Origin: Candidatus Phocaeicola faecipullorum
GTDB taxonomy: Bacteria > Bacteroidota > Bacteroidia > Bacteroidales > Bacteroidaceae
Assembly (NCBI GenBank): GCA_018884025.1
Contig: JAHLFB010000097.1
Location: 1-53,765, forward strand
Direction: 5' to 3'
Length of the DNA stretch: 53,765 nt
Shown: one piece after another, positions 1 through 53,765 of the stretch
Numbering within the stretch: position 1 is the first letter of the stretch
Layout of the letters: every line of letters begins with the position of its first letter
The notes under the pieces: generated by a model
What the model was told of the DNA's origin: nothing
Seen by the model: the letters and a program-made list of their open reading frames with translations, nothing else
The model's database searches: none
Made by a program: the position numbers and the translations under genes

Positions 1-273
1 AATGGTGAACATCGGGTTTGAAATTTCACCCTGTAAATATTCAACAGGCTTCAGTCCCCAATTCATTTGTATTTGTCTGAGATTCTCTGTGATTGATTCC
101 CGGTCGAGCATCAACTTCTGATTACCGAAGCCCGTTACATCAAACATTTTCTTATCTTTCCCTTGATCTATCAAGAAATCAGCACTTTCGCAATATTGCT
201 GACCGGTAAATATATCTGTCACGCTTTTGGCTGCGTCAGCCTGAAAACGTTGATATTTATATTTCAGTTTCAT
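1..273 (-). CDS. Type III restriction endonuclease-like subunit, N-terminal fragment cut by window edge
   Basis: The frame is open from an ATG at 273 to the window edge, so only the first 91 residues are visible. The start MKLKYKYQRFQADAA, followed by a stretch ending in GQQY, resembles the beginning of type III Res subunits and related superfamily-2 helicases, where an R-x-x-Q-x-x-A pattern forms the Q-motif-like entry before the Walker A box. The helicase and nuclease motifs would lie beyond the edge. Its ATG overlaps the stop of the DUF1016 gene as ATGA, so the two are probably translationally coupled. In the family Res cuts DNA together with a Mod methyltransferase; no mod gene is visible on the upstream side. 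A generic DEAD/DEAH helicase is the main alternative. Confidence 0.6.
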   Translation of the reverse strand, partial: MKLKYKYQRFQADAAKSVTDIFTGQQYCESADFLIDQGKDKKMFDVTGFGNQKLMLDRESITENLRQIQMNWGLKPVEYLQGEISNPMFTI

Positions 274-1334
274 TCCATCTCCCCCTTTCCGTGCTGTTCG
301 ATAAAGAATCGTTTCTGTTCTTCTATTTCCCTGCGCAATTCTTCTTCGGTAGGCATGTAAGCCATATATTTTGACGCAAACAATTGCTCGCTGTTATGGA
401 GTACAGAATACTTGGCAATCGTTGTATCCGTATCCGTGCAAAGTAACACACCTATCGTAGGATTATCTGAATCATCTTTTATCAAGTCATCATACATTCT
501 TACATACATATCAAGTTGTCCCACGTCCGCATGAGTCAGTTTATGAGTTTTCAGTTCAAACAAGACGAATCGTTTCATCTTGAAATTGTAAAACACCAGG
601 TCAACATAGAAGTCATCTGTCTGCGTCACAATATGCTTTTGTCTTTCCACAAAGGCAAACCCACGTCCTAATTCCATTATAAAATGTTCCAGATTTTCTA
701 TTAAAGCCTGTTCCAACATACTCTCAGAGTATTCAGTGTCTCGCCTGAATCCAAGAAATTCTGCCACTACCGGACTTTTTATGTATTCCATCGGATCATT
801 ACCTTTCTTTTCAGGAACTGGCAATATCTTTCCTTCACGCTTGGCGGCACACAGCCTGCCATAATATTGGGTGGAAATATTCCTGTCCAATGTACGCACA
901 CTCCACATTTCTCTTGATGCCTCATTTGCATACCATTGTCTGGCTTCTTCTTGTGGCACAGCCATTATACGTCGGAAATGTGTCCACGTCAGATTTGGCA
1001 CTCGCGAGTGCCAAATCTGTAAATCTCTGAAACACAAATAGAATTGCCTGTAATCCCTTAATCTTCTTGCTGTATAGTTGTTACCATATTCTATTGACAG
1101 TTTATCGGCAAGCTGATTGATAAGCTGCTTTCCATAATCAGCCCGTGCATTTCCTGATTGCTCCTCTTCCACAATACGCCGCCCGATATTCCAATACGTC
1201 ACAATGATAGCCTGATTCGCTGCTGAATAAGCTTCTTTTCGGCCTTTCTCTATTATTTCACGTATTTCATCAATCAAGTTTGAGCCATTACTTTGTGGGC
1301 TGCCTTGAAGCATGTTATGTTGATTTTCTTTCAT
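270..1334 (-). CDS. DUF1016 (YhcG-type) PD-(D/E)XK nuclease family protein
   Basis: Encodes about 354 residues. The N-terminal half has the DUF1016 pattern (AYSAANQAIIVTYWNIGRRI, then RRLRDYRQFY), which is probably a DNA-binding or partner-binding part. The C-terminal half carries a PD-(D/E)XK-like core: FYVDLVFYN, then VLFELKTHK, with the D, E and K spaced as in this nuclease fold, then an alpha segment VGQLDMYVRMYDD. Such genes are common in restriction-modification loci. I use the ATG at 1334; a GTG six codons upstream (1352) is also possible. The stop overlaps the start of the downstream Res-like gene. Three direct copies of an 8-base word lie just upstream. Family assignment is firm; the biological role is not established. 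Confidence 0.85.
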   Translation of the reverse strand: MKENQHNMLQGSPQSNGSNLIDEIREIIEKGRKEAYSAANQAIIVTYWNIGRRIVEEEQSGNARADYGKQLINQLADKLSIEYGNNYTARRLRDYRQFYLCFRDLQIWHSRVPNLTWTHFRRIMAVPQEEARQWYANEASREMWSVRTLDRNISTQYYGRLCAAKREGKILPVPEKKGNDPMEYIKSPVVAEFLGFRRDTEYSESMLEQALIENLEHFIMELGRGFAFVERQKHIVTQTDDFYVDLVFYNFKMKRFVLFELKTHKLTHADVGQLDMYVRMYDDLIKDDSDNPTIGVLLCTDTDTTIAKYSVLHNSEQLFASKYMAYMPTEEELRREIEEQKRFFIEQHGKGEME

Positions 1335-1356
1335 GAATCGTTTTTTTAACACTCAC

Positions 1357-1424
1357 TAAACAGTCAATGAACACAATCTAAACAGTGCTTAAACAGTGTT
1401 TAAATATCATTTAGATACTGTTTA
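1357..1424. repeat. Cluster of TAAACAGT words between two nuclease genes
   Basis: The word TAAACAGT occurs at 1357-1364, 1379-1386 and 1390-1397, and in inverted form (ACTGTTTA) at 1417-1424, where it overlaps the stop of the AAA/PD-(D/E)XK gene. The cluster fills the short gap upstream of the DUF1016 gene on the minus strand. The regular spacing suggests an operator or another protein-binding site, but nothing in the window identifies the binder. Confidence 0.5.
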
Positions 1425-2987
1425 CCTCACTCCCCAATCACCAATAGTCCCAGTTTCAGAAGAGAAAGATGCACCTATCTTATAAACTCTGCGGCTGTCT
1501 GTTGCATACTCACGCGCATATCCTTTTTCCTCTATCTGCAGGAGTGCTTCTTCTGCCGTACCGTCAAGTTTGAACTCAAAGATATATACATAGTCCGATG
1601 TTTCCACTATGCAGTCCACACGTCCCTGGCTCTGAACCTTCTCGGCATAGACAGTATAAACACTAACCAGACGCATAATGAGATAGAAAGTATATTGGAA
1701 ATAGCGTTCACGCTCCACTTCATTTTCCTTGCGGCGCATTGTGTAAGGGATGCCGGACAGGAATGAAGTGAACAGCTCTCGTACACGCTCCACATCTCCT
1801 TTGCGCAGTGCTATAACAAGGCTTCTTATCCAACTGCCTGTTTCTTCTGATGGTTGCAGATATGACGAAGCCACCATTGTAAGAAATCCGCCTTTTACCT
1901 CATTGTTCGGAAAATCAAGAAGGAAGGTATTAAAATCGCGATCGTACGCCTTTATTGTAAGATATCCGCTTTGATATATCATTGGCAAAGGACGTTCCAC
2001 ATCGGCCTTGTAGTCTATAAATTCCGCCGGAGTGTAATACTTTCCAGTAAATTCGTTCATTCTTTCATGCGAATGATTGAGCAGACGAATCAGATATGTG
2101 GGAGTTCCTGTACTGAACCAATAGTCCTTGATACGTTTGGCATCAAGAGCATTCAACAAACTGAAAGGATTATATATATCAGTCAGCTTATCGCTGAAGT
2201 GGTAACCATCATACTGTTTCTTCAACAGTTTATACATTTCCTCCGGTGTACACTGATACTCAACAGCCATTTGCGATACAGGTTCTGTAAAATATTTTTC
2301 AATTTCCTCCTGAGTTATACCGCACAGAGCTTCATAACGGACATCCATACTTATATCTTTAGGCTGGTTGAATCCGCTGAACACACTTACCTGCGAGAAC
2401 TTGGTTACACCTGTCAGCAGTACGAACTGCAAATGCTTGTCTGCCCCTTTAAATACAGAATAAAAAGCTTTCAGGACATTGCGATGTCTGTCTTCCAGAT
2501 TGGTATCCACATCCAGTACATCAAGAATAGGTTTGTCGTATTCATCTACAAGCACCACTGCACGGCGGCCTGTCTGAAGATGAGCTGCTTCAAGAATCTT
2601 TATAAAGCGGTCGCCAAGACCTAATTCATTTGCACGTACAGGCAAATTATACTTCTGTTCCCATTCCGCAAGATAAAAGTTAAGTTTCTTCTCCAATTCT
2701 CCGGAATTGGTAAAATTAGTGGCATTGAAATCTATATGAAATACGGGATACTCGTTCCATTCTGTTTCCATCTTTTCTATGGCAAGGCCACGGAACAGTT
2801 CCTTGTGTCCTAAAAAATAGTTTTCCAGGGTAGAGACAAGAAGACTCTTTCCGAAACGTCGCGGACGGCTGAGAAAATAAACACTACCATTATGTGTAAG
2901 GTCATAAATAATATCAGTCTTATCAACATATACATACCCATCCTCTATAATTTGCTCAAAACTCTGAATACCAATAGGAAATTTCAT
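1422..2987 (-). CDS. AAA-ATPase-like / PD-(D/E)XK nuclease superfamily protein
   Basis: Encodes 521 residues, the usual length of this very common Bacteroidales family. The N-terminus MKFPIGIQSFEQIIEDG leads to YVDKT and then RPRRFGKSLLVSTLE, a Walker A-like segment of the AAA-ATPase-like domain. VVLVDEYDKPI (about residues 143-153) is the Walker B segment. The C-terminal part (about 440-521) holds DCIVETSDYVYIFEFKLDG, the D...ExK core of a PD-(D/E)XK nuclease. Members are usually found in many scattered copies per genome; their function is not settled, with transposon-related or defence roles proposed. It stands alone with its own AT-rich upstream region and precedes the DUF1016 gene on the same strand. 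Confidence 0.85.
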   Translation of the reverse strand: MKFPIGIQSFEQIIEDGYVYVDKTDIIYDLTHNGSVYFLSRPRRFGKSLLVSTLENYFLGHKELFRGLAIEKMETEWNEYPVFHIDFNATNFTNSGELEKKLNFYLAEWEQKYNLPVRANELGLGDRFIKILEAAHLQTGRRAVVLVDEYDKPILDVLDVDTNLEDRHRNVLKAFYSVFKGADKHLQFVLLTGVTKFSQVSVFSGFNQPKDISMDVRYEALCGITQEEIEKYFTEPVSQMAVEYQCTPEEMYKLLKKQYDGYHFSDKLTDIYNPFSLLNALDAKRIKDYWFSTGTPTYLIRLLNHSHERMNEFTGKYYTPAEFIDYKADVERPLPMIYQSGYLTIKAYDRDFNTFLLDFPNNEVKGGFLTMVASSYLQPSEETGSWIRSLVIALRKGDVERVRELFTSFLSGIPYTMRRKENEVERERYFQYTFYLIMRLVSVYTVYAEKVQSQGRVDCIVETSDYVYIFEFKLDGTAEEALLQIEEKGYAREYATDSRRVYKIGASFSSETGTIGDWGVR

Positions 2988-3633
2988 AACTTTATTCTAT
3001 TCTTGAAACTTACGCAAACATACACAAAAATATTCATTTTTTCAATTACTTCTCTTACTTTTTGCCACAAATCCACCGATACTTCTTACATCATAGAAAC
3101 AGAAAAAAGACCAATCTGGAAAGAAAAGTTAAACGCTCTGATAGAGATACTTACAAAATCATCAACTTAAAAAGCCGAAACCCCAAAATATGATTAATAA
3201 ATTAACAGTAATCTACAAGTAACAACAGAAGGAAATGACGAAGAATTTCAGCAAAAACAACGAAACGTTTAAAAAAAACGACGAAGTATTTTTCCCAAAG
3301 ACTCCAAAAGGAAAAAATAAAATGAAAAATCAGGATATTTTCATCTATTCAGTAATGTACAACGCCCAATACATAAAAATCATAATGACACTAGAGACAA
3401 AGAAACACATCACAAAAGACATGTTATAAACCAATAAAGATACAAACATTTAAAGAAAGACATATCCACCGTACTATATGATATTTTCACGTCTGGCAAG
3501 AGTAAGATTTTCAGTGAGCATCACGCCTCAGGTATTAAACAAGACATTCTCAGAAGACGGAATTAACATATTGTCAAAACGTCAGACTACTTCCAGCCGC
3601 TTTCGGGAGTTTTCAAGAGTACAGAAATAAAAA
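2988..3633. other. AT-rich intergenic stretch without a convincing gene
   Basis: About 650 bases lie between the AAA/PD-(D/E)XK gene and the tRNA terminator. The sequence is very rich in A. The reading frames present (for example 3235-3429, 64 codons) are lysine- and asparagine-rich, have no recognisable motif and look like chance frames. I see no repeat of the tRNA 3' end here that would mark an attachment site. Confidence 0.5.
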
Positions 3634-3664
3634 AGTCCTTCAAATCTTCACGATTTAAAGGACT
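3634..3664 (-). terminator. Hairpin terminator downstream of tRNA-Lys
   Basis: AGTCCTT (3634-3640) pairs with AAGGACT (3658-3664), and the stem continues inward with AAATC/GATTT around one mismatch. Read on the minus strand the hairpin is followed by a run of six T, as expected for termination of the tRNA transcript. Confidence 0.75.
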
Positions 3665-3722
3665 CTTTATTCGTTTTTTTCCGGCCAATGGATTCCCCAA
3701 TCCAAAAAACCGTCAGTGTACG

Positions 3723-3795
3723 TACACCCTCAGGGATTCGAACCCTGGACCCACTGATTAAGAGTCAGTTGCTCTACCAACTGAGCTAAGAGTGC
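3723..3795 (-). tRNA. tRNA-Lys (anticodon CTT)
   Basis: On the minus strand the gene starts GCACTCT and ends AGGGTGTA, giving a seven-pair acceptor stem (including wobble pairs) and discriminator A. The D arm contains AGCTCAGTTGGTAGAGC, the anticodon stem-loop is ACTGA-CTCTTAA-TCAGT with CTT at positions 34-36, and the T arm is CCAGGGTTCGAATCCCTG. The CCA end is not encoded. The gene has an excellent promoter upstream and a terminator downstream, so it is a single-gene transcription unit. Its 3' end faces the nuclease genes at the left edge. Confidence 0.97.
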
Positions 3796-3815
3796 ATCAT
3801 TTTCGATTGCGGGTG

Positions 3816-3846
3816 CAAATGTAGAACTTTTATTTTAATTTGCAAA
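3816..3846 (-). promoter_or_regulatory. Bacteroidetes-type promoter of tRNA-Lys
   Basis: On the minus strand TTTG (3846-3843) is followed after 19 bases by TACATTTG (3823-3816). This matches the Bacteroidetes -33 TTTG / -7 TAnnTTTG consensus exactly and sits about 20 bases before the tRNA start. Confidence 0.85.
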
Positions 3847-3994
3847 ACATTTTAAGTACAATTTTATCCGCCTTTTTACCTTTTTATCGTGGGCTATGGC
3901 TGTTCAGAAGGCACAAGGCGCACATTATCAGCACGTAAAGCTGTTTTTAACGGAACATGCAGTTTTAACAAAAAAATATCCCTACCGGCGGACT

Positions 3995-4645
3995 TCATAA
4001 CAGCATGAGGAGATTATTCTTAAGAATTTCGGTCACTTTGTCCATATCCACTTCCCTGCCTGTCTCTCTGGCTATGGATGTTACTCCCTTATCTATAAAA
4101 CCGCAAGGATTTATGTAGCTGAAATATTTAAGGTCGGTATTCACGTTAAGAGCCAGACCGTGCATAGTTACGAAATGACTGCTTCTGACTCCCATGGCAC
4201 ATATCTTCCTCTCGCGTGGTGTGCCGCAGTCCAGCCAGACACCTGTAGCGCCGTCCACCCTTCCGGATTTTATTCCGTAATGACCGCATGTGCGTATCAC
4301 AGCTTCTTCCAACTGATGAAGATAGCCTTTCAGCCCCAGATTGAAATCTTCAAGACAGAGTATGGGATAGCACACCAGCTGTCCGGGGCCATGATAGGTG
4401 ATGTCGCCGCCACGGTCTATGCGGAACACCTCTGCCCCAATCCGTGAAAGCATCTCGTCGCCAATAAGCATGTTTTCCTGCTTGCCGTGTTTACCTATGG
4501 TATATACGTGCGGATGTGTACAGAAGATTATCCTGTTTTCGTAAGGCATACCCTCGCTGCGGGCTTTTATTATGGAATTGAATATTTCAGTCTGCCGTTC
4601 CCAGGCCTCGGAATACGGGACGTGTCCCCAGTTTTCTATTTTCAT
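3995..4645 (-). CDS. lipB: Lipoyl(octanoyl) transferase LipB
   Basis: Encodes 216 residues from the ATG at 4645, the normal LipB length; a TTG two codons upstream is in frame but lacks support. LipB moves octanoate from octanoyl-ACP to lipoyl domains in the cytoplasm. Diagnostic motifs are visible: GGDITYHGPGQLVCYP (substrate-binding strand), KICAMGVRS with the conserved lysine, HGLALNVNTDL, and FSYINPCG, which carries the catalytic cysteine. Lipoate is needed by the glycine cleavage H protein, so the gene fits functionally with gcvP further downstream. A consensus promoter lies just upstream. Confidence 0.96.
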   Translation of the reverse strand: MKIENWGHVPYSEAWERQTEIFNSIIKARSEGMPYENRIIFCTHPHVYTIGKHGKQENMLIGDEMLSRIGAEVFRIDRGGDITYHGPGQLVCYPILCLEDFNLGLKGYLHQLEEAVIRTCGHYGIKSGRVDGATGVWLDCGTPRERKICAMGVRSSHFVTMHGLALNVNTDLKYFSYINPCGFIDKGVTSIARETGREVDMDKVTEILKNNLLMLL

Positions 4646-4670
4646 GGTCAAGATTGTTTTTAGTGTGTAA

Positions 4671-4702
4671 CAAAATTATGTTTTTTATAGCAAACGAGCA
4701 AA
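4671..4702 (-). promoter_or_regulatory. Promoter of lipB
   Basis: On the minus strand TTTG (4702-4699), 20 bases, then TAATTTTG (4678-4671) match the Bacteroidetes -33/-7 consensus, 25 bases before the lipB ATG. Confidence 0.75.
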
Positions 4703-4793
4703 CATGTCAGCCCACAATCTCCCGGCAAGGCTTATGTACAGTAAAAAACTATTAAAATGTCATGCGCTGATTATCTCTTTCAAGAACTTTATT

Positions 4794-4801
4794 TATATTT
4801 G
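4794..4801 (+). promoter_or_regulatory. -7 box upstream of the RsiV-like lipoprotein gene
   Basis: TATATTTG fits TAnnTTTG and lies 29 bases before the ATG at 4831. The upstream element is less clear. Confidence 0.6.
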
Positions 4802-4830
4802 TAAAACATAGAAACATCACAAAACTGATT

Positions 4831-5685
4831 ATGAAAAAAAGAACCGTCATCAATACAGCTATAGCTTGCGGAGCGGCTGTATGTTTTTCTTTACAAAGTT
4901 GTGAAAACACGGAGACCGTAAAACCCGCAAAAATTTCCAGCATACAGGCTGATACACTGGTAGCACTGAAAGCGGGTGACGAGGCTTCGCCCAAATGCAA
5001 GGTTTCGATAGACTACATGTATCTGCAACCGGGTGACGAGAAAGACTCCATTTCATCAATAATAAACTCCAAACTACAAAGAATAGCTTTCGGCGAGGCA
5101 TACAGCGACATGAAGCCCGGAGAAGCCATTTCATCGGTAGTCAACAAATATGTACAGAATTATCAGAAAGAACTTACCAAGTTTTACGAAGCCGATTTGC
5201 ACAACGGAATGAAACCGGAGGACATACCGGCATGGTATAACTATGAGTATGAAATAACATCGGAACTGAACCTGAACAACGACAGCATATGGAACTTCTC
5301 GGTAAACACATTCAAGGATACGGGAGGGGCGCATCCAAATACGACAATAAAATGGGCAAACCTGCTCGCGAAATCCGGAAAGGTGCTTACCAAAGAACTC
5401 GTTTTCAAGAAGGACAAGGAAAAGGAGATTATAGACCTGATTCTGAAACATCTGATAGACGAAGTGAACCAAAGACTGGAAACGGATACCATTACATCGC
5501 TTGAAGGTCTGAAAGAAAACGGAGCACTACTGGATGTTGACCTGTATATCCCGGACAATTTCATGCTGCTTGAAGACAGGGTTTCTTTCCTTTATAACCG
5601 ATACGACATCGCTCCGTACGCTATGGGAGAATTTATAATAGACGTTCCGTACGCGGAAATTGAAACAATGCTGAACAGGGATTAA
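4831..5685 (+). CDS. DUF3298/RsiV-like lipoprotein
   Basis: Encodes 284 residues. The N-terminus is a lipoprotein signal ending FSLQSC with the lipidated cysteine near residue 24. The body has a DUF4163-like first half (CKVSIDYMYLQPGDEKDSIS, then a segment FGEAYSDM) and a DUF3298-like second half with GGAHPN (about residue 169) and a closing IDVPYAEIE strand. This arrangement is shared with RsiV-type anti-sigma extracellular domains and periplasmic PdaC-like proteins, but there is no transmembrane anchor or sigma-binding part here, so a lipoprotein of unknown role in the periplasm or outer membrane is the best call. It has its own promoter and is followed 64 bases later by rsmG. Confidence 0.8.
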   Translation: MKKRTVINTAIACGAAVCFSLQSCENTETVKPAKISSIQADTLVALKAGDEASPKCKVSIDYMYLQPGDEKDSISSIINSKLQRIAFGEAYSDMKPGEAISSVVNKYVQNYQKELTKFYEADLHNGMKPEDIPAWYNYEYEITSELNLNNDSIWNFSVNTFKDTGGAHPNTTIKWANLLAKSGKVLTKELVFKKDKEKEIIDLILKHLIDEVNQRLETDTITSLEGLKENGALLDVDLYIPDNFMLLEDRVSFLYNRYDIAPYAMGEFIIDVPYAEIETMLNRD

Positions 5686-5749
5686 AGAGCAAACCGGCAT
5701 CGCCGAAATTCAGCTTTTAATTATTAATCGTTAATTATCAATTCTATAA

Positions 5750-6376
5750 ATGGATATTATACTGAAATACTTTCCTGAGCTGACCGACACACAGAAGGAA
5801 CAGTTCATGGCTTTATACGATTTATATACCGACTGGAACAGTAAAATAAACGTGATTTCCAGAAAGGACATTACAAACCTGTACGAACACCATGTACTCC
5901 ACTCGCTGGGTATCGCGAAGGTAATAAACTTCAAACAGGGCACGGAGATTATGGACTTGGGCACCGGAGGAGGTTTTCCCGGAATACCGTTGGCTATAAT
6001 GTTCCCCGATACACAGTTCCATCTGGTGGACAGCATAGGCAAGAAGGTAAAGGTGGCTACTGAAATATCCTCTGCCATAGGACTGAAAAACGTCACCACA
6101 CGCCATTGCAGGGCTGAGGAAGAAAAAAGAATGTTCGATTTCGTCGTAAGCCGTGCTGTAATGCCGCTCACAGACCTGCTGAAGATTATCAGAAAAAACA
6201 TAAAAAAGGAACAGTGCAATGCCTTGCCTAACGGACTTATCTGCCTGAAGGGCGGTGAGCTCCAGAATGAGGTCATGCCTGTAAAACACCAGACATTGAT
6301 ATACGACCTGAAAGATTATTTCGAGGAAGAATTTTTTGAAACGAAAAAAGTGGTTTACGTAACTATAAACAAATGA
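5750..6376 (+). CDS. rsmG: 16S rRNA (guanine-527-N7)-methyltransferase RsmG (GidB)
   Basis: Encodes 208 residues, typical for RsmG, which methylates G527 of 16S rRNA using S-adenosylmethionine. The S-adenosylmethionine-binding motif MDLGTGGGFPGIPLAI is at about residues 67-82, followed by HLVDSIGKKVKV and the conserved VVSRAV segment before the C-terminal strands. The N-terminal YTDWNSKINVISRKD stretch is also characteristic. The stop overlaps the next gene as ATGA, so the pair is probably co-translated. Confidence 0.95.
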   Translation: MDIILKYFPELTDTQKEQFMALYDLYTDWNSKINVISRKDITNLYEHHVLHSLGIAKVINFKQGTEIMDLGTGGGFPGIPLAIMFPDTQFHLVDSIGKKVKVATEISSAIGLKNVTTRHCRAEEEKRMFDFVVSRAVMPLTDLLKIIRKNIKKEQCNALPNGLICLKGGELQNEVMPVKHQTLIYDLKDYFEEEFFETKKVVYVTINK

Positions 6377-7017
6377 CTATGACTGTAAAATGCTTTGAAT
6401 TCAACATGTTTCCGGTCAACACATATGTGCTGTCGGACGAGACTAACGAAGCTGTAATCATTGATGCGGGATGCTATTATGAAGACGAGCAGGAAATGCT
6501 AAAACAGTACATAGAAAGAAACGGGCTGAAAGTAAAACATCTGCTCAACACTCATCTGCATCTTGACCATATATTCGGCAACGCTTTTGTAGCAAGGGAA
6601 TATGGAGTAAAGCCGGAAGCATCGGCCGACGACGAGTTCCTGCTGCCAAAAGTAGAGGATTATTGCCGCATGTTCGGCTTCAAGCTTAACGAAGAAACGC
6701 CGTCAATAGGAAACTATCTGAAGGAAGGCGACGAAATACGTTTCGGAAATACTGTATTGAAGGTGATACAGGCTCCGGGACACTCACCGGGAAGCCTGGT
6801 TTACTATAGCGGGAAAGACAATTGCCTGTTTTGCGGGGACGTATTGTTCAGGGGCAGCATAGGAAGGACAGACCTCGACAAAGGCGACTATCACCAGCTG
6901 ATAAACAGCATCAGCACTAAGCTGTTTGTACTGCCCGACCAGACAATTGTTTATACCGGACACGGCGAATCGACCACCATTGGCAATGAAAAGATGAACA
7001 ATCCGTTTTTCAGATAA
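6373..7017 (+). CDS. MBL-fold metallo-hydrolase (glyoxalase II-like)
   Basis: Encodes 214 residues. The metal-binding signature THLHLDH (about residues 60-66) is followed by the downstream histidine in APGHSPGS, the aspartate in FCGDVLF and a final GHGESTT. These are the ligands of a di-metal hydrolase of the glyoxalase II/RNase Z superfamily. In Bacteroidales such a protein often follows rsmG. The substrate cannot be read from sequence; a thioester such as S-lactoylglutathione is the family precedent, but many members act on other esters. The start overlaps the rsmG stop; a second ATG two codons in is possible. Confidence 0.88.
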   Translation: MTMTVKCFEFNMFPVNTYVLSDETNEAVIIDAGCYYEDEQEMLKQYIERNGLKVKHLLNTHLHLDHIFGNAFVAREYGVKPEASADDEFLLPKVEDYCRMFGFKLNEETPSIGNYLKEGDEIRFGNTVLKVIQAPGHSPGSLVYYSGKDNCLFCGDVLFRGSIGRTDLDKGDYHQLINSISTKLFVLPDQTIVYTGHGESTTIGNEKMNNPFFR

Positions 7018-7059
7018 GATAAAGACCTAATAACTAACAAACTTAAAGACTAAGATACC

Positions 7060-9909
7060 ATGAAAAGTATATCATTTGCCGACCGCCATATTGGTATATC
7101 GGAACAGGACATTCCCGGAATGCTGGAAAAAATCGGTGTGAAATCATTGGACGAACTTATCGACAAGACTATCCCGTCTGAAATAAGGCTGAAAGAAAAA
7201 CTGCCACTGGCTCCGGCTATGAGTGAACATGAGTTTGCCGAACATATAAACAAGCTGGCAGCCATGAACACACGCTTCAAATCGTACATCGGAGCAGGAT
7301 GGTACGACACTGCAACTCCTGCCGTTATACAGAGAAACGTATTTGAAAATCCTGTTTGGTACACATCATATACACCTTATCAGGCTGAAATATCACAGGG
7401 CAGACTTGAAGCGCTAATTAATTTCCAGACTGCCATATGCGACCTAACCGCTATGCCGCTGGCAAACTGTTCACTGCTTGACGAAGCTACTGCCGCGGCC
7501 GAAGCTGCCACAATGATGTTCGCGCTTAGAAGCAGGAAACAGCAGAAGGAAGGCGCATGCACGCTTTTCGTAGATGAGGAGATTTTCCCGCAGAACCTTG
7601 CCGTTATAATGACAAGAGCGATACCGCAGGGCATGACCGTGAAAACAGGTTCATACAAGGAGCTGGAATTTACTCCGGACATCTTCGGATGTATAGTGCA
7701 ATATCCTAACAACAGCGGTAATGTGGAAGACTACAGGGAGTTTACCGAAAAAGCTCATCAGGCCGACTGCAAGGTAGCGGTTAACGCTGATATAATGTCT
7801 CTCGCACTGCTGGTTCCACCGGGAGAATGGGGCGCCGACATAGTATTCGGAAGCACCCAGAGAATGGGAATACCTATGTTCTACGGAGGACCGTCGGCAG
7901 CATATTTCGCCACAAGGGATGAATATAAGAGAAACATGCCGGGACGAATCATAGGCTTGTCGAAAGACAAATACGGCCATTTGTGTTACCGTATGGCATT
8001 ACAGACACGTGAGCAGCACATCAAACGTGAGAAAGCCACATCGAATATTTGTACGGCACAGGCATTACTTGCCACGATGGCCGGTTTCTATGCCGTATAT
8101 CACGGACAGGAAGGTATAAGGGAAATAGCATCAAACATACACAGCACTACTGTATGGCTGGCAAAACAACTGGCAAAACTTGGATATGTACAGAAGAATG
8201 CCGTATATTTCGACACTCTGAGACTGCAGATGCCTGAACATGTAAATACTGACGAAATAAAGACCATATCGCTTAGCAAAGGTGTAAATCTGAGATACTT
8301 CGACAATGGCGACGTGGGACTGAGCGTAAACGAGACGACATCCATAGCCGAAGCCAACCTGCTGCTGAGCATATTCACCATAGCTGCCGAAAAGCCTTTC
8401 ACAGAGGCTACGGAAATACCTGACGGAACAGCGATAAAGAAAGAGTTCAAACGCCGGAGCGAATATCTCACACACGAGGTGTTCTGCAAATATCATACTG
8501 AAACGGAAATGATGAGATACATCAAACGTCTGGAACGTAAGGATATCTCACTGGCTCATTCGATGATTTCGCTCGGATCGTGTACAATGAAACTGAATGC
8601 CGCATCCGAAATGTTGCCTCTCAGCAATGCGGGATGGATGAACATGCACCCGCTGGCACCTGAAGACCAGGCAGAAGGATACAAGAAACTGATAGAAAAC
8701 CTTTCGGAACAGCTGAAAGTCATTACAGGCATGGACGGTGTTACACTACAACCTAACTCAGGAGCGGCAGGCGAATATACCGGACTGCGCATAATAGCCG
8801 CATATCTGAACAGCATAGGACAGGGAAGCAGGGATATAATATTAATTCCGGCATCGGCACACGGAACAAATCCGGCATCGGCAATACAGGCAGGTTTCAC
8901 AACCGTGACATGTGCGTGCGACGAACACGGAAACGTTGACGTAGAAGACCTGAAGCGCAAAGCGGAGGAGAACAAAGACCGTCTGGCGGCACTGATGATA
9001 ACGTATCCTTCCACACACGGCATATTCGAGGCCGACATAGTGGAGATTTGCGACATAATACATTCCTGCGGCGCACAAGTATATATGGACGGCGCCAACA
9101 TGAACGCGCAAGTGGGAATTACCAATCCGGGAACAATTGGTGCCGATGTGTGCCATCTGAACCTGCACAAGACTTTTGCCAGCCCTCATGGAGGTGGAGG
9201 ACCGGGTGTAGGTCCTGTATGCGTGAAAGAACATCTTGTGCCTTTCCTTCCAGGACATGTATCAAAAGGCAACGCGCTTAATGAAGTTTCCGCCGCTCCA
9301 TACGGCAGTGCGGGCATCCTGCCTATCACATATGCCTATATCTGCATGATGGGCGCAGAAGGTCTGGAAATGGCCACAAAAGCTGCGATACTTAACGCCA
9401 ACTACCTTGCTGCCTGCCTGAACGATACTTACGGAATTGTCTATCGCGGCACTAACGGATTTGTAGGCCACGAAATGATTCTCGACTGCAGAAGGCTGCA
9501 CGAAGAAAGCGGCATCGACGAGAACGATATTTCCAAGCGTCTTATGGACTACGGTTATCATGCTCCTACCCTTTCATTCCCTGTACATGGTACACTGATG
9601 ATTGAACCTACAGAGAGTGAGAGCCTTGCCGAACTGGATAACTTCGTAGATACAATGCTGAGCATATGGAACGAAATTGAGGAAGTGAAAAGCGGAATGG
9701 CTTCTGCCGAAGACAATGTACTGAAGAACGCTCCTCATCCGGAATATGAGATAGTGGAAGGCGAATGGGAACACCCATATACACGTACGAAAGCCGCATA
9801 TCCTATAGAAAGCGTAAGACAGAACAAGTTCTGGATAAATGTGGCAAGAATAGACAATACACTGGGCGACCGCAAACTGTTGCCTACACGGTACGGAAAG
9901 TTTGAATAA
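7060..9909 (+). CDS. gcvP: Glycine dehydrogenase (decarboxylating), P protein of the glycine cleavage system
   Basis: Encodes 949 residues, the full-length fused form with both halves of the P protein. It decarboxylates glycine and passes the aminomethyl group to lipoylated H protein in the cytoplasm. The N-terminus SFADRHIGISEQDIPGML is typical. The catalytic domain shows LGSCTMKLN (about residue 506), QPNSGAAGEY, and the PLP-lysine motif HLNLHKTFASPHGGGGPG. The C-terminal half keeps IEPTESE and RIDNTLGDR. Formate-THF ligase later in the window and LipB upstream belong to the same one-carbon/lipoate network. A strong hairpin terminates the gene. Confidence 0.98.
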   Translation: MKSISFADRHIGISEQDIPGMLEKIGVKSLDELIDKTIPSEIRLKEKLPLAPAMSEHEFAEHINKLAAMNTRFKSYIGAGWYDTATPAVIQRNVFENPVWYTSYTPYQAEISQGRLEALINFQTAICDLTAMPLANCSLLDEATAAAEAATMMFALRSRKQQKEGACTLFVDEEIFPQNLAVIMTRAIPQGMTVKTGSYKELEFTPDIFGCIVQYPNNSGNVEDYREFTEKAHQADCKVAVNADIMSLALLVPPGEWGADIVFGSTQRMGIPMFYGGPSAAYFATRDEYKRNMPGRIIGLSKDKYGHLCYRMALQTREQHIKREKATSNICTAQALLATMAGFYAVYHGQEGIREIASNIHSTTVWLAKQLAKLGYVQKNAVYFDTLRLQMPEHVNTDEIKTISLSKGVNLRYFDNGDVGLSVNETTSIAEANLLLSIFTIAAEKPFTEATEIPDGTAIKKEFKRRSEYLTHEVFCKYHTETEMMRYIKRLERKDISLAHSMISLGSCTMKLNAASEMLPLSNAGWMNMHPLAPEDQAEGYKKLIENLSEQLKVITGMDGVTLQPNSGAAGEYTGLRIIAAYLNSIGQGSRDIILIPASAHGTNPASAIQAGFTTVTCACDEHGNVDVEDLKRKAEENKDRLAALMITYPSTHGIFEADIVEICDIIHSCGAQVYMDGANMNAQVGITNPGTIGADVCHLNLHKTFASPHGGGGPGVGPVCVKEHLVPFLPGHVSKGNALNEVSAAPYGSAGILPITYAYICMMGAEGLEMATKAAILNANYLAACLNDTYGIVYRGTNGFVGHEMILDCRRLHEESGIDENDISKRLMDYGYHAPTLSFPVHGTLMIEPTESESLAELDNFVDTMLSIWNEIEEVKSGMASAEDNVLKNAPHPEYEIVEGEWEHPYTRTKAAYPIESVRQNKFWINVARIDNTLGDRKLLPTRYGKFE

Positions 9910-9925
9910 ATGAATTATTGAAAAC

Positions 9926-9959
9926 AATAAATGGCGGGATTTAATTTCCGCCATTTATT
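9926..9959. terminator. Terminator between gcvP and the convergent efflux operon
   Basis: AATAAATGGCGG (9926-9937) pairs perfectly with CCGCCATTTATT (9948-9959), a 12-pair stem with a 10-base loop. It sits between convergent genes and probably works in both directions. Confidence 0.8.
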
Positions 9960-10000
9960 TTCTGATTATTTAACTTCAAAGAATCTCTAATAACTTATTA

Positions 10001-11122
10001 TCAACTTCTCTTCCTGTATCCCAATATAGCCCATGTGTTGAATACTACGGCAAATCCGCACAGAGCAAAGAAATAAGGTACCAATTCGGAAAAGCTACTT
10101 CCCTTAAGATAAACCATACGCATAACACTTATGAAATATTTCAATGGATTGAATATGGTTATAAACTGTGCCCAGTCTGGCATACTTCCTACAGGTGTGA
10201 GCAGTCCGCTCATAAGAAGAAATATCATTATAAAGAAAAACATTACGAACATAGCCTGCTGAAGTGTATCGGAATAATTTGATACTACAAGTCCCATACC
10301 AGATACAGCCACAATGTATATAATGGCAAAGACATATACAGTAATAAGACTTCCTACAGGTATCAATGAATATACAAACACAGCAAGCACCATACACAGA
10401 GTAAAGACTATCAGTCCTATACACCAATATGGTATCAATTTGGCAAGAATAAACTGAAAACGGCTTGCAGGAGTAACATTTATCTGTTCAATTGTACCGG
10501 CTTCCTTTTCACCTACTATATTGAATGCCGGCAGAAATCCGGTTATCAAAGTAAGAAGCATCACCATTATGGCCGGCACCATAAATACTTTATAATCGAG
10601 ATGTGGATTAAATTTATACTGTGGGATAATGCTGAATGACGCACCCGATAATACTATCCCTGAGTCATGAGCCAACTCAGAGTTCTCTGAAATCATAGCA
10701 GAAAAATCGTTTACTATTGTTGACAGATAGCTTGTAGCCAATATCCCTTTTGTACCATTAACAGAATTTGACGATATCATCACGCTCGAAATTCTTTCCG
10801 TTAGGAGTTGCTTTTCAAATCCGTATGGAATATCAAGTATTATGTCCGCCTTTCCGGAATCTACATTTTTAAAAGCTTCGGCACTACCGTCCGCCACAGA
10901 CTGGAATATGAAATATCCTGACGATACAGTTTTACGTATCAGTTCTTCAGAAGCGGTGCTGTGATCATTGTCAACCACAGTCAGAAGAATATTACTTACT
11001 TCCTGATTGGCAGCCCATGGCATAACAAGCATCATGAAAAGAGGCATAGCTATTATCATTCTTGGAATGAATTTGTTCCTTATTATCTGCTTGAATTCCT
11101 TTTCCAATAAATATTTCAGCAT
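10001..11122 (-). CDS. ABC-2 type efflux permease (YbhR-like), second of pair
   Basis: Encodes 373 residues. One N-terminal transmembrane segment (about residues 20-37) is followed by a large periplasmic loop and a block of five membrane segments in the C-terminal half, including GEKEAGTIEQINVTPASR, the conserved cytoplasmic loop of ABC2_membrane_3 proteins. This is the last gene of the seven-gene efflux operon, seven bases after its sister permease. The two presumably form a heterodimeric membrane domain driven by the two ABC ATPases upstream, exporting a drug-like or lipophilic compound; the substrate is unknown. Confidence 0.9.
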   Translation of the reverse strand: MLKYLLEKEFKQIIRNKFIPRMIIAMPLFMMLVMPWAANQEVSNILLTVVDNDHSTASEELIRKTVSSGYFIFQSVADGSAEAFKNVDSGKADIILDIPYGFEKQLLTERISSVMISSNSVNGTKGILATSYLSTIVNDFSAMISENSELAHDSGIVLSGASFSIIPQYKFNPHLDYKVFMVPAIMVMLLTLITGFLPAFNIVGEKEAGTIEQINVTPASRFQFILAKLIPYWCIGLIVFTLCMVLAVFVYSLIPVGSLITVYVFAIIYIVAVSGMGLVVSNYSDTLQQAMFVMFFFIMIFLLMSGLLTPVGSMPDWAQFITIFNPLKYFISVMRMVYLKGSSFSELVPYFFALCGFAVVFNTWAILGYRKRS

Positions 11123-11129
11123 ATGTATT

Positions 11130-12236
11130 TCAGTTTAATCTGTTCTTAAATGTTTTAAGGCTTAGGACTACAAGGGCTACAGTTATAAACGTAAGAATAA
11201 GTATTTCCCTCATAACATATTGAATCTCGGCTCCCTGTATCATTATTTTTCTAATAGCATCTACATACCACCTGGCCGGTACAAGAGCGGAAAGACATTG
11301 AAGCGGTAAAGGCATACTTTCTACCGGAAATATCAATCCGGAAAGAAGCATAACAGGCATCATAAGCCCCATTACGGAAACAAGCATGGCGGCTACCTGA
11401 GTATTGACAATGTTTGAAATAAGCAGTCCGAGCGACAGCGCCAGAAAGATAAATATAATAGAAACGAGGAGCAACAATACCAAACTACCGGCTATAGGTA
11501 CCCCAAGAACATATACCGACAACAGAAGGATAGTTATTAGATTTATCATAGAAAGTGTAAAATATGGCGTTACCTTAGAAAGAATGATGTAAATAGGTTT
11601 CATTGGAGAAACCAGAAGGATTTCCATGGTACCGTTCTCTTTCTCACGCACAATGGCAATGGATGTCATCATAGCACATATAAGCATGAGTATCATACCC
11701 ATGACTCCAGGAACAAAATTGTATGCACTCTCTGCCTGGGGATTATACAACATTCTTATCTGTGGAATTATACGGCATGTGACGGTACCTTCTACAGACA
11801 GTTCCTGAACACATTGAGCAAGAATATTGGATGCATAACCGGTTATCATCGACGCCTGGTTGGGTTCAGTACCATCGGTAATGAGCTGTACAGCAGCATC
11901 GCCTCCATTACGGAGTTCGCTTTCAAAATTATCACTGAACACTATTACCAAACCGACCTCTCCATACTTGAATATGTCGTTTATACGAGATTGTTCGTGT
12001 ATTTCTTCTGCTATGGTGAAATACTTACTGGCATTAAAACGCTCTATTATAGCACGTGATTCCATACTTTGTGACGGATCGAAAACCGCTACTTTAGTGT
12101 TTCTCACCTCTGTGGTTATGGCAAAACCGAAAAGGAGCATCTGCACTACAGGCATACCAAGCAGGATAAGCATAGTTCGCGAATCTCGGAATATATTTAA
12201 AAATTCTTTTCTTACAAATGTTATAAACTGTCTCAT
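11130..12236 (-). CDS. ABC-2 type efflux permease (YbhS-like), first of pair
   Basis: Encodes 368 residues from the ATG at 12236, preceded by a GGAG at a usable distance; a TTG three codons upstream is in frame. It has the same architecture as the next permease: N-terminal membrane helix with FRDSRTMLILLGMPVVQM, large extracytoplasmic loop, then the loop REKENGTMEILLVSPMKP and C-terminal helices. The gap to the preceding ATPase gene is five bases, so translation is probably coupled. Confidence 0.9.
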   Translation of the reverse strand: MRQFITFVRKEFLNIFRDSRTMLILLGMPVVQMLLFGFAITTEVRNTKVAVFDPSQSMESRAIIERFNASKYFTIAEEIHEQSRINDIFKYGEVGLVIVFSDNFESELRNGGDAAVQLITDGTEPNQASMITGYASNILAQCVQELSVEGTVTCRIIPQIRMLYNPQAESAYNFVPGVMGMILMLICAMMTSIAIVREKENGTMEILLVSPMKPIYIILSKVTPYFTLSMINLITILLLSVYVLGVPIAGSLVLLLLVSIIFIFLALSLGLLISNIVNTQVAAMLVSVMGLMMPVMLLSGLIFPVESMPLPLQCLSALVPARWYVDAIRKIMIQGAEIQYVMREILILTFITVALVVLSLKTFKNRLN

Positions 12237-12241
12237 AAATA

Positions 12242-12988
12242 TCAATCTCCTTTTCTTGTAGCTTCGCGTGCCAGCATACGGAACACCCCATCCATATCCG
12301 ACACTCCGAATTTGTTACGCAACACCTTAGGACTGTCTAACGCCTTTATCTTACCGTCAACCATAATAGATACACGATCGCAGTATTCGGCTTCATCCAT
12401 ATAGTGAGTGGTTACAAAAACTGTTATTCCACCCGCTGCGGCACCATAAATCTGTTCCCAGAAACGTCGGCGTGTTATGGGGTCAACTCCACCTGTAGGC
12501 TCGTCTAGGAAAACTATTTTCGGACTATGGAAAGTGGAAACGGTAAACGCAAGTTTCTGCTTCCACCCCAAAGGTAGATCGCGCACCATGGTATTACGTT
12601 CAGTCTCCATATCTATATTACTAAGCACAGCTTCTGTTCTGGAAGATATCTCCCTGTCCTTCATTCCGTATATTCCTCCATAAAGCCGAAGGTTCTCCCA
12701 CACCTTTAAATCCTCGTATAATGAAAACTTCTGACTCATATAACCTATATTACGCTTTACCTTCTCCGGCTCACGAAGTATATCAAACCCCGCAACTACC
12801 CCTTTACCTTCCGTCGGTTGGCTTAATCCGCATAACATTCTCATGGCAGTTGTTTTTCCGGCACCGTTAGCGCCCAAGAAACCGAAGATTTCACCTCTCC
12901 TTACGCTGAACGTAATATGATCGACTGCCGTGAAGTTACCGAACTTTTTGGTAAGGTTATCGGCATATATAACATTTTCGTCTGTCAT
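12242..12988 (-). CDS. ABC transporter ATPase (YbhF C-terminal-half type)
   Basis: Encodes 248 residues. Walker A GANGAGKTT (about residues 39-47), Q-loop region YMSQKFSLYEDL, Walker B IVFLDEPTGGVDP and the H-loop VTTHYMDEAE are intact. The signature motif reads LPLGWKQKL instead of LSGGxxQ, a variation known from the second ATPase domain of YbhF-like exporters. Here the two halves of YbhF are separate genes, two bases apart. The protein powers the downstream pair of permeases. Confidence 0.93.
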   Translation of the reverse strand: MTDENVIYADNLTKKFGNFTAVDHITFSVRRGEIFGFLGANGAGKTTAMRMLCGLSQPTEGKGVVAGFDILREPEKVKRNIGYMSQKFSLYEDLKVWENLRLYGGIYGMKDREISSRTEAVLSNIDMETERNTMVRDLPLGWKQKLAFTVSTFHSPKIVFLDEPTGGVDPITRRRFWEQIYGAAAGGITVFVTTHYMDEAEYCDRVSIMVDGKIKALDSPKVLRNKFGVSDMDGVFRMLAREATRKGD

Positions 12989-12990
12989 AC

Positions 12991-13899
12991 CTATTCCTCC
13001 CTAAGCATTAACATGAAACAATCCTCCACTGTGGGTGAAATTTCAATAATCTGAACATCGGTATATCCTTTCTTAACAAGATATTCTCTCAGCATATCTG
13101 CCGACACCTCCGCATACATAGTAACATGATAACATGCCCCGAAAGAGAACGAAGACCTTACATGTCCACATAAACGAAGGTCTGCAAGCAATCCATGCAT
13201 ATCTGTACACATTACCGACCATAATCTGTAAGGATAAGATACAGTTATATTATCAGGAGTATCAATGCGCAAGAATTTTCCATTCTGCATAAGGGCTATC
13301 CTGTCGCATAGCTTCGCCTCATCCATATATGGAGTAGATACTATAATGGTTATACCCTGCTTTCTAAGTTTAAGGAGCATTTCCCAAAACTCCTTTCTAG
13401 ACACAGGGTCAACTCCGGTGGTAGGTTCGTCAAGGAAAAGAACTTCAGGCTTGTGTATCAAGGCACAGCTCAATGCCAGCTTTTGCTTCATTCCTCCTGA
13501 AAGTTTTCCAGCCCGGCGTTTTCTGAACGGTTCGATATGCTTATAGATGTCTTCTATAAGATAATAATTTTCCTTTACTGTAGTATTAAAAACCGTTGCA
13601 AAGAAATTTAGATTTTCCTCAACGGTAAGGTCCTGATACAACGAGAATTTTCCAGGCATGTATCCTATAATACGGCGTATGGCGGAATAATCCTTCACCA
13701 CATCTATTCCTTCCACCATAGCACTGCCACTGTCCGGTAATAACAAAGTTGTAAGAAGTCTGAAAAGAGTTGTCTTTCCTGCACCGTCAGGACCTATGAT
13801 TCCGAACAGTTCGCCTTTTCCAACATTGAAACTGACATCATCAAGGGCCTTAATACTGTTATATGATTTACAAAACCCGATTACAGATACTGAAGTCAT
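12991..13899 (-). CDS. ABC transporter ATPase (YbhF N-terminal-half type)
   Basis: Encodes 302 residues. Walker A GPDGAGKTTLF (about residues 36-46), canonical signature KLSGGMKQKLAL, Walker B VLFLDEPTTGVDP and the switch region VSTPYMDEA are present. The roughly 80-residue C-terminal extension (from about residue 215) is typical of this exporter class. With the partner ATPase it would form a heterodimer having one canonical and one altered signature motif. It is separated by 97 bases from the membrane-fusion gene upstream in the same operon. Confidence 0.93.
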   Translation of the reverse strand: MTSVSVIGFCKSYNSIKALDDVSFNVGKGELFGIIGPDGAGKTTLFRLLTTLLLPDSGSAMVEGIDVVKDYSAIRRIIGYMPGKFSLYQDLTVEENLNFFATVFNTTVKENYYLIEDIYKHIEPFRKRRAGKLSGGMKQKLALSCALIHKPEVLFLDEPTTGVDPVSRKEFWEMLLKLRKQGITIIVSTPYMDEAKLCDRIALMQNGKFLRIDTPDNITVSYPYRLWSVMCTDMHGLLADLRLCGHVRSSFSFGACYHVTMYAEVSADMLREYLVKKGYTDVQIIEISPTVEDCFMLMLREE

Positions 13900-13996
13900 G
13901 TGAGCTAATTTTTAAATTAGAAATTAAATGTGTAAATACGCTAACAATTGAAAATTTCACGGACTAATCAAGAACAACAAAAACAGGCAATAATAA

Positions 13997-14887
13997 TTAG
14001 AAACTTACTTCGCCGTACATTCCGCGTTTAATAAATCCATCGTTCTGCACTCTAATTTTAACAGCATAAACCAAGTTTGCACGTTCATCACGTGTTTGTA
14101 TAGTTTTCGGTGTAAACTCTGCCTTGTCCGATATCCATGTTATCACTCCACGGTATTCCCTTCTGTCCGAATCGCCGCTATCGGCATAAACTTTTACCTC
14201 CTGGTCTATTTTCAACCCTGAAATCTGTCCTGAAGTTATATAAGCTTTCAGATACATATCATTAATATTTGCCACTTTGAAAAGAGTACGCCCCTGCACA
14301 GCAAGTTCTCCTTTCTCAACATACTTAACCATAACTGTCCCGTCAATCGGAGATGAAATAATGCTTTTTCTTATCATATCGTCTGTAAGTGCAATCTGTG
14401 CCCGAAAAGCTTCAGCCTGAGCCCTGGCATTGGCATTATTGTTGACTAGTGTCTCCTCCTGTGCATCCAGCTGTTTTCTCAGCAGATTTATAGCGGCAGT
14501 TATATCGTCCAAATGCTTACGGTTTCCAGCATTGGCTTTAACCAGATTTTCTGTTCTAGTCTGTTCCTTCTTCTGTGTATCAATCTGCTGAAGTAAGGCT
14601 GCAGTCTGTTTCTCAACGTCACAAATACGGCTTTCGGCAGCTTTTACGTTAGCCTCAAGCTGAAGTTTCTGCAAATATAACTGCACAGTATCTATGTAGC
14701 CTATAGGTTTATCTGCTAGCACATCTGTTCCTTCTTCAACATCAAGGTCCATTATCTCGCCAGCCACACGTGCTGATACCATAACCTCTGTCACCTCAAA
14801 TACCCCTGAAGCATCAAACTTATTGTCATTTCCTGAACATGCCGATAAAAGTGCAGCAACTCCCAAAATAAAATGAATGTATCTCAT
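13997..14887 (-). CDS. HlyD/YbhG-like membrane-fusion lipoprotein
   Basis: Encodes 296 residues. A lipoprotein signal ends ALLSAC (cysteine at about 17). Then follow the biotinyl-lipoyl-like half motif MVSARVAGEIMDLDVEEGT, a long coiled-coil hairpin (about residues 70-175, with repeated K, E, Q and L heptads), the second lipoyl half ISSPIDGTVMVKYVEKGE, and a beta-barrel domain ending RGMYGEVSF. This is the periplasmic adaptor that links the ABC exporter to the TolC-like outer membrane channel encoded just upstream. Confidence 0.92.
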   Translation of the reverse strand: MRYIHFILGVAALLSACSGNDNKFDASGVFEVTEVMVSARVAGEIMDLDVEEGTDVLADKPIGYIDTVQLYLQKLQLEANVKAAESRICDVEKQTAALLQQIDTQKKEQTRTENLVKANAGNRKHLDDITAAINLLRKQLDAQEETLVNNNANARAQAEAFRAQIALTDDMIRKSIISSPIDGTVMVKYVEKGELAVQGRTLFKVANINDMYLKAYITSGQISGLKIDQEVKVYADSGDSDRREYRGVITWISDKAEFTPKTIQTRDERANLVYAVKIRVQNDGFIKRGMYGEVSF

Positions 14888-14932
14888 AAATCCTTGTTTT
14901 TATATATTCTAAAATCTTTACAATGCGTATTT

Positions 14933-16213
14933 TTAAAAATCATTTAAAACGTATTTAAAATCATAGATGGAAAGTAGAAGTTGTATCTCATGCGTAATCT
15001 TTGATTGTATCGCAACATGTTCATCATTTATGGCCTGCATAAGATCTGTGCCAGATATAGTGCCGTTGGCAATCTTTGCCTCGGAGGCTTTCCTTATTGA
15101 TGTCTTAAGACGAATAATTTCATCGTCATACTTCATCTGATTTATATATTTATCTATGATAAATTCCTTTTGAGCTATATCAATATCTGTATTGAAAAGA
15201 AACATCTCACGCTGGTTTTCCACCATGTCTATATTGTTACGTATAAGTTTTCTCTGACTCTTTAGGGAGTAGAAATTCCCTATGTTCCAGTTCAGCTTTA
15301 TTCCCGCAATATAATACGGCGAAAATTTGTTCTCAAACATGTCTAATCCAGGTTTACCATACCCCCCAGTTACAAAAAGACTAAAATGTGGATATAAGCC
15401 TGAATTTAAACGACTATAATCACTTCTATACTTCATTACTTGCGCATCAAATAAACTTATCTCCGGTCGCCGGTCAACATTTCCTGCATTAGGACGATCA
15501 AACGCAGGTTTCACAAATTCAGTATTAAAGTCTATATCAAATCCAGTAAACTTAGAAAGGATTGAAATATAACTTTTCTTTACCGTTATAAAATCTGTTT
15601 CATTCTGTTCAGCTTTAATTATATCGACTTTTATCGCATCAAGGTCAGACTGATTTGCTATTCCGTTCTTTACATAAGATTCTACCTGTTCATAACTATT
15701 CGTAAGAAATATTTTCAGCAATCTGTTCTGTTCTATTTGTGCATCTGCCAGCAATATTCCAAAATATATCTGATTTATGCGTTCGTTTACAGAATAAAGG
15801 TTAACCTCTATATTATTCCTCTCTACTTCATATGATGATTTCACTGCATTCTTGGCAGATTTTATCGATCCTCCGTCCCATATAGTCTGGTTAAGGTCTA
15901 AAGTAATCCCATACTGGTCCTGACTTAGATGTGGAATTTCCACACCTTGAAGTCCAATAGCTTCAAGGTCTATCGGAATTTTCGTGACATCTGACTGATA
16001 TGTAACCTTTGACGAAAACATTAACTGCGGCAAGTATCCTTTATTTAGATTTTTAACATTATAATCTTTGGTTTTCTCCACCAATCCAAGTTTCCTAATA
16101 AGAGGATAATTTTCTCTAGCCTTACTATAACAATCTTCAATTGTTATTCGTGTTTGGGCAACGCAAAACGCAGACATAGTAACTAGAATACTGATTATAA
16201 ATAGCCTTTTCAT
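14933..16213 (-). CDS. TolC-like outer membrane efflux protein
   Basis: Encodes 426 residues with a signal peptide cleaved after FCVAQ. The two repeated OEP segments are visible: ITIEDCYSKARENYPLIRKL at the start and a second from FDAQVMKYRSDYSRLNSGLY, followed by the typical KLNWNIGNFYS strand and helical regions. The protein forms the outer membrane exit duct of the operon. The TetR-like regulator precedes it by about 100 bases, so it is the first structural gene. Confidence 0.92.
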   Translation of the reverse strand: MKRLFIISILVTMSAFCVAQTRITIEDCYSKARENYPLIRKLGLVEKTKDYNVKNLNKGYLPQLMFSSKVTYQSDVTKIPIDLEAIGLQGVEIPHLSQDQYGITLDLNQTIWDGGSIKSAKNAVKSSYEVERNNIEVNLYSVNERINQIYFGILLADAQIEQNRLLKIFLTNSYEQVESYVKNGIANQSDLDAIKVDIIKAEQNETDFITVKKSYISILSKFTGFDIDFNTEFVKPAFDRPNAGNVDRRPEISLFDAQVMKYRSDYSRLNSGLYPHFSLFVTGGYGKPGLDMFENKFSPYYIAGIKLNWNIGNFYSLKSQRKLIRNNIDMVENQREMFLFNTDIDIAQKEFIIDKYINQMKYDDEIIRLKTSIRKASEAKIANGTISGTDLMQAINDEHVAIQSKITHEIQLLLSIYDFKYVLNDF

Positions 16214-16316
16214 ATTGATTAATTACTTTATTTAATTACATAATTAATAAAAGAGTTAAAAATATACGGATTACAGCTATTTCTGGATTTACAGCCTTAT
16301 CCGTATTCAAACAGAG

Positions 16317-16937
16317 TCATTTTTTTAACCTTGCCAATACAGTCTTTATTACTTCGGTCTTTCTGTTGTCAAGTACATTTTTAACTGATGTTTCCTTATC
16401 ACCCATTATTATATTATAAAAGGGCATAATCACAAAATGTGCAATATCAAGTGAGATAATAGTAAGAAGAAGATCATAGATAGATATGGGAGAAATATTT
16501 CCTTTTTCTATTTCTTCATTCAAGTCTTTCTCTAACTGAGAAAAAACTAAAGCTGCTTTAGGTCTGATTTCCTTCATAAAAAGATTAATCAAAGCTGTAG
16601 AACCATTAAGATTTTCACGCAAAGCAAACCACACTATCAAAGGATTGTTACTCAAGAATTTCCAATGCGCATCTATAATTCCTACTACTTTTTCCTCAAA
16701 CGTAGTACCTGAAGTATTCACATTGGTTATACTTGTTACCATAAGCTGCATCTTTTCTTTGTATATTCTTTCAAACAGTTGTTCTTTTGTGCGATAGTAA
16801 TAATGTACCAAAGCTTGATTACATCCTGCCTCTTTTGCAATTCCTGCTGTTGTTGTAAAAGTAAAACCTTGCTCCATAAACAGCTTTTCGGCTGCTTCAA
16901 GGATTTTTTGCTCCATGTTTACCTTATCTCTATTCAT
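16317..16937 (-). CDS. TetR/AcrR-family transcriptional regulator of the efflux operon
   Basis: Encodes 206 residues. The N-terminal helix-turn-helix reads KILEAAEKLFMEQGFTFTTT, then AGCNQALVHYYYRTKEQLF, the TetR DNA-recognition region. The C-terminal ligand-binding part is unassigned but has the hydrophobic helices expected for a TetR effector pocket. It is the first gene of the operon; a near-palindromic AT-rich site covering its own -7 box suggests auto-repression relieved by an exported compound. The ATG at 16937 is used; another ATG seven codons later would shorten the tail before the helix-turn-helix. Confidence 0.93.
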   Translation of the reverse strand: MNRDKVNMEQKILEAAEKLFMEQGFTFTTTAGIAKEAGCNQALVHYYYRTKEQLFERIYKEKMQLMVTSITNVNTSGTTFEEKVVGIIDAHWKFLSNNPLIVWFALRENLNGSTALINLFMKEIRPKAALVFSQLEKDLNEEIEKGNISPISIYDLLLTIISLDIAHFVIMPFYNIIMGDKETSVKNVLDNRKTEVIKTVLARLKK

Positions 16938-16952
16938 TAGAATTTGTTAATT

Positions 16953-16997
16953 ATTATTTTAATCGCAAAATTAAATAATACAATTAAAATATGCAAG
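16953..16997 (-). promoter_or_regulatory. Promoter with overlapping inverted repeat, probable TetR operator
   Basis: On the minus strand TTG (16996-16994), 20 bases and TAATTTTG (16973-16966) form a Bacteroidetes promoter. ATTATTTTAAT (16953-16963) and ATTAAATAAT (16970-16979) form an imperfect inverted repeat across the -7 box. A TetR dimer bound there would block the promoter. The operator role is inference from position and symmetry. Confidence 0.6.
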
Positions 16998-17094
16998 TTT
17001 ATTACAAGAAACTATATAAAAAAAAACTGTCACGGAAATTAAACTAATATCCGCAACAGATTTTTATCTATACTGTATTCAAATAGTCCTAATA

Positions 17095-18762
17095 TCAGGA
17101 CAATCCTTCTATTTCACCGTTCACAATGTCGATATGAAGCGCCTGTGGCTCTTTCGGCAATCCCGGCATACGCATCATTTCTCCGGCAACGATTACCAGC
17201 ATCTCAGCTCCGGCATTGATTACTATATCGCGTACCGCAAAGTTAAATCCAGACGCAACACCATACAGTTTCGGATCTGTAGAGAACGAATACTGTGTCT
17301 TGGCGATACAGATTGGGAAATGGCTGAAACCGAGTTCTTCTATCATCTTCAGTTTCTTTCTTGCGGCAGGACCGAACAATACCTGTTTTGCTCCGTAAAG
17401 CTCACAAGCGACTTTTGTCACCTTAACTTCTACTGAGTCGTCCTCGTTGTACGCAAATTTCAGAGGCTCTGAAGGATGCTTTTCTATTGTATCAACCACA
17501 AGGTTTGCAAGTTCTATCGCACCTGCACCACCTTCGGCAAAAGCATTGTTTACTGCAAATCCAACTCCCATTTCCTCGCAGTGCTGACGAACGAAGTTGA
17601 TTTCATCCTCAGTATCGTTCGCATAGCGGTTGAATGCCACAACTACAGTCTGTCCGAACGACTGAAGGTTCTCTATATGCTTGTCGAGGTTCTTCACACC
17701 TTCCTTCAAGCCTTCCAGGTTAGGTTCTTTTATCTTTTCTATATCTACACCTCCGTGCATCTTAAGTCCCTGTGCAGTAGCAACGATAACTGTCAGTTTA
17801 GGCTGGAGTCCTGCCTTGCGGCATTTGATGTCGTAGAATTTCTCAGCTCCGAGGTCGGCACCGAATCCGGCTTCCGTCACTACATAATCGCCGAAAGTCA
17901 TTGCCAGTTTTGTAGCCAGTACAGAGTTACATCCGTGAGCTATATTGGCAAACGGACCTCCATGCACAAACGCCGGAGTGGCTTCTGTAGTCTGCACAAG
18001 GTTAGGAGAAAGAGCATCCTTGAGCAACACTGTTATGGCTCCTGCCACACCAAGATCTTTCACAGTGAATGGCTTGTTGTCGATTGTGAAACCAAGGAGT
18101 ATATTTTCTATTCTGCGGCGAAGATCGGCCTCATCCTTTGCAAGACAGAGTATCGCCATAATCTCAGATGCTGGAGTTATATCGAAACTTGACTCGCGTG
18201 TGATACCGTTTGTCTTGCCTCCAAGTCCTGTAACGATATATCTCAGTCCACGGTCGTTTACGTCGAGCACTCTGTTCCAGAGCACCTCTTTCATTGCAAA
18301 ACCGTTGTCCTGATTCTGATACATATAATTGTCGAGGAGTGCCGCAATCATGTTGTGTGCGGAAGTGATGGCATGGAAATCACCAGTAAAGTGAAGGTTA
18401 ATCTTCTCCATAGGAAGAATCTGCGCATAACCGCCTCCGGCAGCTCCACCCTTCATACCGAAACATGGACCCAATGAAGGTTCACGCAAGGCACAGATGG
18501 CTTTCTTGCCTATTCTGTTAAGCCCCAGTGCAAGACCTATTGACACTGTAGTCTTTCCGATACCTGCCTTTGTAGGAGTGATGGCAGTAACAAGGATAAG
18601 ATTACTTTTCTTTACTTTCTCTTCGTCGATTATTTTCTCTGAAACTTTAGCCATATAACGTCCGTAGTGTGTGACGTCTTCAAGTGGCATACCGAAATTT
18701 GCTGCAACCTGTTTGATTTTGGTTAACTCAATACTGCGTGCGATTTCTATATCTGATTTCAT
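17095..18762 (-). CDS. fhs: Formate-tetrahydrofolate ligase
   Basis: Encodes 555 residues from the ATG at 18762; the in-frame TTG eight codons upstream falls on the promoter and is unlikely. The enzyme makes 10-formyl-THF from formate, ATP and THF in the cytoplasm. Diagnostic stretches are [20 protein letters not shown] (nucleotide-binding loop), [19 protein letters not shown], and [14 protein letters not shown]. The C-terminal segment ending [12 protein letters not shown] is typical. It is a monocistronic gene with a good promoter, divergent from the Nim-like gene. It complements the glycine cleavage P protein in one-carbon supply. Confidence 0.98.
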
Positions 18763-18783
18763 ATTCTTATTTTTAGATGTTTG

Positions 18784-18812
18784 CAAAGGTAAGAAAAAAA
18801 ACTCTATATTTG
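18784..18812. promoter_or_regulatory. Divergent -7 boxes between fhs and the Nim-like gene
   Basis: TACCTTTG on the minus strand (18791-18784) serves fhs, and TATATTTG on the plus strand (18805-18812) serves the flavoprotein gene at 18845. Both match TAnnTTTG. They lie back to back with a 13-base gap. Confidence 0.7.
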
Positions 18813-18844
18813 TGAATGAAACTACAAAGTAATATACACTGATT

Positions 18845-19333
18845 ATGGAATTTAGTAATAAAGACGTACGCCGTCAGGACAGATTGCTTGACGAAAAGTG
18901 CGCAATGGAGATTATAAAGGAAGGTGAATATGGCATTCTGTCAATGGTTGCCGATGACGGTACAGGGGCTTACGGGATACCGTTAAGCTACGTATGGGAC
19001 AGAGGAAACTCTATATACATACACTGTGCCCCGGTAGGTAGAAAACTGAGATGTATTGATGCCAACCCGAACGTGTCATTCTGCGTAATTGGAAAGACTA
19101 AGATTCATCCTGACAAGTTTACTACCGGTTATGAGAGTGTAGTAATGAAATGTACCGCACATCACAGTCTGCACGAAGCGGAACGTATGTCGGCACTTTC
19201 GCTGTTTATAAGCAAGTATTGTCCCGACCATAAGATTATGGGTATGGAATATGCCAACAAATCTTTCCATCGCACAGAAATTATCAGACTGGATATAGAA
19301 AGCATCAGCGCAAAAAGTAAAGCTATGTTCTAA
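18845..19333 (+). CDS. Pyridoxamine 5'-phosphate oxidase-family FMN protein, Nim-like
   Basis: Encodes 162 residues, the length of Nim nitroimidazole-resistance proteins. The layout matches that family: an N-terminal RRQDRLLDE helix, then [52 protein letters not shown] and a C-terminal strand. These form the split beta-barrel that binds FMN at a dimer interface. Nim enzymes reduce 5-nitroimidazoles, but many relatives are general flavin reductases, so resistance cannot be claimed. It is followed 18 bases later by a symporter gene and is probably co-transcribed with it. Confidence 0.85.
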
Positions 19334-19351
19334 ACTTAAAACCACAACAAC

Positions 19352-20509
19352 ATGAAACTAAAAAGACCCGGACTACTGACACAAATCATTATTGCCATCA
19401 TACTGGGTATATGTGCCGGCATCATTTCTCCGGCACTGCCGGTAAGGATATTCGTTACATTCAACGGACTGTTCAGCGAATTTCTGGCATTCATCATACC
19501 TCTGATAATAGTAGGACTTGTAGCTCCCGCAATAGCCGACATCGGCAAGGGAGCGGGAAAGATGCTTGCCGTAACAGCCCTTCTGGCATATGGAGCGACA
19601 CTGTTCTCCGGATTTACCTCGTATGCCGTAGGACAAACATTCTTCCCGATGCTTATCACCCGCGACATTCCGCTGTCAGAGATAAGCGAGGCAAACGGCG
19701 TACAGCCTTTCTTCACGATAGACATCCCCGAACCGCTGAACGTCATGACGGCACTTGTAATGGCCTTCACCGTTGGTCTGGGTATTGCAAACCTGGATAC
19801 GAACTACCTGAAAAATGCGCTGACAGACTTCAAGGAGATTATAGTAAAGACTATCCAGAAGGTTATACTTCCTCTATTGCCGATATACATATTCGGTATA
19901 TTCTTCAACATGACGCACTCCGGCCAGGTATTCCATGTGCTGAGTGTCTTTATAAAGATTATAGGAATTATATTCATTCTGCACATTCTTCTGCTGATTT
20001 TCCAATACATCATAGCAGGACTGATAGCAAGAAAAAATCCTTTCAGAATGTTGGCCAATATGATGCCGGCATATTTCACCGCACTGGGAACGCAATCATC
20101 GGCAGCGACCATTCCTGTCACACTGAAACAAACGATAAAGAACGGAGTGAACGAGGATACGGCTGGATTTGTAATACCTCTGTGCGCCACCATACACCTG
20201 TCGGGAAGTACAATGAAGATTGTGGCATGTGCCCTTGCGCTGATGATGATGCAGGACATACCCTACGATTTCAAGATGATGTCTGGATTTATATTCATGC
20301 TTGGAATAACCATGGTAGCAGCTCCCGGCGTTCCGGGAGGAGCCATAATGGCTTCTTTGGGAATACTGTCATCAATGCTCGGCTTCGATGAAAACGCCCA
20401 AGCACTGATGATAGCACTTTATATAGCCATGGACAGCTTCGGAACGGCATGCAACGTTACCGGCGACGGTGCCCTGGCCTTAATAATTGACCGATGGTTC
20501 AATAAATAA
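19352..20509 (+). CDS. Dicarboxylate/amino acid:cation symporter (SLC1/GltP family)
   Basis: Encodes 385 residues with about eight membrane segments and two re-entrant hairpins. The first hairpin region carries ALGTQSSAATIPVTLK (about residues 246-261), the serine-rich motif of this family. The second half includes CATIHLSGSTMKI, AAPGVPGGAIMASLG and the final MDSFGTACNVTGDGALA, which holds the substrate- and cation-binding residues. Transport of glutamate, aspartate, serine/threonine or C4-dicarboxylates with sodium or protons is the family role; the exact substrate is unclear. The gene is in the operon of the Nim-like protein. Confidence 0.93.
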   Translation: MKLKRPGLLTQIIIAIILGICAGIISPALPVRIFVTFNGLFSEFLAFIIPLIIVGLVAPAIADIGKGAGKMLAVTALLAYGATLFSGFTSYAVGQTFFPMLITRDIPLSEISEANGVQPFFTIDIPEPLNVMTALVMAFTVGLGIANLDTNYLKNALTDFKEIIVKTIQKVILPLLPIYIFGIFFNMTHSGQVFHVLSVFIKIIGIIFILHILLLIFQYIIAGLIARKNPFRMLANMMPAYFTALGTQSSAATIPVTLKQTIKNGVNEDTAGFVIPLCATIHLSGSTMKIVACALALMMMQDIPYDFKMMSGFIFMLGITMVAAPGVPGGAIMASLGILSSMLGFDENAQALMIALYIAMDSFGTACNVTGDGALALIIDRWFNK

Positions 20510-20652
20510 GCTTATACAAAGTTTCCGTGACACGAATGTATTCCGCCAATCTTTTACGGAGTTTTGAATAAATAAAAAACTGTTTCACGTTCATTTTTCT
20601 TTCAAGAAATAAAAAAAAGAAAATAAAATCACGATTTTTAATATAAAATTAT

Positions 20653-20660
20653 TAACTTTG
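20653..20660 (+). promoter_or_regulatory. -7 box of the structured RNA
   Basis: TAACTTTG matches TAnnTTTG exactly and is followed by C, as in many strong Bacteroidetes promoters. The upstream element is a poor match. Transcription would begin near 20667. Confidence 0.65.
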
Positions 20661-20666
20661 CTCCGT

Positions 20667-20989
20667 TTCCATCACGTCGGTATCTGTTAAGATGCGGATT
20701 GGGTGGGAACTATACATACAGGCGTTTACTGGACGCTTTGGTTTTGACAATGTAAGAATCTCGCAAATTCAGACTGTTCGTCAAAAACAAAGCAACGTGA
20801 ACGCCCCGTGGGGTGTTTATATATAACCAAAACTGTACCCAAAATAAAGCAATATAGGTACAGGTAAAGGTATATTATATATATACAGACATCGGCGTGG
20901 GGCTTTCGACGTTGCTCGTTTCGACGAACAGGGCAATGCGAGAGCCTTTACATTGTGGAACGAGCGACAGAACTGGCTCCACGTTTTTT
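20667..20989 (+). ncRNA. Highly structured non-coding RNA, about 320 nt, possibly 6S-like
   Basis: No gene fits, but the sequence folds into one long rod. CAATGTAA/TTACATTG and TCTCGCA/TGCGAGA (20748-20765 with 20937-20955), CTGTTCGTC/GACGAACAG (20774-20782 with 20923-20931), AGCAACGT/ACGTTGCT (20791-20798 with 20909-20916), GCCCC/GGGGC (20803-20807 with 20899-20903), an AT-rich stem, and a capping hairpin CTGTACC/GGTACAG (20833-20839 with 20857-20863) stack in order. The rod is followed by GTGGA/TCCAC (20955-20982) and six T, an intrinsic terminator. A consensus -7 box lies in front. A rod with internal bubbles recalls 6S RNA, but the size and the extra 80-nt 5' part make that only a guess. 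The AT-rich stem (about 20814-20890) and the exact ends are uncertain. Confidence 0.75.
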
Positions 20990-21063
20990 ATGTATAGGCA
21001 CAAACCTTAAATACAAACTATGGCAGTAACGGAGCCGGCTGACATAAAATAAATTAACCGCCC

Positions 21064-22299
21064 ATGCTGCGTATCTTAACTGTTTTGTATAGCAATATTA
21101 TGGGGAGAAATATCAAATGCACTGTTCCCCTACTCCATGTCATAATAACGATAATTGTTTGCATTCTATTTGTAAGTTGCAAAGAACAACTTGTAGTTGA
21201 TTCATTACCAGTCTATCCTACAAAATTAGTTCAAAAACCTATATTGAATGTGTTCATAGAAAATTCAGGTAGCATGGATGGATATATGTGTGATGGAAGT
21301 GAATTCAAGGATGCTGTATATAGCTATGTCAATAATCTAAATAGATATGCTGATACGACGAAACTATTTTTCATTAATTCCAATATCATACCGTATAAGA
21401 ACAAATTATCAGGTTTTGTAAAGGATCTTAATCCACAATCATTCAGGAAAGCAGGTGGTAATAGGTCTAATTCTGATATTGGGGAAATGTTAGAAAAAAT
21501 AATTAAAAATGTTTCGGACACTACTGTTTCTGTTTTTATTTCAGATTGTATTTTAGATCTTCCACAAAATGCTATGAACTTTCTTAATATCAAAAAGGAA
21601 GAGATATCAAATTGTATATATAATAAAAGAAAGAGCTTACCTAATCTGTCTGTGAAGATCTTGAAAATGCAATCAAAATTCAATGGTATATATTACTATT
21701 CAAGAGGAATGGGAAACCCTGAAAGAATTATTAATGAAATGAGACCATATTATATATGGCTCTTAGGAACGAATAATAACCTTTCATTTTTTGAAAATAA
21801 AGTTTCATCCTCAGAAATAGAGTATGGATTCATAAATGAAGTAGCTTTTTCCCCATATATAGCTGTACCTTTTGAAGTATCAAACAAAGGACAAGGCAAA
21901 GTGCTCAATGCCATAAATGGGAAATATGAAATATTAATAAAGGCAGATTTTCGGCCTACGTTAAGTATCAATACAGATATAGAAAATATAAATAATTATC
22001 AAGCCTACTCACCGGATGTGAAAGTCTGTGAGGTTCGTAAAATAACGGCGGAAAGCCTGTATTCCCATTACATAAAAGTATTAATAGAAGAAGAAACGAG
22101 AGTTATGGAAGAGAATATCAGATTCAAGTCATCAGGAATACCTCAATGGGTAATTGAAACAAATGACACATCCGGATGTGATATTAAAAAGAATATGAAT
22201 AAAACTACAGGAATATTATCACTGATAGAAGGTGTAGCAGACGCATACAAAGAAGAAACTATAAATACAAATTTTAAATTTTCATTAAAACGTAATTAA
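21064..22299 (+). CDS. VWA-like lipoprotein, first gene of the novel operon
   Basis: Encodes 411 residues, or 399 if translation starts at the ATG at 21100, which gives a neater signal peptide (MGRNIKCT, hydrophobic core, then LFVSC). The cysteine predicts a lipoprotein. Directly after it, NVFIENSGSMDGY (about 62-74) matches the first MIDAS strand of a von Willebrand A domain, with the usual first Asp replaced by Glu/Asn. GGNRSNSDIGEM (about 130-141) and VFISDCILDL (about 157-166) fit the second and third metal-site loops. The C-terminal half (from about 210) is unrecognised. I see no consensus promoter between the RNA terminator and this gene. The protein would sit in the periplasm or outer membrane, possibly sensing or binding a ligand. 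Next gene starts one base later. Confidence 0.8.
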   Translation: MLRILTVLYSNIMGRNIKCTVPLLHVIITIIVCILFVSCKEQLVVDSLPVYPTKLVQKPILNVFIENSGSMDGYMCDGSEFKDAVYSYVNNLNRYADTTKLFFINSNIIPYKNKLSGFVKDLNPQSFRKAGGNRSNSDIGEMLEKIIKNVSDTTVSVFISDCILDLPQNAMNFLNIKKEEISNCIYNKRKSLPNLSVKILKMQSKFNGIYYYSRGMGNPERIINEMRPYYIWLLGTNNNLSFFENKVSSSEIEYGFINEVAFSPYIAVPFEVSNKGQGKVLNAINGKYEILIKADFRPTLSINTDIENINNYQAYSPDVKVCEVRKITAESLYSHYIKVLIEEETRVMEENIRFKSSGIPQWVIETNDTSGCDIKKNMNKTTGILSLIEGVADAYKEETINTNFKFSLKRN

Positions 22300-22300
22300 T

Positions 22301-22762
22301 ATGGGACACTTTTGGGGCAGCATATATTGCTGGTTTTTCGAGGATTTTTACGGGCTACCGTTAGCTGACTATTTGTGGGGAATATCATCTCCCAATCAAA
22401 CAGGAAACATGTACTTTGGCATTGGTCTGTCTATGGCAGCTATCAGTCTTGTGGTGGCTGTGATATTTTATTACATAATAAATCATCCGAAATTAAACAA
22501 TTGGTGGGGATGGGGAATATTCTTATTTTTCAATGCTATCGTCAACTTTTTTGTCGGTTGGCAATGGGTTCTGAAAGACTATTATGCTGGGAAAATGATA
22601 ACTATAAATCCTGAGACAAATTTAGAAGAAGCTCTACCTATACAGGAAACAGACTTGCTTTGTTTCGGAGTATCCAATATGCTTCTGTCGATAATATGTT
22701 TCTTTATAATCTCTTTAATAATAAAATGGTGGAGCAGCAGTTGTCCTAAAGCTCCGTTTTAA
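22301..22762 (+). CDS. Small three-helix membrane protein of the novel operon
   Basis: Encodes 153 residues and is not recognised as a known family. Three hydrophobic segments are clear: about 38-60 (FGIGLSMAAISLVVAVIFYY), 70-90 (tryptophan- and phenylalanine-rich, with FFNAIVNFFVGWQWVL) and 121-142 (SNMLLSIICFFIISLIIKWW). A short N-terminal aromatic stretch may lie along the membrane, and a polar loop of about 30 residues separates helices two and three. It is translated one base after the lipoprotein and eleven bases before the tubulin-like gene, so it is a built-in part of the system, perhaps a membrane scaffold. Confidence 0.75.
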   Translation: MGHFWGSIYCWFFEDFYGLPLADYLWGISSPNQTGNMYFGIGLSMAAISLVVAVIFYYIINHPKLNNWWGWGIFLFFNAIVNFFVGWQWVLKDYYAGKMITINPETNLEEALPIQETDLLCFGVSNMLLSIICFFIISLIIKWWSSSCPKAPF

Positions 22763-22773
22763 AATACAAACAT

Positions 22774-24159
22774 ATGGCAAAATTATATATTTTCGGTATT
22801 GGAGGGACTGGGTCAAGAGTTCTAAGATCATTAACCATGTTAATAGCTTCCGGAGTAAGTATAGATATCAACGAGATTGTACCTATCATTATTGATCCTG
22901 ATGTTGCTAACGCAGATTTAACAAGGGCTGCATCTCTAATGAATAAATATCATACATTGCGTTCAAATTTACATTTTGGTGATGATAATTCCAATGTTTT
23001 TTTCAAAGTTGAACTAAACAAGATATTCCCCAACTATCTATTGAATATAAAAAATACAGATAGTATTTCATTTCAGCAATTTATAGACTATGCTTCCATG
23101 TCAAGAGAAAACCAAGCATTGACCAAAATGCTATTTTCGGAAAAAAATTTACAATCTTCAATGGAGGTTGGTTTCAAAGGAAACCCAAACATAGGAAGTG
23201 TAGTGTTAAACCAAATTGTAGATTCAGATGAATTCGAGAAATTTGCAAATTCTTTTCAAAGTGGAGATAAGATATTCATCATCAGTTCTATATTTGGAGG
23301 AACTGGTGCAAGTGGTTTTCCTTTGTTGCTGAAAACCCTTCGTATCGGAAAGTCATTTCCTAACTTTAATTTGATTAATCAAGCCAATATCGGAGCATTA
23401 ACTGTCCTTCCATACTTCAAATTAAATCCGAGCGACGAAAGCGAAATTGATTCATCAACATTCATTTCAAAAACGAAATCAGCCTTGGCTTATTACGAGG
23501 ATGATATTATTAAAAGCGGAAGTATCAATTCATTGTATTATCTTGCTGATGATATTTCAAACACATACAATAATTGTGAAGGAGGAGCATCTCAAGCTAA
23601 TGATGCCCACTTAATAGAGTTCCTTGGAGCTACTGCCATTATAGATTTTGCAAATAGTCCACAGTCAGAAACGACTAACAAAGAATTAGGTATTAAAGAC
23701 ATATCCGGCGATGTATCTTTTGATTCATTTTATTCCAATATGCGAGATATGCTTTACAATCCATTGGTTCAATTCACTATGATGGTAAATGCTCTGTTAG
23801 ACAAACCAGATTATTTTACATCATCAACATTTGCAGCCAACCGTTTCTTCAATGATTTTTATGATAAGGCTTTTTATTCAGAATTGAAAGGATTCTGTCA
23901 AAAGTACAGAGAATGGTTGATTGAGATGAAAAGGAACAAACGTTCTTTGGATTTATTCAATACAAATTGCGGGAACAAACCTTTTGAACTGATTACAGGA
24001 GTAAAGCCTAGAAAAATTATAAGTCACTTGTCAGATTACGATTTAGTAGCAGACAGACTTAATTCTGCTGTACGTAACTGTAAGAGTAAGGATAAAGAGG
24101 ATTTATTCTTAGAAATGTTTTATACGGGAACTAAAAAATTAATAAAGGAAAAATTATAA
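22774..24159 (+). CDS. Tubulin/FtsZ-like GTPase of the novel operon
   Basis: Encodes 461 residues. The N-terminus MAKLYIFGIGGTGSRVLRSL has the first glycine loop (T1-like, GIGGTGSR at 8-15). IIIDPDVANADLTR (38-51) fits the next nucleotide loop, and SSIFGGTGASGFPLL (171-185) is the tubulin signature loop (T4, GGTGxSG). The rest matches the broad pattern of the bacterial Tubulin_2-type proteins rather than FtsZ itself, which is shorter and lacks this C-terminal part (residues 330-461). GTP binding is well supported; whether it polymerises is unknown. It lies directly before the Hsp70/actin-like gene (five-base gap), an unusual pairing of two cytoskeletal-type NTPases in one operon. Confidence 0.82.
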   Translation: MAKLYIFGIGGTGSRVLRSLTMLIASGVSIDINEIVPIIIDPDVANADLTRAASLMNKYHTLRSNLHFGDDNSNVFFKVELNKIFPNYLLNIKNTDSISFQQFIDYASMSRENQALTKMLFSEKNLQSSMEVGFKGNPNIGSVVLNQIVDSDEFEKFANSFQSGDKIFIISSIFGGTGASGFPLLLKTLRIGKSFPNFNLINQANIGALTVLPYFKLNPSDESEIDSSTFISKTKSALAYYEDDIIKSGSINSLYYLADDISNTYNNCEGGASQANDAHLIEFLGATAIIDFANSPQSETTNKELGIKDISGDVSFDSFYSNMRDMLYNPLVQFTMMVNALLDKPDYFTSSTFAANRFFNDFYDKAFYSELKGFCQKYREWLIEMKRNKRSLDLFNTNCGNKPFELITGVKPRKIISHLSDYDLVADRLNSAVRNCKSKDKEDLFLEMFYTGTKKLIKEKL

Positions 24160-24164
24160 TTGGT

Positions 24165-27100
24165 ATGTCAAAGATTTTTAGGTTATATGAAGGCGGAACA
24201 GATGTTTATGAGGGATGGAACGACAGCCCAACATTCCCTTACAACTCCACAAGTAGGGATACCATAAAGAATCCTGACGGTGCTTCTGCCAAAAACGAAA
24301 TAACATCAATACCTTCTCCTTTTGCGAGAATAGATTTGATAAAGACAGCATTTAAAGAAGTATGTAAAAACGATATACGCGGATTGTCAGGAAATACTAT
24401 TTTCCATAAAATGGTATCAGACACACTGGATGTAGCTGAGATATTCTTTAACATAGATAAGTTCAATGGGATTGTTGAAGTTATTAATTGGGATGCGTCT
24501 CAAATGGTATCTGAACTTCAGCACTCAAATAGCGAAGGACATCGTTATTTGGCTGATGCACTGACTAAATATATGCAGCTTGGTGCAAACGCTTCCAATT
24601 GGGGGAGAATGAAAAACATATATCTCCTGAATTATGTAAATGGTCCTGACTATATAAATATAATAGGAGCGACATCACCTGCTACATTATTCTTCAGCAG
24701 TGCAAACGACTTGGGGTTTGTGAAAGACATTTACTTTAAGAACGACAGTCCGTTTGACAATGAATACAAACCACTTTACGAAAGAGACTTCAATTTCATT
24801 ATGTCCCTCTTCCTCTTTAGACATACCACGCCTAATTTTGCACGCATGTTTCCAGAGGTTGAAGCCTATCTAAGTTTAACACTTAAAGCCATTGGAGACC
24901 CAAATAAGAAACAACAGTTGAGAAACCTGTCACCTGCTGACTTAAAGAATTATGAAGCCATTTCCGTAGGTGGAAACTTAGTGGAAGTGTTAGGTTTTAA
25001 TCTTCTTAAAAAGAAATCAGGAGTATCTGTGTCTAAAAGCGCATTTGCCATTAAATGTTCCAAGACCATTGCACCCCAGCCATTGGTGCTGCCTATAGAG
25101 CCAGGAAACAAGTACAGCGATTTACAATATACAGTCGGTACTTGGGGTAATATTAACGTTGCACCATATAAAACAGAAGAAGATGATTTGAGCAAGCGCA
25201 AATTACCTTTTGAGGGTTCAACTTATCCGTATCTCACTATAAGTGATTTCATGGAAGATATTTTAGTGAGAGTACCATATACATTAAATACAGAATGTTA
25301 TTTTAATGGGAATATAGGTACCGACAAAGAGACCTGCGCCTATCTGTTACCTCTAACTCCACGTTTCTTTGACTATTTCACTGTTGAAGATTTAATGGGT
25401 GAAATGGCAAATGGTGAGAAAATGTTCGAAATGGAGTTGGTAGCAGGAGGATCAGTCAAAACAGTTTTGCGTATTCCTATTAATGGAGATAACAGAACTG
25501 ATTACATTGAATATTCAAGGATCTATTATAATGGAAGAAAACCCAATGTAACAGAAAAGGTAAATGATGGAGGAATTGTAGAATTTTCATTTACAGGATT
25601 TATAATGCCTTTAATCCGGTTTACAAATTCCGAGCAAGCAATATACGATGTATCATGCGTAAGCGGTGTATCTTCAAAATATGATTTCACTTTCTATTCC
25701 CAATCGAATAAAATATCTCTTACATCTAAATCTTGCAGGAACGAAGATAAACAAGGCGGTAACTTCAAGGCAGAAACTTACCATATAGAGTATTCAAACT
25801 TCGATTTTATCCGGATTTCTGATCGTAATGGTAATTCTGGATTAATAGTTCCTATATTCAAGGAACAAAAAAGCATAGATACATTCGAATTTGCCATAGA
25901 CCTTGGAACATCGAATACTCACGTGGAGTATAGAAAATCTGGCGAGAACTCAAAGGTATTTTCATTGTCAAAAGAAGACAAGCAACATTGCGAGATATTC
26001 CTCCAGAGAAAGGATGACATGGGAAATGCCATTGACTTGATATTGGAAAAACAGTTGATTGAAAAGGACTTTCTGCCAGACGAAATCGGAACAGAAGATT
26101 TCAGATTTCCTACAAGAACAGTATTGTCATATGCTAGGACCACTGATTGGACAAATATCATAGAACCGTTTGCTTTGGTTAACATCCCTTTCACCTACGA
26201 CAAAAGACGTGAATTGCCGTATAACAATTTCAAGTACAATATAAAGTGGGGCAGTGGAGAAGATGACGTGATAGATTCATATGTCAGATGTCTGATGTTG
26301 ATTATACGCAACAAAGTATTGCTCAACAATGGTGATTTGCAAAAAACCAAGATTACATGGTTCTACCCTATAAGTATGGCTCCCAAAAGACTTAAACGTC
26401 TTCAAGCAACATGGGACAATGCTTTCAAGAAATATTTTGGTGACGGAACTACTTACCGTATGACGGAATCGTCTGCTCCTATACAATATTTCTTCAAGCG
26501 TTATGCCACAGCTACCAATCTGATAAACATAGATATTGGTGGAGGAACAACGGATATTGCATTCTCCAACAATAAAGAAATTGATTTTGTAACATCATTC
26601 CGATTTGCATCTAACGTATTGTTTGAAAACTCGTTCTCCGATTTGGATGACAATAACGGTATTGTGGATTATTACAAAAACGAGATTCTGAAATTATTGG
26701 AAGATAAGAGATTGTCAGAACTGATAAGCATATTTAATAGTTCATGCAATAGTAAACCCTCTAATATGGCTTCTTTCTTATTTGGGTTAAAGGACAATAC
26801 TATAGTGAAGAAAGCAAAAGTTAATGACAAGAAAGTTGACTTTAACTATATATTACAGGAAGATGAAAAATTCAAGATTGTTTTTATTTTGTTTTATACT
26901 GCTATAATTTATCATATAGCTCAAATTGTGAAAGCTAAAAGATTGGATGTTCCAAGACATATATCTTTCAGCGGTAACGGTAGCAAGGTTATACGTATAA
27001 TTACTCCTGACGCCAAACTACTTGCTAAATATACAAAGTTGGTATTCGAAAGTATATTAAATAAACCATACGGAAAAGAACTTGAAATATTAGGTATGGA

Positions 27101-27536
27101 GAAAGACTACAATCCTAAAGAATCAACTTGTAAAGGAGGTATTGTAGGTGAAGGGAAAAATGATGTTGAGGATATAATTGTGTTCAAAAGTGATTGTTCA
27201 GGTTTTGTAACTCCATCAGACACTTACGATTGTGTAACTGATGAATATAAAGGTGCTACTATTCATGCAGTCAAAGATTTCTTTAATTTTACATTAAAAG
27301 AAATGAATGAAAAGTTCAATTTTGACAAGAATTTTGGAGTAGATTATAATTCATTAAAGATAGCTTCCTATGTATCTAACAATGACTTGGATACTTATCT
27401 TGAGAAAGGTATAGCACAACGAAAAGAAGAATCGGAAAGTACAGATACCATAGAGGAAACCTTTTTCTTCTATCCGATAAAAGGTGTACTTCATGCTATT
27501 TCTCAAGAGATATACCAGTCTTTAATAAATGAATAG
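24165..27536 (+). CDS. Large Hsp70/actin-fold (ASKHA) ATPase with novel N-terminal region
   Basis: Encodes 1123 residues, the largest protein of the operon. The C-terminal half is an actin/Hsp70 fold: FAIDLGTSNTHVEY (phosphate-1 loop, near 577-590), NIDIGGGTTDIAF (phosphate-2 loop, near 786-798) and HISFSGNGSKVIRII (adenosine loop, near 932-946). The segment TWFYPISMAPKRLKRL before phosphate-2 resembles other large bacterial Hsp70-like proteins. The first 560 residues are not recognised; they lack a signal peptide and obvious membrane segments, so the protein is probably cytoplasmic. Its end overlaps the next gene by eight bases. ATP-driven switching or client handling is inferred from the fold only. 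Confidence 0.85.
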   Translation: MSKIFRLYEGGTDVYEGWNDSPTFPYNSTSRDTIKNPDGASAKNEITSIPSPFARIDLIKTAFKEVCKNDIRGLSGNTIFHKMVSDTLDVAEIFFNIDKFNGIVEVINWDASQMVSELQHSNSEGHRYLADALTKYMQLGANASNWGRMKNIYLLNYVNGPDYINIIGATSPATLFFSSANDLGFVKDIYFKNDSPFDNEYKPLYERDFNFIMSLFLFRHTTPNFARMFPEVEAYLSLTLKAIGDPNKKQQLRNLSPADLKNYEAISVGGNLVEVLGFNLLKKKSGVSVSKSAFAIKCSKTIAPQPLVLPIEPGNKYSDLQYTVGTWGNINVAPYKTEEDDLSKRKLPFEGSTYPYLTISDFMEDILVRVPYTLNTECYFNGNIGTDKETCAYLLPLTPRFFDYFTVEDLMGEMANGEKMFEMELVAGGSVKTVLRIPINGDNRTDYIEYSRIYYNGRKPNVTEKVNDGGIVEFSFTGFIMPLIRFTNSEQAIYDVSCVSGVSSKYDFTFYSQSNKISLTSKSCRNEDKQGGNFKAETYHIEYSNFDFIRISDRNGNSGLIVPIFKEQKSIDTFEFAIDLGTSNTHVEYRKSGENSKVFSLSKEDKQHCEIFLQRKDDMGNAIDLILEKQLIEKDFLPDEIGTEDFRFPTRTVLSYARTTDWTNIIEPFALVNIPFTYDKRRELPYNNFKYNIKWGSGEDDVIDSYVRCLMLIIRNKVLLNNGDLQKTKITWFYPISMAPKRLKRLQATWDNAFKKYFGDGTTYRMTESSAPIQYFFKRYATATNLINIDIGGGTTDIAFSNNKEIDFVTSFRFASNVLFENSFSDLDDNNGIVDYYKNEILKLLEDKRLSELISIFNSSCNSKPSNMASFLFGLKDNTIVKKAKVNDKKVDFNYILQEDEKFKIVFILFYTAIIYHIAQIVKAKRLDVPRHISFSGNGSKVIRIITPDAKLLAKYTKLVFESILNKPYGKELEILGMEKDYNPKESTCKGGIVGEGKNDVEDIIVFKSDCSGFVTPSDTYDCVTDEYKGATIHAVKDFFNFTLKEMNEKFNFDKNFGVDYNSLKIASYVSNNDLDTYLEKGIAQRKEESESTDTIEETFFFYPIKGVLHAISQEIYQSLINE

Positions 27537-28404
27537 AATAAAAAATAAAGATATGCAAAACATATTAATAATAATATTTTTTGCTCTATGTACTGTTTCT
27601 TATGGTTGTTCTGACAGTACAAGAGCCCAAAATCTTCCTACGAACAAAGAAGTATTTGAGGATAATAAGATAAAAGAAGTCAATTCGCATATTGATAGTT
27701 TGAAGTCTGAACTTTTTTCCTTAAAAAAGGAATTGAAAGAGCAGAAAAGAACTATAGACAACCAGCAAAAAGAAATAAAAACACTAAAAGAAAAAAAATC
27801 AGAGATACCTTTGATTTGGATAATTATAGTATCAGTTGTATCTATTCTAGTTCTTTATCTTATGCGATATTTTTATATCACACTTAGAGATATTAAAAAC
27901 AGATTGGATAGACATCGTTCTGACATTTACAAATTATCTGATAGAATAAAGGAATATGAGAGTAGAACCAGCAAGACTCCAATTTCAAAGCCTCAAAAAG
28001 AAAACTGCCCTAAAAACAATTATAGGTATAAACCTATGGAAAACAAACCGATTACACCTACTATTGAAATAGCTGAAGAAAAGATTAAACCAGAAATGAA
28101 TGTCAAAGAAACAAAGGAAGGTTATTTTGGTATGCTTATAGGTAACAGTTATTTTAATGAATGTATGGTATCAAAAAATGATAATGCCTTGTTTAAGGCA
28201 TGGGTTGGTGACACAGAAGGAGAATACACGGTATTAAAATTGGATGCTATAAGAAGTGTTGATGGAATAGAAAATGCTGTTTGTATGGAAGGTGTACCTA
28301 TAAAAGAAGCTAAAAATTTCCAAGTTATAGAAAAGGGAAAAGTAAAGAAAAATTCAAAAGGAAACTGGAGTATAGTATCTCCAACAAAGATAAAACTTAG
28401 TTGA
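27529..28404 (+). CDS. Membrane-anchored coiled-coil protein of the novel operon
   Basis: Encodes 291 residues, unassigned. The N-terminus looks like a signal peptide or lipoprotein signal (IIIFFALCTVSYGC), followed by a charged coiled coil (about 45-93). A clear transmembrane helix follows (about 96-115, LIWIIIVSVVSILVLYLM), then a second coiled coil (117-145), a proline- and lysine-rich linker and a globular C-terminal domain (about 195-291; YFGMLIGNSYFNECMV to the end). The predicted layout places the first coiled coil outside and the C-terminal domain inside the cell. It starts eight bases inside the ATPase gene and ends two bases before the ATG of the channel gene, so it may link the cytoplasmic NTPases to the stator. 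Confidence 0.72.
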   Translation: MNRIKNKDMQNILIIIFFALCTVSYGCSDSTRAQNLPTNKEVFEDNKIKEVNSHIDSLKSELFSLKKELKEQKRTIDNQQKEIKTLKEKKSEIPLIWIIIVSVVSILVLYLMRYFYITLRDIKNRLDRHRSDIYKLSDRIKEYESRTSKTPISKPQKENCPKNNYRYKPMENKPITPTIEIAEEKIKPEMNVKETKEGYFGMLIGNSYFNECMVSKNDNALFKAWVGDTEGEYTVLKLDAIRSVDGIENAVCMEGVPIKEAKNFQVIEKGKVKKNSKGNWSIVSPTKIKLS

Positions 28405-28406
28405 AT

Positions 28407-29933
28407 ATGAGTCTTGTAGCAATAATAATACTTTCTGTAATTTTAGTTCAGATAATATTCTTTGTTCAGAATAGAGCAAGAATGAACGAATTCAAAAACA
28501 TATTCAATGAGAATAAATCCTGGACCTTATCGTATGATGCCGAAACGAACTTTGTGAATGGTATTTCCGGAAAAGGGAATAAGGTTTTCGACGCAATAGT
28601 ACATTCCATTAATAAATACCTCGGAAGCAGTTCTGGTTCTGTAATTGATTATGGTGTTTTGAAAGATGCAATAGATAGGCATTGCGATACTGTAGAAAAT
28701 GACATAGCTGTTCAAACACCTATTCCGTTGTATTGCGGACTTGCAGGTACTATGGCTGGTGTTATTATAGGATTGTGGGATTTATTGGACTCACAAGCAA
28801 TTCTTACGCTAATGGGCAGTGGAACAGTCAATATCAGTAATGCATCTGACATAGCTGCTAATGGTATTAATGATTTGCTTTTAGGTGTTGCATGGGCAAT
28901 GGCCGCTTCTATTTGTGGTATAGTTCTTACCACACTAAACTCAGTCTTATTCAAACGATGCAAGTTGGAAGAAGAAAGTGGCAAAAATTCATTTTTGGCT
29001 TGGATGCAGTCAAAACTGTTACCTGAGCTGCCATCTGACACATCGGAAGCATTGGGAAAACTTGTAAAGAACCTAAACAAATTTAATACTACATTTGCAG
29101 ATAATACTAACAACTTGGGTAAGGCTCTTGCTAAGGTAAACGAGTCGTATGCAATACAAGCTGAAGTCATAAAAACAGTTCATGATATGGATGTAATGAA
29201 AATGGCAAAAGTCAATATCAACGTATTGCAGGAACTTAAGGAATGCACGTCTAAACTCGAAGATTTCAACCTGTATCTTGATAAAATTAAAGGCTATACA
29301 GATGCAATACACCGATTTGAGAGTATGTTCAAGTCTGAAGCAGAAAGACTACATATATTAGAAGAAATACGCGATTTCTTTAACAGGCATAAAGGTGAAA
29401 TAGCCAAAGATACAGGAGATGCAGATATCGCATTACGTGATTCATTGAAAACCATAAAAGAATCCACTGCTGCCAACATGACTGAACTTAACGCAAAATT
29501 TGTGGAACAAAGCGAGATTTTCAAGAGTATAATAAAAGAAGAACAGGATACTTTTAAACGTATAAGTAATGAGATTACCACACAGTTTGAGACACAGCTT
29601 AAACAGATGCCGCTATTGAAACAACAGCTGGAAGGTATTTCTGCAATCCCTGAACACCTTAACATCTTGATAGAAAAGATAGAAGAATCAAACAAAACAT
29701 TAGCTCAAGAAATAACAACATCAGTGCAACATACTGTGTCGCAGTTAAATCAAAGAATTCCTGAAGTGAGAGAAAACAATAAGGAGAGTAATACAGAAAA
29801 TCAAATTGTTGTGCAATCTATGCCTAATTGGATGAGAATAAGCGGATGGTGTGCATTAATTATAATTGCTTTAACTAGTTTGTTATTTTTATCTGCAATT
29901 ATATTAGATTATCTGGGTATTATATACCTCTAA
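28407..29933 (+). CDS. MotA/TolQ/ExbB/ZorA-like proton-channel protein with long coiled-coil tail
   Basis: Encodes 508 residues from the ATG at 28407. Helix one is at 2-21. PLYCGLAGTMAGVIIGLW (about 107-124) matches the second-helix motif of the MotA/TolQ/ExbB superfamily, and NGINDLLLGVAWAMAASICG, continuing to about 176, is the third. Then follows a long cytoplasmic part (about 180-460) with coiled-coil character, like the tail of ZorA. Unlike MotA or typical ZorA, there is a fourth hydrophobic helix at the very C-terminus (about 480-502, ALIIIALTSLLFLSAI). It is paired with the next gene, which looks like its MotB/ZorB partner. Ion flow driving movement or force is inferred from the family. 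Confidence 0.85.
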   Translation: MSLVAIIILSVILVQIIFFVQNRARMNEFKNIFNENKSWTLSYDAETNFVNGISGKGNKVFDAIVHSINKYLGSSSGSVIDYGVLKDAIDRHCDTVENDIAVQTPIPLYCGLAGTMAGVIIGLWDLLDSQAILTLMGSGTVNISNASDIAANGINDLLLGVAWAMAASICGIVLTTLNSVLFKRCKLEEESGKNSFLAWMQSKLLPELPSDTSEALGKLVKNLNKFNTTFADNTNNLGKALAKVNESYAIQAEVIKTVHDMDVMKMAKVNINVLQELKECTSKLEDFNLYLDKIKGYTDAIHRFESMFKSEAERLHILEEIRDFFNRHKGEIAKDTGDADIALRDSLKTIKESTAANMTELNAKFVEQSEIFKSIIKEEQDTFKRISNEITTQFETQLKQMPLLKQQLEGISAIPEHLNILIEKIEESNKTLAQEITTSVQHTVSQLNQRIPEVRENNKESNTENQIVVQSMPNWMRISGWCALIIIALTSLLFLSAIILDYLGIIYL

Positions 29934-29946
29934 AACTTTGAAAGGT

Positions 29947-30576
29947 ATGGCACAAAAGAAAGAATCTTTTTTCTGGACAAGCTATTCTGATCTTATGACA
30001 AGCCTGTTCTTTATCATGCTTGTTCTATTTATTCTGGTAATTGTAGTTCTACATAAAAGAATGGAAGTGACAGAACATCAACTTGAAGAAATTCAAAAAG
30101 TAGAATCTTCTACCAAAGATTTAAGCAGGGACTACTTTACATATCGACCAGAATACAAAAAATATGTGTTAAATATAGCTGTAAGATATCCTATAGGAGA
30201 ATCTGATATAAATAGAATTGAAACCACAAACAAACATGAAGTCTTAATGCAACTTCATCAGGCAGGAAAAGAAATAGAAAAATTTTTATATAATCATCGT
30301 GAAAACCAGTATCTTCTAATTATTGAGGGACAGGCTTCCCTTGACGCTTACACACTTAACTATGAGTTAAGCTACCAAAGAGCTTTGGGACTTCTGCGGT
30401 ATTGGACAAACCAATGCGGAATTCAGTTTGGGCGTAACTGTGAAATTCAAATTTCCGGTAGTGGTGACGGAAGACTTGACACTCATTCTATGAGAGAGCT
30501 AAACGAAAGAGAAAATCAGCGTTTTTTGATACATATCCTTCCTAAAAATATTTTTGAACGAAATGAAAGCAAGTAA
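29947..30576 (+). CDS. MotB/ZorB-like stator protein with OmpA-type peptidoglycan-binding domain
   Basis: Encodes 209 residues from the ATG at 29947. A short cytoplasmic tail leads to FFWTSYSDLMTSLFFIMLVL, a single transmembrane helix with an aspartate at residue 15, the position of the proton-binding Asp in MotB and ZorB. A linker follows, and the OmpA/MotB domain (about 115-200) shows LIIEGQASLD, LNYELSYQRALGLLRYW, IQISGSGDGR and ERENQRFLIHI, the usual peptidoglycan-binding pattern. It is 13 bases downstream of the channel gene and overlaps the protease gene by 14 bases. The pair would form a stator fixed to the cell wall. Confidence 0.88.
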   Translation: MAQKKESFFWTSYSDLMTSLFFIMLVLFILVIVVLHKRMEVTEHQLEEIQKVESSTKDLSRDYFTYRPEYKKYVLNIAVRYPIGESDINRIETTNKHEVLMQLHQAGKEIEKFLYNHRENQYLLIIEGQASLDAYTLNYELSYQRALGLLRYWTNQCGIQFGRNCEIQISGSGDGRLDTHSMRELNERENQRFLIHILPKNIFERNESK

Positions 30577-31297
30577 TTTACTATTTATAATTGGTATTTT
30601 TTCATTAACAGGGTGCGCCCATAAGTCAGGTCATAAGAGAGAAAACTTCATACAAGAAAGGAGTGTTGTTTCACATCCAAGTACTATGACAAACACTAAT
30701 ATTGAGGTATCTAGAAACAGGCGAAATGTAGAAAAAATGGATGGAGCAGAAGTATTTTCCAGATACAATACAGCTGTATTTATGGTTTATACATCCGATG
30801 GATATAATATGTATCAGGGCTCAGGCTTTTTTATAAACAATTCAGGACTTGCCGTAAGCAATTATCATGTATTTAAAAACACAAGTATTGGAGAAGAAGG
30901 CATCAAGTTAGCTGGCAGTAAAGAAATTTATAAAGTTTCCGAAATCATAAAACGTAATGAACAGGAAGATTTTATTCTATTCAAAGTAAATATAGCAAAT
31001 ACTAACTATATTCCAATTGCAGGACGTAAACCCAATGTAGGTGAGAAAGTATTTGCAATAGGAAGTCCTAGAGGATTGGAAAACACATTCTCGTCCGGAG
31101 AAATTTCACAATGGCGTGACAGAAATTTAATGCAAATCAGCGCACTTATAGACCATGGAAGTAGTGGCGGAGCATTAATAAATGAATATGGCGAAGTTGT
31201 CGGTATAACATCAGGAACTTTTTATGATGGTTCACAAGCCAATCTCAATTACGCTTGGAGCATTGATGTAATAAAGCCATACATTAACATGAGATAA
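30563..31297 (+). CDS. Trypsin-like serine protease lipoprotein, last gene of the novel operon
   Basis: Encodes 244 residues from the ATG at 30563. The lipoprotein signal ends FSLTGC. After a polar linker, the chymotrypsin-fold domain shows GSGFFINNSGLAVSNYHVF (catalytic His), NEQEDFILFKV (catalytic Asp) and LIDHGSSGGALINEYGEVVG (catalytic Ser in GSSGG), so the triad appears intact. There is no PDZ domain, unlike DegP. The protein would act in the periplasm or on the inner face of the outer membrane. Its gene overlaps the stator gene by 14 bases. A cleavage effector or regulated processing enzyme of the system is a reasonable inference; the target is unknown. Confidence 0.85.
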   Translation: MKASNLLFIIGIFSLTGCAHKSGHKRENFIQERSVVSHPSTMTNTNIEVSRNRRNVEKMDGAEVFSRYNTAVFMVYTSDGYNMYQGSGFFINNSGLAVSNYHVFKNTSIGEEGIKLAGSKEIYKVSEIIKRNEQEDFILFKVNIANTNYIPIAGRKPNVGEKVFAIGSPRGLENTFSSGEISQWRDRNLMQISALIDHGSSGGALINEYGEVVGITSGTFYDGSQANLNYAWSIDVIKPYINMR

Positions 31298-31333
31298 ATA
31301 GTTTAATTCTTAATTGGAAAAATTTATCAAAAA

Positions 31334-31368
31334 TTCACTGACTGTTCAATGAGTGAACAGCCGGTGAA
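31334..31368 (-). terminator. Terminator between the novel operon and the convergent ABC gene
   Basis: TTCAC...CTGTTCA (31334-31348) pairs with TGAACAG...GTGAA (31354-31368) with a three-base internal loop. The minus-strand side is followed by an AT/T-rich tract, so it mainly ends the ABC gene but may also stop the plus-strand operon. Confidence 0.6.
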
Positions 31369-31375
31369 TCTCTAT

Positions 31376-32824
31376 TTACTTATACCTGACAAGATACAAT
31401 GAATTGGTGATGCATTCCGGAAGTTCTTCCTTGTAGTGCGTCACCATAATCATGGTCTTGTTCTCACGACGGCAGAATGTCTCGATTACATCTTTTACAA
31501 GTCGCCTGTTGTAAAGGTCAAGTCCGTGAAGCGGCTCATCAAGAATAAGAAGTTCAGGGTCTTTTACGAATGCGCGTGCCAGCAGGACAAGTCTCTGCTC
31601 GCCGCTTGACAGTTGCAGAAAGCTCCTGTCCGCCAGTTTTTTCACTCCGAACACATCCATCCAGAACAGACACACTTCCCTGTCTTCCTCTTTCGGACGT
31701 TTGTACAGTCCTATTGAATCGTGAAGTCCGCTCGCCACAATGTCTATGGCAGGAATATTCTTAAGATACGCCCTGTGCATTTCCGGGCTTACATAGCCTA
31801 TATGTTTCTTTATCTCCCATATGCTCTCGCCACTGCCGCGTTTGCGGTCGAACAGCGTTATATCGCAAGCATAGCTCTGTGGATTATCGGCACACACAAG
31901 GCTTAAGAGTGTTGACTTTCCCGCACCGTTTTCTCCGCTCAATGCCCATTTCTCACCACACTTCACCGTCCAGTCCAGGTCACGCAATATAGTTCTTTCT
32001 CCGTAACGGATACTCACCTTATTCAGTCGGACCACATTCTCGGCATTATACTGATTGTCCTTATACGGCAGTTCCAATATGGCTTTTCTCTTTTCTTCCG
32101 ACAGCATACTGGCGGGTACTTTCACTCCTTCATATTCCTGACGTGGAATTTTCGTTCCGCACGTCATATCCTCTACTGTTATCACATGAGTGACGAAAGC
32201 AGGTATATCGTCCGATTTTGACAGGACCAGAATAACCTGAAGGCCTATTACCCTTATCAGCTCATCAAGCAGTGATTTAAGCAAATCGCGTGTACCGGCA
32301 TCCAGACCGATGAAAGGATTGTCCATTATAAGGACTCTCGGACCTGAAAGCAATGTCTTCGTAAGCTGGAACTTTCTCAGCTCTCCGCTTGACAGGAGAA
32401 TGATAGGCTTTTGCAACATCTCCTCCACCCTAAACAGCTTGTACAGCTTTCCTTTCAGTTCTTCGTCCTTGCATGGAGGCAGCAAATCGCCCACCACAGG
32501 AATATTTTCCATATCCTGTGAGTTCCATCTCTGCTGATAGTAATAGCTGCCATCGGCATCACCGTATGAATCGCGGAAAGTTATATACCTGAGATTGTCT
32601 GATACCAGATTTGTGGCGGCAGGCGAAAAATCGTATGCCACCTCGTTCATCAACAAGGGATACTTCCCCGTTATTATATCTATAAATATGCTCTTGCCTC
32701 CACCGTTAGGGCCTACTACAGCCAATTGTTCTCCGGCGTTGAGGCAAAAGTCCACCGGTTTACGCATCCTGTAAAGCGGATGACGCGTCACACCATTTGA
32801 TACTGAAATAACTCGTTGTTGCAT
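31376..32824 (-). CDS. ABC ATPase with two nucleotide-binding domains (ModF/PhrA-like)
   Basis: Encodes 482 residues with two complete ABC domains and no membrane part. Domain one: GPNGGGKSIFID (about 37-48), signature LSSGELRKFQ, Walker B VLIMDNPFIGL. Domain two: GENGAGKSTLLSL (about 295-307), signature LSSGEQRLVLLARAF, Walker B LLILDEPLHGL. This is the ModF arrangement, a soluble protein often called photorepair PhrA-like; its real role is not well known. Some signature glycines are replaced (LSSGE), as is usual in this family. The gene is 87 bases downstream of ruvC, with a repeat element in between. Confidence 0.88.
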   Translation of the reverse strand: MQQRVISVSNGVTRHPLYRMRKPVDFCLNAGEQLAVVGPNGGGKSIFIDIITGKYPLLMNEVAYDFSPAATNLVSDNLRYITFRDSYGDADGSYYYQQRWNSQDMENIPVVGDLLPPCKDEELKGKLYKLFRVEEMLQKPIILLSSGELRKFQLTKTLLSGPRVLIMDNPFIGLDAGTRDLLKSLLDELIRVIGLQVILVLSKSDDIPAFVTHVITVEDMTCGTKIPRQEYEGVKVPASMLSEEKRKAILELPYKDNQYNAENVVRLNKVSIRYGERTILRDLDWTVKCGEKWALSGENGAGKSTLLSLVCADNPQSYACDITLFDRKRGSGESIWEIKKHIGYVSPEMHRAYLKNIPAIDIVASGLHDSIGLYKRPKEEDREVCLFWMDVFGVKKLADRSFLQLSSGEQRLVLLARAFVKDPELLILDEPLHGLDLYNRRLVKDVIETFCRRENKTMIMVTHYKEELPECITNSLYLVRYK

Positions 32825-32832
32825 TGTAATTA

Positions 32833-32897
32833 TAGTTGTTGGTTGTTAGTTTTTAGTTGTTAGCTCGAATGGCATTCTAAAAACTAACAACTAAAAA
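32833..32897. repeat. GTTGTTAG-rich repeat unit with inverted copy, upstream of the ABC gene
   Basis: A 34-base unit (32833-32866) begins TAGTTGTTGGTTGTTAGTT; it recurs at 52041-52074 with one difference. In this copy TTTTTAGTTGTTAG (32850-32863) also pairs perfectly with CTAACAACTAAAAA (32884-32897), a 14-pair hairpin. It fills the gap between ruvC and the ABC gene. Confidence 0.75.
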
Positions 32898-32911
32898 CTT
32901 ATAACTTAGAT

Positions 32912-33481
32912 TTACTTCACCACCTTATCCGGATTTTTCGCGATGAAATCCTTCCATCCGGAATAAGCCTTATGTGTTTCCGGGCGTCCCATCTGCAAAT
33001 AGTGGCAATAAGCAGCACCCAGGGCATCTGTGGCATCCATAAACGGTCCGATATCTTCTTTCCTGATTTTCAGCATACGTCGCAGCATGTCGGCCACCTG
33101 TTCCTTGCTTGCCTGACCGTTGCCGGTTATTGCCATCTTGATTTTCAGAGGGGCATATTCCGTTACAGGTATGTCCCTGCACAGTGCGGCCACAATAGCC
33201 ACTCCCTGCGCCCTGCCCAGTTTAAGCATAGACTGTACGTTCTTGCCGAAGAACGGAGCTTCTATGGCCAGTTCATCCGGCAGATACGAATTTATAATGC
33301 CGTGTACACGCTCGTATATGTGTTTCAGTTTCAGATATGGATCTGTGAATTTTCTCAGGTCTATCACTCCAAGCGTCATCACTTCCGCCTTCGTACCGGT
33401 AACCTTCAATACTCCATATCCCATTATGTTCGTACCGGGGTCTATGCCCAATATTATTTTTTCCTTAACAGGCTGAATCAC
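32912..33481 (-). CDS. ruvC: Holliday junction resolvase RuvC
   Basis: Encodes 189 residues. RuvC cuts Holliday junctions made during recombination, together with RuvAB. The acidic active-site residues sit in [16 protein letters not shown] (first Asp), [19 protein letters not shown] (Glu) and [15 protein letters not shown] (the final DxxD pair). [12 protein letters not shown] is also conserved. The gene overlaps the DUF4286 gene as ATGA, forming a two-gene operon transcribed from 33.8 kb. Confidence 0.97.
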
Positions 33482-33783
33482 TTTATCACCTCCATCAAAG
33501 TAAGGAAACCGATAATCTTGTCCTTGAAGATTTTTATCATCTCCTCATTAAGGCGTGCGCCGCATTTTGTGTGCCAGCTATGAAGTGCCGCGCTGTCTTC
33601 CACTTCCCATTGCAAAGAGAAGCACTCGCTCTCCTGCTCCTTATGACTCAGGATACGCAGAATACGCGGATTTCGCAGTTCTCCCGTCTTTTCAGCTTCG
33701 GGAATATAACACTCGTTAAGCCAGATAACGAAATTTCTGGCATCGTTTATCTCAACATGAAATGTAGTATTATAAATAAGCAT
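33478..33783 (-). CDS. DUF4286-family small protein
   Basis: Encodes 101 residues. The start [11 protein letters not shown] and the spread of aromatic residues, ending [15 protein letters not shown], match the DUF4286 ferredoxin-like proteins that sit beside ruvC in Bacteroidales. The fold resembles a dimeric alpha-beta barrel, but no active site is evident. It is the first gene of the ruvC operon and has a consensus promoter. Function unknown. Confidence 0.8.
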
Positions 33784-33805
33784 AACGTATATTTTTATCC
33801 GGATG

Positions 33806-33895
33806 CAAAGATAACTATTTATGCAGAATTGGACACTGTAAACAAAAATAAATAAACTATCTACATTGATGTTAAATTAACTTTTACTATTTTTG
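33806..33895. promoter_or_regulatory. Divergent promoters for ruvC operon and acyl-CoA synthetase
   Basis: TATCTTTG on the minus strand (33813-33806) lies 23 bases before the DUF4286 start. TATTTTTG on the plus strand (33888-33895), with a TTG about 19-20 bases upstream, precedes the synthetase gene at 33928. Both fit TAnnTTTG. Confidence 0.65.
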
Positions 33896-33927
33896 CACAC
33901 ATTATCGCGAAATGTGTACATATTGAC

Positions 33928-35592
33928 ATGGAATTAAACAACAGCTTGATAGAATTAATAGAGAAAAGCATACAGAAAAACTGGGACGGAAATGCGCTTA
34001 CGGATTACAAGGGAGTAACCCTGCAATATAAAGACGTTGCCAGAAGAATAGAAAAGATGCACATCCTATTCCAGCACGCAGGAATAAAACCGGGAGACAA
34101 GATAGCCTTGTGCGGGCGTAACAGTGCAAACTGGACTGCCGTGTTCCTGTCCATTATAACTTACGGCGGTGTGGCCGTGCCAATCCTTCATGAATTCAAG
34201 CCCGACAACATACACCACATAGTAAACCATTCGGAGTCGAGAATGCTGTTCGCAGGCGACCAGATATGGGAAAACCTGAACGAAGCGTGCATGCCGCTGC
34301 TGGAGGGAATAATCGAACTTAAAAATTTCGACCTCGTAGTATCACGTTCAGAACAGCTTTCATACGCCAGAGAACACCTTAATGAGGAGTTCGGCAAAAA
34401 ATACCCCTGCCGTTTCAGAGCCGAGCAGGTATCATACCGGAAAGAGAAGCCTGAGGAACTGGCGGTAATCAACTACACTTCGGGAACTACAGGATATTCA
34501 AAAGGCGTAATGCTGCCATACAGAGCCATTACGTCGAACATAATGCATATACATTCTAAAGTCGGACTGAAATCAGGCGACAATATCGTATCCATGCTTC
34601 CGCTGGGACATATTTTCGGACTCGTGTTCGATTTTCTTTACGGTATTACCGTAGGAGCGCACCTATGGTTCCTTACACGCATGCCAAGCCCTAAGATAAT
34701 AGCAGAATCATTCTCTATAATAAAACCAAGGGTGATAGCCTGCGTACCGCTTATAGTAGAAAAGATTATCAAGAAAAACATACTGCCGCACGTTGACAAC
34801 AAACTCGGCAAACTTCTCCTTAACCTTCCTATCATAAGCGACAAGATAAAGGAACAGATACGCCATCAGGCCATGGAGGCTTTCGGAGGAAACTTTATAG
34901 AGATAGTCATAGGAGGAGCTCCGTTCAATGCCGAAGTGGAAGCGTTCCTCAGAAAAATAAATTTCCCTTACACCATAGCATACGGTATGACGGAATGTGC
35001 GCCTCTTATATGCCACAGCCGTTGGGACGAAATCAAATATCAGTCATGCGGAAAAACCGTTGCCAACATGGAGACAAAAGTCATTTCGCCGGACCCGGAA
35101 ACAGTGCCAGGGGAACTTGTCTGCCGTGGAGAGAACGTGATGCTTGGATATTTCAAAAATGAGGAAGCCACCGCACAAGCCATAGACAGCGAAGGATGGC
35201 TCCACACCGGAGACATGGCTATAAAAGACCAGGAAGGCAATATCTTCATCAAAGGACGATGCAAGAACATGCTGCTTACATCTACCGGACAGAATATTTA
35301 TCCTGAAGAGATTGAAGCAAAACTGAACAATATGCCGTTCGTAAACGAATCGCTGATAATACTGAAGGGTGAAAAACTGGTGGCACTGGTATATCCAGAC
35401 AGCGACGACGCCTTCTCACACGGAATGTCCATGAAGCAGCTTGCCGAGGCGATAGAACAAAACAGAATTGAACTAAACAAGACACTGCCGGCATACTCAC
35501 AGATTACTAAAGTCAAACTCTATCCGGAAGAGTTCGAGAAGACAGCCAAGAAGAGTATAAAGAGATTTTTATATCAGAACATAGATGAATAA
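33928..35592 (+). CDS. AMP-forming long-chain fatty acid-CoA ligase-like protein
   Basis: Encodes 554 residues. The ATP/AMP-binding loop INYTSGTTGYSKGVML (about 184-199) and YGMTECAPLI (about 354-363) identify an ANL-superfamily adenylating enzyme. The later GWLHTGDMA and GRCKNMLLTSTGQNIYPEEI close the active site. The family activates fatty acids as acyl-AMP and then acyl-CoA (or acyl-ACP). There is no signal peptide, so it acts at the inner face of the membrane or in the cytoplasm. The end overlaps the metal-chaperone GTPase gene by eight bases. The substrate is not determined. Confidence 0.9.
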   Translation: MELNNSLIELIEKSIQKNWDGNALTDYKGVTLQYKDVARRIEKMHILFQHAGIKPGDKIALCGRNSANWTAVFLSIITYGGVAVPILHEFKPDNIHHIVNHSESRMLFAGDQIWENLNEACMPLLEGIIELKNFDLVVSRSEQLSYAREHLNEEFGKKYPCRFRAEQVSYRKEKPEELAVINYTSGTTGYSKGVMLPYRAITSNIMHIHSKVGLKSGDNIVSMLPLGHIFGLVFDFLYGITVGAHLWFLTRMPSPKIIAESFSIIKPRVIACVPLIVEKIIKKNILPHVDNKLGKLLLNLPIISDKIKEQIRHQAMEAFGGNFIEIVIGGAPFNAEVEAFLRKINFPYTIAYGMTECAPLICHSRWDEIKYQSCGKTVANMETKVISPDPETVPGELVCRGENVMLGYFKNEEATAQAIDSEGWLHTGDMAIKDQEGNIFIKGRCKNMLLTSTGQNIYPEEIEAKLNNMPFVNESLIILKGEKLVALVYPDSDDAFSHGMSMKQLAEAIEQNRIELNKTLPAYSQITKVKLYPEEFEKTAKKSIKRFLYQNIDE

Positions 35593-36823
35593 AGTTAAAG
35601 ATGTCCCGGTGCTCCTCCTGACAGGATACCTGGGAAGCGGGAAAACCACACTCGTAAACAAAATACTTTCAAACAAGAAAGGCATCAGGTTTGCCGTCAT
35701 AGTAAACGATATAGGCGAAGTAAACATTGATGCAGACCTGATACAGCGTCAGGGAGTGGTAGGCATGAACGACGACAGCCTTGTAGCGCTCCAGAACGGA
35801 TGCATATGCTGTACGCTCAGAACAGACCTGATAGAACAGATACAGGGAATACTGAAAACTGAAAAGTTCGACTATATAGTGATAGAAGCCAGCGGAATAT
35901 GCGAGCCTGAATCAATAGCCGACACCATTTGCTCCATTCCACAACTTGGCGGAGCATATACCAGATACGGCATCCCTCGTCTGGATGCGGTAGTCACAGT
36001 GGTTGACGCGCTCAGGATGAGAGACGAGTTCTGCTGTGCGGAAAGTCTGACAAGCAAAGACCTATCGGAAGACGACATAGAAAACCTGCTTATCCATCAG
36101 ATAGAATTCTGTAATATAGTTTTACTAAACAAGGCTTCCGAAGTAAGCCGTGACGAACTAGAGACAATACACCGTATAGTAAAGACATTACAGCCGTCGG
36201 CAGAAATAATGGAATGCGATTATGCCGATATAGACCTTAACCGCATAATATCCACTTCAATGTTCAGATACGAGCAGGTGGCTGCCTCTGCCGGATGGGT
36301 ACAGGAACTAGGCAAACAGGTTTCGGAAGAAGATACTGACGAACACTGCCACCATCATCACCACGAGGATTGCGACTGCCATCACGAAGGGCATCACCAC
36401 CACGACGGAGAGTGTTCATGCGGACATCATCACCATCACGAAAGCGAGACAGAAGAATACGGCATAAGCACACTGCTATATTTCAGACGCGCGGCATTCG
36501 ACATGAACCGTTTCGATTATTTCATTTCAGCACGATGGCCAAAGAATGTTATCCGTGCCAAAGGAGTATGCTATTTCAGCGACCAGCCGGAAATGTCGTA
36601 CCTCTTTGAGCAGGCAGGCAGACAGAAACAGATTTCCGAAGCCGGACTGTGGTATGCCACTCTGCCTGAAGCCGACATCAAAAGACTGATGGAACAGGAG
36701 CCGAGACTGATGAGAGACTGGAACGAAAAATACGGCGACAGAATGCAGAAAATAGTATTCATAGGCAAGGACATGGACAAGGAACAACTGGTAAAAGAAC
36801 TTGACGCATGTCTGGAAAAGTAA
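35585..36823 (+). CDS. COG0523/CobW-family GTPase metallochaperone with histidine-rich region
   Basis: Encodes 412 residues. GYLGSGKTTLVNKIL (about 14-28) is the P-loop, ALQNGCICCTLRTDL carries the CxCC metal-binding motif, and LLNKASEV fits the guanine-specificity strand. The central insert (about 255-295) is very rich in His, Asp and Cys (for example CHHHHHEDCDCHHEG and CSCGHHHHHES), which suggests storage or transfer of zinc or another metal. The C-terminal CobW_C domain follows. It overlaps the acyl-CoA ligase gene and is followed by tex. A zinc-delivery GTPase is the likeliest role; cobalamin or nickel use cannot be excluded. Confidence 0.9.
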   Translation: MNKVKDVPVLLLTGYLGSGKTTLVNKILSNKKGIRFAVIVNDIGEVNIDADLIQRQGVVGMNDDSLVALQNGCICCTLRTDLIEQIQGILKTEKFDYIVIEASGICEPESIADTICSIPQLGGAYTRYGIPRLDAVVTVVDALRMRDEFCCAESLTSKDLSEDDIENLLIHQIEFCNIVLLNKASEVSRDELETIHRIVKTLQPSAEIMECDYADIDLNRIISTSMFRYEQVAASAGWVQELGKQVSEEDTDEHCHHHHHEDCDCHHEGHHHHDGECSCGHHHHHESETEEYGISTLLYFRRAAFDMNRFDYFISARWPKNVIRAKGVCYFSDQPEMSYLFEQAGRQKQISEAGLWYATLPEADIKRLMEQEPRLMRDWNEKYGDRMQKIVFIGKDMDKEQLVKELDACLEK

Positions 36824-36863
36824 AGAATGTAGAGAAAGTAAAGAAGTTAGAGAAGTTAAGACC
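36824..36863 (+). repeat. Short imperfect AAAG/TTAGAG repeat before tex
   Basis: The 40-base junction consists of repeated words such as GTAGAGAAAG, GTAAAGAAG and TTAGAGAAGTTAAG, ending one base before the tex ATG context. It is purine-rich and could slip in replication. Upstream in-frame ATGs fall inside the preceding gene. Confidence 0.55.
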
Positions 36864-38999
36864 ATGGAACAATTCAGCAAGATGATAGCTGCTGCCATGA
36901 AGTTGCAGGAGCACAGGGTGGAAAACACTCTTAAGCTTCTTCAGGGCGGGGCAACCATACCTTTCATAAGCCGATACAGAAAAGAGGCTACAGGAGGTAT
37001 GGACGAGGTGCAGATAAGCGAAATAAACGACAGATACGAGAAACTGTGCGAACTTGCGAAACGCAAGGAAACCATCATTTCCACTATAGAGGAACAGGGC
37101 AAGATGACTGCCGATTTGAAGAACAGAATCGACAACTGCTGGGACTCTACAGAACTGGAGGATATCTATCTCCCTTTCAAGCCAAAGAGAAAAACGAGAG
37201 CCGAGGCCGCACGCCAGAAAGGTCTTGAACCGCTTGCAATCATCCTTATGATGCAGCGAGAGAACAACCTTATGGCAAAAGCAGCTCAGTTCGTAAAAGG
37301 TGAGGTAAAGGACGAAGAAGACGCACTGAAAGGTGCGCGCGATATCATAGCCGAACAGATAAACGAAGACGAGAGAGCAAGAAACCAGATAAGAAATATA
37401 TTTACACGTCAGGCCATCATCACAGCCAAAGTGGTGAAAGGCAAAGAGAAAGAGGAAGATGCCGCAAAATATCGCGACTATTTCGATTTCAGCGAGCCAC
37501 TGAAACGTTGCACATCGCATCGTCTGCTTGCCATACGCCGTGGTGAGGCTGAAGGAATTCTTAAAGTAACTATCTCACCGGAGGAAGACGATGAATGTAC
37601 CGACAGACTCGAACGTCAGTTTGTAAGAGGCAACGGCGAATGTTCTTCGCAAGTGGCCGAAGCGGTAAAGGATGCTTACAAGCGTCTGCTTAAACCGGCT
37701 ATAGAAACTGAGTTCTCAGCCATCAGCAAAGAGAAAGCAGATGAAGAGGCCATCCGTGTATTTGCGGAGAACCTGCGTCAGTTGCTTCTGGCTCCCCCAT
37801 TGGGACAGAAACGTGTGATGGGTATCGACCCCGGTTTCAGAACCGGCTGCAAGGTAGTATGTCTGGATGCGCAGGGAACATTGCTCCATAATGAAGCAAT
37901 ATATCCTCATCCGCCTAAATCGGAAGAGGCACTGGCAGCAAGAAAGATTGTGAAACTCGTTGAACAATATAAGATAGAGGCCATAGCCATAGGAAACGGA
38001 ACTGCAAGCCGCGAGACAGAACGTTTCGTAACGTCACAAAGATACGACCGTGAAGTGCAGGTGTTCGTGGTGAGCGAAGACGGTGCTTCCATCTATTCGG
38101 CATCAAAAAACGCACGCGAGGAGTTCCCCAATTACGACGTAACTGTGCGTGGTGCAGTCTCCATAGGCCGCCGTCTGATGGACCCGTTGGCAGAACTTGT
38201 AAAGATTGATGCCAAATCCATCGGTGTAGGACAGTATCAGCACGATGTTGACCAGACTAAGCTGAAGGAGTCGCTCGACCGTACAGTAGAGAGTTGCGTA
38301 AACCTTGTCGGAGTAAATCTGAATACGGCAAGCAAACATCTGCTTACATACGTGTCCGGACTTGGTCCTTCACTGGCTCAGAATATTGTGGACTACAGAA
38401 CAGAGAACGGACCTTTCGCATCACGAAAAGAGCTTCTGAAAGTTCCCCGCATGGGTGCCAAAGCATTTGAGCAGTGCGCCGGATTCCTTAGAATACCGGG
38501 AGCAGACAATCCGCTTGACAACTCCGCCGTGCATCCTGAAAGCTACGCCATAGTGGAGAAGATGGCAAAGGACATGAAATGCACCGTTGCCGACCTGATA
38601 AAGGACAAGGAGCTGAGAGCTAAAATCGACATAAAGAAATACGTTACAGATACCGTAGGCCTCCCTACCCTGAACGACATAATGAAGGAACTGGACAAAC
38701 CGGGAAGAGACCCTCGCCAGCAAATCCAGGTGTTCGAGTTCGACAAGAATGTAAAAACACTTGACGACCTCCGCGAAGGCATGGAACTGCCGGGCATAGT
38801 GACGAACATCACCAACTTCGGCTGTTTCGTAGATATAGGTATAAAGGAGAACGGCCTTGTACACATCTCACAGCTTGCTGACAAGTTCGTGAGCGACCCT
38901 ACCACAGTGGTCAGCATACACCAGCACGTACGCGTAAAAGTAATGGGTATAGACCATGAGAGGAAGCGTGTACAGCTTACGATGAAAGGGATAAAATAA
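36864..38999 (+). CDS. tex: Tex-family RNA-binding transcription accessory protein
   Basis: Encodes 711 residues from the ATG at 36864 (MEQFSKMIAAAM), which follows ACC and matches family starts; an ATG 21 codons upstream overlaps the previous gene and adds repeat-coded residues, so I reject it. Domains in order: N-terminal helical Tex part with TIPFISRYRKEATGGMDEVQ, YqgF-like RNase H fold (VMGIDPGFRTGCKVV, about 313-327), helix-hairpin-helix (VGVNLNTASKHLL, then VPRMGAKAFEQCAGFLRI) and a C-terminal S1 domain (GIVTNITNFGCFVDIGIKE). It probably acts on nascent RNA or transcription complexes. A long perfect hairpin terminates it. Confidence 0.95.
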   Translation: MEQFSKMIAAAMKLQEHRVENTLKLLQGGATIPFISRYRKEATGGMDEVQISEINDRYEKLCELAKRKETIISTIEEQGKMTADLKNRIDNCWDSTELEDIYLPFKPKRKTRAEAARQKGLEPLAIILMMQRENNLMAKAAQFVKGEVKDEEDALKGARDIIAEQINEDERARNQIRNIFTRQAIITAKVVKGKEKEEDAAKYRDYFDFSEPLKRCTSHRLLAIRRGEAEGILKVTISPEEDDECTDRLERQFVRGNGECSSQVAEAVKDAYKRLLKPAIETEFSAISKEKADEEAIRVFAENLRQLLLAPPLGQKRVMGIDPGFRTGCKVVCLDAQGTLLHNEAIYPHPPKSEEALAARKIVKLVEQYKIEAIAIGNGTASRETERFVTSQRYDREVQVFVVSEDGASIYSASKNAREEFPNYDVTVRGAVSIGRRLMDPLAELVKIDAKSIGVGQYQHDVDQTKLKESLDRTVESCVNLVGVNLNTASKHLLTYVSGLGPSLAQNIVDYRTENGPFASRKELLKVPRMGAKAFEQCAGFLRIPGADNPLDNSAVHPESYAIVEKMAKDMKCTVADLIKDKELRAKIDIKKYVTDTVGLPTLNDIMKELDKPGRDPRQQIQVFEFDKNVKTLDDLREGMELPGIVTNITNFGCFVDIGIKENGLVHISQLADKFVSDPTTVVSIHQHVRVKVMGIDHERKRVQLTMKGIK

Positions 39000-39005
39000 A
39001 CATAC

Positions 39006-39065
39006 ATAAAAGGAAAAATCCATGAAGATTAAATGTTTATTATCTTCATGGATTTTTCCTTTTAT
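39006..39065. terminator. Long perfect hairpin downstream of tex
   Basis: A 24-base arm (39006-39029) pairs perfectly with 39042-39065 around a 12-base loop. The arms contain AAAAGGAAAAATCC and its complement. It lies between convergent genes and should stop transcription from both sides. Confidence 0.85.
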
Positions 39066-39080
39066 ATAATATTGTTTCTA

Positions 39081-40283
39081 TTAGTATAAGAACTCATAAA
39101 TTCTATAATTTTCATATCCATTATATGATTCTTTAATTGTAAGTTTAGTCATTCTATCCTTATCGTCAAACTCATAACTGAACGTATCCGGTTTTTTGAC
39201 AGTATCATAATGTTTAAATTTTAATGTCGCAACCTCTGGCATATAATCACCTGTTTTTCCCATTACTCCTATATGAAATAGTATTGAATTATTATCCTGA
39301 AAAGGCATGATATAAGCCATTATATCAATATTTCCATTATTCGGATATTCATGTGCATATCCTGTTTCTAAATCAACTTCATAAGTACATGCATCGGAAT
39401 AACTATCTGGATTGTAATCCTCATATTCATATGTTTCAAATAAACCTCCATTATAAGAAATAGTCTCAGTATTTTTAACTCCATTTTCCTTGTACATTTC
39501 CTTTTTAACAAGACGTCCTTCTTCGTTGTATTCAAAATCATACAATTTTTCTTTTGAAAATCCCGTTATTCTATGAAGTTGTATAGCATTTCCTACTTCA
39601 TTCAAACTTACTTCATATAAAAATGTACCTGATTCTTCGGATTCAGGTTGTTCATCGACCTCGGTTATTTCGATTTTATCTCCAGAATAAACATAAGTAT
39701 AAGTTTGTCTTGGAATACCACCATTTTCAGGTTCAGTTACCATTTCTATAGTCCTACCTTCTTTATCATATTTATATTTGGCAATATAAGGCTTGGCACT
39801 AGTATAAGATTGATCCGTATTAGTAGTTTCTTCTCTAAACTTCATCATCTTCACCAACTTGCTATCATCTGTTTCATTTCCTCCATCCTCATTTCCATCA
39901 GCAGACGGTTTTTGCTCCACTGTAATAGTGATAGTAGTATCTCCACAAACAATAACGATTTCAGCCTTACGTGTTTCTGACGTTTCATTATCCTTAATAG
40001 TAAGAGTAAGTGTAATCTCACCTGCATTTCCACTATATTTATCCAGTGTCAACCAGTCAACTTCACTGCCACTCCGGGCTGCAGAAGTTTCTTTCACACT
40101 TGCTGTCCATGGCGCGGATGCCACAAACTTTATTTCCTTTACGCTGTTTGTTTCTCCATCACCAAATACTATCTCAGTCGGAATACCATCAGCCAACTTC
40201 AATTGAGACGGATTGTCTTCCCCTTCACTACATGCACTGAATGTCAGTGCAGCACACAATAACAAATAATAAAAAGATTTCAT
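39081..40283 (-). CDS. BACON-domain lipoprotein with DUF4595-like repeats
   Basis: Encodes 400 residues from the ATG at 40283 (MKSFYYLLLCAAL, lipobox FSAC); a longer frame lacks a proper signal. Residues 30-125 form a BACON-like Ig domain: EIKFVASAPWTASVKE, VDWLTLDKYSGNAGE and ITITVEQKP at the end. The rest has short YD-like repeats (IAKYKYDKEGR, YDFEYNEEGRLVKKEMY, FSYEFDDKDRMTKL), as in DUF4595 proteins. It is probably surface-exposed or periplasmic, with glycan or protein binding as a loose possibility. A similar repeat protein is encoded at 45661-46497. It has its own promoter. Confidence 0.8.
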   Translation of the reverse strand: MKSFYYLLLCAALTFSACSEGEDNPSQLKLADGIPTEIVFGDGETNSVKEIKFVASAPWTASVKETSAARSGSEVDWLTLDKYSGNAGEITLTLTIKDNETSETRKAEIVIVCGDTTITITVEQKPSADGNEDGGNETDDSKLVKMMKFREETTNTDQSYTSAKPYIAKYKYDKEGRTIEMVTEPENGGIPRQTYTYVYSGDKIEITEVDEQPESEESGTFLYEVSLNEVGNAIQLHRITGFSKEKLYDFEYNEEGRLVKKEMYKENGVKNTETISYNGGLFETYEYEDYNPDSYSDACTYEVDLETGYAHEYPNNGNIDIMAYIMPFQDNNSILFHIGVMGKTGDYMPEVATLKFKHYDTVKKPDTFSYEFDDKDRMTKLTIKESYNGYENYRIYEFLY

Positions 40284-40305
40284 ATTAACTATATTTAGAT
40301 TTTTA

Positions 40306-40313
40306 CAAAAATA
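40306..40313 (-). promoter_or_regulatory. -7 box of the BACON lipoprotein gene
   Basis: TATTTTTG on the minus strand matches TAnnTTTG, 22 bases before the ATG at 40283. Confidence 0.6.
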
Positions 40314-40598
40314 CAATAACAATTACACATATATTTCACCGAAAACAGTGATTTCAAAACGCTTAGTCATTTTAAAAACCTGTACGGACGAACTGAAGTG
40401 TACTGAATTTGGTTGTCAGTTTGTGTTGTAATTCCTGACCAAGTTGACTGGTTAAACATTATATTCCTAAAAAGGTTGTCAGTCATGCAAAAGTACAACA
40501 AAATTAGCTTTCTTACAACCTGCGACTTCAAAAAAATCATCGCTTGGGGAGCGCCGTGCGGCAAGGGGCGTGAGCACACGTCCCGACGAGCACATCCA

Positions 40599-41429
40599 TC
40601 AGTTATGTTTATAATTCATGAGTGGGTTTACACTTTTTCCTGTCATTATCTCCATTGGGGTTTTCATTCCAAGTGCCTTATGTGGTCTGGCATTATTATA
40701 CATTTCAATGGACTTACTTATAGCTTCCTGTGCCTGTTCAAAGCTCAGATTTCCATCATTGAAGAGCCATCCGTTTTTTAGCGTATTGTTCATTCTCTCT
40801 GCAAGAGCATTATGAAGCGGATCACCGGTCTGTGTCATACTTATTCTTATGTTATTGGACAACAGAGTTTTTGTATATTCCTTCGAGGCATACTGTATTC
40901 CTCTGTCAGAGTGATGTATCATGTTGCTTATGTTTATGCCATATCTATGATATGTGTCAATTGCCTGGTTTATAGCATTCAACGGACCTTCTGTTTCCAG
41001 TGTTCTACTCAGACAATAGCCTACGATATACCTGCTGTATGCATCCGTAACAAGTGACAGATAGGCGAATCCTTCCAATGTATATACATAAGTGATGTCA
41101 CATACCACCAGGGAGCCATTCCTGACAGGTTTAAACTTCGGAGAGGTATTTATCAAATCCTCATAAAGACGGTAACCATGTCCTGAATAAGTAGTACGGG
41201 GACGATATTTCGTTCTTCTCAACATCAGACCGTTTGAACGGAGAATATTATAGAACTTGTCTCTGCCTATTATAAACTTATCTTTAAAACGCTCACGGCA
41301 TCCTGATTTGGGAAGATGTCCATTTTCACGAATATACATGCAGAAAAGCACTATACTGGCCGTCAGAATATCTAATTCTGAAGATGTGTCGTTATGTTTA
41401 TAGTATCCCTGTGCCGATATGCCAAGCAA
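40599..41429 (-). CDS. IS3-family transposase OrfB (integrase domain, made by frameshift)
   Basis: The listed part has 276 residues; the frame is open further upstream to the shift site at about 41498, so the natural product is an OrfAB fusion. It has an HTH_21-like start, then the rve integrase core: VCDITYVYT (first Asp), IHHSDRGIQYAS (second Asp) and NALAERMNNTLKNGW (Glu), the complete DDE set. It carries out strand cutting and joining of the IS. Nothing suggests inactivation. Confidence 0.93.
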   Translation of the reverse strand: MLGISAQGYYKHNDTSSELDILTASIVLFCMYIRENGHLPKSGCRERFKDKFIIGRDKFYNILRSNGLMLRRTKYRPRTTYSGHGYRLYEDLINTSPKFKPVRNGSLVVCDITYVYTLEGFAYLSLVTDAYSRYIVGYCLSRTLETEGPLNAINQAIDTYHRYGINISNMIHHSDRGIQYASKEYTKTLLSNNIRISMTQTGDPLHNALAERMNNTLKNGWLFNDGNLSFEQAQEAISKSIEMYNNARPHKALGMKTPMEIMTGKSVNPLMNYKHN

Positions 41430-41482
41430 CCGGCAGAGTGGGCGTACGGGATATCTATTCCCACTCTGCGATAATCTTCTGA

Positions 41483-41839
41483 TTACTTGGCATCTGAGTT
41501 TTTTCTTACAGGAATATTATATGTCTTCTCCGCAAGATCTATCATACAGTCGTATGCATCACGTGCCATGTTTGAACGTTTCAGTTCTGCTTCCAGGGAC
41601 TTTATCTTCTTTTCCAGTTCATATATCTGGTCATGAAGCTCCTGTTCTGTCTGACTTAATTTCTTACTCATAACGGGACTTGGTTTATCTTCAAGCCCAA
41701 AGATACGAAGCCAACGCTGAATTGTAGTCCTCTTAAGACCTTTTTCTCGTTCAAATTGACTTTGATTAAACGAAGAGGACAAATATTCCTCCAAATAAGA
41801 TAAACATTCTTCTTTTGAATACTTTCGATATTCACGCAT
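41483..41839 (-). CDS. IS3-family transposase OrfA (helix-turn-helix)
   Basis: Encodes 118 residues. The N-terminal half is a helix-turn-helix (FEREKGLKRTTIQRWLRIFG) that would bind the IS ends. A leucine-zipper-like helix follows (LHDQIYELEKKIKSLEAELK). It ends at TAA shortly after a slippery sequence where part of the ribosomes can shift into OrfB. Confidence 0.92.
   Translation of the reverse strand: MREYRKYSKEECLSYLEEYLSSSFNQSQFEREKGLKRTTIQRWLRIFGLEDKPSPVMSKKLSQTEQELHDQIYELEKKIKSLEAELKRSNMARDAYDCMIDLAEKTYNIPVRKNSDAK
41498..41504 (-). other. Programmed -1 frameshift heptamer A AAA AAC
   Basis: In the OrfA frame the codons AGA AAA AAC contain the heptamer A AAA AAC. A -1 slip here continues as CTC AGA TGC CAA and stays open through CTT GGC ATA TCG into OrfB, so an OrfAB fusion is readable without a stop. 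Confidence 0.8.
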
Positions 41840-41879
41840 GTTACTAAATAATTTGTGTCAACTTATTTAGTACACTACA

Positions 41880-42556
41880 ATACCCACAGTTATACGCTTT
41901 ACATATGGCTTCTGCCGGGATACATAGTAGGCGCCATAATATGTTTCTGGTGGTTCCGCTGGCAGAGATGGCGTTTCAGATTCCTAATAGCCGGCGGAAT
42001 GGCATGTTTTGCCTTTTTCTTCGGTTCCATGTATTTCACCGTCTCGCCCGACAGCACATACGAAATGCTGTTCTTCCCACTTTTCATGCGTGGACTGGGG
42101 ATGCTTACACTTATAATAGCATTCGCCCTCTTTGCCGTAGAGGACTTGCCGCCTAAATATCTGCTGTCGAACGCCTTCTTCCTTATTACGTTCCGTTCGG
42201 TACTGACTCCGGTCATGGCATCCGCATTCTACAGCAATGTACTCTACCGCCTGCAACAGAAATACATGGTGCAGCTGTCGGAGAATATCACCCTTACCGA
42301 CCCTCTGTCGGCATCACGATATACCTCTGCACTCACAGAGAACCTGCAACACGGATATGGCATAAACGAGGCTACACAACTGGCTACAAACACCATGAAC
42401 AGCATATTGCAACAGCAGGCCACACTTCTGGCACTGAAACACATGCTCGGATGGCTGTTCTTCATAACGCTTGTAATAGCCATAGTCTCACGCTTTATTC
42501 CTTTCCATAAGACAGTACGTGTACCTGTAATCCATACAGGCGAGGATATGGTATAA
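41880..42556 (+). pseudogene. C-terminal remnant of an MFS (DHA2/EmrB-like) transporter
   Basis: The frame begins at the IS edge (the first few codons of the open frame, from 41855, are IS sequence) and gives about 225 residues of host protein. It has membrane segments such as LYIWLLPGYIVGAIICFWWF, FLIAGGMACFAFFFGSMYF and LGWLFFITLVIAIVSRFIPF. The stretch FFPLFMRGLGMLTLIIAFAL and the later VMASAFYSNVL match the last third of 14-helix drug-efflux MFS proteins. The N-terminal part is absent on the other side of the IS. It is therefore broken, most likely by an IS-mediated deletion. Confidence 0.82.
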
Positions 42557-42560
42557 AAAA

Positions 42561-42584
42561 ATGCAGTGGCTTTCGCCACTGCAT
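42561..42584 (-). terminator. Terminator of the carbohydrate esterase gene
   Basis: ATGCAGTGGC (42561-42570) pairs with GCCACTGCAT (42575-42584), a 10-pair stem with a GAAA loop on the minus strand, followed there by a run of seven T. It is well placed to end the minus-strand gene. Confidence 0.85.
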
Positions 42585-42607
42585 CACAATATATAAAATC
42601 CGGAAAT

Positions 42608-44566
<1,959 letters not shown>

Positions 44567-44589
44567 TCATTCTTTTAAAGGTTGTAATA

Positions 44590-45630
44590 TCAATGTTTCT
44601 CCGTCACCGCTACTTTTATCACTCCGTCCAGACGGTTTTCGAAGATACGGTAGGCCTCCTCTATCTCGTCCAGAGAGAAACGATGTGTAATGAGAGGTGT
44701 GGTATCAATCTTCCCTTCCGAAATAAGGCGGAGTATCTCCTCACAGTCGCATCCGTCCACTCCTCCGGTCTTGAATGTAAGGTTTTTTCCGTACATGTCA
44801 GGCAGAGGAAGCACCTGCGGCTTGTCATAAAGAGCCACCACCGTAACTATCGCATTCGGACGGGCACATTCCCATGCCAGTCGGAAGGTATCTTCCGCTC
44901 CCGCCACTTCCAGTACTACGTCGGCACCTCCATGAGCGGAATTTTCCTTTACAAATTTCATGCAGTCTTCCGGCTTTACCACCAATACACCCGGATAATG
45001 CCTCTTTACGAAAGCTATCCTCTCGTCCGATTTCTCACACACTATTATCCTCTTCGGATTTTTAAGCATCGTGCATATCAGCGTACATATACCCGTAGGT
45101 CCTGCACCTATGATAAGCACAGTGTCGTCACTCTTTATTTCCGAGATACGTGCTGCCCAATACCCCGTGGCAAGTATGTCGCCCACGAATAGAGCCTGCT
45201 CGTCGGTAACGTTGTCCGGAATCCTGTTCAGTCCCATATCGGCATGAGGCACACGCACATACTCAGCCTGTCCGCCGTCTATGCGGCATCCCAAAGCCCA
45301 GCCTCCGTCAGGGTCCTCACAGTTGTTCACATACCCGTTTTTACAGAAGAAACATTCTCCGCAATAAGTCTCCACATTTACCGTCACACGGTCGCCCGGT
45401 TTCACATTCGTAATGGCACTTCCGGTTTTCTCTACCACTCCAACCATCTCGTGCCCCACAGTTATACCCGGAACAGCACGCGGCACACTGCCATGCTTTA
45501 TATGCAGGTCGCTCGTACAGATGCTGCCAAGTGTCACACGTACTATGGCATCCTTCGGACTGACAATTTGCGGAACAGGTTTTTCCTTCATTTCAAACCT
45601 GCCTTTTGATATATAAGTATATGCTTTCAT
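44590..45630 (-). CDS. Zinc-dependent medium-chain alcohol dehydrogenase
   Basis: Encodes 346 residues. Zinc ligands are seen in LGSICTSDLHI (catalytic Cys), VGHEMVGVVEKTG (catalytic His/Glu) and CGECFFCKNGYVNNCE (the structural zinc lobe with four Cys). The NAD(P)-binding loop is VLIIGAGPTGICTL, followed by CEKSDER. The closest general pattern is a threonine/secondary-alcohol dehydrogenase-type enzyme; the substrate is not clear. It lies 44 bases upstream of the esterase gene on the same strand, so they may be co-transcribed. Confidence 0.92.
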   Translation of the reverse strand: MKAYTYISKGRFEMKEKPVPQIVSPKDAIVRVTLGSICTSDLHIKHGSVPRAVPGITVGHEMVGVVEKTGSAITNVKPGDRVTVNVETYCGECFFCKNGYVNNCEDPDGGWALGCRIDGGQAEYVRVPHADMGLNRIPDNVTDEQALFVGDILATGYWAARISEIKSDDTVLIIGAGPTGICTLICTMLKNPKRIIVCEKSDERIAFVKRHYPGVLVVKPEDCMKFVKENSAHGGADVVLEVAGAEDTFRLAWECARPNAIVTVVALYDKPQVLPLPDMYGKNLTFKTGGVDGCDCEEILRLISEGKIDTTPLITHRFSLDEIEEAYRIFENRLDGVIKVAVTEKH

Positions 45631-45660
45631 GTTTATTCTCCTTTCAAATATTAAAGATTA

Positions 45661-46497
45661 TTATTCTGAAGATATGTTCACACCGATATTTCTCACATAA
45701 TTGCTTCCACCGCTATTTGTTGTCACCTTACAGCCGCTCAAATATCCGTCGTCATCCAGTGAATAGCTGTACGATGTATGCTCGTTCAGCTCCGGGCTAT
45801 CCTCAGGATACATATCCGTACACAGATATTCATACGCGTTGCCTATGATACCACCGTAATATGCCGCCAGATGCAAGGACAGCGGATACAGTTCCGACAG
45901 AAACAGATCCGGCATAGCAGCCTTGTTTTCCACCGCCTCACTGTCGTCAAACTCTATAATGTAAGTCTGCGACGAGCCGTCAACCGTCTGTTCCACGCCA
46001 ACTCTTCCGTCAACGGAATAATCCAGTTCCAGCGATGAATAAACCTCCCCGTCTATGGTTTCAGACACATTTTGCAAATAGCGTCTGCCGTCATTTCCGT
46101 TAAAATATCCGAACGAATATCTCCGTTCAGTACCTCCACCCTCTTCAAATATACAGCTTCCGGCATATCCATTAGCATCAAGAGTATAAGTCATTACGTT
46201 GCCGTTGTCGTCACTCATTGTCACCGTACTACCGGAATATGCCGCCGAAGTTGTTACAGAATGGCTGAACAGCTGTCCTCCCGCAATCTCCTGCGAAGAA
46301 ACATAAGAAGTTATTCCTTCATCGTCAAAACTGAATGTCTTTACCGATGTAACATCATACGAATCACTCGGAATAACCTCCGTCAACTCTATTTTGCTAC
46401 ATCCTCTGTCCTGACCATCTTCATTTCCGTTTCCGTCAGGTTCATCAGTACAGGCACACATAAATGCCAGTCCTGCCAGCCATATAATCTTTTTCAT
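45661..46497 (-). CDS. DUF4595-like lipoprotein
   Basis: Encodes 278 residues. The signal ends AFMCAC (lipidated Cys), followed by an acidic linker. The body has YD-like repeats: YSFGYFNGNDGRRYLQNV, LELDYSVDGRVGVEQTV and YSYSLDDDGYLSGCKV. It resembles the repeat part of the BACON lipoprotein at 39081-40283 and would be a surface or periplasmic protein. It sits between the alcohol dehydrogenase and sbcC, 12 bases after the sbcC stop region on the other side. No function is known. Confidence 0.7.
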   Translation of the reverse strand: MKKIIWLAGLAFMCACTDEPDGNGNEDGQDRGCSKIELTEVIPSDSYDVTSVKTFSFDDEGITSYVSSQEIAGGQLFSHSVTTSAAYSGSTVTMSDDNGNVMTYTLDANGYAGSCIFEEGGGTERRYSFGYFNGNDGRRYLQNVSETIDGEVYSSLELDYSVDGRVGVEQTVDGSSQTYIIEFDDSEAVENKAAMPDLFLSELYPLSLHLAAYYGGIIGNAYEYLCTDMYPEDSPELNEHTSYSYSLDDDGYLSGCKVTTNSGGSNYVRNIGVNISSE

Positions 46498-46509
46498 ACC
46501 ACTACCGTT

Positions 46510-49500
46510 TTAAATCCTGCTATCCACCACTTCCACCGTACTCCGTGTCTGGTCAATGCGTTTTACCCTCACCTGCACGGCAAATCTCTCTTTCAGACCT
46601 TCAACGTGACTTATTATTCCCACACGCTTGCCGTTCATGCTCTGCAGTTTCTCCAGCATGTTCATTACGGTATTAAGCACCTCGCTGCTCAGAGTTCCGA
46701 ACCCCTCGTCTATGAACAGAGTGTCAACCGACAGATTTCTCCTGTTCAGCGACGATAGAGCCAATGCCAGAGAAAGCGACACCAGAAAGCCCTCACCGCC
46801 CGACAGTATATCCACCGGTCCCTGAGCATCATTCTGATACATATCCATCATGCGTATGGTCAGCGTTCCCGGCTCGCAGTCCATACGATATCTTTTGTTC
46901 AGCTTCATCAGATACCCGTTCGCCCTGTGCAGCAGGTCGTTCAGAATAAAGCTCTGCGCTATCCTTCTGAATATCTTTCCGTCGCCCCCGCCGAACAGTT
47001 TGTTCAGTGTATCCCATTCTGCAAAGACACTCCTCAGCGCCTCCTCCTTTTCCTTCTCAGCACTGAAACGCAAGGCATTCTTCTCATCCGATTTCAGCTG
47101 CTGGTCTATACGTCCCATCTCAGCCATAATCTCCTCCGCACGCTTGTGCATACCGTCCAGCGAAGTCTTCAGCATATCAACCGTAACATCACCGTCCAAT
47201 GTCTCAGGACGCACAGCCATATGAGCCTCCTGTTCCTTCCGTCTGGCAGACAGTACACCTGAAGCAGTCTTGAAATCCGCAATCTTTCTGTCGTGCGCCT
47301 CCCTGATTTCCTTCAGATTGTCCACCGTAAGCAGAAACTCCAGACGCTCTCTGTCAATCTCCTTTTCCTCCCCGAAGAACCTTTCCAGTTCCACCGAAGC
47401 CTCACGCGCATTCCTGCGTTCAGAATCGAGAGACACCGACAAAGCATGCACCCTGTTCGAGAAATCCATACACCTGTCCTGCAGTTTGTCCACCAGAACA
47501 GCTTCCGTTACATTCCTTTCCGCCCATTCCGGCCATTTCTCAGCCACCGATGTAAGCATTTTTCCTATATTCTCATATGCCGGTAATGCCTGCGCTATAA
47601 GTTTCTCCGTACGGTCAGCCTCCTTTTCCCATCCGGCATATTCCGCTGCCGCACTGGTTATATAAGTAATGAGCCCTTTGGAATCCGCTGTCCAGCGCTC
47701 CTTCCATCCCTTCAGTGTAATCATTCCTCCGGCTTCATCCAGAGACTTTTCCATTACCTTATTGTCAGCCTCCACAAGCGACGACAGACGTTCCAGCTCC
47801 TTCACAGCAGACACACGTTCGTCCCTTGCCCTGTCTCTCACCTTCACTGCCTCATCCACCGCCTTTCTTAAAGCCGAAAGCTCCCTGTTCTGTTCCGACA
47901 GACGTTTGTTTCCGTCATTTATCCTTTTCTGGATTTCCATCAGTTCGCTCATCCTCGTTTTCAGCCGTAACGACCTCTCACCGATGACGTTTTCCACCAC
48001 CCGGATATCCATTTCCGTAATCTCATCTGATACCACAGCCATGCGCCTGCACATCAGCAGCACACCTTTCTCAGTTTCTTTCCTGACGTCCGACGCTTCA
48101 CGTCTCTCCTTCTCCTTTGCGGCCATATCCTTTTTAAGTTTGTCTATGACCAATGCTATACCGTTGCATGCCGAAGCCGCGTCACGAAGCTCCTTTTCCA
48201 GCGAAGACACTATCTCCTCCAGCGGTTTCAGCCTCTCGCTACACTCAGCGTCCGTCACCAGCGAGTCAATCTTCTGTCCGCATACAGGACACGTATCACC
48301 CACCTTCAGATGACTGCGCAAACTCACCGTCCACTCCTTCAGCGAGAGTTGCACACTGTCGTACGCCTTTCTCGCCTCCTCGTATCTTCGGTTTATCTCC
48401 CCGTATGTTTCCGTAGCCTTTACAATCTCCCCGTTGCGCAGTTTAAGCTCCGTATCAAGAGCCGCAATCTCCTTTTCCACCCTTTCGAGTGTCTTACCGC
48501 AGTTCTTCAGCTCCAGTATATTTCCGTTCAGGGAGTTGAGACCATCCTTTTCGCTATTCAGCCTCTTGACCTCGTCGTTCACCTCCTCCGGCCGGAGAGA
48601 CTTGAGTTCCGTTTCAGCCCTCTCATACTCCTTTTCCTTCTGTTCCACAACCAGCGAAGCCCTGTCCACCGCCTCCTGCGCATCCGCACATTTCTTTTCA
48701 AGAGCAGGCATACCGTTCTTTATCTCACCGATAGCCCCGCTGTATTTCCTTACCCTCAGCGAAGCATCATATGCGGCACCCAACAAAGCCTCAATCTTCT
48801 GAGCCCCCGCAAACATAGGCGCATCCGCAGAAGCAGACTCCAGCTTTTCCCTAACAGACGCCAGATACGATTTCTTCTCCTCTATCCAGTTTCTAAGTCC
48901 ATTCCTGCCTCTGCACAGTTCCACATAAACCTGTCCCATCTTTCCGGCCTCCTTTTCCAGCTCGCCGGTCTTTCTCTCCGCCTCTTTCATCCTCTGCAGA
49001 CAGTTTCTTGCGTCCCCAGTCCTGTCCATGTCCGAAATAAGCCTGGCCTCCTCCCTGAAGGCATCAGAGTTTATCACCTCCTCACAAGCCTTGAGCGTCC
49101 GTTCCGCACCAGCCGTCTCCCTCTGAAGCCTGTCGCTGTTCTCCATCCATTTCATGCAGGCATCCATACGTTCCGTCTCACGGTCCAGAGCCTTTTTATC
49201 CGTCTCAGCCTGTTCCAGCCTCTCCATCAGCAAATCCTTCTCCTCCTTCTTCAGAAGAACGATACCCGCTGTCCGATTTTTCTGAGCCGTATATTCAGCC
49301 TCTTTCTCCTTCTTTATCTCCTCTATCTTCTTTCCTATTTCAGAATATATTCCCGTACCTGTCAGCTTCTCCAGTATTTCAGACTTCTCATCATCCTTGC
49401 TTTTCAGGAAACGCGTAAACTGTCCCTGCGCCAGCATCGTGGTACGACAGAACTGGTCGAAGTCAAGCCCCACAGCCTCAGTCACAATCCTGCTTACCGC

Positions 49501-49911
49501 CTCCGCATTCTTCACGGTCACCTCCCCCCATGAGAGAGTCTGTTCCGGAGGAGTAAGACGGTTATTCTTGTTGCGCCTTACCTGCCATGCCGCCTCATAT
49601 TCCACCCCGTCCGAGCCAACGAAACGAAGCACAGCCGAAGCCTGACGTGCCCCATGCCTCAACAGGTTTGACGTATTCCTGGCCGTTATATTGTCGTCTC
49701 CGAAATTCGATTTCGTTCCCGAAGCCATATTCAGCCTCGGAGTAGTATTATACAGGGCAAGACAGATAGAATCCAGGATAGTTGACTTTCCCGCCCCGGT
49801 ATCCCCCGTGATGAGAAACACCGAAGTATCCGCCAGAGGCCCCTCTCCGAAATCAATGTCAGCCGATTCTATCGACGCTATATTCTCTATTTTCAGGTTT
49901 ATCAGTTTCAT
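46510..49911 (-). CDS. sbcC: Exonuclease subunit SbcC (Rad50-like)
   Basis: Encodes 1133 residues. The ATPase head has Walker A TGDTGAGKSTILDSIC (about 34-49) and, near the C-terminus, ILSGGEGFLVSLSLALALSS with Walker B VDTLFIDEGFGTL. Between them lie long coiled-coil arms with a zinc-hook motif DTCPVCGQK (about 540). The SMC-like protein bridges DNA ends and, with SbcD, cuts hairpins and blocked double-strand ends. sbcD is directly upstream with a three-base gap, so the complex is made from one operon. Confidence 0.96.
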   Translation of the reverse strand: MKLINLKIENIASIESADIDFGEGPLADTSVFLITGDTGAGKSTILDSICLALYNTTPRLNMASGTKSNFGDDNITARNTSNLLRHGARQASAVLRFVGSDGVEYEAAWQVRRNKNNRLTPPEQTLSWGEVTVKNAEAVSRIVTEAVGLDFDQFCRTTMLAQGQFTRFLKSKDDEKSEILEKLTGTGIYSEIGKKIEEIKKEKEAEYTAQKNRTAGIVLLKKEEKDLLMERLEQAETDKKALDRETERMDACMKWMENSDRLQRETAGAERTLKACEEVINSDAFREEARLISDMDRTGDARNCLQRMKEAERKTGELEKEAGKMGQVYVELCRGRNGLRNWIEEKKSYLASVREKLESASADAPMFAGAQKIEALLGAAYDASLRVRKYSGAIGEIKNGMPALEKKCADAQEAVDRASLVVEQKEKEYERAETELKSLRPEEVNDEVKRLNSEKDGLNSLNGNILELKNCGKTLERVEKEIAALDTELKLRNGEIVKATETYGEINRRYEEARKAYDSVQLSLKEWTVSLRSHLKVGDTCPVCGQKIDSLVTDAECSERLKPLEEIVSSLEKELRDAASACNGIALVIDKLKKDMAAKEKERREASDVRKETEKGVLLMCRRMAVVSDEITEMDIRVVENVIGERSLRLKTRMSELMEIQKRINDGNKRLSEQNRELSALRKAVDEAVKVRDRARDERVSAVKELERLSSLVEADNKVMEKSLDEAGGMITLKGWKERWTADSKGLITYITSAAAEYAGWEKEADRTEKLIAQALPAYENIGKMLTSVAEKWPEWAERNVTEAVLVDKLQDRCMDFSNRVHALSVSLDSERRNAREASVELERFFGEEKEIDRERLEFLLTVDNLKEIREAHDRKIADFKTASGVLSARRKEQEAHMAVRPETLDGDVTVDMLKTSLDGMHKRAEEIMAEMGRIDQQLKSDEKNALRFSAEKEKEEALRSVFAEWDTLNKLFGGGDGKIFRRIAQSFILNDLLHRANGYLMKLNKRYRMDCEPGTLTIRMMDMYQNDAQGPVDILSGGEGFLVSLSLALALSSLNRRNLSVDTLFIDEGFGTLSSEVLNTVMNMLEKLQSMNGKRVGIISHVEGLKERFAVQVRVKRIDQTRSTVEVVDSRI

Positions 49912-49914
49912 TCT

Positions 49915-51132
49915 TTAAATCTTCTCTTCCTCGGTATATCTTTTTATAGCCTCACTTATCATGTCCGACATCTGCTCCGACATCTCTGTTCCGAACTTCG
50001 ACTTATAGAACCTCTGCGCCACATCCAGCGGAGAAAGCTCCTGAAACTCGTCATAAGTCACAGCCGTATCGTCAGACACAGCCCCGTTCTCCACCCTCAT
50101 TATCCTACAGCAGCAGTATGCCGCCCTCTTTCCGTCGAGAGCCTTAGTTATCTGTTCCATATAGTCGGAAGGCATCGGACTGTCCATAAGTATATTAAGC
50201 CTGACGTAACACTCCTCGTCGCTCCTTATCTCCTTAAGTCCGTCCAGAGCCACATTGAAAGCCGACGGTTCGGAAGGCACAGTCAGCATAGGTCTGACAT
50301 TCCTTATCCTCACCTCCCTTATTTCGGGCAACTTTCCCCTTTCCACCGTCACTACCGACACCGAATGCGGATAATTCTCGTCGAAGCTCACCGGAACAGG
50401 TGCGCCAGAATACCTAGCCACAGAATTATCCTTCCTCAGAGTCTGCGGAAAATGTATGTGTCCCAAAGCCAGATAGTCATATCCGCCTCCCAGTTCCTCC
50501 TGCGGCACCTCGTTTATTCCACCTACCACATCCTGCTCATGCCCAGTACAATTACTGTTCGCAATGGTCAGATGCGCCATCATCACCACAGGCAGATTAT
50601 CCGTATCCATCTCCGCCACCCTGTCAAGCAACGTACTGAAGAACACCCTTCTGCGTTCCTCCTTCGGAGCATTCTCGTCTATCACCGGATAATTCTGGTC
50701 GAAGATATGCGGAACAGCCACCACATAACCTTTCGCATCCCCATTTCCGTCGCGTATGGCTATGATATGCCTGTCCAGGTCAATCATCCCGTCCCTGCGT
50801 TCCACCTGGCCTACCACCGTCACTCCCGCCATCTGCCACAGTTCACGCCCCAGTTCCAGCATAGCCTTGCTGTCGTGGTTACCCGCTGTAACTACAATCG
50901 CCATATCCGGACAAGCGGAATGAATATCCAGTAAAGCCCTGTAATACATTTTCTGTACCGAAGTGGAAGGGTTCGTACGGTCGTAAATATCCCCGCTCAC
51001 CAGAAGTGCGTCAGGTTTCTCCTCCGCCACTATATCACGCAGCTGCGACAGAAAAGCGGCATGCTCCGCCGTTCTGTCATGCTCGTACAGTATATGTCCC
51101 AGATGCCAGTCGCTGGTATGTATAATCTTCAT
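49915..51132 (-). CDS. sbcD: Exonuclease subunit SbcD (Mre11-like)
   Basis: Encodes 405 residues from the ATG at 51132; a GTG two codons upstream overlaps the previous stop and is also possible. Metal-binding phosphoesterase motifs are in order: IIHTSDWHLGH, LLVSGDIYDR, VTAGNHDSKAM, VMMAHLTIAN and YLALGHIHFPQ, giving the di-manganese site. A capping domain follows. It starts within a few bases of the epimerase gene's stop and leads into sbcC. Confidence 0.96.
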   Translation of the reverse strand: MKIIHTSDWHLGHILYEHDRTAEHAAFLSQLRDIVAEEKPDALLVSGDIYDRTNPSTSVQKMYYRALLDIHSACPDMAIVVTAGNHDSKAMLELGRELWQMAGVTVVGQVERRDGMIDLDRHIIAIRDGNGDAKGYVVAVPHIFDQNYPVIDENAPKEERRRVFFSTLLDRVAEMDTDNLPVVMMAHLTIANSNCTGHEQDVVGGINEVPQEELGGGYDYLALGHIHFPQTLRKDNSVARYSGAPVPVSFDENYPHSVSVVTVERGKLPEIREVRIRNVRPMLTVPSEPSAFNVALDGLKEIRSDEECYVRLNILMDSPMPSDYMEQITKALDGKRAAYCCCRIMRVENGAVSDDTAVTYDEFQELSPLDVAQRFYKSKFGTEMSEQMSDMISEAIKRYTEEEKI

Positions 51133-51134
51133 TC

Positions 51135-52007
51135 TCACTCCAGTATTTCTATCACATATCCCCCGTTGAACACACCATTAGGCTGAAGTTTCTGTATCCA
51201 GTCCTTATCCTTGTATTCACCGTCATAATTCATCCTGTCACACCGTCCATACCACGGCTCTATACATACAAACGGAGCATTCTTTGCAGGAGGCGACCAC
51301 AGCCCCACTACCGGAGCATCAAACTGCAGACTCAGCACAGCTTTACGCGCATTGTCGTACAGAGTGACCACCTTAACCTGTCCATTCTCCAAAATAAGAG
51401 CATCCGCATCGAACGTAGAAGTATCAAGCGGCAAGAGGCCGTCCTTCAGGTTCAAAGGATAATGCACATCAGTCACCGCACACCCCTTTTCGCCTATCAG
51501 GATATATTCCAACCCCTCAGTCCTGTCGAAGCCGAAGAATCCACGTTCCTTAGTGTCAGCATCATATCCCGGGAAATAGAAAGCCGGATGCGCTCCAATC
51601 TGGAAATACATATCCCCCTTGCCGGTGTTCTTCACCCTCCACATCACATGAACCTTCTTCTGTTCAATTCTGTAGCCTATCTCAAGACAGAAACTGTAAG
51701 GATATTTCTTGTGAGTTTCCTCATTGTCCGTCAGCCTGTACCACACCTCGTCATCCTTCATGCTCACAAGCTGAAACTTCATATCGCGTGCGAAACCATG
51801 CTGTCCGAGCGAATAAGTCTCACCGCAGCATCTGTATGTATTGTCCCACACCCTTCCCACAATAGGGAAAAGTACAGGCGAATGTCTGTTCCAGTAAGCA
51901 GGGTCGGCCTGCCATAAATACTCCTTTCCGTTACACATTATACTGCACAGTTCAGCTCCGGCGGCCGACACCATAATCTGCAGTTCACTGTTTGATAATT
52001 TTTCCAT
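51135..52007 (-). CDS. Aldose 1-epimerase family protein (LacX/GalM-like)
   Basis: Encodes 290 residues of the galactose-mutarotase fold. Conserved pieces are GAELCSIMCNGKEYLWQ, LFPIVGRVWDN, GQHGFARDM (catalytic-type His), GAHPAFYFPG (second His) and CIEPWYGRCD (the acidic residue). It would interconvert alpha and beta sugars or bind sugars. The end overlaps the sbcD start region, so it is the first gene of a three-gene transcript. The sugar specificity is unknown. Confidence 0.9.
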   Translation of the reverse strand: MEKLSNSELQIMVSAAGAELCSIMCNGKEYLWQADPAYWNRHSPVLFPIVGRVWDNTYRCCGETYSLGQHGFARDMKFQLVSMKDDEVWYRLTDNEETHKKYPYSFCLEIGYRIEQKKVHVMWRVKNTGKGDMYFQIGAHPAFYFPGYDADTKERGFFGFDRTEGLEYILIGEKGCAVTDVHYPLNLKDGLLPLDTSTFDADALILENGQVKVVTLYDNARKAVLSLQFDAPVVGLWSPPAKNAPFVCIEPWYGRCDRMNYDGEYKDKDWIQKLQPNGVFNGGYVIEILE

Positions 52008-52040
52008 ATGTATGTGTGAGTTTGTAAGTTTATGAGTTTT

Positions 52041-52074
52041 TAGTTGTTGGTTGTTAGTTATTAGTTGTTAGCTC
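52041..52074. repeat. Second copy of the GTTGTTAG-rich repeat unit
   Basis: This 34-base unit differs from the one at 32833-32866 by a single base (A for T at position 20). It lies 33 bases before the start of the epimerase gene, the same kind of position as the first copy. The downstream flank is also AT-rich. Confidence 0.75.
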
Positions 52075-52120
52075 CATTCATAATGCTTTATAAGAGCCAA
52101 TAACTATTAATTCTTAATTT

Positions 52121-52924
52121 TTAATTATTATTTCCCTCCAGCAGTTCCACCATCTGCCTGTACCCCTGTTCATATATCTTGTAAGCATTTTTCAGGTCGA
52201 AAGTGCTGAATTCGTCTATCGAATCCACCTCCAGCAGCAAGTCACACAGCTTTGAGTCCTCCACCGCATTCTGCTTGAACATAAACTGATAAGAACGTAC
52301 AGCCACATGCAGGACGTTGTCCTCATATTCCTCCACCATTTTTGGAGAAACATTCACCCCTATAACCTTACGACACAAGCCACGTATCGGAGAGACCGGG
52401 AAATTCTTAAACAGTCCTCCGTCCACATATCTCACCCCGTCTATCTTTATAGGTTTGAACACAATAGGTATAGTACACGAAGCCAATACCCTTGGAACAA
52501 GTTCACCCTCAGTAAATACCTTACACAGTCCATTATCAAAATCAGCAGCCACTGTATATAGCGGTATTTTCAATTCCTCAAGACTCTTTACCGGGAATGT
52601 TTTCTCCATAAATTTCCTGAATCCGTCATACTTAAGGAAAGACTCTTTAGGCAAAGTAAAGCTTAGAAAATCCTTTACGTCATGCTTCATAAACATCTCC
52701 AGAATCTCCTTAGGCTTAAATCCGCACGCATAGAAAGCCCCTACTATGGCTCCCGCACTCGTTCCGGAGATTATATCCGGCTTTATACCCTTCTCTTCCA
52801 GTGCCTGCAAAGCTCCGAGATGGGCAAAACCCCTTGCTCCACCACCGCTGAGTGCCAAACCTATGTCATAAGGATAGTGTTTCTCTATATCGCTTTTCTC
52901 TTTTGTGATTATTTGATTTTCCAT
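52121..52924 (-). CDS. Patatin-like phospholipase family protein
   Basis: Encodes 267 residues. The oxyanion loop LALSGGGARGFAHLG (about 23-37), the nucleophile elbow ISGTSAGAIVGAFY (Ser in GTSAG) and the catalytic Asp in YVDGGLFKNFPV are all intact. There is no signal peptide, so it is likely cytoplasmic, acting at the inner membrane on phospholipids or lysolipids. It stands alone with its own consensus promoter. The substrate is unknown. Confidence 0.94.
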   Translation of the reverse strand: MENQIITKEKSDIEKHYPYDIGLALSGGGARGFAHLGALQALEEKGIKPDIISGTSAGAIVGAFYACGFKPKEILEMFMKHDVKDFLSFTLPKESFLKYDGFRKFMEKTFPVKSLEELKIPLYTVAADFDNGLCKVFTEGELVPRVLASCTIPIVFKPIKIDGVRYVDGGLFKNFPVSPIRGLCRKVIGVNVSPKMVEEYEDNVLHVAVRSYQFMFKQNAVEDSKLCDLLLEVDSIDEFSTFDLKNAYKIYEQGYRQMVELLEGNNN

Positions 52925-52948
52925 GTTGTTCGGTGTTATTAGATTCTA

Positions 52949-52956
52949 CAAAGGTA
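52949..52956 (-). promoter_or_regulatory. -7 box of the patatin-like gene
   Basis: TACCTTTG on the minus strand fits TAnnTTTG, 24 bases before the start codon. Confidence 0.6.
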
Positions 52957-52990
52957 AAAAAAATAGGCTGATTTTTTAATTGTTTTCCAT

Positions 52991-53467
52991 TCATTGTTCG
53001 TAATCCTCTCCCTGTATTCCCAACTCTCCTTTGCTCATAGCATTGGCAATATCTATTTTCAGTTCTTCGTCATAGTCTTTACTTGTCATAAAGCTATTGA
53101 CAATGCGCAGCAACAAGTCTTGGTCTATATTCGATGCTGCCACATGGTAAATGACAGCTTCCAATGTGCGCATACAGATACAAGCGTGCCAATAGTAATT
53201 GTTTTTGTATAAGAAGTACGCGCCCAAAGTCAGTGCAATACGCTTATTTCCATCATTAAAGAAGTGCCCGGAACAAAATCTATACATTAGATAGGTCAGT
53301 TTGTCGGCAAAGTTCGGATAGTATAAATCATTTTGCACAAAGTCCAATGTTGCACGAATACCACCTTCATCACGCACTCCTTCAAAGCCACCATCACTGG
53401 CATCAATCATTTTGCCATAGATGTTTAAGACTTCATCGTAATCTATGTAAACAATATCCTTACTCAT
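52991..53467 (-). CDS. Doc/Fic-family toxin (death-on-curing type)
   Basis: Encodes 158 residues. The Fic signature is GHFFNDGNKR (about 67-76), matching H-x-F-x-D-G-N-K-R of Doc-type proteins, which phosphorylate or nucleotidylate targets such as EF-Tu. The N-terminal VRDEGGIRATL is typical of the family. Its start overlaps the stop of the upstream partner gene by eight bases, as expected of a toxin-antitoxin pair. The partner is not a clear Phd protein. Confidence 0.92.
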   Translation of the reverse strand: MSKDIVYIDYDEVLNIYGKMIDASDGGFEGVRDEGGIRATLDFVQNDLYYPNFADKLTYLMYRFCSGHFFNDGNKRIALTLGAYFLYKNNYYWHACICMRTLEAVIYHVAASNIDQDLLLRIVNSFMTSKDYDEELKIDIANAMSKGELGIQGEDYEQ

Positions 53468-53765
53468 CTTCTGACTGTTTTAAGCGTTTAAGCACATCTT
53501 TGTTATCCGCTAAGATACGGTCAAAATCAATAGACTGGTCGCCGATGAATCGTTCAAACTCTTCGGGAGTCACAGCTTGCAAGTAATCTGCTATATTACC
53601 ATGATACGCATCTCGGAAACTGAAATCCCTTGAAGCCATTTTGGTTCTGGCATCATTCAGATAAGGTTTCTGCATGGGATGTTCGGCAAGTTCATTCACA
53701 ATATGCTCTACCTCATCAATAGTAAGTTTTCTACTGCCATTTTCCTTGAATCGTTCACTGATAGC
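53460..53765 (-). CDS. Putative antitoxin/partner of Doc, start cut by window edge
   Basis: The frame is open from the stop at 53460 to the window edge, giving 101 visible residues; the real start is outside. It is rich in charged residues (LTIDEVEHIV, then VTPEEFERFIGDQ and DVLKRLKQSEDE) and has no motif I recognise. The overlap with doc suggests it is the neutralising partner. An internal GTG at 53699 gives a 79-residue form but has no special support. Confidence 0.6.
   Translation of the reverse strand, partial: AISERFKENGSRKLTIDEVEHIVNELAEHPMQKPYLNDARTKMASRDFSFRDAYHGNIADYLQAVTPEEFERFIGDQSIDFDRILADNKDVLKRLKQSEDE

Follow-up and report, generated by a model that had tools for sequence, protein, structure and literature searches.

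Makarova and Koonin (2010, PMC2875224) described operons of the tubulin-family protein FtsZl1 as an unnamed, predicted membrane-remodelling system, and the accessible part of that article names vWA proteins, OmpA proteins, a P-loop GTPase, and protein kinases as neighbors and includes Bacteroides caccae among the aligned FtsZl1 sequences. Kaur et al. (2020, PMC7159879) reported tubulin, vWA, and HSP70 families in the GAP1-N2 double-GTPase systems, which are predicted conflict operons near the membrane. The same authors described the Trypsin-NucA "System 3", which has trypsin-like peptidases and NucA/Endonuclease_NS as its core and is found mostly in alphaproteobacteria. The locus analyzed here lies in a window of 53,765 nucleotides, the whole stretch of DNA under study, and shares features with all three. 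The initial annotation could not put a name to it, and no published named system with exactly this gene set was found in the literature; the tubulin-vWA-OmpA part is known, as far as the accessible part of the 2010 article (PMC2875224) describes it.

The eight-gene operon (21064-31297; this and all genes and elements below lie on the forward strand) was confirmed to be real. Together with a leader, it makes up a segment of about 10.9 kb (20515..31384) that is an insert between two genes abutting in close relatives. In the six nearest genomes, the blastn alignments end at window positions 20501-20514 and 31385-31392, and the two convergent genes on either side of the segment match up to points that are 12 bases apart in three genomes (G077, G060, and G028) and 14 bases apart in another (G018). 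The distribution of the system is patchy. It was found in 8 of 61 genomes of the genus and in 10 of 395 genomes of a phylum sample, and the carriers are some gut and marine bacteria. Of the 11 ASKHA places in the latter sample, 10 were within 400 bases of a tubulin place, and the remaining one (a partial match in G660) was at a distance of 3.1 kb. Tubulin relatives of the system were also present on three IMG/VR contigs.

The gene identities that had been proposed from the letters alone were borne out. The first gene, g1 (21064..22299, start probably ATG 21100), encodes a lipoprotein with a vWA-like fold, for which a structural model gave moderate support. It is followed by g2 (22301..22762), a small multi-pass membrane protein of unassigned family with about three TM segments by eye and no Pfam match above the cut-off. 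The tubulin/FtsZ-like GTPase g3 (22774..24159) matched PF00091 (3e-5) and PF13809 (Tubulin_2; 9.7e-5), which we take to represent FtsZl1. The latter match reached 22.2 bits, below the cut-off of 27; PF13809 matched three of the five tubulin members tested, with 2.4e-7 as the best value. The loop FGGTGAxG was invariant in five divergent g3 homologues, and GG[TS]G was present in the rows covering the loop. The 1123-aa protein g4 (24165..27536) contains two phosphate loops and an adenosine motif in an actin-like fold, which places it in the ASKHA (actin/Hsp70-type) superfamily; the domain extends from about residue 571 to 1001, and the N-terminal 570 or so residues lie outside any assigned domain. 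The product of g5 (27529..28404) has a lipobox-like signal, a coiled coil, one TM segment, and a C-terminal domain, with the topology judged by eye, and most loci have one or two copies of it.

Gene neighborhoods were compared for the 80 closest of 334 relatives, with the near-identical loci L019, L021, and L022 kept. The vWA, TM, and tubulin genes were adjacent in all 68 testable loci, with the TM gene directly 5′ of the tubulin gene, the tubulin and ASKHA genes were neighbors in 77 of 77, and the order ASKHA-g5-stator A-stator B was kept in 59 of 68. The expectation that these genes occur together was therefore sustained, and the alternative that they do not form a conserved neighborhood was contradicted by a near-invariant order among the relatives.

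Like the FtsZl1 operons in the accessible part of their description (PMC2875224), the operon has a divergent tubulin-family GTPase beside vWA and OmpA-domain proteins, with a spread from the cytoplasm to the envelope. In contrast to them, g3 scores below the PF13809 cut-off, and, by the same part of the article (PMC2875224), the ASKHA protein, the MotA-type subunit, the protease, the nuclease cartridge, and the tag are found only here. A P-loop GTPase or a protein kinase, both frequent and not universal in FtsZl1 operons, gave no Pfam match in the eight proteins. The tubulin, vWA, and HSP70 families are shared with the GAP1-N2 systems (PMC7159879), but tubulin and HSP70 are separate themes in these systems, whereas they are neighbors in all testable loci here. 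No Pfam match to a TRAFAC GTPase, GAP1, or FNIII was obtained in the eight proteins.

The next two genes encode a MotAB/ZorAB-like stator pair. For g7 (29938..30576), the best PADLOC matches were ZorB models (5.3e-13), and the best solved chain was 8vvn_B (2e-13); 8vvn and 8qyd are presumably Zorya structures. Its single TM segment contains an invariant aspartate (D18) and precedes an OmpA-type domain. By analogy, the aspartate would be the ion-binding residue of the TM segment, and with the peptidoglycan-binding domain g7 is ZorB-like. The assignment of g6 (28401..29933) as a MotA/ZorA-like subunit is, as is the fold assignment of g1, weak to moderate: the PADLOC match to ZorA (8e-4) is located in the long coiled coil, and the MotA signal and the hhalign comparison with ExbB were both weak. 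Behind the coiled coil, the alignment revealed, by eye, a C-terminal hydrophobic stretch that could be an extra TM segment. The prediction that only the channel pair resembles Zorya holds, as g7 matched ZorB and none of the eight proteins had a PADLOC match to ZorC, ZorD, ZorE, ZorF, or ZorG at E values up to 1. Besides the absence of these genes from the operon, two further differences distinguish it from Zorya: the tail of g6 seems, by eye, to re-enter the membrane, and the enzymes are predicted to be outside and not in the cytoplasm. The stator is not universal, because none was detected in loci such as L074 or in a second, diverged copy carried by that genome.

The last gene, g8 (30554..31297, start probably ATG 30563), encodes a trypsin-like protease lipoprotein. 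It matched PF13365 (1.8e-21) and TIGR02037 (4.1e-22), resembling the protease domain of DegS/DegP, and the H, D, S triad of HtrA/DegS-type trypsin-like proteases was kept in 39 of 39 homologues; no PDZ match was found with Pfam at E values up to 1. Enzymes were counted among forward-strand genes anywhere downstream of the tubulin gene in the fetched stretch, in a set that also included three viral and three additional genome loci and retained L019, L021, and L022. Among the 64 loci that have stator B, 56 carried at least one trypsin, retropepsin-like protease, EndoNS, SNase, or EEP nuclease (in 37, 11, 18, 8, and 3 loci, respectively), and 8 had no recognized enzyme, 3 of which run off the contig or the stretch. 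The gene directly after stator B was a trypsin in 37 loci and another ORF in 18, and no gene followed within 120 bases in 9. Trypsin and retropepsin occurred together in one locus versus 6.4 expected (p = 4e-4). On a quick tubulin tree of the same set, at least 12 state changes for the protease and 19 for the nuclease were required, and catalytic residues are kept. Judged from these sequence comparisons, the last gene is an exchangeable cartridge, a feature that is new here. The earlier idea of a machine that controls a protease was thus close and too narrow, because the protease is interchangeable with several other hydrolases, nucleases among them, that are mostly predicted to be extracytoplasmic. 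Trypsin-like peptidases and NucA/Endonuclease_NS are likewise used together in System 3 (Kaur et al. 2020), but here they stand behind a tubulin-ASKHA-stator machine and are mostly lipoproteins. A family of small lipoproteins was seen behind EndoNS in L053, L063, and L071.

The likeness of g8 to the DegS/DegP protease domain and the envelope location of the outer parts would suit a role in envelope quality control or stress relief, in which the complex of stator, vWA protein, and NTPases would respond to damage of the outer membrane or wall by switching on a DegS/HtrA-like protease for clearance, with nucleases removing leaked nucleic acid. We consider this role unlikely, as the system is patchy and inserted, g8 lacks a PDZ match, and the nine of 64 loci with EndoNS and no recognized protease fit it badly. 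The predicted extracytoplasmic location of the nucleases and proteases, together with an ion-driven motor, would also be compatible with scavenging, in which a powered machine takes up, or feeds on, DNA or protein that it has processed outside the cell. Such scavenging is very improbable given the rarity and insertion of the system, and no transporter or competence gene was seen to recur when the ORF lists of the operon were read.

A short basic tag following the lipid cysteine is common to unrelated enzymes encoded at one locus. For ten pairs, hand-picked from loci with two lipoproteins of different recognized enzyme families, the likeness of the tags gave p = 0.0005 overall and p = 0.008 when assessed within taxa. 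In g8, the tag is CAHKSGH at the predicted lipidated cysteine (30614..30634); it is encoded once in the genome, and the same or a similar tag is present on unrelated enzymes of related loci. At least two basic and no acidic residues at positions +2 to +9 were found in 35 of 61 distinct tags of terminal genes versus 5 of 50 further lipoproteins encoded at the loci. Tag identity was 0.86, compared to 0.25 for the signal peptide and 0.10 for the linker; this set was chosen by the tag, and therefore, only the contrast with signal peptide and linker counts. Localization was predicted with a lipobox regular expression, which matched 65 of 86 enzyme ORFs, while 41 had a basic tag. The respective numbers were 36 and 26 for 39 trypsins, 11 and 6 for 20 EndoNS, 9 and 5 for 12 retropepsins, 7 and 4 for 9 SNases, 2 and 0 for 2 ORFs classed as hydrolase, and 0 and 0 for 4 EEP nucleases. 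The tag is thus not universal among the terminal enzymes, and it was seen on two protease and two nuclease folds.

The variable nucleases and proteases that close a conserved operon resemble the logic of polymorphic toxins, which raises the question of contact-dependent or secreted antagonism, with the tagged lipoprotein enzymes displayed on the surface or passed to rival cells. Lipoproteins of Bacteroidota can be surface-exposed, and their surface-export signal is acidic. The tag, by contrast, is basic, Pfam revealed no genes of a secretion apparatus in the operon, and among ORFs of at least 80 aa no companion gene was seen to recur behind most nucleases. The small lipoprotein behind EndoNS in three loci could be an immunity protein; an inhibitor of this kind would weaken an argument from missing immunity genes. 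On balance, antagonism also appears unlikely. The 2010 prediction for FtsZl1-vWA-OmpA operons, as given in the accessible part of the article (PMC2875224), would translate into membrane remodelling or vesicle formation by the tubulin-like protein with the enzymes as accessories. This is rather improbable, as it would not account for proteases and nucleases having been exchanged repeatedly while their tags were conserved.

A transferable machine with an exchangeable protein- or DNA-cutting enzyme outside the inner membrane looks like an uncharacterized defense system against viruses or incoming DNA. We give about even chances to the interpretation that the locus is a transferable, envelope-spanning conflict system of Bacteroidota, most likely directed against phages or mobile DNA. 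The initial annotation had left defense, envelope repair, and antagonism all open; defense is now favored, short of proof. The conflict reading draws on the near-invariant neighborhood in a patchy, inserted unit, the exchange and tagging of the terminal enzymes, the ZorB-like subunit, and the leader copies ahead of defense-like operons (see below). The flank comparison, the leader copies ahead of other operons, the loci lacking a recognized enzyme or a detected stator, the untagged enzymes, and the possible inhibitor behind EndoNS speak against it. In the proposed arrangement, the tubulin-like GTPase and the giant actin/Hsp70-like ATPase would act together in the cytoplasm. The inner membrane would contain the peptidoglycan-anchored, ion-driven stator, g2, and the bitopic coiled-coil linker g5, and the lipidated vWA protein g1 would be on the outer face with one or two mostly lipidated hydrolases (protease, nuclease, or both). 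The stator and its peptidoglycan contact may sense envelope disturbance or power the machine by the ion gradient, the tubulin-ASKHA pair may serve as an NTP-dependent switch or scaffold, and the signal would pass the membrane via g2, g5, and g6. The vWA protein or g7 may hold the hydrolases by their N-terminal tag, and on activation the hydrolases would be freed or gathered at the site and would cut DNA and proteins passing through. As the enzymes would be outside the cytoplasm, the host genome would be spared.

A more specific and more tentative version is that of a new class of bacterial immune machine working in the periplasm. Its stator- and NTPase-powered core might recognize the short N-terminal lipoprotein tag, which would be a modular docking code co-evolving with the core. 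The core could then accept tagged hydrolases of almost any fold and set them free to attack injection proteins and the DNA of phages or plasmids as these cross the envelope. If this were true, immunity would meet invaders between the membranes and not in the cytoplasm, tubulin-, actin-, and motor-type machines would be linked in one bacterial device, a short tag would plug different enzymes into it, and the tubulin-vWA operons predicted in 2010 would gain a testable function. Through the pattern of cartridge and tag, both the target and the docking partner can be approached by experiment.

Proximity to known defense genes, which had been suggested as a check, was analyzed by comparing flanks with controls, and the outcome was not clearly positive. 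A set of 145 of the 378 flank ORFs gave matches to 45 PADLOC families, by estimate from at least nine proteins among the matches listed, and a set of 96 control ORFs, mostly from one genus, gave matches to 7 families (about five proteins); PADLOC models were thus not clearly enriched. The non-coding leader 5′ of g1 (20698..21002) had no match in an Rfam search of the region and is predicted to be structured, with an RNA fold z-score of -7.06. Copies in seven other loci of the system are 70–81% identical to it in nucleotide sequence; the match in L029 covers just 86 bases, and two of the seven loci (L087 and L120) seem to be the same contig. The same element is also found 5′ of unrelated operons. 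These include operons without a defense look and, among others, operons with restriction-modification, HKD-Snf2, and kinase genes; nine proteins behind leader copies were hand-picked for their defense-like look.

The conservation of the operon was analyzed by a contig scan with five tubulins as queries, which retrieved 334 relatives, and gene order was scored with per-gene HMMs on the best 80 of these. Within these 80, the genes for the vWA-like lipoprotein (g1), the small membrane protein (g2) and the tubulin-like GTPase (g3) were found together in all 68 loci with enough sequence, and g3 was a neighbor of g4, which encodes the ASKHA ATPase protein, in 77 of 77 loci. The order from g4 via the coiled-coil gene (g5) and stator A (g6) to stator B (g7) was kept in 59 of 68 loci; in the nine exceptions, g5, g6 or g7 was undetected, or the locus is broken (L023) or arranged otherwise (L084). 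In the L023 copy, g1 is cut to 103 aa and g4 to 368 aa, and the stator was undetected. Such a shortened copy is consistent with an accessory, dispensable system. Judged by record titles, most of the best 80 relatives come from Bacteroidales and Flavobacteria and some from elsewhere in the Bacteroidota. Six of the 80 records are titled otherwise (Oscillibacter, Bacillota, Acetatifactor, Pseudobutyrivibrio, Sulfuricurvum and Leptospiraceae); all six are metagenome bins, either by title or by appearance, and the host names are as binned. Among 395 evenly sampled genomes of the phylum, 10 contain g4 (at 11 places) and 13 contain g3 (at 14 places). Ten of the 11 g4 places lie less than 400 bases from a g3 place, the eleventh (a partial match in genome G660) is 3.1 kb off, and three g3 places had no g4 at the threshold used. 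The g3 and g4 sets are linked but rare across the phylum.

The 3′ end of the operon behind stator B varies between loci. Directly after g7, a trypsin gene was present in 37 of 64 loci, another ORF in 18, and nothing within 120 bases in nine. A Pfam analysis of ten terminal representatives identified Endonuclease_NS (EndoNS, 2.7e-54), SNase (2.3e-23), a retropepsin-like aspartyl protease (1.8e-14), an EEP nuclease (2.6e-12), a weak S9-type hydrolase and the small membrane family DUF6804, and two of the ten had no Pfam match. When enzyme genes anywhere downstream were counted in the 64 loci with stator B, at least one recognized enzyme was present in 56 loci (trypsin 37, EndoNS 18, retropepsin 11, SNase 8, EEP 3, hydrolase 2). 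Trypsin and retropepsin shared a locus once versus 6.4 expected cases (p = 4e-4), and EndoNS and SNase never versus 2.2 expected (p = 0.06), a pattern that suggests two slots, one for a protease and one for a nuclease. On a quick tubulin tree of 57 rows, without shuffle control, the minimum number of state changes was 12 for the protease and 19 for the nuclease. The catalytic residues are kept, namely H, D and S in 39 of 39 trypsins, DTG in 12 of 12 retropepsins and the His in 19 of 20 EndoNS proteins.

Several further genes were observed around this position. Related small lipoproteins of 122-158 aa are encoded directly behind the EndoNS gene in three loci (L053, 18468-18836; L063, 18438-18914; L071, 19952-20344). 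They may be inhibitors, chaperones or unrelated, and this family speaks against a simple argument that no immunity is needed. DUF6804 proteins occur in 15 of 86 loci (L087, 19177-19497, and 14 others), several near the operon 3′ end. In L068 (17827-21423, a Flavobacterium akiainvivens record), a small lipoprotein and then a 1096-aa ORF, Cas9-like by eye, lie directly behind the operon. In L083 (19017-20822) and L093 (19034-20854), a membrane protein of about 600 aa, vWA-like by eye, is encoded between the two stator genes.

A lipobox was found by our regular expression in 65 of 86 enzyme ORFs, and 41 of 86 carry a basic tag, defined as at least two K/R/H residues without any D/E at positions +2 to +9 behind the predicted lipid cysteine. 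Both features are absent from EEP proteins, and in several EndoNS and SNase proteins the signal is of the ordinary type or the start is cut. The residues behind the cysteine are often basic and alike between unrelated enzymes: CAHKSGH is common to the trypsin of the window and the L043 retropepsin, the two enzymes of L033 carry CAHKSGR and CSHTSGK, and those of L065 CKRPNR and CKRNRP. Basic tags made up 35 of 61 distinct terminal-gene tags versus 5 of 50 among the remaining lipoproteins of these loci (p = 1.3e-7); they occur in 11% of 62 g1 proteins and in none of 30 g5 proteins. Ten loci encode a pair of lipoproteins from different enzyme families; within these loci, tag similarity was 14.0 versus 9.0 on shuffling (p = 0.0005; 0.008 if shuffled within broad taxa). 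L033 and L043 nest within the CAHKSGH-bearing trypsin clade, and their tag was kept while the enzyme changed. Among 17 such effectors from three enzyme families, a set chosen by tag, identity was 25% in the signal peptide, 10% in the linker and 86% in the tag. The genome encodes the exact tag at a single site. We infer that some core protein reads the tag.

The genome contains a second, diverged locus on another contig, C164 (L004, 374-17621), which encodes a vWA lipoprotein, a tubulin, a g4-like protein, a trypsin lipoprotein and a further 1085-aa protein that is ASKHA-like by eye; a stator was not detected on this contig. Stator-less loci also occur elsewhere, for example L074. Taken with the C164 locus, they suggest a wider family of vWA, tubulin, ASKHA and hydrolase, in which the stator is a module particular to the branch of the present operon.

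Some g4 match was present in 35 of 61 genomes of the genus, but a match of at least 270 positions in only eight; the remaining matches cover about 50 residues, mostly inside ORFs of about 340 aa that look like MreB to us. The operon is flanked by genes identified by eye as a dicarboxylate-type symporter and a double ABC ATPase. In close relatives these two genes abut: their matched ends are separated by 12 bases in G077, G060 and G028 and by 14 in G018, and the gap is wider in G080 (112 bases) and G015 (176). The alignment places the insert at about 20515-31384. In seven more distant genomes of the genus, metabolic genes occupy the gap, and the site is therefore not called a hotspot. Tubulin relatives were also found in four plasmid records and on three IMG/VR contigs, namely L099 with g1-g5, and L100 and L101, where the stretch read contains most of the core; none was found in the phage records searched.

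The nucleases predicted outside the cytoplasm, the repeated enzyme exchange, the insertion and the ZorB relationship of stator B speak for an operon that would act in conflict with incoming DNA. A test for defence genes in the direct neighborhood of the loci was not clearly positive. By analogy, the stator part may work like Zorya; membership in Zorya fails because its partner genes are absent from the operon. The nearest published description found is that of the FtsZl1-vWA-OmpA operons of 2010 (PMC2875224); Bacteroides caccae is listed there in the FtsZl1 set, and part of the present system was thus already noticed then. The conflict systems described by Kaur et al. 2020 (PMC7159879), with tubulin, HSP70, vWA and trypsin-NucA, differ in composition from the present operon. 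A literature search outside bioRxiv preprints and most subscription papers yielded no recognized description of the full gene set, the exchangeable enzyme cartridges or the tag.

A structured non-coding leader 5′ of g1 (20698-21002) recurs at this place in seven other loci with 70-81% identity (in one over 86 bases), and it is kept even in L014, where g1 itself is only about 20% identical. It folds far better than shuffled sequences (z -7.06), has no match in Rfam and, among 295 genomes searched in the order, is present in 19, the own genome included. In 20 places that were read (L153-L172 among the stretches), several leaders head operons tied to defence by PADLOC, which matched 7 of nine proteins chosen by us from 7 places: an HKD-Snf2 helicase (7.7e-121), an HKD-Snf2 and type IIG pair, a DNA methyltransferase (1.1e-119), UvrD-type helicases, and a kinase beside vWA and, by eye, PP2C genes. 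Other places head lipoprotein, metabolic or unknown genes. The operon therefore has its leader in common with accessory cassettes that are in part defensive. Across Bacteroidales, this strongly structured element of about 300 nt precedes many accessory operons that are unrelated to each other, of which several look defence-like; it may serve more generally in regulation or mobility.
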